Part shown: positions 1 through 43,572 of the stretch, one piece after another
How the letters are laid out: every line of letters begins with the position of its first letter
Numbering within the stretch: the first letter of the stretch is position 1
From: Chthoniobacteraceae bacterium
Lineage (GTDB): Bacteria > Verrucomicrobiota > Verrucomicrobiia > Chthoniobacterales > Chthoniobacteraceae
Direction: 5' to 3'
Assembly (NCBI GenBank): GCA_947476045.1
Contig: CANJNZ010000035.1
Location: 1 to 43,572, forward strand
Length of the DNA: 43,572 nucleotides
Notes under the pieces: generated by a model
Database searches by the model: none
Told to the model about the DNA's origin: nothing
What the model saw: the letters and a program-made list of their open reading frames with translations, nothing else
Made by a program: the position numbers and the translations under genes

Positions 1-131
1 CACTCCGGCATCGAATGAGGGACACCCTGCAACGTTACTGGGAGGACGCCAAATCCGTCCTCCAACTCATCGGTCGCGACTGGCTGCTGGTTCAACTAAA
101 CGCTATGCGGAAAACTCGAATGTCTGTTTAA
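1..131 (+). CDS. Unidentified 3' end of a coding frame entering from the left edge
   Basis: A frame open from the window edge (first full codon at 3) runs for 42 codons to a TAA at 129-131. The peptide is Arg/Leu/Trp-rich and includes RDTLQRYWEDAKSVLQ. I do not recognise it. It lies where the neighbouring hicA frame on the other strand loses its family sequence, so it could be the tail of a transposase or another inserted gene. That is inference from position only. The frame is short enough to be open by chance. Confidence 0.25.
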   Translation, partial: LRHRMRDTLQRYWEDAKSVLQLIGRDWLLVQLNAMRKTRMSV

Positions 132-267
132 TTTGAGCAGATGGTATGACAAGGCGCGTTTTACCGTTCGTCATAATGATGTGACCGCTTTCGCGGGCGA
201 TTCGGTAGCCGAGTTTTTCAAACACGCGCACGGCGTCGCGCTGGCGGATGCCGGGGAGCTTGGGCAT
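103..267 (-). pseudogene. hicA: HicA-like mRNA interferase toxin, C-terminus apparently replaced
   Basis: This 54-codon frame begins MPKLPGIRQRDAVRVFEKLG and continues with a GHIIMTNGKTRLVIP-like stretch. That is the N-terminal two thirds of a HicA toxin, a small dsRBD-like ribonuclease that cleaves mRNA. The family His lies in the SGHIIM segment. Intact HicA proteins usually run about 60-80 residues and go on after the VIP motif with a conserved His/Pro region and a C-terminal RDAG helix. Here the sequence after residue 42 (about position 142) is unlike the family and stops at residue 54. The ATG is 5 bp beyond the hicB stop, so the two are co-transcribed with the antitoxin first. I infer a truncated, probably inactive toxin. 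A divergent but intact short HicA is the alternative. It is too short to appear in most gene calls. Confidence 0.6.
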
Positions 268-272
268 CGCCG

Positions 273-488
273 CTACACGGTCACGAGTTCGCGGGAGTAG
301 CGCGCGCCTTCCGCCGCGAGTTCACGGGCGGCGTCTTCCTCCGCCACTTCCAGCCAAAGCGCGATGGCTTCGCGGATGTTGGCGAGTGCTTCCTCGCGTG
401 TCGCACCCTGTGAGTGACAACCCGGCAGCGCGGGGCAGGAAACCGCAAAGCCTTCCTCCGTTTCGATGAGTGTGACGGGGTATTGCAT
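273..488 (-). CDS. hicB: HicB-like antitoxin
   Basis: This 71-residue protein begins MQYPVTLIETEEGFAVSCPA and contains LPGCHSQGATREEALANI. That is the classic partial RNase-H fold of HicB-family antitoxins (beta strands, the D/E-GFAV-CP-LPGC-S-G-T-EEA signature, then one helix). It lacks the C-terminal ribbon-helix-helix or HTH DNA-binding domain of long HicB proteins, so it is the short type. Its role would be to bind and block HicA. The frame can be extended six codons upstream, but the internal ATG matches the family start. It sits directly upstream of the damaged hicA, as expected in a hicBA operon. The tail of the upstream dioxygenase frame overlaps it in another register; that overlap is probably artefactual and concerns the upstream gene. 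Confidence 0.8.
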   Translation of the reverse strand: MQYPVTLIETEEGFAVSCPALPGCHSQGATREEALANIREAIALWLEVAEEDAARELAAEGARYSRELVTV

Positions 489-1426
489 GGTGGGAGTGTA
501 ACCCATGAAGCTCTTTCGGCAACAATGGAGTGGGGCAGCGCGCCTAGCTCCCCAACATCCGCCGCACGCGACGTTTTATTTTCCCTGCGAAGCTGCGGTG
601 TGAATTCCCCGATGCGACGGGCACTGCGACCGAGCGGGCCGCCGCGATTTTTCCAAGCTTCGGCGCGCTCTGCGGCTGGCGTGATTTTTCCGACGAGCCA
701 CGGAAACATTTCGCGGGCTGGAGCGGGCACGGGCGCACTGCGAAAGGCGAGGATGTAGGCGCGACGCGGGATGTCGGTGGTGTTTGCGCTCGCGCCGTGC
801 AACGTGCGGCAGTGGTGAATCGCTGCACCGCCCGGAGGCAGCGGACAAGGCTCTGCGGCGGAGCGATCAAATTCTCCGATGCATTCCAACGCCGACTTGC
901 GCGGGTCGCCGCCGAGCGAGCGATGTTCGAGAATGGGGCCGCGATTGCTGCCGGGGATGTATTGCATACAACCGTTCTCCACGGTGGCGGGCTGGAGCGG
1001 CATCCAGATGCTGAGCTGCTCGTAATCCACGCCGGGATCATAGCGGTGCGCTTCGTCCTGATGCCACGGCGTCGGCGCGCCGTAGTGGGCGGGTTTGAAA
1101 ATCGCGTGCTCAAACCATGGCTCGGCAGTCGGGCCGAGGAGTTGGCGTGCGATGGTGAGCGCATTCACGCGAAACTGCGTATCGCCGAGTTCGGGTGCAA
1201 ATTCGATGGGGTTCAGGATTTGCGGAAGCACCGGTGTCATATCCGCATTATAACTGCCCGCGAGGTCAAAAGATCTTCCCTTTTCCCAGCCCGCACGCTC
1301 AGCGAAGAGCCGGTCGAAAATTCCGCGTAACCGGTCCACTTCCTCCGCAGAAGTGATCGCATCGAGCTGCAAGTATCCGAGTTCGCGGAAACTGGCGATT
1401 TGCTCGTTAGAAAGGGTGGTCGTCAT
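281..1426 (-). CDS. Phytanoyl-CoA dioxygenase family protein with anomalous C-terminal read-through
   Basis: Probable Fe(II)/2-oxoglutarate-dependent oxygenase of the PhyH family. Visible metal ligands are H122 and D124 in WHQDEAH and a distal His (H210) in TLHGAS. A 2-oxoglutarate-binding Arg (R221/R222) follows 11-12 residues later. The ATG at 1426 gives MTTTLSNEQIASFRELGYL, a typical PhyH start; a start 16 codons upstream is less likely. Substrate unknown. Family members usually have about 250-300 residues, but this frame continues to 381. The last roughly 70 codons overlap hicB in a different register, and their composition looks non-genuine (Arg/Lys/Pro/Ser-rich). An alternative register ends at 544 with a short basic tail. 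A frameshift or loss of the original stop near 540-600 would explain this. The oxygenase core is confident; the 3' end is not. Confidence 0.8.
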   Translation of the reverse strand: MTTTLSNEQIASFRELGYLQLDAITSAEEVDRLRGIFDRLFAERAGWEKGRSFDLAGSYNADMTPVLPQILNPIEFAPELGDTQFRVNALTIARQLLGPTAEPWFEHAIFKPAHYGAPTPWHQDEAHRYDPGVDYEQLSIWMPLQPATVENGCMQYIPGSNRGPILEHRSLGGDPRKSALECIGEFDRSAAEPCPLPPGGAAIHHCRTLHGASANTTDIPRRAYILAFRSAPVPAPAREMFPWLVGKITPAAERAEAWKNRGGPLGRSARRIGEFTPQLRRENKTSRAADVGELGALPHSIVAERASWVTLPPCNTPSHSSKRRKALRFPAPRCRVVTHRVRHARKHSPTSAKPSRFGWKWRRKTPPVNSRRKARATPANS

Positions 1427-1482
1427 TGGCACGAAGCGTTTCCTTAGCAGAAGCAAGGCCCGTTGACCCGCCAAATGTGCGG

Positions 1483-2289
1483 CTAGACGCTGACGGTTCC
1501 TTCGAAGACGAAGTCGGCGGGGCCGGTGAGGGTGACGTTTTTCCAGCCGTCGCCGTCCGGCTCGAAGCCGACGAGCAGGGTGTCGCCGCCGCGGACGGCG
1601 ACGCTGACGGGCGAGCGCGCGCCGGTGAGGCGTGAGAAAATGAGCGCCGCCGCGCAGACGCCGGTGCCGCAGGCGAGTGTTTCGTCTTCGACGCCGCGTT
1701 CGTAGGTGCGGATGGCGATGCCGCCGCCGGGCAGTTCGCCGACGAAATTGGCGTTGGTGCCTTTCGGCGCGAAGTGTTCGTGGCGGCGGATGGCGCGGCC
1801 AAGGCGGACGATGTCCGTCTTTTCCAAATCGCTGACGAACACGACGGCGTGCGGGACGCCGGTGTTGAGAAAATGGACTGTCAGTTTTTCATCCGCGACG
1901 AGCAATTCGGCACCGGGCGCAAACGAATGTGGTGGCGACATGGCGATGCGCACATTCTCGCCGACCAGATCCGCGCCGATAACTCCAGCGAGTGTCTCGA
2001 AAGTGACGCGCCCGTTTTTTCCCGCAACTCGGCTTGCGTAGCGCGCAAAGCATCGCGCGCCGTTGCCGCACATCTCGGCTTCGCCACCATCGGCGTTGTA
2101 GTAGCGCATTTTGAAATCTGCACCGTCGGCAGCGGGTTCCACGGCGAGCAGCCCATCCGCGCCGATGCCACGATGGCGGTCGCAAATGCGGGCGATGGCT
2201 TCGCGGTCGAGCGAGTGGCGGAGGTCGCGGTTGTCGAGCATCACGAAGTCGTTTCCGGCTCCGTTCATTTTGGTGAAAATCAACGTCAT
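1483..2289 (-). CDS. dapF: Diaminopimelate epimerase
   Basis: 268 residues, the normal DapF length. It interconverts LL- and meso-diaminopimelate, the last step before meso-DAP is used for peptidoglycan and lysine synthesis; cytoplasmic and cofactor-free. The protein starts MTLIFTKMNGAGNDFVMLDN, the family N-terminal signature. The two catalytic cysteines of the racemase pair are present: C74 in EMCGNGARC and C207 in LACGTGVCAA. The two halves each form one DapF-type alpha/beta domain. It is the last gene of a minus-strand run (deoxyhypusine-synthase-fold protein, rfaE1-like kinase, dapF), 45 bp after the kinase stop. All three may be co-transcribed as an envelope-biogenesis cluster. Confidence 0.96.
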   Translation of the reverse strand: MTLIFTKMNGAGNDFVMLDNRDLRHSLDREAIARICDRHRGIGADGLLAVEPAADGADFKMRYYNADGGEAEMCGNGARCFARYASRVAGKNGRVTFETLAGVIGADLVGENVRIAMSPPHSFAPGAELLVADEKLTVHFLNTGVPHAVVFVSDLEKTDIVRLGRAIRRHEHFAPKGTNANFVGELPGGGIAIRTYERGVEDETLACGTGVCAAALIFSRLTGARSPVSVAVRGGDTLLVGFEPDGDGWKNVTLTGPADFVFEGTVSV

Positions 2290-2334
2290 CCCTGCCGAAA
2301 TACGCGAAGGGCGCGGGATGTCAACGGGGCGCGC

Positions 2335-3327
2335 TTACTCGGGAAAGCTGGCGAGCACTTCCTCGCGCGTGGCGACGGCGGTGCCGGTCTTGGCGACGAC
2401 GATGCCGCTGGCGTGGTTCGCAATTTCCGCAGCCTCACTGGCGGTGGCTCCGCTTGCCAAAGCTGAGGTGAAGACGGCGATGGCGGTGTCGCCCGCGCCG
2501 CTGACATCAATGACTTCCTGGGCGCGCGTCGGGATGTGATATGGCGCGCGGCCTGCGGTGAAGAGCATCATGCCCTGTTCGCTGAGCGTGACGAGCAGAT
2601 GGTCGCAGCGCCATTTTTCTAAAAGGATCGCGCCCACTTCGAGCAGCGCACGGTCTTCCATCGGCGGCTCGACAGGATCGGTCACGCTGCGTCCGGCGGC
2701 GCGAAATGCCTCACCGCGATTGGGCGTCACGCACGTCACGTCGTGCCAGCGGATCGAGTTGGAGGGTTTCGGGTCCACGGTAACGATTTTCTTCGCGGCA
2801 CGCGCAGCTTTTACGATGGCATCCACGAGCGGCTGATCGAGCAGGCCCTTGTCGTAATCCTCCATGATGATCGCATCGAGCGACGGCAGCAGCTTTTCAA
2901 AATGCGCGAGCACACGAGTGCGCTGTTCAGCGCTGAGGCCGCGACGCTGCTCGCGATCCACGCGGACGACTTGTTGGTTGCGCGCGACGATTCGCGTCTT
3001 GCGGATGGTCGTGTAGCTGGGATCGAAAATGACGCCATCGAGCGTGACGCCGCGTGTTTCCAAAATGCCGCGCAGGATGTCCGCATCGTGCCCCGTGCCG
3101 GCGAGGCTGAGCAAATGCACATGGTCCACAAACTCGCGCAAATTCCGCGCGACGTTTGCAGCGCCGCCGGCGTTGAAAGTTTCCTTCACCACTTCGACCA
3201 CCGGCACGGGTGCCTCCGGCGAAATGCGCCCGACTTTTCCCCAGATGAATTCATCGAGCATCATCTCGCCGACGACGAGAATGCGTTTGGAGGGAGCGAG
3301 AATTTCGGAGGCGCGTTTGCGGTTCAT
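2335..3327 (-). CDS. rfaE1: PfkB-family sugar kinase, probable D-glycero-beta-D-manno-heptose-7-phosphate kinase
   Basis: 330 residues, ribokinase/PfkB fold. The closest family I recognise is the kinase half of HldE (RfaE1/HldA), which phosphorylates heptose 7-phosphate at C1 for ADP-heptose and LPS inner-core synthesis. Visible signatures are VVGEMMLDEFIWGKVGRISP near residues 18-37, GGAANVARNL at 54-63, a VDPK substrate/phosphate loop at 184-187, and the catalytic anion-hole motif DVSGAGDT with the base D280. The nucleotidyltransferase domain of bifunctional HldE is absent, so a separate RfaE2 would be needed elsewhere. The start codon is directly adjacent to the stop of the preceding deoxyhypusine-synthase-fold gene, which implies translational coupling. 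Another PfkB sugar kinase is the main alternative. Confidence 0.85.
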   Translation of the reverse strand: MNRKRASEILAPSKRILVVGEMMLDEFIWGKVGRISPEAPVPVVEVVKETFNAGGAANVARNLREFVDHVHLLSLAGTGHDADILRGILETRGVTLDGVIFDPSYTTIRKTRIVARNQQVVRVDREQRRGLSAEQRTRVLAHFEKLLPSLDAIIMEDYDKGLLDQPLVDAIVKAARAAKKIVTVDPKPSNSIRWHDVTCVTPNRGEAFRAAGRSVTDPVEPPMEDRALLEVGAILLEKWRCDHLLVTLSEQGMMLFTAGRAPYHIPTRAQEVIDVSGAGDTAIAVFTSALASGATASEAAEIANHASGIVVAKTGTAVATREEVLASFPE

Positions 3328-4263
3328 TTATGCGAGAGCTTCGGTGACTGCGGCGAAGAGCAGTGGCAGCATCAATTCGTGGTGGCCGACGAGATACACG
3401 CCTTTGCCGCCGAGTGCGGTGGGGCGGCGCTGGACGTTTTCCGACGGGCGGTAGTGGCGCGTCATGTCGAGCGTCGCGGTGGTGAACTTCTCCACTTTGT
3501 GACCGAGGTTGCGGGCGATGGTGAGCGCTTTCAAAAAAACCTCGGGCATGATCACCGCGCTACCGACGTTGAGCACGACACCGCCTTCGAGCTGCGCGCA
3601 CACGGCGGCGAACGTTTGAAAATCGCGGTAGCTCGCTTCGCCGAGATGTGCGCCGTTGGTCGTCGGGTGTTGGTGGATGATGTCGGTGCCGATGCCGATG
3701 TGGACGGTCACCGGGATGTCCAACTCCGCGCCGGTCCCCATGATCGAGAGGTGCTTGTTGGGAAATGCGAGCGCTCTTTCGCCGAGCGCACGGCCAGCGC
3801 CGAGACCGCATGCGATTCCGTCTGCGAGTGCGGCATTCATCATGCGCCCGGTTTCATCCACCATGCCGAATGATCCATCGTTCAACCCGCGCTGAACGTC
3901 CTCGCTCGTCTCGCCGTTGTAGCACAGTTCGAAGTCGTGGATCGCGCCTGCGCCGTTGAACGCAACTGCGTTGACGATGCCGCGCCGCATCGCGTCCACA
4001 ATGAGAGGATTAAGACCGACTTTGATCGAGTGCGCGCCCATCATCAGCAGCACAGGGCGCTGGTTTTTTACCGCCGTTGCGATGGCGGTGACGACACATT
4101 TGAAATCCTGCACCGCGAGGAAATCCGGCAGCTTGTCGAGGAACGTCGCAAAGCTTTCGCCAGCGGCGTGCGGTTTGGCGAATGCTTCGACGGCGACCTT
4201 GTTGGCGCGGTCGGCGACGGGATACGTTCGGATTTTTGAAAAGTCTAAAGGCGGAAAGCGCAC
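3328..4263 (-). CDS. Deoxyhypusine-synthase-fold protein, probably not a true DHS
   Basis: 311 residues. The core AHSIKVGLNPLIVDAMRRG followed by NGAGAIHDFELCYNGETSEDV resembles the Rossmann-like core of deoxyhypusine synthases. The archaeal/eukaryotic enzyme uses an active-site Lys in GGGVVKHH. By eye the corresponding segment here reads LNVGSAVIMPEVF, without that Lys, so deoxyhypusine synthesis is unlikely; bacterial EF-P is also not a hypusine substrate. No signal peptide, so cytosolic. It abuts the rfaE1-like kinase gene and is followed by dapF, which suggests a role linked to nucleotide-sugar or envelope metabolism. That functional suggestion is inference. The start MRFPPLDFSKIRTYPV is the first in-frame ATG. 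Confidence 0.7.
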   Translation of the reverse strand: MRFPPLDFSKIRTYPVADRANKVAVEAFAKPHAAGESFATFLDKLPDFLAVQDFKCVVTAIATAVKNQRPVLLMMGAHSIKVGLNPLIVDAMRRGIVNAVAFNGAGAIHDFELCYNGETSEDVQRGLNDGSFGMVDETGRMMNAALADGIACGLGAGRALGERALAFPNKHLSIMGTGAELDIPVTVHIGIGTDIIHQHPTTNGAHLGEASYRDFQTFAAVCAQLEGGVVLNVGSAVIMPEVFLKALTIARNLGHKVEKFTTATLDMTRHYRPSENVQRRPTALGGKGVYLVGHHELMLPLLFAAVTEALA

Positions 4264-4276
4264 GCGTGGAAATCTG

Positions 4277-4313
4277 GAATGTCCGGCGACGAATGTCGAA
4301 CGTCGAATGTCCG
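4277..4313. repeat. Short degenerate GAATGTCNN repeat between two genes
   Basis: The block between the two minus-strand genes holds three close copies of GAATGTC followed by variable bases (GAATGTCCGG, GAATGTCGAA, GAATGTCCGC), with GACG or GTC linkers. It is not coding on either strand. It looks like one unit of a dispersed intergenic repeat, but only one locus is visible here, so its family status is inference. Confidence 0.45.
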
Positions 4314-4351
4314 CATCGCCTCGGAATCGGACAGGTGAGGGCGCGGTTCGT

Positions 4352-5818
4352 TCACATTCCCTTCGAGCCGGGCGGTGGATTTTGCGGCCATTTATCGCTG
4401 CGGAATGGTGAGGCTGGCAGGCCGGCGGAGTTGATGAGATTGCAGTCGGGATTGTCCGCCCAGCCGTAGCGGATGGCGACGGGCGAGGGGACTTTTGGGC
4501 TGCTCACGACGATGTGATCGCCCTCGATGACCGCATCCGCCCACACGAACTTTTTGTCCTCGCCCGCAAGCGCGAAGCCCTTGATCGGCCCGCCGTCGCT
4601 CGTTTTGAGGCCGCCGCTGTTGCTGAAGCTGAGACGGATTTTCGACTCTTCAATCTGCATTCCTCCGTAAAGCGGGCCGCTGTATTCCATCTCCTGAAAA
4701 TACACCTGCGCCAGCGCGGAGAGCGCGAGCCGGTGGCCGATGGCCTGTTTGTTTGTAGGGTGGATGTTCTTCGCGTCGCCAACATCAATTCCCACGGCCA
4801 TCCCAGTGCGCGGCAGCTCGAGCGTGTTGAATTGCGCCTCGCGGATTTCTGCCCAGTAACTGTCCGTCGGTTCTTCGTGGCGTGCGCCGAAATTCACCAA
4901 CTGCACGTAGAGAAATGGAAACTCTGCCTCGTCGCGAGGCACGCCCTGCGCCTTCGCAAATTCATGCCGCCACGATAGAATCATCGTCGCAAAAAGCTGC
5001 CCGTAGATGGCGTGGTCGCCGCTCTTCGCGGGGCCGCCATTTGCCTCGCCCTGATACCAAATCGCACCGCGAATCGTGCAGCCCGCCACGGGCGCGATCA
5101 TGCCGTTGAAAAGCACCATCGGGTCCGTGAACGGTGGAAAAAATTTCGTCAACTCCGGCGTGGAGCGAATTTTTCTCGAACGTCCGCCGAACGCCGCGTT
5201 CGACTTCATCGCGATCTCGGGCATCCATGCCTCCACCGGCGTCCCGCCCCACGAAGAGTGGATCACGCCCACGGGCACTTTGAGTTTTTGATGCACTTCG
5301 CGCGCGAAGAAAAATCCCGCAGCCGTGAAGCGCCCCACAGTCTCCGGCGTCGCCACTTCCCATTTGCCTTCGCAATCTTCGAGCGGCGTCGCATTCAGCT
5401 TTTGTTTGACGGTAAAAACGCGCACGTCCGGGAAATTGCCCGCCGCGATCTCCGCTTCTGCGTCCTTCGCGCTTTTCACTTCCATCTCCATGTTGGATTG
5501 CCCGCCCCCCAGCCACACTTCCCCCACGGCCACGTTCTTCACGGTCAGCTTGTTTTTTCCCGTCACGGTCAACTCGCGGCCCGTGCCCGGCTTCATTCCT
5601 TCGAGTTTCACCGACCAGCGTCCTTTTGCATCAGCAGTCGCGGAGGCCTTCGTCTCGCCGAGTGTGACGTTCACTTTCTCGCCTGCATCCGCCCAGCCCC
5701 ACACATTCGCCTTGGCGTCCTGCAACAGCACCATGTTGTCGCTGATGACCGCAGGCAGCCGCACCTCTGCGAACACAGCGATGGACGTGATCAGAAAAAT
5801 GGAGGCGATGATTTTCAT
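4352..5818 (-). CDS. Secreted sialate O-acetylesterase-like SGNH hydrolase
   Basis: 488 residues beginning with a signal peptide (MKIIASIFLITSIAVFAEV). An N-terminal beta-sandwich (about 20-100) is followed by an SGNH/SASA-type esterase domain. The nucleophile block is GGGQSNM (S108), a WYQGEAN block follows in mid-domain, and the catalytic Asp/His pair probably lies in the DVGDAKNIHP region. The C-terminal beta domain carries LINSAGLPASPFRSD, typical of the family. It would remove O-acetyl esters from sialic acids or, in environmental bacteria, from acetylated plant or algal glycans in the periplasm or outside. It stands alone, divergent from the HNH gene. Family assignment is strong; the substrate is not determined. 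Confidence 0.9.
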   Translation of the reverse strand: MKIIASIFLITSIAVFAEVRLPAVISDNMVLLQDAKANVWGWADAGEKVNVTLGETKASATADAKGRWSVKLEGMKPGTGRELTVTGKNKLTVKNVAVGEVWLGGGQSNMEMEVKSAKDAEAEIAAGNFPDVRVFTVKQKLNATPLEDCEGKWEVATPETVGRFTAAGFFFAREVHQKLKVPVGVIHSSWGGTPVEAWMPEIAMKSNAAFGGRSRKIRSTPELTKFFPPFTDPMVLFNGMIAPVAGCTIRGAIWYQGEANGGPAKSGDHAIYGQLFATMILSWRHEFAKAQGVPRDEAEFPFLYVQLVNFGARHEEPTDSYWAEIREAQFNTLELPRTGMAVGIDVGDAKNIHPTNKQAIGHRLALSALAQVYFQEMEYSGPLYGGMQIEESKIRLSFSNSGGLKTSDGGPIKGFALAGEDKKFVWADAVIEGDHIVVSSPKVPSPVAIRYGWADNPDCNLINSAGLPASPFRSDKWPQNPPPGSKGM

Positions 5819-5891
5819 GCCGGTAATGATGGGCGTGAACGAAGCCTGCGGGCGATACGTTTTTTCCGGGCGCCAACAGCTTGAGCATCAG

Positions 5892-5921
5892 TTGACATCG
5901 CGCGCACACCGCTGCTAGTTT
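5892..5921 (+). promoter_or_regulatory. Probable sigma70-type promoter of the HNH gene
   Basis: A perfect -35 hexamer TTGACA (5892-5897) is followed after 18 bp by TAGTTT (5916-5921) inside GCTAGTTT. The ATG of the HNH gene is about 25 bp downstream. The -10 match is moderate. Confidence 0.5.
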
Positions 5922-5946
5922 CCGCGCGCCTTAGCTCGGCGACGTT

Positions 5947-6549
5947 ATGCTACTTAATCGTCCAGTGCTCGTCCTCAACCGGCTGTGGCAGGCGATTCAC
6001 GTCTGCACCGCCCGCCGGGCGTTTTCGCTTCTCTGTCAGGGACACGCGCAGGTCGTCCACACCGACGACGGTTCCTTTTCCACCCACGACTACGAAAGCT
6101 GGCGCGACCTCAGCTCGCGCGAGCCTGATGTTCACATGGTGCAGACCACGCGCTTCAGCTTCCGCGTCCCGCGCGTCATCGTGCTCATGCTTTTCGACCG
6201 GATGCCGCGCAAGGAGGTGAAATTCACCCGGCACAACATCTTCGAGCGCGACCGCAACACCTGCCAGTATTGCGGAAAGCACTTCGACCGCCGCGACCTG
6301 AATCTCGACCACGTCTTCCCCCGCGACCGTGGGGGCGCGATGACGTGGGAAAACATCGTCTGCTCCTGCATCCGCTGCAACACGCGCAAAGCCAACCGCA
6401 CCCCCGAGGAAGCCCGGATGAAGCTCATCAAAAAACCCGAGCGCCCGAAGTGGCGTCCCTTCGCCCACCTCACTTTCGGCGCCGATCAGCACGAAAGCTG
6501 GAAACACTTCGTGGACTTCGCCTACTGGAACGTCGAACTGGGTGAATAG
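5947..6549 (+). CDS. HNH endonuclease family protein
   Basis: 200 residues. The C-terminal half is an HNH (beta-beta-alpha metal) nuclease of the McrA-like type. CQYCG (C106, C109) and CIRCN (C141, C144) form the structural zinc site, and LDHVFPRDRGG with D121-H122 provides the metal-binding and general-base His. TWENIV and N145 complete the motif. The N-terminal half (NRPVLVLNRLWQAIHV) matches the conserved front domain of widespread solitary bacterial HNH proteins whose role is uncertain. No methylase or restriction partner is adjacent, so a role in restriction is not indicated. It is divergent from the esterase and followed by a 260-bp gap. Confidence 0.92.
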   Translation: MLLNRPVLVLNRLWQAIHVCTARRAFSLLCQGHAQVVHTDDGSFSTHDYESWRDLSSREPDVHMVQTTRFSFRVPRVIVLMLFDRMPRKEVKFTRHNIFERDRNTCQYCGKHFDRRDLNLDHVFPRDRGGAMTWENIVCSCIRCNTRKANRTPEEARMKLIKKPERPKWRPFAHLTFGADQHESWKHFVDFAYWNVELGE

Positions 6550-6729
6550 CGATAGTCACTTTTCTAAAAAAAATCACTGGGAATGGCAAACACTCGTCCT
6601 GTGTGTTTGTAGATTTCAGCAATCGTCAACCACCGGCAAGGACAACCTGCCAAGGTCAAACTGGTGGTTTTCAGACCATGCCGAGCCAGCATATTAAATT
6701 GGTAACAGCTTTTTTTCCCCATTTTTGAG

Positions 6730-6735
6730 TATAAT
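6730..6735 (+). promoter_or_regulatory. Possible -10 element upstream of the giant membrane protein gene
   Basis: A perfect TATAAT occurs 75 bp before the ATG at 6810, inside a locally AT-rich 260-bp gap (6550-6809). No good -35 is seen at 16-18 bp; a TG two bases upstream of the hexamer gives only an imperfect extended -10. The rest of the gap contains no gene I can support. Confidence 0.3.
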
Positions 6736-6809
6736 TCTAATAAGACAGGAAATAAGAGATACCCCATCTTGTTCCGCGCTTAAGACCATATTACCACTAA
6801 ATCTCTTTT

Positions 6810-9800
6810 ATGAGCAGCCACATCGATCCACTTATTTTTGAAAAGCTGAAAGCTTTCGCCAATCGGCGGCGCAGCTTGATTATTCTACGCGGAGTGCTGG
6901 CTTCTGTGGGGGTTTTGGTTGCCGCGATGATCGTAGTGGCGGCGATTGACTATTATGTTCCCTTCCTCTCCGAAAGTGTTCGCTGGGTGCTTAGCCTTAT
7001 CGCCTACGGGGCGAGTTTCTGGGTGGCGTGGTGGTATTGCCTGCGCCCACTGCGGCACGCTCCCAATGAACGGCAGATTGCCAGACTCCTAGAACACGCA
7101 GAGCCCAAGCTTCGTGAGGATTTGTTGTCTGCGGTCGAACTTGGGAGCAGCAAAGGCGACGTTTTTGATTCCGAGCAATTCCGCGAATTGTTGCAAAAGG
7201 ACGTTTCCAATCGAATGAAGGGAATCGAGGTGGAGTCGCTGCTTCCTGTTGCGCTGATCAAGCGCTACATCACTTTTGCATTGGTGATCGGCGTAGCCCT
7301 GCTTGCGCTGATGTTGCTGAGTCGCATGAGATTGAGCACCCTGCTGCTGCGTGCTTTTATGCCCGGGGCAAATGTGGAGCGGGTCTCCAACACTCAGATC
7401 ATTGTGTTAGAGCCTACTGCCGGCGATCTGGTGGCCGCACAGGGCGAGGTGGTGAATCTCGTGATTGAACTCCGTGGCGCAGTGGTCGGAACGGCAAATC
7501 TTGAAACGGTTCCCGGAGACGAGCCACGGACCGTGTCCGAGATGAAGTCGGTCGGTAAGAATCGCTTTACCGCGAGCATCAAGGTGGCACACAGCGATGT
7601 GAGATACCGGGTGCAAGCGGGAGACGGTCTCACACGCTACTATAAATTGAAGGCAGCAGCGCGTCCGATTGAAAACGACTTCGAGAAGATTTACCACTAT
7701 CCGTCATACTCGGGTCTGGAGACGAAAACGCTGAAAGAGCAAAACGGCGGGATCAAGGCCTTGGAGGGCACGGAGGTGGAACTGAAAATTACCGTCAATC
7801 AGAAGATCAAGGAAGGCAGTTTGATCATTGATGCTGGAAAAAATAAGACATCGATCCCGCTTTCGCCTCTGCCAGATGGACGTTTGGTTGCGCGTGTTCC
7901 GGTCAAGACTACAGGAACGTATCGCCTGAAACTGATCAGCGCGGAGACTGGTTTCGACAATAAATTCAGCCCTGAATACGAGCTCCGTGCAGAACCGGAC
8001 TTGATTCCAGCGATGGTGCTTTTGGAGCCCGAAAATGATTTGGTGGCGCCTGCAAATGAACTGGTCAAAATCATCGGCACGGCCACAGACGACGTCGGCC
8101 TCGCGAGGGTTTCTCAATTCATCAAGATCAACGAAGGCATCTGGAAGGAAGTCTTGATTCAGAAAAATGCCGGGCGCGACAAGCGGGTCGTGCGTGACTG
8201 GGATATATTTGAAGAGGGCGTGAAAGAGGGGGATCAAATGTTCACCAAGTTGGTGGCCACGGATTTTGCCGGTAACATGACGGAGTCGCGCACCCTACAG
8301 ATTAGCGTGGTTGCGGCTGGTTTTGAAATGAAGCGCCTCTCAGCGATCAGGGATTGCGAGACATTGCTTGCGTCTTTGAGTGCGCTGGTCACAGCCAGTG
8401 AGGCATTGGAAAAACAGGCTGTGGTTACGGGCGCCAAATTTAACGAAGCCGATGGCACGGATACGAAGGAGGCGATGGACGCGTTGACAAAGGCTTATGA
8501 GACCTTTGAAGGAAAACTTTCGGAAGCGTGGATTGCGCTCAATGTTCCACTCCGCGCGGTTCCGTCCAACCACCAGAGCGCCGACTTGGTTGTGATGGGG
8601 CAGATGCTGAGCCAGATCAACAGCGGCGAGGCACCAAAAGTCAGGCGGATTTTGGATTTGCTTGCCACCAAGCCTGCATCGCCTGCTTCGCGCGATTTCA
8701 TGCGGCAGGTTACAGCCAGTGCCGGGACCCTGAAAACACTGTCGCAAATTTCGCAGGAAACCATGCATATGTTTCTTTCCGCCGAGGAGATTGATGCTGC
8801 GGCGGAACTGGGCACGGTCCTTGGCGGGGAGCAGGGTCGTATTGTCGCGAAAGGGAAAACTGCCACCAAGCCGGAGGAATGGGTCAAGTTGGGTGCGCGT
8901 TTCCGCACCGTTATCGGCACGGCCAAGAGCGTCGAAGGCATTCTCGACCGCCTCGCCGCCCGTGGAGCACCGCTGGGTGACACTTCCAGGCGCATCGCCG
9001 ACTCTCTTGTGCATGAGCGGGAAACACTGGAGCCTACTCTTGAAACCACGGCTGCGGACAAAAACCTCCAACCACTGTTTGAGCGATATGATGCCGCGAT
9101 TCGCACACATGCGGTCAGGTCGTTTGATGCCCGGGGCGAAATTTCCGGAAAATTGATCAAGACCCGCCTCAGGCTTCCGGCTGAGCCCACCAAAATGCCA
9201 TCGGGATTGATCGCATTCACGCACCGCGACCTGATTGAGGAACTCGATCCGATTTGGACAAATATTGATCTGCTGAAAAAGGACATTGCCGCCATCGAAA
9301 AAATGGCGTCGCTCAGCGCTGAGGAGAAGGCCGCATTGATGGATTCGATTTGGACTACCCGCGGAGAAGTTTTCAAGACACACGCCGACCTTGAGGAATT
9401 CCGGGCAGCGGCAGATATCGCTTATGTCGGCGACCTTCGCCGAGCCACCGTGGCGTTGCCACTGATGCGTGTGCCGGGTCCGGAAGCAGAGGCGCGGCTT
9501 GAGGAATTGAATCAGAGTCTGCGAATTTTGGCAGGCGGGCACAATTTGCTGGAATTGAACGAGGGGCTCATGGCCATGGCAGGACGGGAACGCTGGGAAC
9601 TGCGTTCCGCGCAAGCGCGCACGAGCGTCACGCGTGACTGGGCGTGGATTGCCACCCGTTTACATCTGGCGCCGGGCGAACTGAAAAAACTGGATATGAA
9701 AGACAAGGAATCGCTCGCGGCTGTGGATTCCGTCGTCGAGTTGATCAAGGAACTCAACACCAGCCCTGTATTCATCAAGGTGTCGTCGGAAATGGCCAAT

Positions 9801-12800
9801 CGCGGGAAACTCGACCGGGCACCGATGGGTGTTCGCTCCGAGATCGAATTGATCGCCGGAAAAATCAGAACGATAATGGCTGTCTTGCGAAAACCCATGG
9901 ATTCCGCCCGTCGGAATCTGATTAAACTGACGCCGAAAATCAGCGAATTGGCTCTCGCTCTGGCCAAGGAAGAGGCTGCGCTCAAAGTGCAGACGACGGC
10001 GCAAACGAACAAAGCATCGCAGGCCACTCTCGATGAAAACAGGACGGTCACCCAGCCTCAGGTCACCCGTCAGCATCAAATCAACGTCAAAATTGATACC
10101 CTCAGGGATCTTATCCGCACGGATGCCAATGAGCAGAACATCCTCAAGAAAGACCAGCGCGAGAGAATGCGCGACGCCAACGGTGTTCTTGCGCTGTTGA
10201 AAGACCCGCCGCCAAGAGCCTTGCAGGCCCTGGTGGATACCACCATCGCGCCTGAAGTTTCGAGGCAGAAAATCGAACTTGATACCGCCGTGGAACAAGA
10301 GGGTAAAATTGTGGATGCGCTCAATTTGATCGCCAAGAACTACGCAGCACTGGAGCAGGGCAAGGTTGATACGCAATCACGTGCTGAATTACGCAACGTG
10401 GAGAAAGAGGAAGGCATCAAAGAAAAAATTGATGCGGATTTCGCAAAGGCCATCGAACTCGAAAAGATGACCAAGCAGAGCGCCAGGGAACTGCTTGCTG
10501 AGTTGGAGGCCAAACTCGCCACCAATCCGGAAATGCGCAAGGAACTCGATAACATTTCCAGAAATGCGCTGAACACCGCGCTGGATAACATTGAAAGCGC
10601 CAAAAAGAACGAAGCCAAAGTCACCGAGAAGGTGAAGGAGGCGGATGCCAAGTCCAAGGACGCCAAACAGAAATTGTCTGCAGTGGAGGCTGCAAGACTG
10701 GCTGCTTCATTGATTAGAGAGGCGAAGACCGCCGCGGACACTGCCAATGCAGCGGTGATCAAGGCGGACAACAAGCCGGCCATGGAAAAGACAAAACTCG
10801 CTGTTGAAAAAGCAGGTCCCGCTGTGACTGCGGTGGATGTCATTGTCGAAGCCGCCGTCCAACTGGAGAGAAGTTCAGTTGTGAAGGATGTCGCCAGGTT
10901 TGCCTCGATGGTGAACGACAAGGCGGAGATATTTATTGCACTGGCAAACGTGTTTAATGGTGAGATTGGCCAGGCAGCGCAAAAAGCAAAGGAAGAAGCG
11001 GACAAGGGCGGAGCGCAAAAAGACACGAACACGCAAGCAAATCAGCAGGCCACCCTCGCCAATCAAAAGGCAACTCAGGCGATCGAAGCCGCCCGACAAG
11101 CACAGGCTGCCGCCAAGGAGGCCGCAGAGCAGGCGGTGGAGAATGCCAAAAACCCCGATAAAGCGCCAAAGAACAGCAAACTGGCAAAAGCCACGCAGGA
11201 GCACCTGCCCGTCGAGGAAAAAGTCAAGGAAGCCGCCGCCGATGTTGATCGTGCAGCGCGGCATGAAAAACGACTCAAGAACAAGGAAGTAGGCGACAAG
11301 CTTGAGAAGTTGGCCGATAAGATCGAAAAAACCGGGGAGGAAGAAGTGGCGGAAGTTGAAAAGAAGCTGAAGGAAGCCAAGAACCCCGATGAAGTTTTAG
11401 CACCACTGGAAAAAGCCGAGAAAAAACTGGCGGAAGATGCCAAGGAATTGAAGGAGGCGACAGAGCTTCCGACTGGTGAAGAACCAGCCGCTGGCGAAAA
11501 GCCAGCGCCGGGCGAGAAGCCAGCAGCAGGCGAGAAGCCGGAAGCGGGTGAGAAACCAGCAGCAGGTGAGAAGCCGGAAGCGGGCGAGAAACCAGCAGCA
11601 GGCGAGAAACCAGCAGCAGGCGAGAAACCCGCAGCAGGCGAGAAACCAGCAGCAGGCGAGAAGCCGGAAGCGGGTGAGAAACCAGCAGCAGGTGAGAAGC
11701 CGGAAGCGGGCGAGAAACCAGCAGCAGGCGAGAAACCAGCAGCAGGCGAGAAACCCGCAGCAGGCGAGAAACCCGCAGCAGGCGAGAAACCCGCAGCAGG
11801 CGAGAAACCCGCAGCGGGTGAGAAACCAGCAGCAGGCGAGAAACCAGCAGCAGGCGAGAAACCAGCAGCAGGCGAGAAACCAGCAGCAGGCGAGAAACCA
11901 GCAGCAGGCGAGAAACCAGCAGCGGGTGAGAAACCAGCAGCAGGCGAGAAACCAGCAGCAGGCGAGAAACCAGCAGCGGGCGAGAAACCAGCAGCAGGCG
12001 AGAAACCAGCAGCCGGAGAAGAACCCGCTGGAGCCACGGAGGCTACGCCCGAAGAGCAAAAGGCTCTCGCTCGGGCGCTCGACGCATTGGATCAACAACT
12101 CAATGAAGAGGCAGAGGCACAAGAGAACAGTCAAAGCGCCGAAGAAGCCGCAGGGGAGGAAATGGCCGCCGCCGAAGAAGCAGCTGCCGCCGAAGCAAAA
12201 TCCGCAGCCGCCGCCGAGGCTCTCGCAAAAGCCGCAAAAGCCGCAAAGGCATCGCCTTCACCTGAGGCTCAGGCCGCACTCGCTGCAGCGGAAGCAGCAG
12301 CCGCCGAAGCCGCCGAAGCCGCCGAAGCCGCCGAAGCCGCCGCGGCAGAGGCTGCGGAAGAAGCCGCCGAAGCCGCCGCCGCTGCTGCTGACGGACCAAA
12401 GCCAGCCCCGGCTCCCGGCAAAAATCTAACCGGCGGTGCACCGCCACCTCCCGGAAGTGAAGCGCCCGGATTGCCCGGCGATCCCAATGGCCCGCCACCG
12501 CCCCCAGGAAGTCAACCACCACCCGGACCTGGCGGAGAAATCCCAGGCGGAATCCCAATTCCGATCCCAGGAGGAGTCCCGGGACCTAACGGCACTCCGC
12601 CGCCTCCAGGCTCCATGGCCGCCATGGCCAAGGCCGCCATGGACCGCATGCGTCAGGAGCGAAATCCAAAGCCTTCGCCGATGAACAGCAAACCGCCGAA
12701 GACCAGCCAGCAGGAGAAATCCATGGGTGGTGCGGGTTCACCGACCGGAGATCCACTGGGCAAGATTCCTGAGCTTGCTACTTTGAAAAAAGGCGACTGG

Positions 12801-12929
12801 GGAACTCTGCCGCCCAAACTAGCCGAAGACCTCACAAAGGCTCAAGGTGAAGCGATTCCTGACGAATACCGTCAGGCGATCGAGATGTATTACCGGGTCA
12901 TCGCAGAAAAATCCAAGAAAGCAAAATAG
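6810..12929 (+). CDS. Giant DUF4175-like membrane protein with (GEKPAA)n repeat
   Basis: 2039 residues. N-terminal membrane segments lie at about 23-46, 57-77 and 152-171. By that topology the remaining roughly 1870 residues are periplasmic. Beta-rich segments (about 190-500) are followed by long helical, coiled-coil-prone stretches (500-1540). Next come about 30 GEKPAA hexapeptides (1556-1735), an Ala/Glu-rich run, a Gly/Pro-rich linker (about 1870-1930) and a conserved-looking end (WGTLPPKLAEDL then IPDEYRQAIEMYYRVIA). The three-TM front and the EYR-AI--YYR tail resemble DUF4175-type proteins. From memory these often lie near MoxR/DUF58/VWA genes in this group, but none is present here. Function unknown; a periplasm-spanning structural or envelope-stress role is inference. 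It is followed after 21 bp by the first peroxidase-fold gene. Confidence 0.85.
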   Translation: MSSHIDPLIFEKLKAFANRRRSLIILRGVLASVGVLVAAMIVVAAIDYYVPFLSESVRWVLSLIAYGASFWVAWWYCLRPLRHAPNERQIARLLEHAEPKLREDLLSAVELGSSKGDVFDSEQFRELLQKDVSNRMKGIEVESLLPVALIKRYITFALVIGVALLALMLLSRMRLSTLLLRAFMPGANVERVSNTQIIVLEPTAGDLVAAQGEVVNLVIELRGAVVGTANLETVPGDEPRTVSEMKSVGKNRFTASIKVAHSDVRYRVQAGDGLTRYYKLKAAARPIENDFEKIYHYPSYSGLETKTLKEQNGGIKALEGTEVELKITVNQKIKEGSLIIDAGKNKTSIPLSPLPDGRLVARVPVKTTGTYRLKLISAETGFDNKFSPEYELRAEPDLIPAMVLLEPENDLVAPANELVKIIGTATDDVGLARVSQFIKINEGIWKEVLIQKNAGRDKRVVRDWDIFEEGVKEGDQMFTKLVATDFAGNMTESRTLQISVVAAGFEMKRLSAIRDCETLLASLSALVTASEALEKQAVVTGAKFNEADGTDTKEAMDALTKAYETFEGKLSEAWIALNVPLRAVPSNHQSADLVVMGQMLSQINSGEAPKVRRILDLLATKPASPASRDFMRQVTASAGTLKTLSQISQETMHMFLSAEEIDAAAELGTVLGGEQGRIVAKGKTATKPEEWVKLGARFRTVIGTAKSVEGILDRLAARGAPLGDTSRRIADSLVHERETLEPTLETTAADKNLQPLFERYDAAIRTHAVRSFDARGEISGKLIKTRLRLPAEPTKMPSGLIAFTHRDLIEELDPIWTNIDLLKKDIAAIEKMASLSAEEKAALMDSIWTTRGEVFKTHADLEEFRAAADIAYVGDLRRATVALPLMRVPGPEAEARLEELNQSLRILAGGHNLLELNEGLMAMAGRERWELRSAQARTSVTRDWAWIATRLHLAPGELKKLDMKDKESLAAVDSVVELIKELNTSPVFIKVSSEMANRGKLDRAPMGVRSEIELIAGKIRTIMAVLRKPMDSARRNLIKLTPKISELALALAKEEAALKVQTTAQTNKASQATLDENRTVTQPQVTRQHQINVKIDTLRDLIRTDANEQNILKKDQRERMRDANGVLALLKDPPPRALQALVDTTIAPEVSRQKIELDTAVEQEGKIVDALNLIAKNYAALEQGKVDTQSRAELRNVEKEEGIKEKIDADFAKAIELEKMTKQSARELLAELEAKLATNPEMRKELDNISRNALNTALDNIESAKKNEAKVTEKVKEADAKSKDAKQKLSAVEAARLAASLIREAKTAADTANAAVIKADNKPAMEKTKLAVEKAGPAVTAVDVIVEAAVQLERSSVVKDVARFASMVNDKAEIFIALANVFNGEIGQAAQKAKEEADKGGAQKDTNTQANQQATLANQKATQAIEAARQAQAAAKEAAEQAVENAKNPDKAPKNSKLAKATQEHLPVEEKVKEAAADVDRAARHEKRLKNKEVGDKLEKLADKIEKTGEEEVAEVEKKLKEAKNPDEVLAPLEKAEKKLAEDAKELKEATELPTGEEPAAGEKPAPGEKPAAGEKPEAGEKPAAGEKPEAGEKPAAGEKPAAGEKPAAGEKPAAGEKPEAGEKPAAGEKPEAGEKPAAGEKPAAGEKPAAGEKPAAGEKPAAGEKPAAGEKPAAGEKPAAGEKPAAGEKPAAGEKPAAGEKPAAGEKPAAGEKPAAGEKPAAGEKPAAGEKPAAGEEPAGATEATPEEQKALARALDALDQQLNEEAEAQENSQSAEEAAGEEMAAAEEAAAAEAKSAAAAEALAKAAKAAKASPSPEAQAALAAAEAAAAEAAEAAEAAEAAAAEAAEEAAEAAAAAADGPKPAPAPGKNLTGGAPPPPGSEAPGLPGDPNGPPPPPGSQPPPGPGGEIPGGIPIPIPGGVPGPNGTPPPPGSMAAMAKAAMDRMRQERNPKPSPMNSKPPKTSQQEKSMGGAGSPTGDPLGKIPELATLKKGDWGTLPPKLAEDLTKAQGEAIPDEYRQAIEMYYRVIAEKSKKAK
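11475..12032 (+). repeat. 18-bp in-frame tandem repeat, 30 units plus a partial unit
   Basis: Thirty consecutive 18-bp units (11475-12014) and a degenerate thirty-first encode GEKPAA, with GEKPEA, GEKPAP and GEEPAA variants. Units differ mostly at silent positions. A 126-bp block of seven units starting at 11532 is repeated identically, silent variants included, at 11658. This is direct evidence of recent segmental duplication within the array. A long open frame on the opposite strand is a by-product of the repeat. Confidence 0.97.
12300..12335 (+). repeat. Four perfect 9-bp GCCGCCGAA units (Ala-Ala-Glu)
   Basis: This short perfect tandem repeat lies inside the giant gene and encodes AAE triplets within a longer Ala/Glu-rich helical tract. 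It is a second candidate slippage site in the same gene. Confidence 0.85.
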
Positions 12930-12950
12930 CGTCCGAGTCAAACAAAAGCC

Positions 12951-14093
12951 ATGAGTCGGTTCTTCGTTATCGCCTGCTTCATTTCGATACTAGCCCAGTC
13001 CCAAGCGGCGCCACCGCCTGCTTCCTACGGAGTCAATTACGGGGGAAGATACAGGAATACTCCCGTTGAGGTTATTGGAAAACTGGGCCCTGAGGGGGCT
13101 AATCAGGAGAACTGGAATAATCTAAAATCGGGCGCGGATGTTAATTCCGGCGGCGGTTCTTTTACCGCTGAAATCAAGGACCAAAATGGAAACAATCCCA
13201 TCACCCTGAGCACCGCTTGCAGGAGCGTTGGTGGCAATGACGGCGGCGGGGATTCGTTGACGAATTTCCAGCGACTCTACAACTCCGGCCTGCGTGAAGC
13301 CAGTGGCAATTGGACGATCACTACGAAAGAGCCGCCCTTTCCCGGCACCTACGACGTTTATGTTTACTCTCCCGGCGGGGGAATAGGCTATGGCGTGAAT
13401 AGCGGAGCCGCCAGCTCATGGACATCCAAGTCCGGCGGAGCATCGGGCACGTTTGACCTGGACCAGAACTACCACGTTTTCACCGGGCTCTCCGGCCCGC
13501 TCCACATTGAATGCGGCTCTATTGTCGGTTTTTCAATCGTTGACCCGAACGCAGCATCCGGCCCATCGGTGGATTCAAATATCATCGAGATTCCGCTCAA
13601 AGACATCGATGGAAAGGATACATCGCTCAAGCCATTCGAGGGAAAAGCGATTCTTGTTGTGAACGTGGCGAGCAAGAGTGGTTTTACGTTCCAATACAAA
13701 GGGCTGGAGGCGCTCTACCAGAAATACAAGGAGCAGGGATTCGTGGTGGTCGGTTTCCCTTGCAACGATTTCGGCGGACAGGAGGCGGGCACAAATGCGG
13801 AAATCAAATCCTTTGCGACAGGCAAGTTTGGGGTGACTTTTCCGCTAATGGAAAAAATACACATCAAGGGGCAGGAGCAGCACCCGATCTACACCCAACT
13901 CAGCGGGCCGAAAGCGATGTTTCCCGGTGATGTGAAATGGAACTTCGGTAAATTTCTGATCGGTCGCGACGGGAAAGTGGCCTCGCGTTTTGCGCCTGCA
14001 ACGGCACCGGATGGAGCTGATTTGGTAAAGGCACTGGAGGCCGAACTTGCACGGAAAGCGCCGAAAATAGAGGCCGTTAAGCCCGCCAAATAA
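12951..14093 (+). CDS. Secreted beta-domain / glutathione-peroxidase-fold fusion, copy 1 (Ser for Cys)
   Basis: 380 residues with a signal peptide ending near residue 20 (LAQSQAA). Residues 25-200 are a beta-rich domain (YGVNYGGRY, NWNN, TYDVYVYSP, FTGLSGPLHI, GFSIVDPN) of a type common in secreted PVC proteins. Residues 212-365 are a glutathione peroxidase fold: NVASKSGFT, LYQKYKEQGF, VVGFPCNDFGGQE, FPLMEKIHIKG, VKWNFGKFLIGRDG, RFAPAT. In active enzymes the first motif has Cys or Sec where S243 (codon AGT, 13677-13679) stands, and the next has Gln where D273 stands. The W330-N331 pair and C271 are kept. Normal thiol-peroxidase chemistry is therefore not expected. It lies 21 bp after the giant gene, probably the same operon, with a paralogue 46 bp downstream. 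Confidence 0.9.
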   Translation: MSRFFVIACFISILAQSQAAPPPASYGVNYGGRYRNTPVEVIGKLGPEGANQENWNNLKSGADVNSGGGSFTAEIKDQNGNNPITLSTACRSVGGNDGGGDSLTNFQRLYNSGLREASGNWTITTKEPPFPGTYDVYVYSPGGGIGYGVNSGAASSWTSKSGGASGTFDLDQNYHVFTGLSGPLHIECGSIVGFSIVDPNAASGPSVDSNIIEIPLKDIDGKDTSLKPFEGKAILVVNVASKSGFTFQYKGLEALYQKYKEQGFVVVGFPCNDFGGQEAGTNAEIKSFATGKFGVTFPLMEKIHIKGQEQHPIYTQLSGPKAMFPGDVKWNFGKFLIGRDGKVASRFAPATAPDGADLVKALEAELARKAPKIEAVKPAK

Positions 14094-14139
14094 ATCGGAT
14101 CCTTGGTTTCAATTCGGGCCGCATTTTTACTGCTGGAGA

Positions 14140-15309
14140 ATGAAAATATTTCTGAAGTGGCTGATTTTCATCATGTGCGCGAACCACGCACGTGCAGCAG
14201 GTCCTGATGCAACGCTGCCTGTGTCATACGGGGTGAATTTCGCGGGCAGGTATAATGAAAATCCCGCAAACGTGATCGGCACATTTGGGCCCGATGGCGC
14301 ACGGCAGGCAAACTGGAACAACATCGTGGCTCCCCACAATGTGAACAGCAACAGACCCGGCAATTTCAGCGTGGAAATCACGGACAGCAATCGAGCCAAT
14401 CCCATCACTCTGACCATCAAGGATAATGGCGTGGACGGTGGCAATGACGGCGGCGGCGGGCCCAAGTCCACGGATTTCCAGCGCCTTTTCAACTCGGGCA
14501 TCCGCGACGGCAGTTCATCATGGGACATCACAACTTCTGTCGCGCCATTTGGCGGGACCTACGATGTTTACATTTACTCAGGCACCTCAGGCAGAAGCTA
14601 CGGGGTGAACTCCGGGACCACCATTAACTGGACATCCGCCCCAGCCGGAGTGCCCGAAGAATTTGTAGAGGGAAAAAACTACCGAGTCTTCACAGGTCTG
14701 AGCGGGCCGCTGCGCATCCATTTTGCGGACGCAATCGAGGGATTCTCCATCGTGGATCCCAATTCGAAAGCCGAAGGGGCCGATGAGTCGAAAATTTACG
14801 ATATTCCGCTCAAGGACATTGATGGGAAGGATACATCGCTCAAAGCATACGAAGGAAAAGCCATCATCGCTGTGAATGTTGCCAGCAAGTCCGGCTTTAC
14901 GCTGCAATACAAAGGTCTGGAGGCACTCTACCAGAAATACAAGGAGCAGGGATTTGTAGTGGTCGGGTTTCCTTGCAACGACTTCGGCGCGCAGGAACCG
15001 GGGACGAATGCGGAAATCAAAGCCTTTGCGACCGGCAAATTCGGCGTCTCCTTTCCGCTGATGGAAAAAATGCACATCAAAGGACCGGAGCAGCACCCGC
15101 TTTACACCGAATTGACCGGTTCAAGAGCCGCATTTCCCGGGGACGTGAAATGGAACTTCGGTAAATTTCTAATCGGTCGCGACGGAAAAGTGGCTGTGCG
15201 CTTCGCGCCCGCTACATCGCCCGATGACTCAGCATTGCTGAAAGCACTCGAAGCGGAACTCGCCAGAAAACCGGTGAAAACAGACGGCGCGAGGAAGGCC
15301 GGAAAATAA
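14140..15309 (+). CDS. Secreted beta-domain / glutathione-peroxidase-fold fusion, copy 2 (Ser for Cys)
   Basis: 389 residues, a tandem paralogue of the preceding gene with the same architecture: signal peptide (MKIFLKWLIFIMCANHARAA), beta-rich domain (29-208), glutathione peroxidase fold (220-375). The peroxidase part is nearly identical to copy 1, while the N-terminal domain and linker have diverged. The peroxidatic position is again Ser (S251), here codon TCC (14890-14892), and the Gln position is again Asp (D281). W338 and N339 are kept. Retention of these replacements in two diverged copies argues against a sequencing error or simple decay. The C-terminal tail is basic. Function unknown; a structural, binding or altered-chemistry role in the periplasm is possible. 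Confidence 0.9.
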   Translation: MKIFLKWLIFIMCANHARAAGPDATLPVSYGVNFAGRYNENPANVIGTFGPDGARQANWNNIVAPHNVNSNRPGNFSVEITDSNRANPITLTIKDNGVDGGNDGGGGPKSTDFQRLFNSGIRDGSSSWDITTSVAPFGGTYDVYIYSGTSGRSYGVNSGTTINWTSAPAGVPEEFVEGKNYRVFTGLSGPLRIHFADAIEGFSIVDPNSKAEGADESKIYDIPLKDIDGKDTSLKAYEGKAIIAVNVASKSGFTLQYKGLEALYQKYKEQGFVVVGFPCNDFGAQEPGTNAEIKAFATGKFGVSFPLMEKMHIKGPEQHPLYTELTGSRAAFPGDVKWNFGKFLIGRDGKVAVRFAPATSPDDSALLKALEAELARKPVKTDGARKAGK

Positions 15310-15462
15310 AGTTGCTGGCTGCGAATTTGCCATAGCCGCGATTGCAGAAAACCAAGTTTTACAAACTGGTTGGAATTCCTAAACGCGGATACTTTGTTAT
15401 TGGCGAGTGGACTCGATGGAGAAAAAGGATCGTGCGGCCGGGGAGGTTTTCATCCGTGTGTG

Positions 15463-15481
15463 AAAAAACGGCGGTCCGCCG
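15463..15481 (-). terminator. Rho-independent terminator of the minus-strand cytochrome gene
   Basis: On the minus strand a 5-bp GC stem (CGGCG/CGCCG with a 3-nt loop, 15469-15481) is followed at once by six T (15463-15468). It lies 43 bp beyond the stop of the 955-residue gene. The rest of the gap 15310-15523 shows nothing else I can support. Confidence 0.7.
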
Positions 15482-15523
15482 CAATGGTGGCGTCAGCTTT
15501 GGTCTGTAATCAACGCAGCAACC

Positions 15524-18391
15524 CTACTTCGCGAAGTTCGGATGCTTCGGGTCGCCCATGGATTCAAGGAATGCCACGAGGTCGAGGATTTCATCTTCGG
15601 TGCAAGTGTTGAGCAGGCCGGGCGGCATGGCTGAAACTTTCGACAGTTCACGGGATTTGACTTCCGATTTGTTCACCGTTGCAGTGGTGGCGGCGTCAAA
15701 AGGATTGGTCATCACCACGACCTTGTCTGGTGACTCCTGTGCGATGCGGCCAGCGACGAGCTTGCCGTCGTTCAGCGTGAACATCGTGTTCATGTATTGC
15801 TCGGAGACGACTTTCGAGGGCTCGGTGATGGATTCCAAAATGTCCTGCCGCTTGAAGCGCGTGGTGACTGCGGTGAGGTCCGGGCCGACAGCGCCGCCCT
15901 GCTCGCCGAAGCGATGGCAAAGCACGCATTGCGCGGCTTCATAGGTCGCCTTTCCACGGGCGAAATCGCGACCTTTACCGACCTTGTCGAGCAACGGCTG
16001 GATGTCGGCAGTCTTCCAATCCTTTACGAATTTGCGCGGCTCGGCGGCGGGTTTCTCGGCGGGCTTCGGCTTGTTCAAGTCGGCGAGCGCGGCGAGTTCA
16101 GCGGGCGTCATCGAGGCTTTGGCTTCCTTGAGGATGTTTTTCACCAGATTTCCAAAGCTTGACCCGTTGTTGAAGTTGATGCCTGCATCCGTGAACCACT
16201 GCACGACATGCGCCGGATGCTGCGTCGAGCGACCGGTGCCCCACCACGCGAGATAGTCGCGGTGCAGTTCCTCGGTCCATCCCGACTTGATGTTCCGCAT
16301 CGCAACCGCGTAGGTGACTTGCTCTTCCTGAGTCGTCGCGGCCTTGAGCAGCGCGACTGTTTTCGCGACGGCGTTCGGGGCGTTCAGTGCGAGCAAAATC
16401 TGGCACAGCTCGCGATTGGCAAATTCTGTCTTTGCGGGATACAGCGGATCCACGTCGGCGATCACTTGCTTTGCGACATCGCCAGTCGGCACGCCCTGCC
16501 TTGCGATGGAAACTTCGAGCACGCGCAGTTTATTGAGCACCTGTTCCTCCGTGAGCTTTGCAAAAGGGAATGCTGTGAGTGCTTTGACGATCGCAGGCTG
16601 TGTGTCTGCGGCTCCCAGTCGTGCGAGCGCGAGCAGCGCGGTGAACGCGGCATCGGGTTGCTTTTCCGCGAGCGCCTTCTCCTGCCACTCGGCGACTGGA
16701 TTGCGCTCGATGGCCATGCGCGCGGCGTAGCGGATGAAACGGTCGGGGCTGCGCAGATGCGGCCACGCGAATGTGACGGTCGCAGGGTCTTCCTTGACAT
16801 TGAACGCCTCCAGCTTGCGGCGCAGCTCGCGCGCTTCGCTGCCATCTTTGTCGTGAAGCTTCGCGGCCGCGAGTGGTGCGGCGGCATCTTTCCCCGTGTA
16901 GGTCACGCGGTAGAGATCGGCCTGAGTGCTGCGTCCGCCCGTGGTGAAATACATGGAGCCATCATCGCCGATCAGCACGTCGGTGAGATTGAGCGGCGTC
17001 TTGCCCGACTTGGCTTTCAGTGATTTCGGCGCGACGAAATTTTCCCAAGTGCCTTTGTAGCCTGCACCATCGGGCGTCAGGTGGACGGCGATCAAACGCC
17101 CGTAAGTCCAATCGCAAATGTAGAAAGCCTTTTGGTATTTCACGGGGAATTTCGCGCCCGTGCCAAAGTCCACGCCGGTCGGGCAGCCGAGGCCGATGTT
17201 CACCGAGGCCGGCAGGCTGTCTGCGTAATACTCCGGCCACTTCGCGCCGCCTTCATGGAAACCATGGTCGCCGCCGCGCACTGCTTGAAAGACGCGCACA
17301 GGCCGATACCACGGAGCGCCCCAGTCCCACTCCATGTCGCTGTCGAAACCGAACAGCTCTCCGTCTGCATTGAAGGCGATATCGTAGTTGTTGCGCTGCC
17401 CCGCCGAGAACAACTCCGCATTTTTTCCGTCGAGATCCATGCGCACTACGTAGCCGCCCGGTGGCTTGTTACCCGCGCCGAAGCCATTGCCGTCCTCGAT
17501 GCGCTTGAGCGCGAGGTCGTCCCCGTAGTTGCGGTGCGGCGAACTCGGCACGAGATCCTTCGGCACGCCGGTGAAGTTGCCATTCACTGCGTAGAGCATT
17601 TTATCTGCGCCCAGCACGAGACCATGCGCGCCGTGTTCGCCCGAGCCGCCCTGCCACTCGCGCAGAAACTCCACGTCATCGAAACTGTCGTCGCCCTTCG
17701 TATCCTTGCAGCGATATAGCGCGAAGCCGCGACTGCCGTTGCCGCTGATGTAAAGCACGTCGCCGACGAAAAGCATTCCCATCGTCTCGCTCACCGGGAT
17801 GTGCAGGATTTCCTCCTTCACGCTTTTCCCGTCCTTGACCGTCACACGTGTGATTGGCTGTCCGTGCTGTCCGCCGAGCAGCAGACGCCCCTTCGGATCC
17901 TTCGCCATGCAAATCCACGAACCATTTTTCACTCCGCTCGCATTCGCCCGCAGCACGTGCTCGATTTTGAAACCCGGAAGCGTGTCCAGAACTTCGCCGG
18001 GATTTTCCGTGAGCGTGCTCGTAGGTGCTGCCGCCTTCGAGCCATCCGCCGCTCCGTAGATAGCCTTTAAAATGACGAGCTTCTGCCCAGCAGGTGCCGC
18101 GATCTCAATCTTTCCGCCCTCCGCAGCATCGCGCGAAAGTTTCTCCGCCCCGATGGTGTATTCGACGCGCAATTTCTTTGGCACGCCCAGCGCTGTATCG
18201 CCGAATTTGTCATTGCTCGCCGTGATGGAAAGCTTCCCGTCCTGCACCGCAGCGGCGACCGTCGCCGTCACATCCGTCGGGTCCTTCGCGGCGAAAGCAA
18301 AATCCAGCGTGACAAAACAACCAACTGCAAGTGCCAGTATCGAAGTCTTGAAACGAAACATGGAGAGGGAGCGGAGTGTGTGATTTTTCAT
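15524..18391 (-). CDS. PVC-type secreted dehydrogenase with HEAT-like repeats and CxxCH haem domain
   Basis: 955 residues from the ATG at 18391 (MKNHTLRSLS). An ATG at 18361 (MFRFKTSIL) or one further upstream is also possible. A signal peptide ends near AFAA. A bacterial beta domain is followed by a six-bladed propeller of the putative membrane-bound dehydrogenase type known from Pirellula and Verrucomicrobia, containing GNGSRGFALYR, GEHGAHGL, DMEWDWG and PTGVDFG. Helical HEAT-like repeats follow (about 560-720). A c-type haem domain at the C-terminus has CVLCH (C822-H826) and GPDLTAV, then the MPPGLLN motif with a Met that could be the distal ligand. Probably a periplasmic oxidoreductase of unknown substrate. 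It is divergent from a five-haem protein, suggesting a shared electron pathway. Confidence 0.93.
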   Translation of the reverse strand: MKNHTLRSLSMFRFKTSILALAVGCFVTLDFAFAAKDPTDVTATVAAAVQDGKLSITASNDKFGDTALGVPKKLRVEYTIGAEKLSRDAAEGGKIEIAAPAGQKLVILKAIYGAADGSKAAAPTSTLTENPGEVLDTLPGFKIEHVLRANASGVKNGSWICMAKDPKGRLLLGGQHGQPITRVTVKDGKSVKEEILHIPVSETMGMLFVGDVLYISGNGSRGFALYRCKDTKGDDSFDDVEFLREWQGGSGEHGAHGLVLGADKMLYAVNGNFTGVPKDLVPSSPHRNYGDDLALKRIEDGNGFGAGNKPPGGYVVRMDLDGKNAELFSAGQRNNYDIAFNADGELFGFDSDMEWDWGAPWYRPVRVFQAVRGGDHGFHEGGAKWPEYYADSLPASVNIGLGCPTGVDFGTGAKFPVKYQKAFYICDWTYGRLIAVHLTPDGAGYKGTWENFVAPKSLKAKSGKTPLNLTDVLIGDDGSMYFTTGGRSTQADLYRVTYTGKDAAAPLAAAKLHDKDGSEARELRRKLEAFNVKEDPATVTFAWPHLRSPDRFIRYAARMAIERNPVAEWQEKALAEKQPDAAFTALLALARLGAADTQPAIVKALTAFPFAKLTEEQVLNKLRVLEVSIARQGVPTGDVAKQVIADVDPLYPAKTEFANRELCQILLALNAPNAVAKTVALLKAATTQEEQVTYAVAMRNIKSGWTEELHRDYLAWWGTGRSTQHPAHVVQWFTDAGINFNNGSSFGNLVKNILKEAKASMTPAELAALADLNKPKPAEKPAAEPRKFVKDWKTADIQPLLDKVGKGRDFARGKATYEAAQCVLCHRFGEQGGAVGPDLTAVTTRFKRQDILESITEPSKVVSEQYMNTMFTLNDGKLVAGRIAQESPDKVVVMTNPFDAATTATVNKSEVKSRELSKVSAMPPGLLNTCTEDEILDLVAFLESMGDPKHPNFAK

Positions 18392-18621
18392 GGGCGTGAT
18401 CTGCGGATGAGTTGGTTGGGAGATGTTCATTGAGTTGTGTAAATGGATCGGCGGTTCATTCATTTGAGGATTTAAATCGCGAAGTTGTCGAACAAGTTGT
18501 CGCTGTAGAGACCAGAATCCCGATTATTATTCCTCAATTTGAATGGGTAGATGATTTCGCGCTTTCTCTTCAACTTTGACTGTGGAGAGTGCGCCGTGCG
18601 CCAAAGTAATCTGTAGAAATC
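18392..18621. other. Divergent intergenic region between two cytochrome-like genes
   Basis: This 230-bp region separates the two divergent CxxCH genes and must hold promoters for both. TTGACT at 18576 on the plus strand is a fair -35, but no convincing -10 lies at the right spacing. If the minus-strand gene starts further upstream, the region shrinks to about 158 bp. Confidence 0.4.
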
Positions 18622-21312
18622 ATGTCGAAAAAAACCACGCCGCACACTCTCGCAGTCATGCTGCTGCTCAGCGCCGTATCGCTGGTAGTTGCGGAGCCGA
18701 TGGTTGCTGGCGTTACATCGAGCAAGCTTGAACCGGAGATGAAGGGATTGGTGTTGGTTGAGGAGTTGAATTGCGCAGCTTGTCATGCGGGCGATGCGTC
18801 GCTCGCCGCACGCTCGAAGAAAGCGCCACGACTTGCCGATGTCGGTTCACGCGTGAATCCCGCTTACATGGAAGCGTTCATCGGCAATCCCCACAGCATC
18901 AAGCCCGGCACGACGATGCCGGATTTGCTGGGGCGATTGGGCGATGTGGAAAGGAAAGAAACCGCGACTGCGCTCACGCACTTTTTACTTTCACTGAAAA
19001 AGAACGACTTCGCTTTGCAGCCGCCGGATACCGTGGCGGCGGAGCACGGAAAGCGGTTGTTTCATTCGCGAGGATGCGCAGCGTGTCACTCGCCACGTGA
19101 CGAGAAAGGATTGGAGACACTCGCGAAAACTTCAGTGCCGTTGGGGGCGCTGGAGAAAAAATACAGCTTCAGGAGCCTCGTTGATTTTCTGCGCCAGCCG
19201 CACACGAGCAGGCCGTCGGGAAGAATGCCGGATTTGCGTTTGGGCGGGCAGGATGTGGAGCGCATCGCGCACTACCTTTTGCAAAATATACGCGTGCCGG
19301 GCTCGCTGAATTACACGCTTTATCGCGGGCAGGTGTGGGAGGGACTAGATAGCGACAAGGTGACGGCGGAGCGGGCCGACCATGTGAAGGATTTTGACTT
19401 GGAGAGTCTGGGCAAGCCCCAGCATCACTCGGCGATTCGCTACGATGGCTGGGTGAACACAGCAAACGCCGGGCGTTACACGTTTTTCCTGAAAATGAAC
19501 GGCGGTTCGTTGCTGGTGGATGGGAAATCAATCATCCAACAAGAACCGAGCGACCGGCGTGGCGTGAAGGAACTGGAAGGCGCCGCCGAACTCGCAGCAG
19601 GCTGGCATAAACTACAGCTCACATATTTTCACACCGGGCACGATCCGAAGTTCACATGCGAAATGGCAGGGCCGCAGTTTGCGCGCGGGCCGATTCCCTC
19701 GGCGATGCTTTCGGTTTCCGACAAACCCATCGCGCCCTTCGAGTCTTGGAAAGTGGACGCCGAACTCGCTGCGCGTGGACGCGGGCAGTTCGCAAAACTC
19801 GGCTGCGCGAATTGCCACGACGATCTGAAAGTTCCCGCCACGTCCGCCATCGCATTTGCGAAGCTCGACGCGACTCGCGGATGTCTCAGCGGAGCCGTCG
19901 GCGCGTGGCCTCGCTTCGATCTCACAGCGGAGCAGCGCGCATGGATCACGAAGGCGCTGCCCATCGCTGAAAAGCCGCAGCTCGACGACAAACAGCAAAT
20001 CGCCAAGACGCTCGTCACTTTCAACTGCATCGCCTGCCACGAACGCACCGGCCTTGGTGGAATCGCCCCGGAGCGCAATGCGCTCTTCACCGGCACGCAA
20101 CCGGGCCTTGGCGATCAGGGCCGTATTCCGCCGCCGCTCTCGCACGTCGGCGCAAAGTTGAAGCCCGAGTGGATTGCGGAGGTTCTGCTGCACGGCAAAC
20201 GCCAGCGCGATTATGTGGACGCGGCGATGCCGCAATTTGGCGAGGCCAAGGTCGGGCACCTCGTGGAATTATTTGGAAAAGTGGATCAACTCGAAACCGT
20301 CGTGTTGCCGAAAGTCGCGAACATTCAGGAATCCAAAGCCGCAGGCTACGAAATGATCGGCACCAATGGATTGAGCTGCATCGCGTGTCACGAATTCAAC
20401 GGACAGAAATCCGGCGAGATGAGCGCGCTGGACATCGGGCGCGTGACCGAGCGGCTCCAGAAAAACTGGTTCGCGCTCTACATGCGCCAGCCGTCGCGCT
20501 TTCACCCCACGGTCATCATGCCGAGCTTCTGGCCTGATGGAAAATCCACGCGCCCGGCCATTCTCGGTGGCGACACCGCGCAGCAAATCGAAGCATTGTG
20601 GACTTATCTCGAAGACGGCATCCGCGCGAAGAAACCAGCCGGGCTTTCACGACAGTCCAACGAACTGCGTGTGGGAGATACCACGGAGCTTTGCCGCGGT
20701 CGCAGTCCCGCAGGCTACCGCGGAATCGGCGTCGGCTATCCCGAACGCATCAATCTCGCATTTGATTCCGGTGAAATGACGCTGCGTCAAATTTGGAAAG
20801 GCGATTTTGCAAACGTGGATATGGGTTCATTTCATCCGCGAGGCACAGACGCGATTTCGTTTCCGCCCGGCATTCCATTTCACCGTCTGCCTTCGCTCGA
20901 CGACAACTGGCCCTACAAAAGCAAAACCAATCACGCATTCCCGCAGGACCACGGATACCAGTTTCGTGGCTACCATCTCGACGCCGCGCGCAGACCGACT
21001 TTTCTCTACCACTACGGCGAAATCGCGGTGGAGGATTTCTTCGAGGACGTGCGTGACAAGGACGGTAAAGCTTACTTCAAACGCATACTCCGTTTCGATA
21101 CGCCAGCCGCGCAAACAGCGTTCTATTTCCGCGCCGCCGCTGGCAAAAATATCAGCGCACAATCCGAGCGCACATTCACAGCGGACAGTCTCCAACTCCG
21201 CATCACCAGCGACCATAAGGGGATCATCCGCGAAGGTGAAAACGGTGACGTGCTCATCCCGCTAACACTACCCAAAGGCCGCTCCACGCTTACATTGGAG
21301 TATCATTGGTAG
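18622..21312 (+). CDS. Secreted five-haem c-type cytochrome with PA14-like insert
   Basis: 896 residues with a signal peptide (cleavage near VVAE). Five CxxCH sites are visible: C51 (CAACH), C152 (CAACH), C395 (CANCH), C469 (CIACH) and C586 (CIACH). Each begins a small cytochrome-c-like domain, several with downstream MPDL or MPSF motifs that could supply the axial Met. Between haems 2 and 3 (about 225-360), IRYDGWVNTANAGRYTFFLKM and LLVDGK form a PA14-like beta-barrel, a carbohydrate-binding module in many secreted proteins. The C-terminal 200 residues form a beta-rich domain without haem. A role in extracytoplasmic electron transfer tied to a substrate-binding module is likely from the architecture, but the partner and substrate are not known. 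It is paired divergently with the single-haem dehydrogenase. Confidence 0.92.
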   Translation: MSKKTTPHTLAVMLLLSAVSLVVAEPMVAGVTSSKLEPEMKGLVLVEELNCAACHAGDASLAARSKKAPRLADVGSRVNPAYMEAFIGNPHSIKPGTTMPDLLGRLGDVERKETATALTHFLLSLKKNDFALQPPDTVAAEHGKRLFHSRGCAACHSPRDEKGLETLAKTSVPLGALEKKYSFRSLVDFLRQPHTSRPSGRMPDLRLGGQDVERIAHYLLQNIRVPGSLNYTLYRGQVWEGLDSDKVTAERADHVKDFDLESLGKPQHHSAIRYDGWVNTANAGRYTFFLKMNGGSLLVDGKSIIQQEPSDRRGVKELEGAAELAAGWHKLQLTYFHTGHDPKFTCEMAGPQFARGPIPSAMLSVSDKPIAPFESWKVDAELAARGRGQFAKLGCANCHDDLKVPATSAIAFAKLDATRGCLSGAVGAWPRFDLTAEQRAWITKALPIAEKPQLDDKQQIAKTLVTFNCIACHERTGLGGIAPERNALFTGTQPGLGDQGRIPPPLSHVGAKLKPEWIAEVLLHGKRQRDYVDAAMPQFGEAKVGHLVELFGKVDQLETVVLPKVANIQESKAAGYEMIGTNGLSCIACHEFNGQKSGEMSALDIGRVTERLQKNWFALYMRQPSRFHPTVIMPSFWPDGKSTRPAILGGDTAQQIEALWTYLEDGIRAKKPAGLSRQSNELRVGDTTELCRGRSPAGYRGIGVGYPERINLAFDSGEMTLRQIWKGDFANVDMGSFHPRGTDAISFPPGIPFHRLPSLDDNWPYKSKTNHAFPQDHGYQFRGYHLDAARRPTFLYHYGEIAVEDFFEDVRDKDGKAYFKRILRFDTPAAQTAFYFRAAAGKNISAQSERTFTADSLQLRITSDHKGIIREGENGDVLIPLTLPKGRSTLTLEYHW

Positions 21313-21436
21313 TTCGGCGCTTGGCGTAACAGCGCTTTGCCGGTGAGGGCCAATGTCATTCAACTGCCGTGCCGTTACCTGTTTGTTGCATTCACACTCT
21401 TGGTGCTTCGTCTTTAGTCAGTCATTTTCATTGAGC

Positions 21437-22339
21437 ATGAGTTGCTTCAGATTCCCACTCGTTTTCCTAGCAAGCTTGGCGGCTGGTTTTCTCGGCATTG
21501 GGTGTGAAAGAAAGCCTGTAGCAACATCACTACCGCCATCTAAAGCAGTGGCAATCGTTGGCTCTGATTCGATGGTAAATGTCGTGCAAGCGCTTGCGGA
21601 AACCGCATCAAACAAACATCAAGGTATCCTCTATGAAGTAAGCGGTAGTGGTTCTGGAATTGGGTTTGCGGCCCTTCGCCAAGGGAGTGCTGACATTGCA
21701 ATGGCGAACCGGAAGATTACCGATGAGGAACGAACGGCAATTCGTGAAGCACGCGGAAAGGAGCCCGTGGAGCATCATATCGGTTGGAATGCCACGGCGA
21801 TTTGGGTCAACTCCGCAAACTCGATTGAGGAAATATCCCTCCGCGATCTATTCGAGATATTTGCCGACGAAGGTCGCTACAACGACTGGAGTCAGGTGGG
21901 TGCCAGTGGGAGAGGTGCTATTCTTCCCGTAATAAGAGACTCTTGCAGTGGAATCCGTGACGGCTTCCGTGAGGCTGTGATGAAGAGGACTTTGCCATCG
22001 AAAGGATACTATGACTACCGACCAATGCGCAGCGTTATTGGCTCACAGGAGGTCGTGAAATTCTGCGCCCATACTGCTGAGGGCATTGGCTATTCATCCA
22101 TTGGATATTCTGCGCCCGGAGCAAAGAATCTAAAGGTATCCCGCGCCTCTGGTGAAAAGGCGTTTGCGCCGACTCGTGAGAATATTCTGGCAGGGACTTA
22201 TCCTCTGATCTCGAAGCTTCATTTTTACACAGTCGGCGACCCGGATGGACCTTTGAAAGAGTTCATTGATTTCGTGCGCAGTAAAGAAGTTCGTAAGGTA
22301 ATCGAACAATCAGGGATGATTGCTGCCGACTCGCTGTAA
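21437..22339 (+). CDS. PstS-like phosphate-binding lipoprotein, solitary
   Basis: 300 residues from the ATG at 21437. A frame extension to 21353 has no signal-like start, whereas MSCFRFPLVFLASLAAGFLGIGC is a good lipoprotein signal with C23 as the probable lipidated residue (imperfect lipobox). The mature part matches the phosphate ABC transporter binding-protein fold: IVGSDSMVNVVQALA, SGSGSGIGFAALRQGSADIAMANR, EEISLRDLFEIFADE, and RDSCSGIRDGFREAV near the ligand loop. It would bind phosphate or a similar oxyanion in the periplasm. No pstC, pstA, pstB or phoU lies nearby, and the phoBR pair is 14 kb away, so it is an orphan here. It is followed 90 bp later by a prolyl oligopeptidase. Confidence 0.87.
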   Translation: MSCFRFPLVFLASLAAGFLGIGCERKPVATSLPPSKAVAIVGSDSMVNVVQALAETASNKHQGILYEVSGSGSGIGFAALRQGSADIAMANRKITDEERTAIREARGKEPVEHHIGWNATAIWVNSANSIEEISLRDLFEIFADEGRYNDWSQVGASGRGAILPVIRDSCSGIRDGFREAVMKRTLPSKGYYDYRPMRSVIGSQEVVKFCAHTAEGIGYSSIGYSAPGAKNLKVSRASGEKAFAPTRENILAGTYPLISKLHFYTVGDPDGPLKEFIDFVRSKEVRKVIEQSGMIAADSL

Positions 22340-22429
22340 CTCGATCCGCTTACCATCACATCACTGGGCTCGTGGTTTTGATTTCTCGACCGCATGTGCT
22401 GCCGGACTTTAGGGTGAGTGTTAACTCCA

Positions 22430-24610
22430 ATGATCCGCTTTAGCTCCATCATTGCCCTGCAAATTCTCTTCATGCCCATCGCTTCCGCTGCTCCGCAAAC
22501 TGCAACGAAACCCGTCACTGACGAGTATCACGGCGTAAAAGTCGTGGATGAATATCGCTGGCTGGAGGAAGCGGGATCGCCAGCGGTGAAAGCATGGACA
22601 GATGCTCAGAACAAACACTCACGAGCCTGGCTCGATGCGCGGGCGGAGCGGGTGGAGATCGAGGCGAAGCTTACGGCGCTTTATGCAAAAGACACGCCGT
22701 CGCACAGCGGTCTCGTGTCGCGTCCGGGCCGGCCTTTTGCGCTGAAGTTTCAGCCTCCGAAGCAGCAGCGGTTGCTCGTTACGCTCACTTCGGCGGACGA
22801 TCTTGCCTCGGAGAAAGTAGTGCTCGATCCGAATGAGATCGAGCCGAAGGGTCAGGTCGCGATGGATTGGTTCGTGCCGTCGCCCGATGGAAAATTGATC
22901 GCGGTTTGTCTTTCCGAACACGGCAGCGAGGAAGGCACGTTGCACTTTTACCGGACGGAAAACGGAGAGCATCTGCCCGACAGGATCGCCCGTGTGCAAT
23001 ATCCCACCGGCGGCGGCAGCGTGGCGTGGACGCCCGATGGCAAGGCGGTTTTCTACACCCGCTATCCGCACAAGGGCGAAAGACCCGATGCCGATCTGAA
23101 TTTCTTTCAGCAGATCTATTTTCACAAACTCGGCAGGCCCGAGAGTGATGACAAATACTCCGCTGGCCGTGACTTTCCGCGCATCGCTGAGATCGATCTC
23201 GATTCCTCCCGCGACGGGCGCTGGCTGACCGCGACTGTGGCAAATGGCGACGGCGGTGAATATGCGCACTACGTGCTCGATACGAAAGACGGCGACGGTG
23301 CGAAGTGGCGGCAGATTACGCGTTTCGAGGACGGTGTGAAACGCGTGGCAATCGGATGTGACGGCGCGACTCTCTATTTGCGTTCAGTGAAAGATGCGCC
23401 GCGCGGGAAAATTCTCCGCATGACGCTCGACGCATCGAAGACACTTGCAGATGCGGAGGTGCTCGTGCCCGAGGGCGACGGCGTGATGGAGGGCATGACG
23501 CTGACGGCAAATTACCTTTTCATTTCCGAACTCGTCGGCGGTCCGTCGCGAATTCAGTTCGTCGAATTATCGAAAAAAGGGGCCGCCGGCCATCTGCGCA
23601 CAACGAAGGATGCGACCGGTGCGGATATGACGGGCATAGGCCAGATTCTCGCGCTGGAAGACCGCCCGGGCGATGACCGCATTCTTTTCCGCCAGATGAG
23701 CTACACCGAACCATCTGCGTGCTACATCTACGATCCCGCCGCGAAGGATGATGCGGAGAAAGTGAAAAAGACCGCGCTTTTCAACACCTCGCCTGTGGAC
23801 TTCAGCGATATTGAAGCGGTGCGCGAATTTGCCATCAGCAAGGACGGCACACGCGTCCCCGTGAACATCCTGCGCCGCAAAGGCACGAAGCTCGACGGCA
23901 ACAATCCCACGCTTCTTTACGCCTACGGCGGCTACGGCATCAGCATGAGACCGGGCTTTAACTTCGAGCATCGTCTGTGGTTCGACCGCGGCGGTATCTA
24001 CGTCGTCGCCAATATCCGCGGCGGTGGCGAATACGGCGAGGAGTGGCATCTCGCGGGCAACCTCACGAAAAAGCAAAACGTGTTCGACGATTTCGCGGCG
24101 TGCTCGAAACACCTCATCGCCCGTGGATACACGCGCTCCGAAAAACTCGCCGTCGAAGGCGGCAGCAACGGCGGTCTGCTCATGGGCGCATTCCTCACGC
24201 AAAACCCCGGACTCGCCCGCGCCGTCGTCGCGCACGTCGGCATCTACGATATGCTTCGCGTCGAACTCGATCCCAACGGCGCGTTCAACGTAACCGAATT
24301 CGGCACCGTCAAAGACCCTGCACAATTCCGGGCACTCCACGCCTACTCGCCATTCCACAGCGTAAAGGACGGCACCAAATACCCCGCCGTGTTCTTCCTC
24401 GCCGGCGAAACCGACGGACGTGTGAACCCTGCGCATTCGCGGAAAATGACCGCGCGTTTGCAATCAGCCACCGCATCTGAAAATCCGATCCTCGTCCGAC
24501 TGAGTTCCTCATCCGGTCACGGAATGGGCACCGCTCTCACCGAAAAAATCGCACAGAAAGCCGACGTCCTCGCGTTCCTCTTCGACCAGCTCGGGATGTC
24601 TGCAAAGTAA
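22430..24610 (+). CDS. Prolyl oligopeptidase family serine peptidase
   Basis: 726 residues. The ATG at 22430 gives a signal peptide (MIRFSSIIALQILFMPIASA); a GTG four codons upstream is less likely. It cleaves short peptides after proline, here probably in the periplasm. The family front helix region (YHGVKVVDEYRWLEE) is followed by a seven-bladed propeller (about 70-430) and an alpha/beta-hydrolase domain. The catalytic triad is S579 in EGGSNGGLLM, D662 in GETDGRVNP and H697 in SSGHGMG. YGGYGISMRPGF and GGGEYGEEWH are family hallmarks. Length is typical of S9A enzymes. It heads a tight run with the propeller gene (33 bp later) and the ThuA-like gene. Confidence 0.96.
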   Translation: MIRFSSIIALQILFMPIASAAPQTATKPVTDEYHGVKVVDEYRWLEEAGSPAVKAWTDAQNKHSRAWLDARAERVEIEAKLTALYAKDTPSHSGLVSRPGRPFALKFQPPKQQRLLVTLTSADDLASEKVVLDPNEIEPKGQVAMDWFVPSPDGKLIAVCLSEHGSEEGTLHFYRTENGEHLPDRIARVQYPTGGGSVAWTPDGKAVFYTRYPHKGERPDADLNFFQQIYFHKLGRPESDDKYSAGRDFPRIAEIDLDSSRDGRWLTATVANGDGGEYAHYVLDTKDGDGAKWRQITRFEDGVKRVAIGCDGATLYLRSVKDAPRGKILRMTLDASKTLADAEVLVPEGDGVMEGMTLTANYLFISELVGGPSRIQFVELSKKGAAGHLRTTKDATGADMTGIGQILALEDRPGDDRILFRQMSYTEPSACYIYDPAAKDDAEKVKKTALFNTSPVDFSDIEAVREFAISKDGTRVPVNILRRKGTKLDGNNPTLLYAYGGYGISMRPGFNFEHRLWFDRGGIYVVANIRGGGEYGEEWHLAGNLTKKQNVFDDFAACSKHLIARGYTRSEKLAVEGGSNGGLLMGAFLTQNPGLARAVVAHVGIYDMLRVELDPNGAFNVTEFGTVKDPAQFRALHAYSPFHSVKDGTKYPAVFFLAGETDGRVNPAHSRKMTARLQSATASENPILVRLSSSSGHGMGTALTEKIAQKADVLAFLFDQLGMSAK

Positions 24611-24643
24611 ACTCATACCCGCTGTTTTCGCACCGCATAGAAA

Positions 24644-26137
24644 ATGAAATTTCAATATTCCATCATCGCTCTGACAGCACTTGCGCTAGCGCCGACTCTT
24701 TGCGCGGACGATGACCTCGGCGAGATGTGGGGCACGGCTGCGGAGGAGGCGAAGTATTACCCCATCGTGAACATCCCCATCCCGTCCACCGTGCCGATGC
24801 GTCCGGGCGGGCTGGAAGTTTTGCCGGATGGACGGCTCGCGGTCGGCACACGGCGGGGCGACATCTATTTCGTGAAGGGCGCATTCGACTCACCGCCGAA
24901 GCCGGAGTATCACCTCTTCGCCAGCGGGCAGGATGAAATTTTCGCGCTCTCGTGGAAAGACGGCGCGATGACGGCCACGACTTGGGGCGAGGTCACGCGC
25001 ATCACGGACACCGACGGAGATGGCGTCGCCGACAACTACGACACGCTCACGAACAACTGGGGCTACGCCGAAGGACACGAGTTCGCCTTTGGCTCCAAGC
25101 CCGACGCCGAGGGCAACATCTACGTCGCGCTCGGGCTCAGCGGCTCCTACGAATCACACAATCTTTTCCGTGGCTGGGCGGTGAAAGTGACGCCGGATGG
25201 AAAGATGATTCCCATTTGCAGCGGGCTGCGCAGCCCCGGCGGCACGGGTGCCAACGCCGAGGGCGCGATGTTTGTCATCGAGAGCCAGGGCCCGTGGAAT
25301 GGCTGCTGTTCGCTGAAGCACCTCAAGCCCGGCGCATTCCTCGGCCACCCCGCGAGCTACAACTGGTATCCCTATGTCCCCGGCATGAAAGCGCCCGCGC
25401 TGGAGCCGGTGAGCGGCTCGCGCATGGGCGTGGAAAAAAAGCGCGTGAAAGAACTCGTCCCGCCTGTGGTGAAGTTTCCGTATATCAAAATGGGACGCTC
25501 CATCTCCGGCTTCCGCCTCAACAAGACCGGCGGCAAATTCGGCCCGTTCGACGGCCAGCTTTTCCTCGGCGACTACACGCAGAGCATCATCATGCGCGCC
25601 ACCACCGAGCAGGTGAACGGCGTCTGGCAGGGCGCGTGTTACCCATTCCGCGAAGGACTGGCCACCGGCATCATGAACGTCGAGTTTTCGCCGGAAGGCC
25701 AGCTCGTCGCCGGCGGATTCACCACCAACCGCCAGTGGCCCGTGCGCGGCACCGAGCCCTTCGCCCTTCAGCGCATTGATTGGAACGGCGTCGTCCCTTT
25801 CGAGATAAAGGAAATCAACATCCGCAAAGACGGATTCCTCATCACTTTCACCAAGCCCGTGGACAAACAAACCGCCGCACGTCCCGACACCTACAACATC
25901 ACCACCTACACGCACATCTACCACGGCGCCTACGGCAGCCCCGAAGTGGACCAGACCACCCCGCGCGTCACCGAAGCGGTGCCTTCCGCCGATGGCCTCT
26001 CCGTCTATGTGCATCTCGACAAAATCACCGAAGACCACATCCACGACTTCGACCTCGGCAAAATCACCGCACCAGACGGCCAGCACCTCCTGCACAAAAA
26101 GGCCTACTACACGGTGAATGAAATCCCAAAGAACTAA
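24644..26137 (+). CDS. Secreted beta-propeller, PQQ/sorbosone-dehydrogenase-like, without haem
   Basis: 497 residues with a signal peptide ending near LAPTLCA. Six-bladed propeller motifs are recognisable: PGGLEVLPDGRLAVGTRRGDIYFV, followed by ITDTDGDGVADNYDTL, EGHEFAFGS, GLRSPGGTGAN, NWYPYVPG, and FDGQLFLGDYTQSIIMR. This matches soluble glucose/sorbosone dehydrogenase-like proteins common in planctomycetes and verrucomicrobia. No CxxCH is present, unlike the protein encoded at 15524-18391. The last 100 residues form an Ig-like beta domain (EIKEINIRKDGFLITFTKPV). Substrate unknown. It is 18 bp upstream of the ThuA-like gene, almost certainly co-transcribed, which suggests both act on the same carbohydrate. 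Confidence 0.88.
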   Translation: MKFQYSIIALTALALAPTLCADDDLGEMWGTAAEEAKYYPIVNIPIPSTVPMRPGGLEVLPDGRLAVGTRRGDIYFVKGAFDSPPKPEYHLFASGQDEIFALSWKDGAMTATTWGEVTRITDTDGDGVADNYDTLTNNWGYAEGHEFAFGSKPDAEGNIYVALGLSGSYESHNLFRGWAVKVTPDGKMIPICSGLRSPGGTGANAEGAMFVIESQGPWNGCCSLKHLKPGAFLGHPASYNWYPYVPGMKAPALEPVSGSRMGVEKKRVKELVPPVVKFPYIKMGRSISGFRLNKTGGKFGPFDGQLFLGDYTQSIIMRATTEQVNGVWQGACYPFREGLATGIMNVEFSPEGQLVAGGFTTNRQWPVRGTEPFALQRIDWNGVVPFEIKEINIRKDGFLITFTKPVDKQTAARPDTYNITTYTHIYHGAYGSPEVDQTTPRVTEAVPSADGLSVYVHLDKITEDHIHDFDLGKITAPDGQHLLHKKAYYTVNEIPKN

Positions 26138-26155
26138 CCACGCTCCATCAAAACC

Positions 26156-27181
26156 ATGCCCAATCCACTCCGCCGTCTCATCTCTTCCATCGCTCTCATT
26201 TTATCCTGCGGCTGCGCCAATGCTGACGACGCGCAGTGGCTCACGTATCCCGGCGGCGAGGGGCCGGGGAAAGGGAAGCGCATTGTGCTCATCGCGGCGG
26301 ATCAGGAATATCGCAGCGAGCAATCTATGCCGATGATGGCGAAGATTCTCAGCACGCATCACGGCTTCGACTGCACGGTGCTTTTTGGCGTCAACGACAA
26401 GGGCGAGGTTGACCCGACGATGCCGGTGTATCCCGAAAAGGGACAGCCGCTGAAAGAGCACCACATCCCCGGACTTGAGCAGCTCGCCTCCGCTGACCTC
26501 GTCATCTTTTTTGCCCGCCTGCTCACGCTCCCGATGCCCGAGCGCGAACTCATCGTGAAGTATGTGGATTCCGGCAAGCCCATCATCGCCCTGCGCACGG
26601 CGAACCACGGTTTCCACGGCGCACTGCCTTACAAAATCAACGACAAACAAGTGAACTGGGGCAACGACGTGCTCGGCGGCACCTTCATGAATCACCACGG
26701 CAACTGGCACGCCGACTCCACGCGCGGCATCATCGTCGAGGAACAAAAGAACCACCCCATCCTCACCGGCGTGAGCGACATCTGGGGAAACTCCGACGTT
26801 TACCGCACCTACAAAGAAGGCGGCAGCCTGCCCGAGGGCTGCACCGCGCTCGTGTTGGGCCAACCGCTCCTGGGTCGTAAACACGACGACGCTCCGAACC
26901 CAAAACTCGAGCCGCTGCCGGTCGCGTGGTTCAAGTATTGGCAGACGAGCGAGGGAAAAAAAGCCCGTGTCTTTCAATCCACAATGGGCAGCGGCGATGA
27001 CCTCGAATCCGCCGGCCTGCGCCGCCTCATCATCAACGCCGCGTATTGGGGAATGGGCATGGAATCCGCCATCACGCCGACGCGCAGCGTGGAAATCGTC
27101 GGCACCTACAAGCCACTGGAAAGTGGCTTCAACTACAAAGAACTCGGCGTTGTCCCCAAGCCCGTCTCGGCTTACAAATAG
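26156..27181 (+). CDS. ThuA-like (trehalose utilisation) secreted protein
   Basis: 341 residues with an N-terminal signal (MPNPLRRLISSIALILSCGCANA). The region KRIVLIAADQEYRSEQSMPMMAKIL, then SADLVIFFARLLTLPMPERELI, GKPIIALRTANHGFHG and GGTFMNHHGNWH, is the class I glutamine-amidotransferase-like fold of ThuA proteins. These are linked to sugar metabolism (trehalose utilisation, ketosugar-related) but have poorly defined chemistry. A trailing ITPTRSVEIVGTYKPLESGF tail is typical of PVC members. It ends 10 bp before the convergent amidohydrolase stop; a weak 5-bp AT stem (27179-27194) overlaps both stops. Probably works with the upstream propeller protein. Confidence 0.88.
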   Translation: MPNPLRRLISSIALILSCGCANADDAQWLTYPGGEGPGKGKRIVLIAADQEYRSEQSMPMMAKILSTHHGFDCTVLFGVNDKGEVDPTMPVYPEKGQPLKEHHIPGLEQLASADLVIFFARLLTLPMPERELIVKYVDSGKPIIALRTANHGFHGALPYKINDKQVNWGNDVLGGTFMNHHGNWHADSTRGIIVEEQKNHPILTGVSDIWGNSDVYRTYKEGGSLPEGCTALVLGQPLLGRKHDDAPNPKLEPLPVAWFKYWQTSEGKKARVFQSTMGSGDDLESAGLRRLIINAAYWGMGMESAITPTRSVEIVGTYKPLESGFNYKELGVVPKPVSAYK

Positions 27182-27191
27182 AAGCGCAATT

Positions 27192-28829
27192 CTACTTTTC
27201 CCGCCATGCGGTGCGGCCTCCGATGATCGTCTCGCGGATGGAGATGTTACGGATTTCCATCGCTGGCACTGTCAGCGGATTCCGTTCGAGGATTACAAAA
27301 TCAGCCAGCTTGCCGGCTTCGATGCTGCCCTTGTCCTTTTCCTCGAAGTTCTGCCATGCGGCGTCGCTCGTGACAGCGCGCAGCGCATCAAGGACGGCGA
27401 TGCGTTGCTCCGGTCCGAGTGTCGCTCCACTGCGTGTCTGGCGGTTCACTGCATCCCAAACGAGCATCAATGGATTGACTGGCGTGACTGGCGTGTCGTC
27501 GTGAATCGTAAAACGGATTCCGCGTTTCTGCGCCGATGCCAGCGGACTGATTCGCGCCGCGCGCTCCGGCCCGAGGAAAATATCGCGATGCCGATCTCCC
27601 CAGTAAAACACGTGGCCCACGAAGAATGATGGCGTGACGCCGAGTGTCTTCATGCGATCCAACTGATCCTCGCGCGCCGTCTGCGAATGTTCGATGCGGA
27701 AACGCGCATCGCTTCGCGGAAAGTCGCGTTGCGCTGATTCAAAAGCCGTCAGCACATCGTCAATAGCGGCGTCACCATTGGCATGAATCGCGATCTGGTA
27801 GCCGTTGCGGTGATACTTTTTCACCAGCTCGATCAATTCCGCCAGCGGACGCCGTGGAAAACCGCGATACTCCGTCTGGCCCGCGCGCTGCACAGAATAC
27901 GGCGCAGATAAATATCCCGTGTAGCCCTGAATCGAACCATCCTGCCCCATCTTCACCGTCGTCAGCCCATCGCGCGGCGACGCTGGCAGCAGACGATTTT
28001 CCGCCAGCATGATTTTCGTGCGAAGCACCAGCCCGCCCGCCTCTCGCGCCTTCTCCAAATCCTCCACTGCCTGCAAAGTCGTGCCCGCGATCACCGCCGT
28101 CGTCACACCCTTCGAGAGATAGTGCGCGTTGCACACCTTGATCGCCTCCAGACGCTGTGCTTCGTCGGGTGCCGGGATCAGATGCCCGACCAAGCCGCCA
28201 CATTCCTCGAAAACTCCGCTCGGCTCGCCATTCGTGTCCTTTTGAATGACGCCGCCCTTCGGGTTTGGCGTGTCGCGCGTGATGCCGGCCATTTTCAGCG
28301 CAACCGAATTTGCCACGCCGAGATGCCCGGATGTATGCACGATCCAGATCGGCTGTGTCGTGGAAACTGCATCCAGATCGGTGCGGTTCGGATGCCGCAT
28401 CTCGGCGAGTAGCGTGTCGTCATACCCATGCCCCACGAGCCATGCTCCGGGCGGGAGTTTCTTCGCCCTCTCGCGCAGTGAATCCTGCAACTGGGCCATC
28501 GTCGTTACCGAGCCGATTGGCGGACTATTCAGGTCGGCGGAATCCAGCCTACTGCTTCCCCACGAGGGAAAATGATCATGCGCCGCATAAAATCCCGGCA
28601 GCAAAGTGCGTCCGTGCAAATCCTCAACCACTGTATCCTTCGCAATCACCGCATCCCGGTTTTCCACTGCCAGAATCCTTCCATTTTCTCCCACACGCAC
28701 CGCCTCCGCAACCGTCCCCCGCGCATCCATCGTCACCACATCCCCATTCACAAAAACCGTGTCCGCACCGCGCAGTATCGCCATCGATAGAACCATTGAA
28801 GCGACGAAAAGAAGACGTTGTGTGTTCAT
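27192..28829 (-). CDS. Secreted amidohydrolase-3 family metal hydrolase (YtcJ-like)
   Basis: 545 residues from the ATG at 28829, which gives MNTQRLLFVASMVLSMAILRGAD, a signal peptide. An upstream ATG (28895) adds 22 residues without signal character. Metal ligands are the HxH pair H84/H86 in GFYAAHDHFPSW, a later His in IAIHANGDAAID, one in RIEHSQTARED, and an Asp in FTIHDDTPVTP. FVNGDVVTMD at the N-terminus and the closing IRETIIGGRTAW are typical of the amidohydrolase-3 (PF07969) group. It hydrolyses amide-type substrates, identity unknown, presumably in the periplasm. Monocistronic and convergent with the ThuA-like gene. Confidence 0.93.
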   Translation of the reverse strand: MNTQRLLFVASMVLSMAILRGADTVFVNGDVVTMDARGTVAEAVRVGENGRILAVENRDAVIAKDTVVEDLHGRTLLPGFYAAHDHFPSWGSSRLDSADLNSPPIGSVTTMAQLQDSLRERAKKLPPGAWLVGHGYDDTLLAEMRHPNRTDLDAVSTTQPIWIVHTSGHLGVANSVALKMAGITRDTPNPKGGVIQKDTNGEPSGVFEECGGLVGHLIPAPDEAQRLEAIKVCNAHYLSKGVTTAVIAGTTLQAVEDLEKAREAGGLVLRTKIMLAENRLLPASPRDGLTTVKMGQDGSIQGYTGYLSAPYSVQRAGQTEYRGFPRRPLAELIELVKKYHRNGYQIAIHANGDAAIDDVLTAFESAQRDFPRSDARFRIEHSQTAREDQLDRMKTLGVTPSFFVGHVFYWGDRHRDIFLGPERAARISPLASAQKRGIRFTIHDDTPVTPVNPLMLVWDAVNRQTRSGATLGPEQRIAVLDALRAVTSDAAWQNFEEKDKGSIEAGKLADFVILERNPLTVPAMEIRNISIRETIIGGRTAWREK

Positions 28830-29130
28830 GGAAAGTATAGGGCCAGCGGTGCGCTCTTTCGTATTTTCTGGATGCAATACAGCTACTGAAAGCATCCGCG
28901 AGGGCCCTGCTTCCTAGCAAGCTCTTCATCGTTTTTCCGATGGCATCGGCGAGGAGGGATCAGGCTTCACCACATTGGAAACATCGTTGCTTGCCACTCA
29001 AGCGGCTTCGTATATTTTTCGCGCTCCGCAATCAGGCGGGGCGCACATTCAACTAGGCTACCATAGCCCAATGGATGCAATGTGCATGCGCCTTCGGAAT
29101 GCTTAAAAACGCAATTAATCACTTCAATAA
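28830..29130. other. Intergenic region before tRNA-Arg
   Basis: About 300 bp separate the amidohydrolase start (minus strand) from the tRNA. It must hold the amidohydrolase promoter and the tRNA promoter. Composition turns AT-rich in the last 30 bp before the tRNA. I see no ORF, hairpin or repeat that I can support. Confidence 0.4.
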
Positions 29131-29202
29131 GTCCCCGTAGTTCAACGGATAGAACAGTGGTTTCCTAAACCGCTGATGTGGGTTCGATTCCCGCCGGGGA
29201 CA
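29131..29202 (+). tRNA. tRNA-Arg (anticodon CCT)
   Basis: A full cloverleaf folds by hand. The acceptor stem is GTCCCCG/CGGGGAC, the D arm GTTC/GAAC. The anticodon stem GTGGT/ACCGC encloses loop TTCCTAA, giving anticodon CCT (reads AGG). The variable loop is four bases, and the T arm GTGGG/CCCGC encloses TTCGATT. The discriminator is A and the CCA end is not encoded. A T-rich run follows directly (29203 onward) and may help termination. It is the only RNA gene I can support here. Confidence 0.95.
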
Positions 29203-29223
29203 TTTTTCTTTTTATCGAAATGG

Positions 29224-30354
29224 CTATTCGCCCTCTAGCTTGAAAATGATGCCGTCGAGGGCGGCGTCGGTTTTTAGTTTTATTTTGCGTCCTTCGGTCA
29301 TGGGGTCGTCGGGGGTGAGGCGGGCATGGAGGGTGGCGATGGCTTGGGCGGAGCGCACGCTGGCGGCTTCGAGGAGTTTTTGCAGGGCTTCTTCCACCGA
29401 TGCCGAGGGTGTGGATTTTTCGCCGATGGCGTTAGTTTGCAGGAAGTGCTTTGCCGAGTCGTCGCCGATGCGGATTTGCCACTTGTCCTCGCTGGCGAAG
29501 TAGAGGGCGAGGGCACCGCGTTTGAGCACACCAAGGCGCTTGGCTTCTTTTTGCACGTAGGCTTCGAGCTTGTCTCCCTGTGCGGCGGGTGGGGCTTTTG
29601 CAAAGACCCGTGCGCTGAGTTTGATTCCTGTGAAGCGCTCGAAGTTCACCAGCTTGTAGTTGAAGTGTTTTGCACGATCCCACTCGGTCGGGAGGATTTT
29701 GTCGGGGTCATCGAAAGGGGAGTCCGGGCCGGGTTCTTTGGGGCCGCTGTAGTGCGACGAGCGGGCGACGAGTTTATTGAAAGTCTCCTCGTCCGCGCGG
29801 AAGGCCTTCGCTTCCTCGCCGAGGCGCAGAATTTTCACCCGCATGGTGTCGCCCTGTTTGATCTTTGGCAGGAGGTCGAGGCCACGGATGACGCGGCCAA
29901 AGACGTTGTGCTGGTAGTTCAGGCGGTGTTGGGCGCTGAGCATCAGGCAAAATTGAGAGCCATTCGTGTCGGGGCCGTCATTGCCCATTTGCAAAGTCCC
30001 CATGCCGTCGTGGCGGAGGCCGGGGACGATTTCATCGGGGAAAAGATAGCCTGCATCGCCATTGCCCGTGCCCGTGGGGTCGCCGCCCTGCACGACGAGG
30101 CCGGGGACGACGCGGCACCAAGTCAGCCCGTCATAGAAAGGTTTGCGCGGCTCCGGGCCGAGTCTGCCCTCGGCAAGTGCGATGTGGTTCACCACGGTCA
30201 TGGGCACCTTTTTGTAAAAAAGCTCGCAAACCACCACGCCGGCCTCGGTCGTGATTTGGGTGTAGAGCCCGTCAGGCAGGCCGTGCGGGTTTTCTGCCGG
30301 TGCGGTAAAGGTGAGTAAAACCCACGTGGACAGAGAGGCGATGATGCGGTTCAT
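29224..30354 (-). CDS. Secreted cyclophilin-type peptidyl-prolyl isomerase with C-terminal extension
   Basis: 376 residues with an N-terminal signal (MNRIIASLSTWVLLTFTAPA). Residues 30-180 are a cyclophilin domain: FYDGLTWCRVVPGLVVQGGD, then PTGTGNGDAGYLFPDE, GMGTLQMGNDGPDTNGSQF and HNVFGRVIRGLDLLPKI. The catalytic Arg of RVVPG and the Gln of VQGGD are in place. It would assist folding of exported proteins by Pro cis-trans isomerisation. The C-terminal half (about 190-376) has no recognised domain and looks mixed alpha/beta. Bacterial stand-alone cyclophilins are usually 160-200 residues, so the extension is a notable addition. Monocistronic on the minus strand; the stop lies 21 bp beyond the tRNA-Arg 3' end. 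Confidence 0.92.
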   Translation of the reverse strand: MNRIIASLSTWVLLTFTAPAENPHGLPDGLYTQITTEAGVVVCELFYKKVPMTVVNHIALAEGRLGPEPRKPFYDGLTWCRVVPGLVVQGGDPTGTGNGDAGYLFPDEIVPGLRHDGMGTLQMGNDGPDTNGSQFCLMLSAQHRLNYQHNVFGRVIRGLDLLPKIKQGDTMRVKILRLGEEAKAFRADEETFNKLVARSSHYSGPKEPGPDSPFDDPDKILPTEWDRAKHFNYKLVNFERFTGIKLSARVFAKAPPAAQGDKLEAYVQKEAKRLGVLKRGALALYFASEDKWQIRIGDDSAKHFLQTNAIGEKSTPSASVEEALQKLLEAASVRSAQAIATLHARLTPDDPMTEGRKIKLKTDAALDGIIFKLEGE

Positions 30355-30565
30355 AAAACTCGCACGTATCGGGCTGGGAGGAGGCAGGATTGTCGAGCGG
30401 AATCCATGGTTTTACCAAGCCACGGTGGCAATATCTCGCAGGATAGAGGGGGTGAGGCAGGATATCTTTGAACAGAAAATACTGGTATGAACTCTAAGAT
30501 AAAAATCAAAGCAAACGTCTCCATGATAGAACTCGAAATCTCGAAACAACCCTTTTCCTAACCTT

Positions 30566-30703
30566 ATGAACACTTTAAAAGCCAGCCAATCAGCAGAAAG
30601 AAAAATAATTTATCTTTCGCATTGTGTTCCGGCAGAAAACGACTACATTCGGAGCATGAAAGAAAAAGCAAACTCAGAAGTTGGCACGTCCACTGCTAAG
30701 TAA
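30566..30703 (+). CDS. Possible 45-residue small protein upstream of the paralogous pair
   Basis: An ATG at 30566 opens a 45-codon frame (MNTLKASQSAERKIIYLSH ...) ending TAA at 30701-30703. It shares no clear motif with the two following small genes and no recognised family. The region is AT-rich and the frame could be chance. The rest of 30355-30565 holds no feature I can support. Confidence 0.25.
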   Translation: MNTLKASQSAERKIIYLSHCVPAENDYIRSMKEKANSEVGTSTAK

Positions 30704-30738
30704 GTCTTTATCAGCCAAACAACCAAACCACTAAGAAC

Positions 30739-30918
30739 ATGAAAAAATCCCTGAAATCCACGAACCGCTCAGCAATGACCTTCGGAGACCTGATTCTCGC
30801 CGTAAGCAGCTGCAGCAAGAATCTGAACGAAACCGCCGCAGCTGTGGCCGACCTCATTGAAAGCGGTCGCGTTCGCCTGACCAACAACGGTCGCGCCCTC
30901 CGCGCACGCGTTGCCTAA
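30739..30918 (+). CDS. Small conserved protein, copy 1 of a tandem pair (59 residues)
   Basis: 59-residue basic protein starting MKKSLKSTNRSAMTFGDLI. It is about 60% identical by eye to the next small gene, sharing GDLI, AVSS, AAVADL and SGRVRL, while many codons differ at silent third positions. That pattern of protein conservation with synonymous change is strong evidence that both frames are real. No signal peptide or membrane segment. The central part would form helices, with a basic end (RALRARVA). No family with a known role is recognised; a small nucleic-acid-binding or regulatory role is only a guess. The 25-nt leader is almost pure A and C with no Shine-Dalgarno sequence. Confidence 0.75.
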   Translation: MKKSLKSTNRSAMTFGDLILAVSSCSKNLNETAAAVADLIESGRVRLTNNGRALRARVA

Positions 30919-30960
30919 TTTCCTCAGTAAACAAACCCAACCCAACAACACTACCCAGCC

Positions 30961-31137
30961 ATGAAAAAGTCACTCAAAACAGCACATCGGAACCTCACAC
31001 TCGGCGATTTGATCGTCGCAGTCAGCTCCAACAGCCGTAACAACCGCGAAACCCTCGCCGCAGTTGCCGACTTGCTCGACAGCGGAAGAGTCCGCCTGCA
31101 ATCCGGTCGCACTACCGTGCGCGCCCGCGTTTGCTAA
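30961..31137 (+). CDS. Small conserved protein, copy 2 of a tandem pair (58 residues)
   Basis: 58 residues starting MKKSLKTAHRNLTLGDLIV, paralogous to the preceding gene with the same MKKSLK start and the same GDLI, AVSS, AAVADL and SGRVRL blocks. It ends in Cys instead of Ala. It starts 42 bp after the copy 1 stop; the intervening leader (from about 30926) is again made nearly entirely of A and C. A strong hairpin terminator follows 33 bp after the stop, so the pair probably forms one short transcript. Function unknown. Confidence 0.75.
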   Translation: MKKSLKTAHRNLTLGDLIVAVSSNSRNNRETLAAVADLLDSGRVRLQSGRTTVRARVC

Positions 31138-31170
31138 AATACCCGCGCAAACTAGTTAGGATTTTCAAAG

Positions 31171-31200
31171 CCCCGCCGGCAGCCAAAAGCTCCGGCGGGG
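31171..31200 (+). terminator. Strong hairpin terminator of the small paralogous pair
   Basis: A perfect 9-bp stem CCCCGCCGG / CCGGCGGGG (31171-31179 with 31192-31200) has an inner AGC/GCT extension. It is followed by TAAGTTTT. The T run is short but the stem is very stable. It separates the small genes from the CAP-domain gene. Confidence 0.8.
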
Positions 31201-31289
31201 TAAGTTTTCAGGGGTAGTGGCGGAGGAAGTAGCGCGTATTTCAGATGGCGCGCGTTGTGGCACGAATCATGTTTATCATAATAGCTAGA

Positions 31290-33296
31290 ATGACACCCAG
31301 CCTTCGCTACTTTTGGTTCATATTTACATTGTTAGTCTCGTTGACTGCGGGGCGGGCGGTCACTTTGACGCCTGAGGAGCAGCAGCTTGCGAATTTACTG
31401 ACGACTGCGAGCGGGCAGCAGCGGGATAAAGGGGCGATGCACCTTGATGAACGTCTGGTGATGGTGGCTCGCGCAAGGGCGATGGACATGGCAAGGCGCG
31501 ATTATTTTGGCCACGTTAACCCGGACGGGAATGGGCCGAATTTTCTCGTCCGTGCGACGGGCTATACACTGCCCGGCACATGGTCGACCGACCGCAGAGC
31601 CAACAACATCGAATCCATTGGCGGCGGCTACATGAGCGCGCAGGAGTGTTGGTCTGAGCTTATGAAGTCCACACCGCATCGGACGCACTTGCTGGCGCAG
31701 GAGTCTTTCTTCCGCAACCAGACGAGCTACGGAATCGGGCACTACTACGACCCGAATAGCACCTACTGGCACTACTGGGTCATCATCACAGCGCCGCCTG
31801 CGCCGGTTTCCGCGTTGAGCATCGCTTCGCCAGTGGCAGGAGCGAAAGTAACCTCGGATACGCTTTCGGTGCGTGGGAGTGTGAGCGGTGGTGCGATGTT
31901 TTCCGCTTTGCAACTGCGCCTCGATACGCCGGCGGGCGCGGGGACTTGGATGGATTTGACGCTTCCGACCGCGGCCGGGGTCGGGCAGTGGACGGCGACA
32001 GTTTCGGGGCTGTTGCCGGGCGTGAATACGATTCGCATGCGGACGCTGAACGCCGCAGGTGCTGTTGCGCGAGAGGCTGTCTGCGCGGTGCGGCTGGTTG
32101 TTTTGAAACCACTCACCGTGAGCGTAGATGGCGCAGGCGTAGTGACTGCGGGATTTGTCGGCACTACGAATCGCGAGATCGGCGCGAGCTACAAGATTTC
32201 TGCGACACCGAATGCAGGTTTCATTTTTGATCGCTGGGATGGAATACCCGCGACGCCGGGGCGTGATGTTTATCGCGCGGCGCAATCGTTCGTGATGTCC
32301 GAGGGGCTCGCGCTCACGGCGCATTTCATCGCCAATCCTTTCCCTGCTCTCGCCGCGAATTACGGCGGGCTGGTCGGCGCTGACGGAGCTGCGCCGGGCG
32401 AAAGTGGCGGTATATTTATGAATGTAACCGCTGGCGGTGTTTTCAGTGGGCGGCTTGTTTTCGCGGGGCGGAATTATCCCGTGCTGGGTCGATTCAATAG
32501 CATCGGCGAAGCTTTGGTGATTATCCCGCGTTCCGGCCTGCCGGCGCTGAGTCTCGCTGTGCACCTCGATGTGAGCGGCGTAGAGCGGGCGATTACCGGC
32601 AGCTTGAGCGACGGCACGGCGACTTTCGATTTTCGGGCAGATCGCAGTGTGCCCACCGAAGCCGTTCAATTTACAGCGAGCTTCGCACCCGATGTCGTGA
32701 GCCCGGTCGCGCCGCACGGTTATGGTTACGCGATGGTCACGGTGAGGAAAGATGGCATCGCGCGCGTCTCCGGCGTGCTGGCGGACGGGCAGGCGTTTGT
32801 TGTCGGCACTTATTTGACAGGGGAAGGGCGCATCCCGTTGCACATTCCGCTCGGCGGTGGAACGAGTGCGCTGCGTGGTAATCTCCAAATCACCGGTGAA
32901 AATATGGACGGCACCGTGAACTATAACACACCGATGAGTGCCACAGTTCATGTAGCTGCGGGCGGTCGCTATGTCCCGCCGCTTGCGGGTGTCCCATGTG
33001 TGCAGTTTGGCGGAGTGAACAGTGGTGAAGTGACGCTATCCCAAGGCGACCTCGGCGGAGATGTGAGCCATGATTTTTCTATTGGCACCAATAGCCGCAT
33101 TACGTTCGCAGTGCCTGTTCCTGCGGGGTGGAGCCTGAGCGTCAATCCGCGCAACGGGCGCTTCGTTGGGAGATTCATCCACCCGCTTGGCGGCGTGCGT
33201 GGCTTCAGCGGTGTTGTGAGTCAGAGAGATGGAACCGGGCAGGGCTTTTTCCTCGGGGCTGCAGAAGGCGGCTCCGCCGTGCTCGGCGCGCAATAA
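31290..33296 (+). CDS. Secreted CAP-domain protein with Ig-like and InlB-type repeat region
   Basis: 668 residues from the ATG at 31290 (MTPSLRYFWFIFTLLVSLTAG, signal peptide). In-frame ATGs upstream at 31245 and 31269 add residues with no clear role. Residues 31-168 form a CAP/SCP (PR-1) domain: NLLTTASGQQRDKG, LVMVARARAMDMARRDYFGH (H75), AQECWSELMKSTPHRTHLL (E119, H130/H133), and STYWHYWVI. An Ig-like domain follows (SIASPVAGAKVTSDTL), then an InlB B-repeat-like unit (SYKISATPNAGFIFDRWDG). The 300-residue beta-rich C-terminus has repeated GxxSGxL patterns, seen in secreted verrucomicrobial proteins. The CAP cavity may bind lipid or metal. Extracellular role unknown. The stop lies 1 bp from the convergent peptidase stop. 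Confidence 0.88.
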   Translation: MTPSLRYFWFIFTLLVSLTAGRAVTLTPEEQQLANLLTTASGQQRDKGAMHLDERLVMVARARAMDMARRDYFGHVNPDGNGPNFLVRATGYTLPGTWSTDRRANNIESIGGGYMSAQECWSELMKSTPHRTHLLAQESFFRNQTSYGIGHYYDPNSTYWHYWVIITAPPAPVSALSIASPVAGAKVTSDTLSVRGSVSGGAMFSALQLRLDTPAGAGTWMDLTLPTAAGVGQWTATVSGLLPGVNTIRMRTLNAAGAVAREAVCAVRLVVLKPLTVSVDGAGVVTAGFVGTTNREIGASYKISATPNAGFIFDRWDGIPATPGRDVYRAAQSFVMSEGLALTAHFIANPFPALAANYGGLVGADGAAPGESGGIFMNVTAGGVFSGRLVFAGRNYPVLGRFNSIGEALVIIPRSGLPALSLAVHLDVSGVERAITGSLSDGTATFDFRADRSVPTEAVQFTASFAPDVVSPVAPHGYGYAMVTVRKDGIARVSGVLADGQAFVVGTYLTGEGRIPLHIPLGGGTSALRGNLQITGENMDGTVNYNTPMSATVHVAAGGRYVPPLAGVPCVQFGGVNSGEVTLSQGDLGGDVSHDFSIGTNSRITFAVPVPAGWSLSVNPRNGRFVGRFIHPLGGVRGFSGVVSQRDGTGQGFFLGAAEGGSAVLGAQ

Positions 33297-33297
33297 T

Positions 33298-33981
33298 TTA
33301 CTTTCTACGAAGCTGCGAACGCACCCGTTGTGCGAGCGATGGCTTCTTTGCCTTTTCGCGTTCCATCAACCAGACGTTTACCGTGCCGGCTGATCGGAAT
33401 AAATCCTCAGGCGTAGCGTGTTTCACATCCAGCCCGGGCACAGGGTCCAAGCCGGTTTTGCGCAGCACGTGTGTGACGAACGCGGAGCAATAAACCGATT
33501 GGGCACGCGACATGGGATTTGGGCGGGCACGCATCGTCGGGCGGCGCAAGGCGATGAGCGTGCCCATCAATTCGCGCAGCGAGTAGCGCACGCGGCTGGC
33601 GACCATCTCTAATGACTCGCAAAACAACGTGGCGACCTGCTCCTCCGCCAGTCCGAAATCGAGCACTGCAAGCGAGGGATACTGTTCGTCATCGCAAAAT
33701 TTTGCCACCCGGTTTTCCTGCACTCCGAGGCGGATATTTTTGCGGTGCACCTCCAGATCGCTCTCCAGCACCCAGTGGTGTCCATCGAGCCGCCTGCCTT
33801 GAAAAAGAAATGCGTGCGACCACAGGCTCGGCTTTTTTTCTTTACCCACGTGGCGCTGCGCCAGGGTGATCATTTTGCTGATCATATCGGCGCCCCCGGC
33901 AAGTCCAACGCGCCCGGGCGCGGCATGGGTTTCCAGAAATTCACGGTTGCTCAGTCCGGTGACAATCCGAGGTTCTTTCAT
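33298..33981 (-). CDS. Permuted papain-fold (YiiX/YebB-like) cysteine peptidase
   Basis: 227 residues from the ATG at 33981 (MKEPRIVTGLSNREF); a 12-codon longer start exists. The order of residues fits the circularly permuted NlpC/P60-like fold: catalytic His H56 in SLWSHAFLF, an acidic residue E73 in HHWVLESDLE, and the nucleophile C165 in SVYCSAFVTHVLRK near the C-terminus. Such enzymes hydrolyse peptide, amide or ester bonds; YiiX-type members are often linked to cell envelope or lipid-modified substrates. The front GRVGLAGGADMISKMITLAQ resembles a substrate-loop segment of this family. No signal peptide is seen, so cytosolic or peripheral. It is divergent from the TIR-like gene with 84 bp between starts. 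Confidence 0.75.
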   Translation of the reverse strand: MKEPRIVTGLSNREFLETHAAPGRVGLAGGADMISKMITLAQRHVGKEKKPSLWSHAFLFQGRRLDGHHWVLESDLEVHRKNIRLGVQENRVAKFCDDEQYPSLAVLDFGLAEEQVATLFCESLEMVASRVRYSLRELMGTLIALRRPTMRARPNPMSRAQSVYCSAFVTHVLRKTGLDPVPGLDVKHATPEDLFRSAGTVNVWLMEREKAKKPSLAQRVRSQLRRK

Positions 33982-34065
33982 GCCTGTATGTCTGTCGCTT
34001 GCCCAACGACCCTGCAAGTGCGTAGTCGGCGTTTTATTGGCCTCGTATTTGCTATGTAAAGCGCG

Positions 34066-35553
34066 ATGCCGTCAGTCCTTTCGAGTCCAAAGCACCTTGA
34101 ACGTGAGTTCGATCTTCCTGTTGCCCCAGAGACAACCGGGGCGAACCACTGCTGGGCGGCTGTCAGTTTTCTTTTTGAGGATGCCTGCTGGTGCGACTGG
34201 CTGTATCGCGGCTTCGACGGAGCGCGTGTTCCGCGAACGCTGCAAGGCAAGCCCAGCCGGGACGGACTGCCGTATCCGGACCGCCTTTCGATTTCGCCGG
34301 ATCCCACCGATGCCACCCAACTCGAAAACTACGCCGAGACCCTGGAAGGCGCCCATCATCTCATCATCGTTGTCTCACCTGCTTCCGGGCGTGCCGATTT
34401 GATCCAGGAGCACATGCGCATGTTCAAGGCCCACGGCGGGGAGGAGCGTATCATTGCGCTGGTGGTGAAAGGTGAACCCGCCTCGCCTGCTGCGGAACCC
34501 GGGAACGAGAGCGATCGCGACTGGCTGCCGAAATGGCTCGGCTGGCGATTTGAAAACAATACGTTTTCCCCCGCCGGCCGCGACGAGCCGGCCGTCGTGG
34601 ATGCCCGGTTGGGTGTTTCCAGTCTCGCTGAAGTTCGTGCACAACTTTTTGCTGCGTTGCTCGGTGTGCAGGTCTCGGAGCTTGCGGAACTCGGGGTCAT
34701 CATTCGCGCCTCGTCGAGCGAGCATGTTTTGCAGGCCGCCCATCCGCTCGCCTCCGTGCTGCCGCCAAAACCCACGCCGATGCCAACGTTTGCAGTGGCG
34801 CCTCCGGAGCCGCCGCCCAAACACGCACGCTGGCCCGTCGCGCTTTGCGGAGTTGGCGCGCTTGCAGCACTCGCCTGTCTGGCGTTGTGGCCCACGCCAG
34901 ATTTTAATTCTTTGCCACTCCCGGCGACATCTCCTGCTCCGGTTACGCAAAATCGCGCGCCGGAGACGGTCGCTGTGGTGGTTGAGCAAAAGACGGAGGT
35001 CGCGGTGACGCCCCCGGCCTCCGTTATGGTCGTAGCGCAAGCTGCAACTCTGGAGCCCGCTGCTGTTGAAGTAAATTTGACGGAAAGCGCTCCGCAAATT
35101 GCGCCTCCAGAGCCGGCGCCATCAGCACCAACGGAGCAAGCAGTGCCTCCAGTTGCCGGGCTGGTTCAAATTCCTATCGAGGATCAGGAAGTCGCGCGTA
35201 AGCGGCTTGATTTTTCCAGAAAGCGCGATCGTCTTATCCGGCTGGCGGAGGTAAAAATGAACGCTGGCGATCATTCGGAGGCTCTGGAGGTTTTTGAACT
35301 GGCCATCGAGGCCGCAAAAGAAATCACCCGGCTTGGTAACAACGATCACAACTCGGTGGTCGAACTTGCCGTCCTTTATCGGCGCCTCGGAGTGCTTGCG
35401 TCGAACGTGAACTCGAACGCGGAAGCGCGTGCACGTTTCGAATCAGGACGCCAGGCTCTGATGGCACTTCGAGCGAGCGGGCAGTTGCCAAAAGAAGCCG
35501 CAAAAGTGCTTTCCGAACTGGAAAACGCGATCCGTCGTTTACCGAAGGATTAG
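34066..35553 (+). CDS. TIR-like domain / single TM / helical (TPR-like) protein
   Basis: 495 residues. Residues 25-205 resemble a TIR-family domain of the bacterial type with W-WLYRGFDGARVPRTLQG, AETLEGAHHLIIVVSP, and LIQEHMRMFKAHGGEERIIALVVKGEP. The usual FxSYS first strand is degenerate (AVSFLF). E115 in the LIQEH helix sits where the NADase Glu of TIR enzymes lies, by hand alignment. A Pro-rich linker leads to one TM helix (about 257-275). A long Ala/Pro/Val-rich segment (280-370) then runs to a C-terminal helical region with a TPR-like pair (AEVKMNAGDHSEALEVFELAIEAA and a second unit), presumably periplasmic. This could be a signalling or defence sensor, but no partner effector is visible except the divergent peptidase. 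Confidence 0.72.
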   Translation: MPSVLSSPKHLEREFDLPVAPETTGANHCWAAVSFLFEDACWCDWLYRGFDGARVPRTLQGKPSRDGLPYPDRLSISPDPTDATQLENYAETLEGAHHLIIVVSPASGRADLIQEHMRMFKAHGGEERIIALVVKGEPASPAAEPGNESDRDWLPKWLGWRFENNTFSPAGRDEPAVVDARLGVSSLAEVRAQLFAALLGVQVSELAELGVIIRASSSEHVLQAAHPLASVLPPKPTPMPTFAVAPPEPPPKHARWPVALCGVGALAALACLALWPTPDFNSLPLPATSPAPVTQNRAPETVAVVVEQKTEVAVTPPASVMVVAQAATLEPAAVEVNLTESAPQIAPPEPAPSAPTEQAVPPVAGLVQIPIEDQEVARKRLDFSRKRDRLIRLAEVKMNAGDHSEALEVFELAIEAAKEITRLGNNDHNSVVELAVLYRRLGVLASNVNSNAEARARFESGRQALMALRASGQLPKEAAKVLSELENAIRRLPKD

Positions 35554-35567
35554 CGCAGGAATTTTAC

Positions 35568-35603
35568 AAACGTGTGACGGACGCGTTTGCAAGATTGTGA
35601 CAA
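35568..35603 (+). promoter_or_regulatory. Possible PhoB-type operator upstream of phoB
   Basis: Two TGTGAC hexamers (35573-35578 and 35596-35601) are spaced 23 bp, close to two helical turns, with a partly similar sequence between them (GCGTTTGC). PhoB binds direct repeats with about 11-bp spacing. The layout suggests autoregulation, but the match to any defined Pho box is loose. Confidence 0.3.
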
Positions 35604-35653
35604 GTGTTCCCTTGCTCCCATGAGCCGGGAGCCGCAAAGTGAACGTGGATTTC

Positions 35654-36352
35654 ATGACCAAACCGCAAAGCAAAAAAATCCTCGTGGCAGACGACGAAGC
35701 AGATGTGCTCAACCTCGTTTGCGACAAACTGAAAATGGCCGGTTTCAGCACGCTTCAGGCTGCCGACGGCCCGACTGCACTGGAAAAAGCGCGCTCCGAA
35801 ATCCCTGCGCTCATCGTGCTCGATCTCATGCTTCCTGGAATGTCTGGCACGGAGGTTTGCAAAGCACTGAAATCAGATCCAGCCACCAAGACCATCCCGA
35901 TCGTGATGCTCACGGCGAAGGCCGAGGAGGTGGATCGTATTCTTGGCTTTGAACTGGGTGCGGATGACTATCTCACCAAGCCATTCAGTCCGCGCGAACT
36001 CGTTCTGCGGGTGCAGAGCGTTCTCCGTCGCGGTGCAGGCCCGGTCACCGCAGCCGAGGTGATGAAGCACGGCGACATCCTCATTGACCGCACGCGCCAC
36101 GAGGTGAAAGTGCGGGGGAAGACGCTCGATCTCACGGCCACGGAATTCAAGTTGCTGCTTACCCTCATTGAGCGACGTGGACGTGTGCAGAGCCGGGATG
36201 TTTTGCTGAACGACGTATGGGGCTACGAGAGTTCCATTGATACGCGCACCGTGGATACGCACGTCCGCCGTCTTCGTGAAAAGCTCGGCAAGGCTGCGGA
36301 CTCCATTGAGACCATTCGTGGCTTCGGATATCGGATGATCGACTTGGGCTGA
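35654..36352 (+). CDS. phoB: PhoB/OmpR-family response regulator
   Basis: 232 residues from the ATG at 35654; a GTG five codons upstream is possible. The receiver domain (7-122) has the acidic pocket D13-D14 (VADDE), phospho-acceptor D57 (LDLML), T87 (MLTAK) and K109 (LTKPF). The winged-helix DNA-binding domain (about 135-232) has LDLTATEFKLLLTLIERRG and TVDTHVRRLREKLG, ending TIRGFGYRM. It is the output partner of the kinase that starts 45 bp later. The family name PhoB rests on kinase architecture and similarity. A different input signal cannot be excluded, since no pst operon is adjacent. Confidence 0.9.
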   Translation: MTKPQSKKILVADDEADVLNLVCDKLKMAGFSTLQAADGPTALEKARSEIPALIVLDLMLPGMSGTEVCKALKSDPATKTIPIVMLTAKAEEVDRILGFELGADDYLTKPFSPRELVLRVQSVLRRGAGPVTAAEVMKHGDILIDRTRHEVKVRGKTLDLTATEFKLLLTLIERRGRVQSRDVLLNDVWGYESSIDTRTVDTHVRRLREKLGKAADSIETIRGFGYRMIDLG

Positions 36353-36397
36353 TTTTTTGCGGGATAAACTTCCGCATTCATCTAAGCTTCCGCCCTC

Positions 36398-37648
36398 ATG
36401 TCTTGGCTCTTCGGCATACTTTTCGTCATCACACTGCTCACGTGGTTTGGACGGGAATTTTTTTTGCGGAAGGGCACCGAAAAGTTAGGAGCCCTGCTAA
36501 ATGATCTCACCCAAGGGCGCACGCCTGCGGATTTTCAAATCGAGGGTGCGTTTTTCGAGCACGGGCAGCAGGCGGCTTTAATCGCGAAAGAGCTGACGCA
36601 TCTCCACCGCCAGCGCGAGCTTGCCGAGGCGAATTTGCAAATCATTCTGTCTTCGATGCAGGAGGGCGTGCTCGTGGCGGACAGTCGCCGCACTGTCCGG
36701 CTGGCAAATCCCGCCGCTAGCAAACTTTTCAATTTGTCTGCGAACTTTTTTGGAAGGCCCGTGCTCGAAACGCTTCGCGAACCAACCTTGGATACGATGA
36801 TCGCCGACGCGTTGAAAACAGGCGAACCGCAGGAGAGCGAACTGGAGATCGCCGGGCGGAAACCGCCGCTCATTCTCGTTGTCAACGTCACACCGATGCG
36901 TGACGCCACGGGCGAGGCGGGCGCGCTCGTCATGTTCCGCGACATCACGCGTCTCACACAGCTTGAGCAGGTGCGGCGGGAATTTGTCGCCAATGTCTCG
37001 CACGAACTGCGAACGCCGCTCGCTATTTTCCAAGGCTACGTGGAAAATCTTCAAGACGCTCCGGACATGTCCGCTGAGAATCGCAGCGAGACTTTCGCCA
37101 TTCTCGCCAAGCACTCGCAGCGGCTCAATGCACTCGTCGAAGACCTCCTGATTCTAGCGCGATTGGAGGCCCGGCAGCACGAAATGGAGATCGAAACGCT
37201 GGAGGTCGCCGATTTTTGCAGCGAGATGGCGCGCGACTGGGCCGTGCGTTTGGCGAAAAAGAACGTCACCCTGCGTCTCGACATCGCCGAGAACTTACCA
37301 GTCATCGAGGGCGACAGAATGCGTCTCGAACAAGTCTTCAACAACCTCCTCGATAACGCGCTCAAATATACTCCTGAGGGCAGCACCATTACGTTCGGTG
37401 CAGCACTCGTGAATGACATGGTGGATCTGTGGGTAAAGGATGAAGGGCAGGGGATTCTTTCCGCCGATTTACCTCACATCTTCGAGCGATTCTATCGTGC
37501 AGACAAAGCGCGCTCCCGGGAACTTGGCGGCACGGGTCTCGGTCTCAGCATCGTGAAACATATCGCGCAGGCCCATGGCGGCAGTGTGAGCGCGGAGAGC
37601 ACCTACGGACAGGGTCTCACGGTTCACGTGCGTCTGCCTCGGAACTAG
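36398..37648 (+). CDS. phoR: PhoR-like sensor histidine kinase
   Basis: 416 residues. A single N-terminal membrane helix (about 2-19) is followed by a short linker and a PAS domain (about 75-185, QIILSSMQEGVLVADS and VMFRDITRLTQLE). A HisKA domain has phospho-acceptor H202 in FVANVSHELRTPLA. The HATPase_c domain has N box VFNNLLDNALKYT (313-325), G1 VKDEGQGI, F box IFERFYRAD, and G2 GGTGLGLSIV. This is the compact PhoR layout without a periplasmic sensor loop, which senses through contact with membrane or PAS partners. It forms an operon with phoB upstream. The final codon and stop overlap the end of the convergent rho gene by four bases. Confidence 0.92.
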   Translation: MSWLFGILFVITLLTWFGREFFLRKGTEKLGALLNDLTQGRTPADFQIEGAFFEHGQQAALIAKELTHLHRQRELAEANLQIILSSMQEGVLVADSRRTVRLANPAASKLFNLSANFFGRPVLETLREPTLDTMIADALKTGEPQESELEIAGRKPPLILVVNVTPMRDATGEAGALVMFRDITRLTQLEQVRREFVANVSHELRTPLAIFQGYVENLQDAPDMSAENRSETFAILAKHSQRLNALVEDLLILARLEARQHEMEIETLEVADFCSEMARDWAVRLAKKNVTLRLDIAENLPVIEGDRMRLEQVFNNLLDNALKYTPEGSTITFGAALVNDMVDLWVKDEGQGILSADLPHIFERFYRADKARSRELGGTGLGLSIVKHIAQAHGGSVSAESTYGQGLTVHVRLPRN

Positions 37649-39486
37649 CCTGGGATTTCGCGCAGGAGTTGTTCGTTCGTCGGGAATTTCTTGATGAACG
37701 ACAGCATGCGCTCGATGGCATCGATGGGCTTGTGACCGGCGAGGCCGCGGCGGATGACGTTGATTTTGTGGAGCTGGTCGGCGGGGATGATCAGTTCTTC
37801 GCGACGTGTGCCGCTTTGCAGAATATCAATCGCGGGATAGATGCGCTGGTCGCTGATTTTGCGGTCGAGCACGATCTCGCTGTTGCCGGTGCCTTTGAAC
37901 TCCTGGAAGATCAATTCGTCCATGCGGCTGCCCGTATCAATGAGCGCGGTGGCGACGATGGTGAGCGATCCGGCCTCCTCCGTGTTGCGCGCGGCGGCGA
38001 AAATTTTGCGCGGTGTCTCCAGCGCACGTGCATCCACACCGCCGGACATGGTGCGGCCACCGCCGGCCATCGCGTTGTTAAATGCGCGCCCAAGTCGCGT
38101 GATGGAGTCGAGCAGGATGAAAACATCCGCGCCGCTTTCGACGAGACGCTTCGCGCGCTCGATAGCGAGCGTGGCGATGCGGGTGTGCGACTTGATGTCC
38201 ATGTCGTTGCTGCTCGCCCATAGTTCCGCGTTCGGGAAGTGGCGTTTGAAATCGGTGACTTCCTCGGGGCGTTCGTCCACGAGGAGAATCATCAGTTTCA
38301 TGTCGGGGTGATTTTTAAGCACGCCGTCCGCCATGTGATTGAGCAGCGTCGTCTTGCCCGTGCGCGGTGGCGCGACGATGAGGCCGCGCTGGCCTTTGCC
38401 GATGGGCGTGAGCAGATCAATGATGCGCGTGGTGGTGCGCTCGGGGACGGTCTCCAGCGGGATGCGCTCGATGGGGCTGATCGTCGTGAGGTCATCGAAC
38501 GAAGGCCACGTTTTTGCGTTCTCTGGTGGCTGGCCGTTGATTTCGTGGATGGTGTTGATTTGCAGACCGCGGCTGTTTTTGCGGGCCTCGACTTTGAGCC
38601 AGTGTCCGTCGCGCAGGCCGTAGCGTTTCACCAATTCTGGCGTGACGAAAACATCCAATGGCGAGGGCAGGAAAAGACGCTGCGGGTCGCGGATAAAGCC
38701 GAAGCCTTTACCGGAGATTTCGCAGTAGCCCTCGGTCTCGACGAGTTCCACCGGTTCGTCCGGGCGCGCTTCCATTTGCTGGGGCTGCTGTTGGTCGTTC
38801 GGGTCGCGGTGTTCGCGGTGTTCCCGGTGTTCGCGTGGCTGGCGCTGGAAACGCTCGCGTGGATGCCGCTGTTCACGCTGCTGGTGTTGCTGCGGATGCT
38901 GGGGTTGTTGCTGCTGCGGCGGGCGCTGTTCCTGGCGCGGCGGCTGTTGCTGCCGTTGCGCAACCGGCGCACCGCTGGAGTGCGAAGCAGCGTGGGCTGC
39001 GGCCTTGGCGGCTTGCATCGCGGCCATGATGGCATCGAGCTGCGGTTTCTCGGTGGGGATCGGAATTTTTGCAGCGTGGAGAAATGCCTCCACCTCGCGC
39101 GGGATGTAAAGCGGACGCGGCGCGCCTGTATTCGGCTGTTGCGGACGATGCGGCTGTTGCGCTGGCGCGGCATTTCCACGCGGCTGCCAGTCGCGAGGCG
39201 CTGGCGCTGCGGCTTGCGGTGCTTCTGCGACGGGAGTTGGAGCGGGCGGCGGAGTCGCGGGTGCCTCGGTCACTGCGGCAACAACTTCGGGCGCTAGCTC
39301 GGCGGCTACGGCTTTTTTGCGCGTCGCGCGCTTCGGCTTTTCTTCATCGGAAGTCACGGCGGCCTGGGCCGTCTTCTTTTTGGCGGCAGGCGCTTTCTTC
39401 GCTGTCGCCTTCGTGGCGACGGCTTTTTTGGTGGCTTTCTTTTTCGGCTCCTCGGTTGCGGAGGTAGTTGCGGCTTTTCTAGGCAT
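37645..39486 (-). CDS. rho: Transcription termination factor Rho with long disordered N-terminal extension
   Basis: 613 residues against about 420 for typical Rho. The C-terminal roughly 365 residues are standard: a cold-shock-like RNA-binding domain (GYCEISGKGFGFIRDP at about 253-268, then LFLPSPLDVFV), the linker, and the hexameric ATPase core with Walker A APPRTGKTT (372-380), MILLVDERPEEVTDF (Walker B region) and the SITRLGRAFN Q/R-loop area. Residues 1-90 are Lys/Ala-rich, like histone H1-type tails, and 170-245 are Gln/Pro/Arg/His-rich with HREHREHR repeats. Similar insertions are known in Rho of Bacteroidetes and other phyla. Rho unwinds and releases transcripts at C-rich rut sites. 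The 391-bp upstream gap contains a C-rich, G-poor leader (see separate entry). Confidence 0.96.
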   Translation of the reverse strand: MPRKAATTSATEEPKKKATKKAVATKATAKKAPAAKKKTAQAAVTSDEEKPKRATRKKAVAAELAPEVVAAVTEAPATPPPAPTPVAEAPQAAAPAPRDWQPRGNAAPAQQPHRPQQPNTGAPRPLYIPREVEAFLHAAKIPIPTEKPQLDAIMAAMQAAKAAAHAASHSSGAPVAQRQQQPPRQEQRPPQQQQPQHPQQHQQREQRHPRERFQRQPREHREHREHRDPNDQQQPQQMEARPDEPVELVETEGYCEISGKGFGFIRDPQRLFLPSPLDVFVTPELVKRYGLRDGHWLKVEARKNSRGLQINTIHEINGQPPENAKTWPSFDDLTTISPIERIPLETVPERTTTRIIDLLTPIGKGQRGLIVAPPRTGKTTLLNHMADGVLKNHPDMKLMILLVDERPEEVTDFKRHFPNAELWASSNDMDIKSHTRIATLAIERAKRLVESGADVFILLDSITRLGRAFNNAMAGGGRTMSGGVDARALETPRKIFAAARNTEEAGSLTIVATALIDTGSRMDELIFQEFKGTGNSEIVLDRKISDQRIYPAIDILQSGTRREELIIPADQLHKINVIRRGLAGHKPIDAIERMLSFIKKFPTNEQLLREIPG

Positions 39487-39877
39487 GGATTTTAAAGGTT
39501 TTTGCGTGGGCTGAAGTTTCAGCCGGCGATGTTGGTCAGAATTGTTTCGGGGATGTCCGAATTGGCTTGGGCGCTTTGGGCGTCGCGGTGGAGCACTTGT
39601 GGTGTCCGGCCATGTGAATGGGTTTGTTGAAGAGGAAGCCGCTGGGATATTTCTCCGCCGTGATGGGTGAAGAGGATTGCTGGTCTGCTACGAGAGAGCG
39701 ACCAAACCACTGAGGCTTCCGACGCGCCGTAAATGGCCGAGAAACCCCGCGCCGTCAACGGGTTTTTTGTGAGGCTTGGGTAAAGGCCATCGGCGAAATT
39801 TAAAAAACGGGATCGGCAAAAGAGAGAAATTCCCGTGCTTGCGTCCCCTTGTCACCTTTACTTTACTCCCGCCTCCT
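39487..39877. other. Divergent gap: rho leader and CysJ-like promoter region
   Basis: 391 bp without a supported gene. On the minus strand, TTGACG (39753-39758) with a 17-bp spacer and weak CATTTA (39730-39735) could drive rho, leaving a leader of about 230 nt. The leader is visibly richer in C than G over its last 130 bases, as expected for rut-type sites and rho autoregulation. A short minus-strand frame ends at 39519 with a peptide containing SAQANSDIPETILTNI, vaguely like a flagellin C-terminus; I do not call it a gene. No plus-strand promoter is clear. Confidence 0.35.
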
Positions 39878-41038
39878 ATGTCCGCAGAAGCCGCCAAACC
39901 ACTTTACAACAACAAGAATCCCTTCCAGGCCACGCATCCAGTGAACATCAAGCTCACTGGCGCGGAGTCGGAGAAGGACACCCGTCACCACGAAATTTCG
40001 CTCGCAGGCTCGGGGCTCGTTTACGAAGCGGGCGATGCGCTCGCTTTGAAGGTGACGAATGATCCCGAACTCGTCGAACTCACCATCCAGGCCCTCGGCT
40101 GCACGGGCGACGAAGCGGTGAAGGTGAAGGACGTGGAGAAGCCTCTGCGCGAGGCGTTCTTCCGCGACTACGTGCTGCATTTCGTGGAGAAAAAATTCAT
40201 CGCCAAGCTCGCCGAGCGTGGCGTGGCGAAGATGGTGGAATTGAGTAAGCCCGAGAATGCCGCCGCGCTCACGGCCTACACCAATACACGCAACGAGACG
40301 CGTGATTACGTGGACATCCTGCGCGAGTTTCCCGAGGTGAAACTGACGCCGCAGGAGTTTTGCGACACGCTCCGTGCGCTCGCCATCCGTCTGTATTCCA
40401 TTTCCTCCTCGCTCAAGGCGCACCCGGAATCCGTCCACCTCACCGTGGCCACGGTCCGCTGGAAGGCGCATGGGCGTGTGCGCCGCGGGGTGGCCTCGAC
40501 CTTCCTCGCTGAGCGATGGGGCGGCGATATGACGGCGGGTGTTTTTGCACAGACACAAAAGCATTTTCGCCTGCCTGATGACCCGAACACGCCAGTCATC
40601 ATGGTCGGCCCCGGCACCGGCGTCGCGCCCTTCCGCTCCTATTTGGAAGAGCGTCAGGCCATAGGAGCGCGCGGCAAAAACTGGCTGTTCTTTGGCGAGC
40701 AGCGCGCGTCGCAGGATTTCTTTTACCGCGAGCAATTCGAGCGCTGGCAAAAAGAAGGTCTGCTCTCGCGGATGGACCTCGCTTTCTCCCGCGATCAGGC
40801 GGATAAAATCTACGTCCAGACACGCATGAAAGAGGCCGGTGCGGAGATTTGGAAATGGCTCTCGGACGGCGCTTATTTTTACGTCTGCGGCGACAAGAAT
40901 AAAATGGCTGCCGACGTTCACAACGAACTCATCGCCATCGCGCAGGCCCACGGCGGCAAGAGCCCCGAAGAGGCAAAGGCATTCATCGAAGAGGGTCTGA
41001 TGAAGACCGAGAAGCGCTACCGCCGCGACGTGTATTAA
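39878..41038 (+). CDS. CysJ-like FAD/NAD(P)H reductase lacking the flavodoxin domain
   Basis: 386 residues from the ATG at 39878 (MSAEAAKPLYNNKNPF); an in-frame upstream start would add 34 low-quality residues. The protein matches the FAD- and NADPH-binding half of sulfite reductase alpha subunits and cytochrome P450 reductases. RLYSISSS (171-178) binds FAD, GPGTGVAPFRSYLEER (244-259) is the NADPH-pyrophosphate motif, and YVCGDKNKMAADV and the closing KRYRRDVY complete the domain. CysJ normally has an N-terminal FMN flavodoxin domain and about 600 residues. It is absent here, so a separate flavodoxin or direct FAD transfer is needed. No cysI or other sulfite reductase gene is adjacent. Likely a cytosolic electron-transfer reductase. 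Confidence 0.88.
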   Translation: MSAEAAKPLYNNKNPFQATHPVNIKLTGAESEKDTRHHEISLAGSGLVYEAGDALALKVTNDPELVELTIQALGCTGDEAVKVKDVEKPLREAFFRDYVLHFVEKKFIAKLAERGVAKMVELSKPENAAALTAYTNTRNETRDYVDILREFPEVKLTPQEFCDTLRALAIRLYSISSSLKAHPESVHLTVATVRWKAHGRVRRGVASTFLAERWGGDMTAGVFAQTQKHFRLPDDPNTPVIMVGPGTGVAPFRSYLEERQAIGARGKNWLFFGEQRASQDFFYREQFERWQKEGLLSRMDLAFSRDQADKIYVQTRMKEAGAEIWKWLSDGAYFYVCGDKNKMAADVHNELIAIAQAHGGKSPEEAKAFIEEGLMKTEKRYRRDVY

Positions 41039-41102
41039 AATCCGCTTACGATGCAACCGTTGAGCACTTGCTCTCCTGCAAAACCTCGCAACATTCCCAA
41101 CT

Positions 41103-41909
41103 GTGAAACCTCGCCTTCTGCTCTGCATCGCCATGCTCGCCGCCTTTGCTGGTTGCGACAAAACGCAAAAGAACACCGGTGTCGATGAGGCTGGACAGGT
41201 GGAGTCGGAACGCGCTCTTTTGGCGCAGGAAAAGGCGCGACTCGCTGCTGATAAAGCCCGCTTTATCGCCGAAAGAGACCTGGCCGAAAAAAAAGCCAAC
41301 GCCGAGAAGGAGGGCACCATCCTTACGCAGGATAAGGCGCGACTTACTGCTGAGAAGACGCGCTTGGCCGCCGAAATGGATCTCGCGGAAAGAAACGCCA
41401 ATGCCGAGGCAAAGCGTCTCGCTTACGAACGGGCGAAGCTCGACATGGAAAAGGAAAATTTCGCAGCGGAGAAAGCAAAGCGGCCTTCGCCGAATACACC
41501 CAACGCCGAAGATGAACCCATCGTGCTGAAAGGAGCGCCGTCACCAAAGATGGCAGGTTCTGCCGAGGAGCAGCGCAAGATTGATGAAGACAAAGCAAAA
41601 ATAGAAGCCGAGCAACGTCGCAGCGTCGAGCGGCTCTCGGCTCTGGCCCGTGATGGCGGAACCAGCAAGGGTCCTCACATGGTAGGGCCCGTGCCAAATA
41701 ATGCACCGCCAGCAGCGCCCCCTACAGCAATGCCCGCAGTGCCCGGCACCGTGCCGGCTACCGGTCTGCCCGTTGCAGTGACTAAACCGCTCACTCGCAG
41801 CACGCCCACACCCACACCGAGCCCGCTTCAGCGTCCGCCCGCTCCTTCGTCGCAAACGCGAGAAAAGGGACTGAGGCCCGTGAGCCTGGAGCCCTCGCGA
41901 GGACTCTAA
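41103..41909 (+). CDS. Coiled-coil lipoprotein with internal duplication and Pro-rich tail
   Basis: 268 residues starting with GTG (41103), chosen because it gives a lipoprotein signal MKPRLLLCIAMLAAFAGC with C18 as the lipidated residue. Residues 35-130 are a charged coiled coil made of two copies of a roughly 34-residue unit (LAQEKARLAADKARF... and LTQDKARLTAEKTRL..., both ending in NANAE). The remainder is Pro/Ala/Thr-rich and disordered. No known family. It lies 64 bp after the CysJ-like gene on the same strand. Probably an outer- or inner-membrane-anchored periplasmic protein of structural type. Confidence 0.7.
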   Translation: MKPRLLLCIAMLAAFAGCDKTQKNTGVDEAGQVESERALLAQEKARLAADKARFIAERDLAEKKANAEKEGTILTQDKARLTAEKTRLAAEMDLAERNANAEAKRLAYERAKLDMEKENFAAEKAKRPSPNTPNAEDEPIVLKGAPSPKMAGSAEEQRKIDEDKAKIEAEQRRSVERLSALARDGGTSKGPHMVGPVPNNAPPAAPPTAMPAVPGTVPATGLPVAVTKPLTRSTPTPTPSPLQRPPAPSSQTREKGLRPVSLEPSRGL

Positions 41910-41930
41910 CCCTGTGGGTATGGTTTTCTG

Positions 41931-43109
41931 TTACACCGCTTCCCCCGCCGCGTGGCCGCTTGCCCACGCCCATTGGAAATTGTAGCCGCCCAGCCAGCCC
42001 GTCACGTCCACCACTTCGCCGATGAAGAACAGCCCCGGCACGCGGCGCGCCTCCATCGTTTTCGACGAAAGCTCGCCCGTATCCACGCCGCCCAGCGTCA
42101 CCTCCGCCTTCGGATAACCCTCCGTGCCGCTCGCGCGAAACGGCCACGCGCGCAGCAGCCCGAGCACATCGTCAAACTCCCGCTGCTTGTAATGCACCAG
42201 CGTCTTCGCCAGCGCATGACGCCCGCACCAGGCCTCCACAAAACGCCTCGGCATTCGCTCCGCCAGCACCGCGTCGAGCGAGCGCCCCATCGCGCGCGCC
42301 GACACCACCGCCGCCGACGCCCCCGGCTCCGCGAGCAGATCAAAAAACACCGTCTCCCCCTCGCGCCAGTAGCTCGAGATTTGCAACACCGCCGGCCCGC
42401 TCACCCCGCGATGCGTGAACAGCATCGCCTCCGCAAACTCCGCATCACCACATCGCGCCACCACCGGCAGCGACAGCCCGCTCAGCGTATGCAGCGCCGA
42501 GTCCTGCTGCGCAAAAGTGAGCGGCACCAGCCCCGGCCTGAGCTCCGTCACAAGCAGCCCAAACTGCCGCGCCAGCCGGTGCCCGAAATCCGTCGCGCCC
42601 AGCTTGGCAAACGACAGCCCGCCCGTCGCCACCACCAGCGCATCGCACGTCATCGCACCGCGCGTCGTCTCCAGCCGGAACCGCTCCGCCTTTTCCACCC
42701 GCTCCACCCGCACCCCGCAGCGCACCGACACGCCCGCCTCCGCGCACTCCGCCAGCAGCATCGCGATAATCTCCCGCGCACTCCCGTCGCAAAACTGCTG
42801 CCCCAGCGTCTTCTCGTGATACGCAATCCCGTGCCGCTCCACCATCGCCACAAACTCCCACGGCGAATAGCGCGCCAGCGCCGATTTGCAAAACTCCGGG
42901 CGCTCCGAAAGATAATTCGCCGCCGTCGCCCCGAGATTCGTGAAATTGCAACGCCCCCCGCCGCTGATCTCGATCTTTTTCCCCACCCGCTCCCCGTGCT
43001 CCAGCAACGCCACCCGCCGCCCGCGCTGCCCCGCCGTGATCGCACACATCAGCCCCGCCGCCCCGCCGCCGATCACGACTACGTCAAAATGTTCCGCCAA
43101 ATCCTGCAT
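41931..43109 (-). CDS. HI0933-family FAD-dependent oxidoreductase (YhiN-like)
   Basis: 392 residues. The N-terminal Rossmann FAD motif VVVIGGGAAGLMCAITAGQRG (residues 10-30) and KIEISGGGRCNFTN (45-58) are the hallmarks of the HI0933 flavoprotein family. LVVATGGLSFAKLGATDFG and a GVSGPAVLQIS segment follow, and the closing FIGEVVDVTGWLGGYNFQWAWASG is strongly conserved in this group. The family has unclear substrates; some members act in tRNA or thiol-related oxidation. No signal peptide, so cytosolic. It is convergent with the lipoprotein gene; upstream lies the 21-bp repeat array. Family assignment is firm, function open. Confidence 0.92.
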   Translation of the reverse strand: MQDLAEHFDVVVIGGGAAGLMCAITAGQRGRRVALLEHGERVGKKIEISGGGRCNFTNLGATAANYLSERPEFCKSALARYSPWEFVAMVERHGIAYHEKTLGQQFCDGSAREIIAMLLAECAEAGVSVRCGVRVERVEKAERFRLETTRGAMTCDALVVATGGLSFAKLGATDFGHRLARQFGLLVTELRPGLVPLTFAQQDSALHTLSGLSLPVVARCGDAEFAEAMLFTHRGVSGPAVLQISSYWREGETVFFDLLAEPGASAAVVSARAMGRSLDAVLAERMPRRFVEAWCGRHALAKTLVHYKQREFDDVLGLLRAWPFRASGTEGYPKAEVTLGGVDTGELSSKTMEARRVPGLFFIGEVVDVTGWLGGYNFQWAWASGHAAGEAV

Positions 43110-43236
43110 CCGCCGAACCTGCCTTCACGAAGCACAACTCGTCGAGCAGCGAACGCAGCTTCGGCTCCCGGAGCCGCGTTAAAAAACACCCCGCTTCGCC
43201 ACAGGTAGCCGCCATAGGGAGGGCAATGGTTGGGTT

Positions 43237-43404
43237 AGGGAAGCCAATGACGTGATCATTGGAATCAATGACCCAAGTATTGAAGCCAATGACGCGACCA
43301 TTGGAGTCAATGACCCAAGCATTGAAACCAATGACGCAACCATTGGAATCAATGACCCAACCATTAAAGCCAATGACGTGACCATTGGAGTCAATGACGC
43401 GAGT
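43237..43404. repeat. Array of eight 21-bp tandem repeats with CAATG/CATTG dyads
   Basis: Eight head-to-tail 21-bp units (43237-43404) share the core CAATGAC followed by a variable CNNNNN block and an ATTG start of the next unit. Units alternate in two versions, giving a 42-bp super-period. At one type of junction CCAATG and CATTGG form an inverted repeat with a 7-nt centre (for example CCAATGACGCGACCATTGG). The array is bounded on both sides by AGGGAAG. Because 21 is a multiple of 3 the repeat keeps reading frames open on both strands, but no start or family supports a protein. It lies 79 bp before the transposase ATG. Confidence 0.93.
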
Positions 43405-43483
43405 AGGGAAGTCCCTAATTCAATTAGAGCATTTTCTATTTATATTGTCGCAATTTTTGGGAAGGTGTGGCAAAGAGGAGTGA

Positions 43484-43572
43484 ATGAAAAGTTACAGCAA
43501 TGACTTGAGAGAACGCATAGTCACGGCGCGAGCACGCGGCGACAGCGCGGCGGAAGTCGCTCGGCGCTTCGG
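43484..43572 (+). CDS. IS630-family transposase, N-terminal fragment cut by the window edge
   Basis: The frame begins ATG at 43484 (MKSYSNDLRERIVTARARGD ... VARRFG) and is open to the end of the window. The LRERIV, RGDSAAEVARRFG pattern is the helix-turn-helix start of IS630/Tc1-type transposases, which insert at TA. A clear Shine-Dalgarno-like GAGGAG (43475-43480) precedes it, unlike most genes in the window, fitting acquisition by transfer. Terminal inverted repeats cannot be defined from this fragment. Confidence 0.8.
   Translation, partial: MKSYSNDLRERIVTARARGDSAAEVARRF

Follow-up and report, generated by a model that had tools for sequence, protein, structure and literature searches.

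A tandem pair of small basic proteins downstream of a predicted sigma-54 promoter in the Chthoniobacterales

Within the window (the whole 43,572-nucleotide stretch of Chthoniobacteraceae DNA analysed here), two tandem genes for small basic proteins lie downstream of a predicted sigma-54 promoter. We read the pair as a sigma-54 transcription unit for a stress-induced small basic protein, with a nucleic-acid-binding regulator as the first guess at its function, and regard the case for this reading as evenly balanced. In the proposed mechanism, RNA polymerase carrying RpoN and opened by an enhancer-binding ATPase would start about 31 nt before gene A, and the transcript would cover genes A and B and end near a hairpin. 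The products would be tandem paralogues of a basic helix-helix-beta-hairpin protein, encoded by one gene in most of the order. Most relatives would use an additional RpoE/AlgU-like ECF promoter, nested in some lineages within the same ~27 bp. The least certain step is the action of the protein, possibly as a small regulator binding DNA or RNA. Sequence statistics support protein-level selection, the distribution of the family, the sigma-54 and ECF elements and the operon structure. The features are as follows.

29224-30354, minus strand: upstream neighbour, cyclophilin gene
30681-30697, plus strand: predicted sigma-54 (-24/-12) promoter TTGGCACGTCCACTGCT, matching 12 of 13 informative positions, upstream of gene A
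30708-30738, plus strand: predicted 31-nt 5'UTR from an inferred start site, A/C-rich, unstructured, without a Shine-Dalgarno sequence
30739-30918, plus strand: gene A, 59-aa small protein (open reading frame list, copy comparison, family profile)
30919-30960, plus strand: A/C-rich intergenic leader of gene B, in which no promoter of its own was seen
30961-31137, plus strand: gene B, 58-aa small protein, paralogue of A (open reading frame list, copy comparison, family profile)
31170-31201, plus strand: GC-rich hairpin 3' of the pair, a probable terminator with a poor T-tail (folding, relatives)
31245-33296, plus strand: downstream neighbour, CAP-domain gene

Alignment of A with B revealed 36 identical residues out of 58, of which 21 are encoded by different codons. 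By the Nei-Gojobori method, dN is 0.39 and dS 1.86 between the copies (dN/dS about 0.21), and for orthologues from the same genus dN/dS is about 0.07-0.22 (pairs of equal length, 10 of 14). Given the low ratios and the silent codon differences, A and B are thus, judging by their codons, tandem paralogues under purifying selection at the protein level. An earlier note, made from the letters alone, had proposed just such a pair with shared motifs, many silent differences and protein-level selection, and the proposal stands: both reading frames are present, the ratio between the copies is about 0.21 rather than near 1, and the homologues found in other species keep the frame, the two points on which the note had let its claim depend. 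At E ≤10, A and B are the only copies of the family in their own genome.

The family comprises basic proteins of 54-64 residues. A profile (A2) matched 117 of 147 Chthoniobacterales genomes, including 83 of the 102 more complete ones, and 34 of 39 genera; a single-sequence search matched 41 of 57 relatives. Across 387 Verrucomicrobiota genomes, profile A1 matched 11, of which 8 are Chthoniobacterales and the remaining 3 have E of about 0.007 within longer frames. A degenerate peptide pattern run against one genome per species (84,980 species) returned 83 relatives, and the best 80 of these 83 are recorded as Spartobacteria, Chthoniobacter/Chthoniobacterales or Verrucomicrobia/Verrucomicrobiota, with a few metagenome-assembled genomes as Prosthecobacter or Verrucomicrobiaceae; Chthoniobacter flavus is a member of the order Chthoniobacterales. 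The earlier note knew no family for the proteins, and indeed Pfam, NCBIfam, PHROGs, PADLOC and PDB sequences gave no convincing match and none past the cut-off, the best Pfam E over 93 members being 0.0012 for the DapD N-terminal model. In titles and abstracts of mostly non-subscription literature, nothing was recognised on the family, on sigma-54 or ECF regulons of Chthoniobacterales, or on their stress regulation. By these searches the family appears uncatalogued and essentially confined to one order, whose members turn up commonly in metagenomes of soil and fresh water and are almost uncultured. At least two copies occur in 10 of 10 genomes of the window's genus, and G031 has two. A second copy is present in 11 of 81 surveyed loci, and other genera are usually single-copy. 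Gene neighbours vary between lineages; beyond the window's genus, its frequent flanks are an ABC transporter gene (minus strand) and purB (plus strand), the latter with or without a DedA/VTT-domain gene. Diverged extra copies with a weak or no sigma-54 element were also observed in a few genomes (L109 6001-6177, L180 3104-3274, L181 2315-2479 and L183 4091-4267).

The promoter was scored against the sigma-54 consensus TTGGCACGN4TTGCT, which has 13 informative positions, and a whole-genome pattern search also picks the window element (30682-30697). The earlier note saw the A/C leaders but overlooked this promoter, whose predicted 5'UTR is the leader of gene A. With a threshold of at least 9 of 13 within 120 nt, an element precedes 70 of 81 first copies and none of the 11 second copies. 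It is also found before 23 of the 463 other genes at these loci, and in 81 of 4050 shuffles and 1 of 78 shifted windows; the loci share descent, and the counts are therefore not independent. At a score of at least 10, the respective numbers are 59, 0, 9, 16 and 0. First copies below the threshold are those of L063, L100, L101 and L106-L108, seemingly one clade, and of L065, L078, L086, L092 and L109. Because the 81 loci over-represent some families, 60 further members were sampled across ten families (60 of the 117 genomes positive with profile A2). Among these 60, chosen for family coverage, 18 score at least 9 (f8 6/6, f4 4/6, f3 1/1, f2 1/1, f6 5/15, f13 1/9), and none do in f5 (0/10), f12 (0/6), f9 (0/4) and f7 (0/2). 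A standard sigma-70 scan of 30355-31300 found nothing. On the plus strand, a 45-aa reading frame at 30566-30703 overlaps the sigma-54 element and ends just past it; the DNA of this region is similar in L032 and different in L033, and the frame is probably no gene.

The own genome has one RpoN gene and four strong PF00158 activators, by eye receiver-AAA+-HTH proteins, and 55 of the 57 relatives encode RpoN, among them the f5, f9 and f12 genomes of that set. TGGCAY-N5-YTGCTAA was counted 53 times in 12 relatives and its reversed control 16 times; a looser pattern was not enriched in the own genome (12 versus 15 in the control). Such sites lie before amtB (own genome, L125; L146, L156, L158, L161), glnA (L143, L147), the PII gene (L166), a nitrite/sulfite reductase gene (L154), rpoN (L131, own genome) and type IV pilin genes (L132, own genome; L160). 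Since the -24/-12 motif precedes nitrogen, rpoN and pilin genes, it behaves as a sigma-54 promoter in the order.

Most relatives carry a second putative promoter. Of 127 distinct members, 93 have TGAAC-N17/18-GTC in the upstream region. The controls show it in 13 of 457 genes and 26 of 3810 shuffles, and none of the 11 second copies has it. A spacing of 16-17 had first given 36 of 127, and 17-18 was chosen from those spacing counts; the 93 of 127 is therefore partly fitted, with the control rates using the identical pattern. The longer TGAAC-N17/18-GTCT precedes 54 members, 3 control genes, 2 shuffles and no second copy. Both promoters are present in 60 of the 127 members, the ECF box only in 33, the sigma-54 element only in 20 and neither in 14; several f5 members counted as lacking the ECF box read TTTAAAC-N-GTCTA by eye. 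In 24 of the 127, plus the variant L280, the two are nested in one element of ~27 bp, in f8 and f6 where the family is known, and in f2 for L280. In this form GTCT ends 5 nt past the C of the -12 GC, and a start 7 nt further coincides with the sigma-54 start, spacings being assumed in both cases. Transcripts from either promoter should thus begin at nearly the same base.

The window copy has no ECF box upstream, and neither have its nearest relatives L002, L032-L034, L036 and L039; other members of the genus do (L035, L037, L038, L041, and L040 from G031). As the window copy lacks both this box and the dyad described below, only the sigma-54 part applies to this genome. Exact TTTGAAC-N17/18-GTCTMA occurs 10 times in 12 genomes versus 2 for the reversed control; four of the sites precede this gene, two skp/ompH (PF03938), two moxR and one a redoxin gene, and one is apparently intragenic. 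The skp/ompH boxes, TTTGAAC-N17-GTCTCA, lie between the end of an outer-membrane-protein-like gene (by eye) and skp/ompH (L295 835-1464, minus strand; L300 874-1476, minus strand). In E. coli, skp is a classic envelope-stress target. By their position, these boxes, seen with the exact pattern in 2 of 12 genomes, likely mark an envelope-stress regulon of the order. The spacing of the order's box is that of the AlgU consensus given in PMC4074388, GAACTT-N16/17-TCTG. With sigma-54 and ECF promoters on one gene, envelope or nutrient stress is the most likely condition for synthesis of the protein.

Inverted repeats recur upstream of the sigma-54 element: TGACA-N4-TGTCA in 9 loci, GACA-N4-TGTC in 15 and ACAC-N2-GTGT in 16, with a shuffle maximum of 3-4 for 4-mer dyads. 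The 14-mer TGACAC-N2-GTGTCA, allowing up to 2 mismatches, is present in 34 of 75 loci, and in 31 of these its start, relative to the sigma-54 element, falls at -88 to -92; the pattern was derived from the same sequences in which it was counted, and about 10% of shuffles contain one at any position. At this fixed distance, the dyad looks like an activator site. It also precedes an ECF sigma factor gene (L194; PF04542, PF08281) and, at -67/-68, the gene of a 158-164-aa protein (L152, L163, L164). The latter is a stand-alone gene with both sigma-54 promoter and dyad (L163 1003-1476, minus strand; L152 1549-2022, plus strand; L164 1550-2041, plus strand), without a Pfam match in the two tested and near bioD/purQ-like genes by eye. 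A combined dyad and promoter pattern gave 19 matches in 12 of 147 genomes versus 1 for the control, 11 at this family, 7 at the 158-164-aa protein and 1 at the ECF gene; none lies in the window's genus, and the window's own upstream region has no TGACAC-N2-GTGTCA dyad. Nor is the dyad found at the examined amtB, glnA, PII and rpoN sites, and a different activator is therefore likely. Membership in an NtrC or nitrogen regulon, attractive given the sigma-54 sites of amtB, glnA and PII, is weakened by this absence.

Placing +1 12 nt past the C of the -12 GC yields the predicted 5'UTR of gene A. The fraction of A+C in the last 25 nt is 0.88 before A and 0.92 before B; for 20 other reading frames of the window, picked by hand, the range over the preceding 30 nt is 0.30-0.83. 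Both leaders have a minimum free energy of 0 and no Shine-Dalgarno sequence. Thus the A/C leaders without Shine-Dalgarno sequences that the earlier note described are present at both genes, but an A/C-only composition is not kept across the family: the 25 loci whose predicted leaders reach at least 15 nt average 0.75 A+C, the f5 leaders are purine-rich, and 17 of 92 members have Shine-Dalgarno-like strings in the last 20 nt. Predicted 5'UTRs are just 5-12 nt long in many relatives, and such a near-leaderless mRNA would explain the absent Shine-Dalgarno sequence there. The 3' stem reaches -27.1 kcal/mol (z -3.8; 0 of 200 shuffles equally stable). Stems of at least 8 bp within 120 nt past the last stop occur in 44 of 81 loci versus 2 of 81 shuffled, in some relatives followed by long T runs, as in L057, and this frequency supports the reading as a terminator. 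The shared terminator announced earlier is therefore real as a stable stem and weaker than claimed as a terminator, given its poor T-tail and a terminator scan of 30355-31300 that found none.

An AlphaFold model with 93 sequences (mean pLDDT 81.6, pTM 0.61) predicts helices at residues 14-22 and 28-41 and strands at 43-48 and 51-56, with a less certain N-terminal tail. The net charge (K+R-D-E) ranges from +4 to +11 with a mean of +6.8, and M1, G15, V21, E30, D37 and L38 are invariant. None of the matches in the fold searches was significant, every E being above 1 and every Z below 3. Among the insignificant Foldseek matches (E above 1), winged-helix proteins are frequent, and the best Z, 2.7, is to FOXP2. 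The charge and these insignificant matches hint faintly at nucleic-acid binding. As in HU/IHF (PF00216), two helices would precede a beta hairpin, and there is a weak structural match to the HU structure 5eka (Z 2.1); the family is, however, shorter (54-64 aa versus about 90 residues), and its own genome has two ordinary PF00216 proteins. A mini-HU was dropped as a candidate, the profile-profile comparison with 7 HU-like sequences (hhalign) giving 0.65% probability, and PF00216 is not among the 25 Pfam families listed for the 93 members.

Would the protein act on a protein partner rather than on nucleic acid, for example as a small inhibitor or adaptor for an enzyme of nitrogen metabolism or of the envelope within the sigma-54 regulon? 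We consider this rather unlikely. The order's sigma-54 sites before amtB, glnA, PII and nitrite/sulfite reductase genes would suit such a role, the invariant residues are not basic, and the small nitrogen-stress proteins NblD, PirA and sP26 offer a comparison; against it stand the neighbours that differ among lineages and a probably different activator, as the dyad is not found at the amtB, glnA, PII or rpoN sites examined. It is improbable, too, that TGAAC...GTC is the housekeeping promoter of the phylum and the gene constitutive, with a sigma-54 site added. The -35-like TTGAAC does resemble TTGACA and some -10 regions read TCTAAT, yet what stays constant is TGAAC and GTC, the would-be -10 has C rather than A as its second base, the box is rare both before other genes (13/457) and genome-wide (10 exact in 12 genomes), and two exact copies stand at skp.

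Since sigma-E-dependent small RNAs are known from enterobacteria, the unit might instead be mainly a regulatory RNA gene with the reading frame secondary. It is short and mostly of a single gene, with its own promoters and in many relatives a 3' hairpin, and its ECF box resembles that of skp; still, the dN/dS of about 0.07-0.22 with a frame conserved across families, the unfolded leaders and the absence of Rfam matches with E up to 1 across 30300-31300 make this quite improbable. Least credible, and given hardly any weight, is a toxin-antitoxin, defence or phage-derived pair. Two adjacent small genes whose Pfam and PHROGs matches stay at noise level might suggest one, but A and B are paralogues of each other and usually single-copy in other genera, the gene is order-wide and often syntenic with purB, PADLOC gave 0 matches and PHROGs a best E of 0.09, and 72,556 plasmid and 50,697 phage records held none.

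We return to the preferred reading, a sigma-54 unit for a stress-induced basic protein, in which sigma dependence, start sites, stress induction and nucleic-acid binding are what we infer. A more specific version is possible, though we hold it tentatively. The protein would be an order-specific nucleic-acid-binding stress regulator whose promoter is read by an RpoE-like ECF factor and by sigma-54, the two elements being fused in some lineages (TGAAC-[TTGGCAC-N5-TTGCT]-GTCT) with a common start, so that either holoenzyme would give the same almost leaderless mRNA; the window would be derived, with the ECF box lost, the gene duplicated and sigma-54 only. The nested promoter would then be a clean case of two unrelated holoenzymes sharing one start site, and a small protein of 117 of 147 genomes whose promoter is repeatedly rebuilt from two sigma-factor elements could serve as a marker for both regulons. 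A comparison is offered by rhlG, an enzyme gene. In P. aeruginosa it has sigma-54, sigma-70 and AlgU (ECF) promoters, as described in PMC4074388; sigma-54 and an ECF factor likewise meet on one gene there, but from separate start sites, whereas the nested elements of some lineages of the family fit into ~27 bp and have nearly the same predicted +1. With NtrC-type sigma-54 regulons the window shares a canonical -24/-12 element and a genome with RpoN and PF00158 activators, and differs in that the target is an uncharacterised 58-aa protein and the relatives' dyad is not at nitrogen genes. The main text of a sigma-54 survey names Opitutia within Verrucomicrobiota and does not contain 'chthonio' (PMC12316311). 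Another tiny protein of the PVC lineage with unassigned function is the PVC signature protein (CT421.2), which, by the distribution reported in PMC3444138, is found in all sequenced Chlamydiae, Verrucomicrobia, Lentisphaerae and Planctomycetes, whereas the present family is essentially that of one order; PMC6426960 describes other DNA-associated proteins of PVC bacteria.

Two further groups of sigma-54 elements were observed in the order. Three ECF sigma factor genes have one upstream (L194 1312-1944, minus strand; L142 1595-2251, plus strand; L206 1325-1984, minus strand), an arrangement that suggests a cascade from sigma-54 to ECF factors. In the own genome and in G001, a strong element lies 27-28 nt before the start of a protein beginning MFKFLKQ or MFTFLKQ (L126 3-1472, minus strand, without a Pfam match; L197 142-357, minus strand).

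Follow-up and report, generated by a model that had tools for sequence, protein, structure and literature searches.

A 21-bp tandem-palindrome array at an insertion-sequence junction in a Chthoniobacteraceae genome, and related phased arrays of its genus

Satellites in the intergenic DNA of bacteria are usually viewed either as families of related sequence or as slippage products whose period is arbitrary. Several described systems combine palindromes, tandem repetition and regular spacing in different ways. REP elements and their BIME clusters are extragenic palindromes, often clustered, sometimes present in two alternating versions, and found beside varied genes; within the Verrucomicrobia, Opitutus terrae is on record as REP-rich (PMC3733652). 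Iterons and multi-site operators consist of direct repeats of ~21 bp that contain dyads and are helically phased. Bacterial minisatellites and satellites are treated in the main text of a survey as intergenic tandem arrays of 10–200-bp units (PMC6749651), and CRISPR arrays place palindromic repeats at regular spacing. Here we describe a 21-bp array from a Chthoniobacteraceae bacterium, together with further 21-bp arrays scattered through related freshwater bacteria, in which spacing and mirror symmetry are kept and the letters differ.

Structure of the array and its junction with an IS630-type element

Nine 21-bp registers occupy positions 43236–43424, close to the end of the window (the whole stretch of 43,572 nucleotides that was analysed). 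Most of them form a dyad with arms of 5, a loop of 4 and a spacer of 7 bp (CATTG-n4-CAATG-n7), in two alternating versions. The array and its surroundings comprise the following features:

41931–43109, minus strand: HI0933-like (BaiN-type) flavoprotein gene, with the array ~127 bp upstream of its start
43236–43256, plus strand: array register 1, an edge unit with a diverged left arm, TAGGG-aagc-CAATG-acgtgat
43257–43403, plus strand: seven 21-bp dyad units, YATTR-n4-CAATG-n7, in two alternating versions with a 42-bp super-period
43404–43424, plus strand: array register 9, TAGGG-aagt-CCCTA-attcaat, a perfect dyad with other arms
43425–43572, plus strand: left end of an IS630/Tc1-like element, TA followed by the inverted repeat GAGCATTTTCTATT (43427–43440)

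The sequence-only reading of this DNA had counted eight dyad units; the array it described is real, but its extent had to be corrected to nine registers, reaching 43424. TRF returned a period of 42 at 43240–43398 (88% match, 0% indels, score 248) as well as a period of 21 at 43245–43400 (73% match, 0% indels), and the 88% match at period 42 bears out the proposed alternation of two unit versions with a 42-bp super-period. The motif TAGGGAAG, previously taken to flank the array, does stand at both ends (43236 and 43404), but the two copies are 8 × 21 = 168 bp apart, in register with the array units, and are therefore edge units rather than separate flanks. Dyad complementarity in the array extended to 0.93 of arm positions and beat 299 of 300 column permutations (P = 1/300). 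With a 21-bp unit and 0% indels, the array falls within the ~17–22-bp direct repeats in helical phase that characterise iterons, and likewise within the at least four tandem 10–200-bp units that characterise minisatellites.

The register that follows 43424 is truncated by the insertion of the IS, whose transposase fragment starts with an ATG at 43484, so that the 79-bp gap noted earlier (43404 to 43484) stands. Being so short, this fragment cannot be assigned to a Pfam family with confidence; the IS630/Tc1 label is given because of weak matches to HTH_38 and to the Sleeping Beauty HTH, combined with a TA target site and inverted repeats. Both the window contig and the contigs of the other IS copies stop inside the element, the assembly being broken at this multi-copy IS.

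The last TAGGGAAG lies only ~20 bp from the IS end, as might be expected if the array were part of the IS630-type element, serving as terminal or subterminal transposase sites. The other insertion sites speak against this. This IS end recurs on four other contigs, where its flanks are unrelated and the array is absent. The opposite IS end (AATAGAAAATGCTC-TA) lies at the start of contig C93, with GGGCCACCTGAAAATGCCCC next to it, and the joined flanks of the window and C93 (...CAAT-TAGGG-CCACCTGAAAATGCCCC) match, column by column, an uninterrupted locus of sister species G001, L046 (...GAAT-TAGGG-ACGCCCGAAAATGCCCC). This match indicates that the IS jumped into the TA opening the next array register, that is, at a unit boundary, and we infer that C93 represents the other side of the window's own insertion, not of another copy. 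Judging by these junctions, the IS is a later insertion at the TA of the array edge and the array is independent of it: four other copies of the IS have no array, and in the sister species the unoccupied site shows the array edge but no IS. An IS-associated origin was rejected on these grounds, and the suggestion of a transposition-related region finds no support; the probability that the array is a component of the element is very small.

Arrays of period 21 across the genus

The sequence-only reading had also proposed searching for the unit in this and related genomes and recording its neighbours. The unit was found again, but its neighbours differ. A degenerate two-unit pattern gave seven matches in the 4.37-Mb genome, all within the window array, and its reversed control gave zero in the same 4.37 Mb. 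A sequence model of the unit identified arrays in two of the ten genomes of the genus (two species), with one locus in the window's own genome and three in G001 (L044, L045 and L046). Elsewhere among 40 genomes of the bacterial family there was no strong match to this sequence family (two marginal short ones, E about 0.006), and there was none in the 387–388 other genomes sampled from the phylum. Related arrays with related 3′ flanks adjoin different genes: the window array, L044, L045 and L046 belong to one sequence family and each has its own gene neighbourhood, and several of the family's loci have a 3′ flank sequence in common, so that array and adjoining DNA have been copied or moved together. 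Upstream of the flavoprotein gene in G001, the match ends at about window position 43194, with no array beyond. Within one and the same genome, a common 3′ flank also leads to an array with another 21-bp unit (L049/L061, CAACCGGATGAACAACCGACT). Register 9 of the window aligns by position with CATTG-aagc-CAATA-actgaat of the sister species; both arms differ (CATTG..CAATA in G001 vs TAGGG..CCCTA in the window), and complementarity is largely kept, with pairing of 4/5 in G001 (one A–C mismatch) and 5/5 in the window.

Beyond this sequence family, TRF analysis of a 1.7-Mb sample from four species (G000, 836 kb; G001, 105 kb; G002, 600 kb; G004, 185 kb) yielded ~20 arrays outside long genes with a period of 21, 42, 63 or 84, each with its own unit and many with a super-period of 42 or 63 bp. 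Almost every array of at least 75 bp outside a long ORF in the genus samples had a period that was a multiple of 21, and long arrays of other periods lay almost wholly within long ORFs; looser TRF settings gave many short, indel-rich matches of other periods, which were taken as noise by judgement. The genomes are fragmented MAGs, and "intergenic" is used here in the sense of ORF openness rather than of annotation or expression.

The dyads were array-specific, for example CGTTG-n4-CAACG (L086), CGGGG-cctt-CCCCG (L119), TTGTC-n7-GACAA (L168), CAGCCAGA-gat-TCTGGCTG (L109), CAGCCGAG-aat-CTCGGCTG (L165) and AACTGGAG-gg-CTCCAGTT (L124), and several unrelated unit sequences occurred within one genome. 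Two same-genome pairs were ~87% identical over the array (L065 9067–9777 with L074 18779–19329, and L109 47–281 with L165 3577–3979), indicating that whole arrays were copied between loci. Since several of the tested arrays are homologous, the independent families are fewer than the arrays: about six, plus L166, L168 and L174.

In a column-permutation test for dyads, 10 of 16 genus arrays were significant at P < 0.05, the dyad and phase choices and the tests themselves having been designed after the pattern was seen. The strongest results came from L086 and L109 (0/300 each), L044 (1/300), L046 and L119 (2/300 each), followed by L065 (4/300), L074 (6/300) and L061 (7/300); the G002 arrays L165, L168 and L174 gave P ≤ 1/200. 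No significant dyad was found in five sampled 21-bp arrays (L065:9674, L087, L114, L118 and L120), nor in L163 and L171 in a second test. Dyads are therefore not universal, and some of the dyad-less arrays may be coding or decayed.

When the dyad was chosen from the consensus alone, 17 of 18 arrays showed higher conservation in the arm columns than in the remaining columns, most strongly L086 (0.89 vs 0.60, P = 0.001). Within L168, L165 and L174 the arms covary (permutation P < 0.0002), part of which is descent where two versions alternate. The covarying arm pairs of L168 include TTGTC/GACAA, GTCTC/GAGAG, TTCTT/TAGAA and TTCTC/GAAAA; its sequence drifts gradually along the array, and successive dyads remain complementary. 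Most arrays had 0% indels by TRF, and the 21-bp register was kept (0–1% indels) in arrays with as many as 59 (L086) and 58 (L044) departures from consensus. Taken together, arm conservation, covariation and the near-absence of indels argue for something that keeps the dyad and the spacing, not the letters.

Flavoprotein, RlmN, PYNP, LRR, MmeI and DnaJ genes are among the neighbours of the arrays, and no gene neighbour common to them was found among the neighbours scanned. An iteron array, or a cluster of regulator-binding sites, dedicated to a single protein or replicon was another early suggestion and would fit the unit length, helical phasing and dyads. However, no Rep, Par or regulator gene adjoined the arrays among the neighbours scanned, the neighbours vary, and a single genome can hold unrelated units. 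The arrays had no match in plasmid or phage records or in IMG/VR either, and a plasmid, phage or virus origin was rejected for that reason. We therefore set this proposal aside as quite improbable.

Leucine-rich-repeat genes with internal repeats of 69 or 138 bp recur in the genus (L061, L065, L086, L044 and L047) and adjoin several 21-bp arrays or array flanks. In the window itself, a 2039-aa ORF (6810–12929) contains about 30 copies of an 18-bp repeat, AACCAGCAGCAGGCGAGA, at 11482–12013, along with smaller repeats, and represents a low-complexity coding repeat.

Coding, RNA and DNA-level readings of the arrays

A unit of 21 bp is a multiple of three, and three of the six frames are open in the window array, as would suit a heptapeptide-coding repeat. 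Yet L044, L045 and L086 have stops in all six frames, which excludes coding for those arrays and supports the original preference for a phased dyad array over a peptide-coding one. No open frame spans L168 or L174, and the window's sequence family has no common reading frame, the open frames differing among homologous arrays. Moreover, the two genuine coding 21-bp repeats inside genes (L113 and L044:10102) had no significant dyad by the permutation test. A coding heptapeptide was rejected for the class because of the stopped frames, and we consider it very improbable for the window array. The class is characterised by an exact 21-bp period, dyads in most arrays, array-specific units and no common reading frame.

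Tandem RNA hairpins in 3′ or 5′ untranslated regions, with a role in termination, in mRNA stability or as a protein sponge, would agree with the observation that, for many arrays, each of the two strands gives a better fold than permuted versions do (z about −2 to −9), and with the position of the L061 array, which begins directly after the rlmN stop codon. Against this, the contexts differ, with arrays lying between divergent genes (L074) or upstream of starts (window, L046), folding is about equal on both strands in most arrays, and a row of RNA hairpins has no need of an exact 21-bp period. No array matched any Rfam family: a search of the fetched array loci gave nothing at the arrays and two tRNAs elsewhere in the fetched DNA. 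The RNA reading is thus unlikely in our view. A preference for one RNA strand, considered on the basis of G–T versus A–C mismatches, was dropped because the counts point both ways and are inflated by descent.

The explanation we favour, with a little less than even confidence, is that the window array represents a single member of a genus-wide class of satellites, made of 21-bp tandem palindromes, non-coding and located between genes, whose phased dyads act at the DNA level. Such a satellite is probably geometry-conserved and sequence-free, the constraint falling on DNA geometry rather than on particular letters. Set exactly two helical turns from one another, the dyads would present themselves on the same face of the DNA, and could then be bound cooperatively by one or more dimeric proteins or be extruded as a row of small hairpins. 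The arrays may grow and homogenise via unequal exchange of 21- or 42-bp units, and may now and then reach other loci along with neighbouring repeat DNA. Their likely role would be to organise intergenic DNA locally, at the level of nucleoprotein or supercoiling, along the lines proposed for REP/BIME, rather than regulation of one gene.

The main alternative, a neutral or selfish satellite, is possible rather than probable, and nearly as likely as phased dyads acting at the DNA level. Palindromes would here promote slippage and template switching, expanding the units and matching the arms, and the 21 bp would come from the mechanism, not from function. Consistent with this, units vary freely in sequence from array to array, the neighbours differ, most relatives are without arrays at the sequence-family level, and drift along L168 is gradual. 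Template switching in quasi-palindromes, together with slippage, could also yield covarying arms without any function; the perfecting of quasi-palindromes by template switching is on record as a type of mutation (PMC3820800). On its own, however, a neutral satellite leaves unexplained the constant 21-bp period across unrelated units, the near-absence of indels, and the greater conservation of arms than of loops between units.

Returning to the DNA-level reading, one exact period and a dyad common to unrelated arrays, with differing letters, point to a ruler, whether a protein array, chromatin or the copying machinery. We suggest, tentatively and with distinctly less confidence, that this is a repeat class defined by geometry, in which arms vary freely yet stay complementary and are kept by a recognition or copying system that works on DNA and tolerates sequence change, in the Verrucomicrobiota and perhaps in other phyla as well. 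The mention of other phyla is based on two Bacteroidales MAGs whose arrays share the period and have nearly identical units (L040 3–249 and L041 4524–4650), for example TTTTG-tatt-CAAAG-aaggaag and CATTG-aagt-CAATG-aaagaat, with a geometry close to that in the window's genus; their likeness in sequence is a product of selection, because the search pattern was made from the window unit, and the independent part is the extension beyond that pattern at the 21-bp period.

Comparison with known repeat systems

CRISPR was ruled out by the lack of unique spacers and by the 21-bp period. The arrays differ from iterons in having no adjacent replication initiator or cognate gene, and in varying in sequence between arrays of the same genome. 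The main text of the satellite survey, which covers 119 bacterial species, reports no common 21-bp rule or dyads (PMC6749651), and the words "hairpin" and "Verrucomicrobi" are absent from that main text. No equivalent 21-bp tandem palindromes were found in the open full-text literature, a scope that mostly excludes subscription papers.

With respect to REP elements, each of the ten genomes of the genus contains Y1_Tnp genes. A GTAG or CGTC tag at the palindrome foot was not consistent, its per-array counts being irregular and zero in several arrays. When the 21-bp arrays were compared with the flanks of ten Y1_Tnp loci, no array matched; the only match was to REP-like DNA beside L044. This REP-like palindromic DNA (about 6550–6710 of L044) also flanks Y1_Tnp (RAYT-type) genes at L179, L180, L183 and L184, all from other species of the genus.

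Unlike REP/BIME, the 21-bp arrays are exactly periodic and head-to-tail, with many array-specific sequences, and in place of a single palindrome family at high copy the window's family has one locus in its own genome and three in the sister genome. Among known kinds of repeat, REP/BIME clusters are the closest to the arrays described here, and iterons and bacterial minisatellites are also near.
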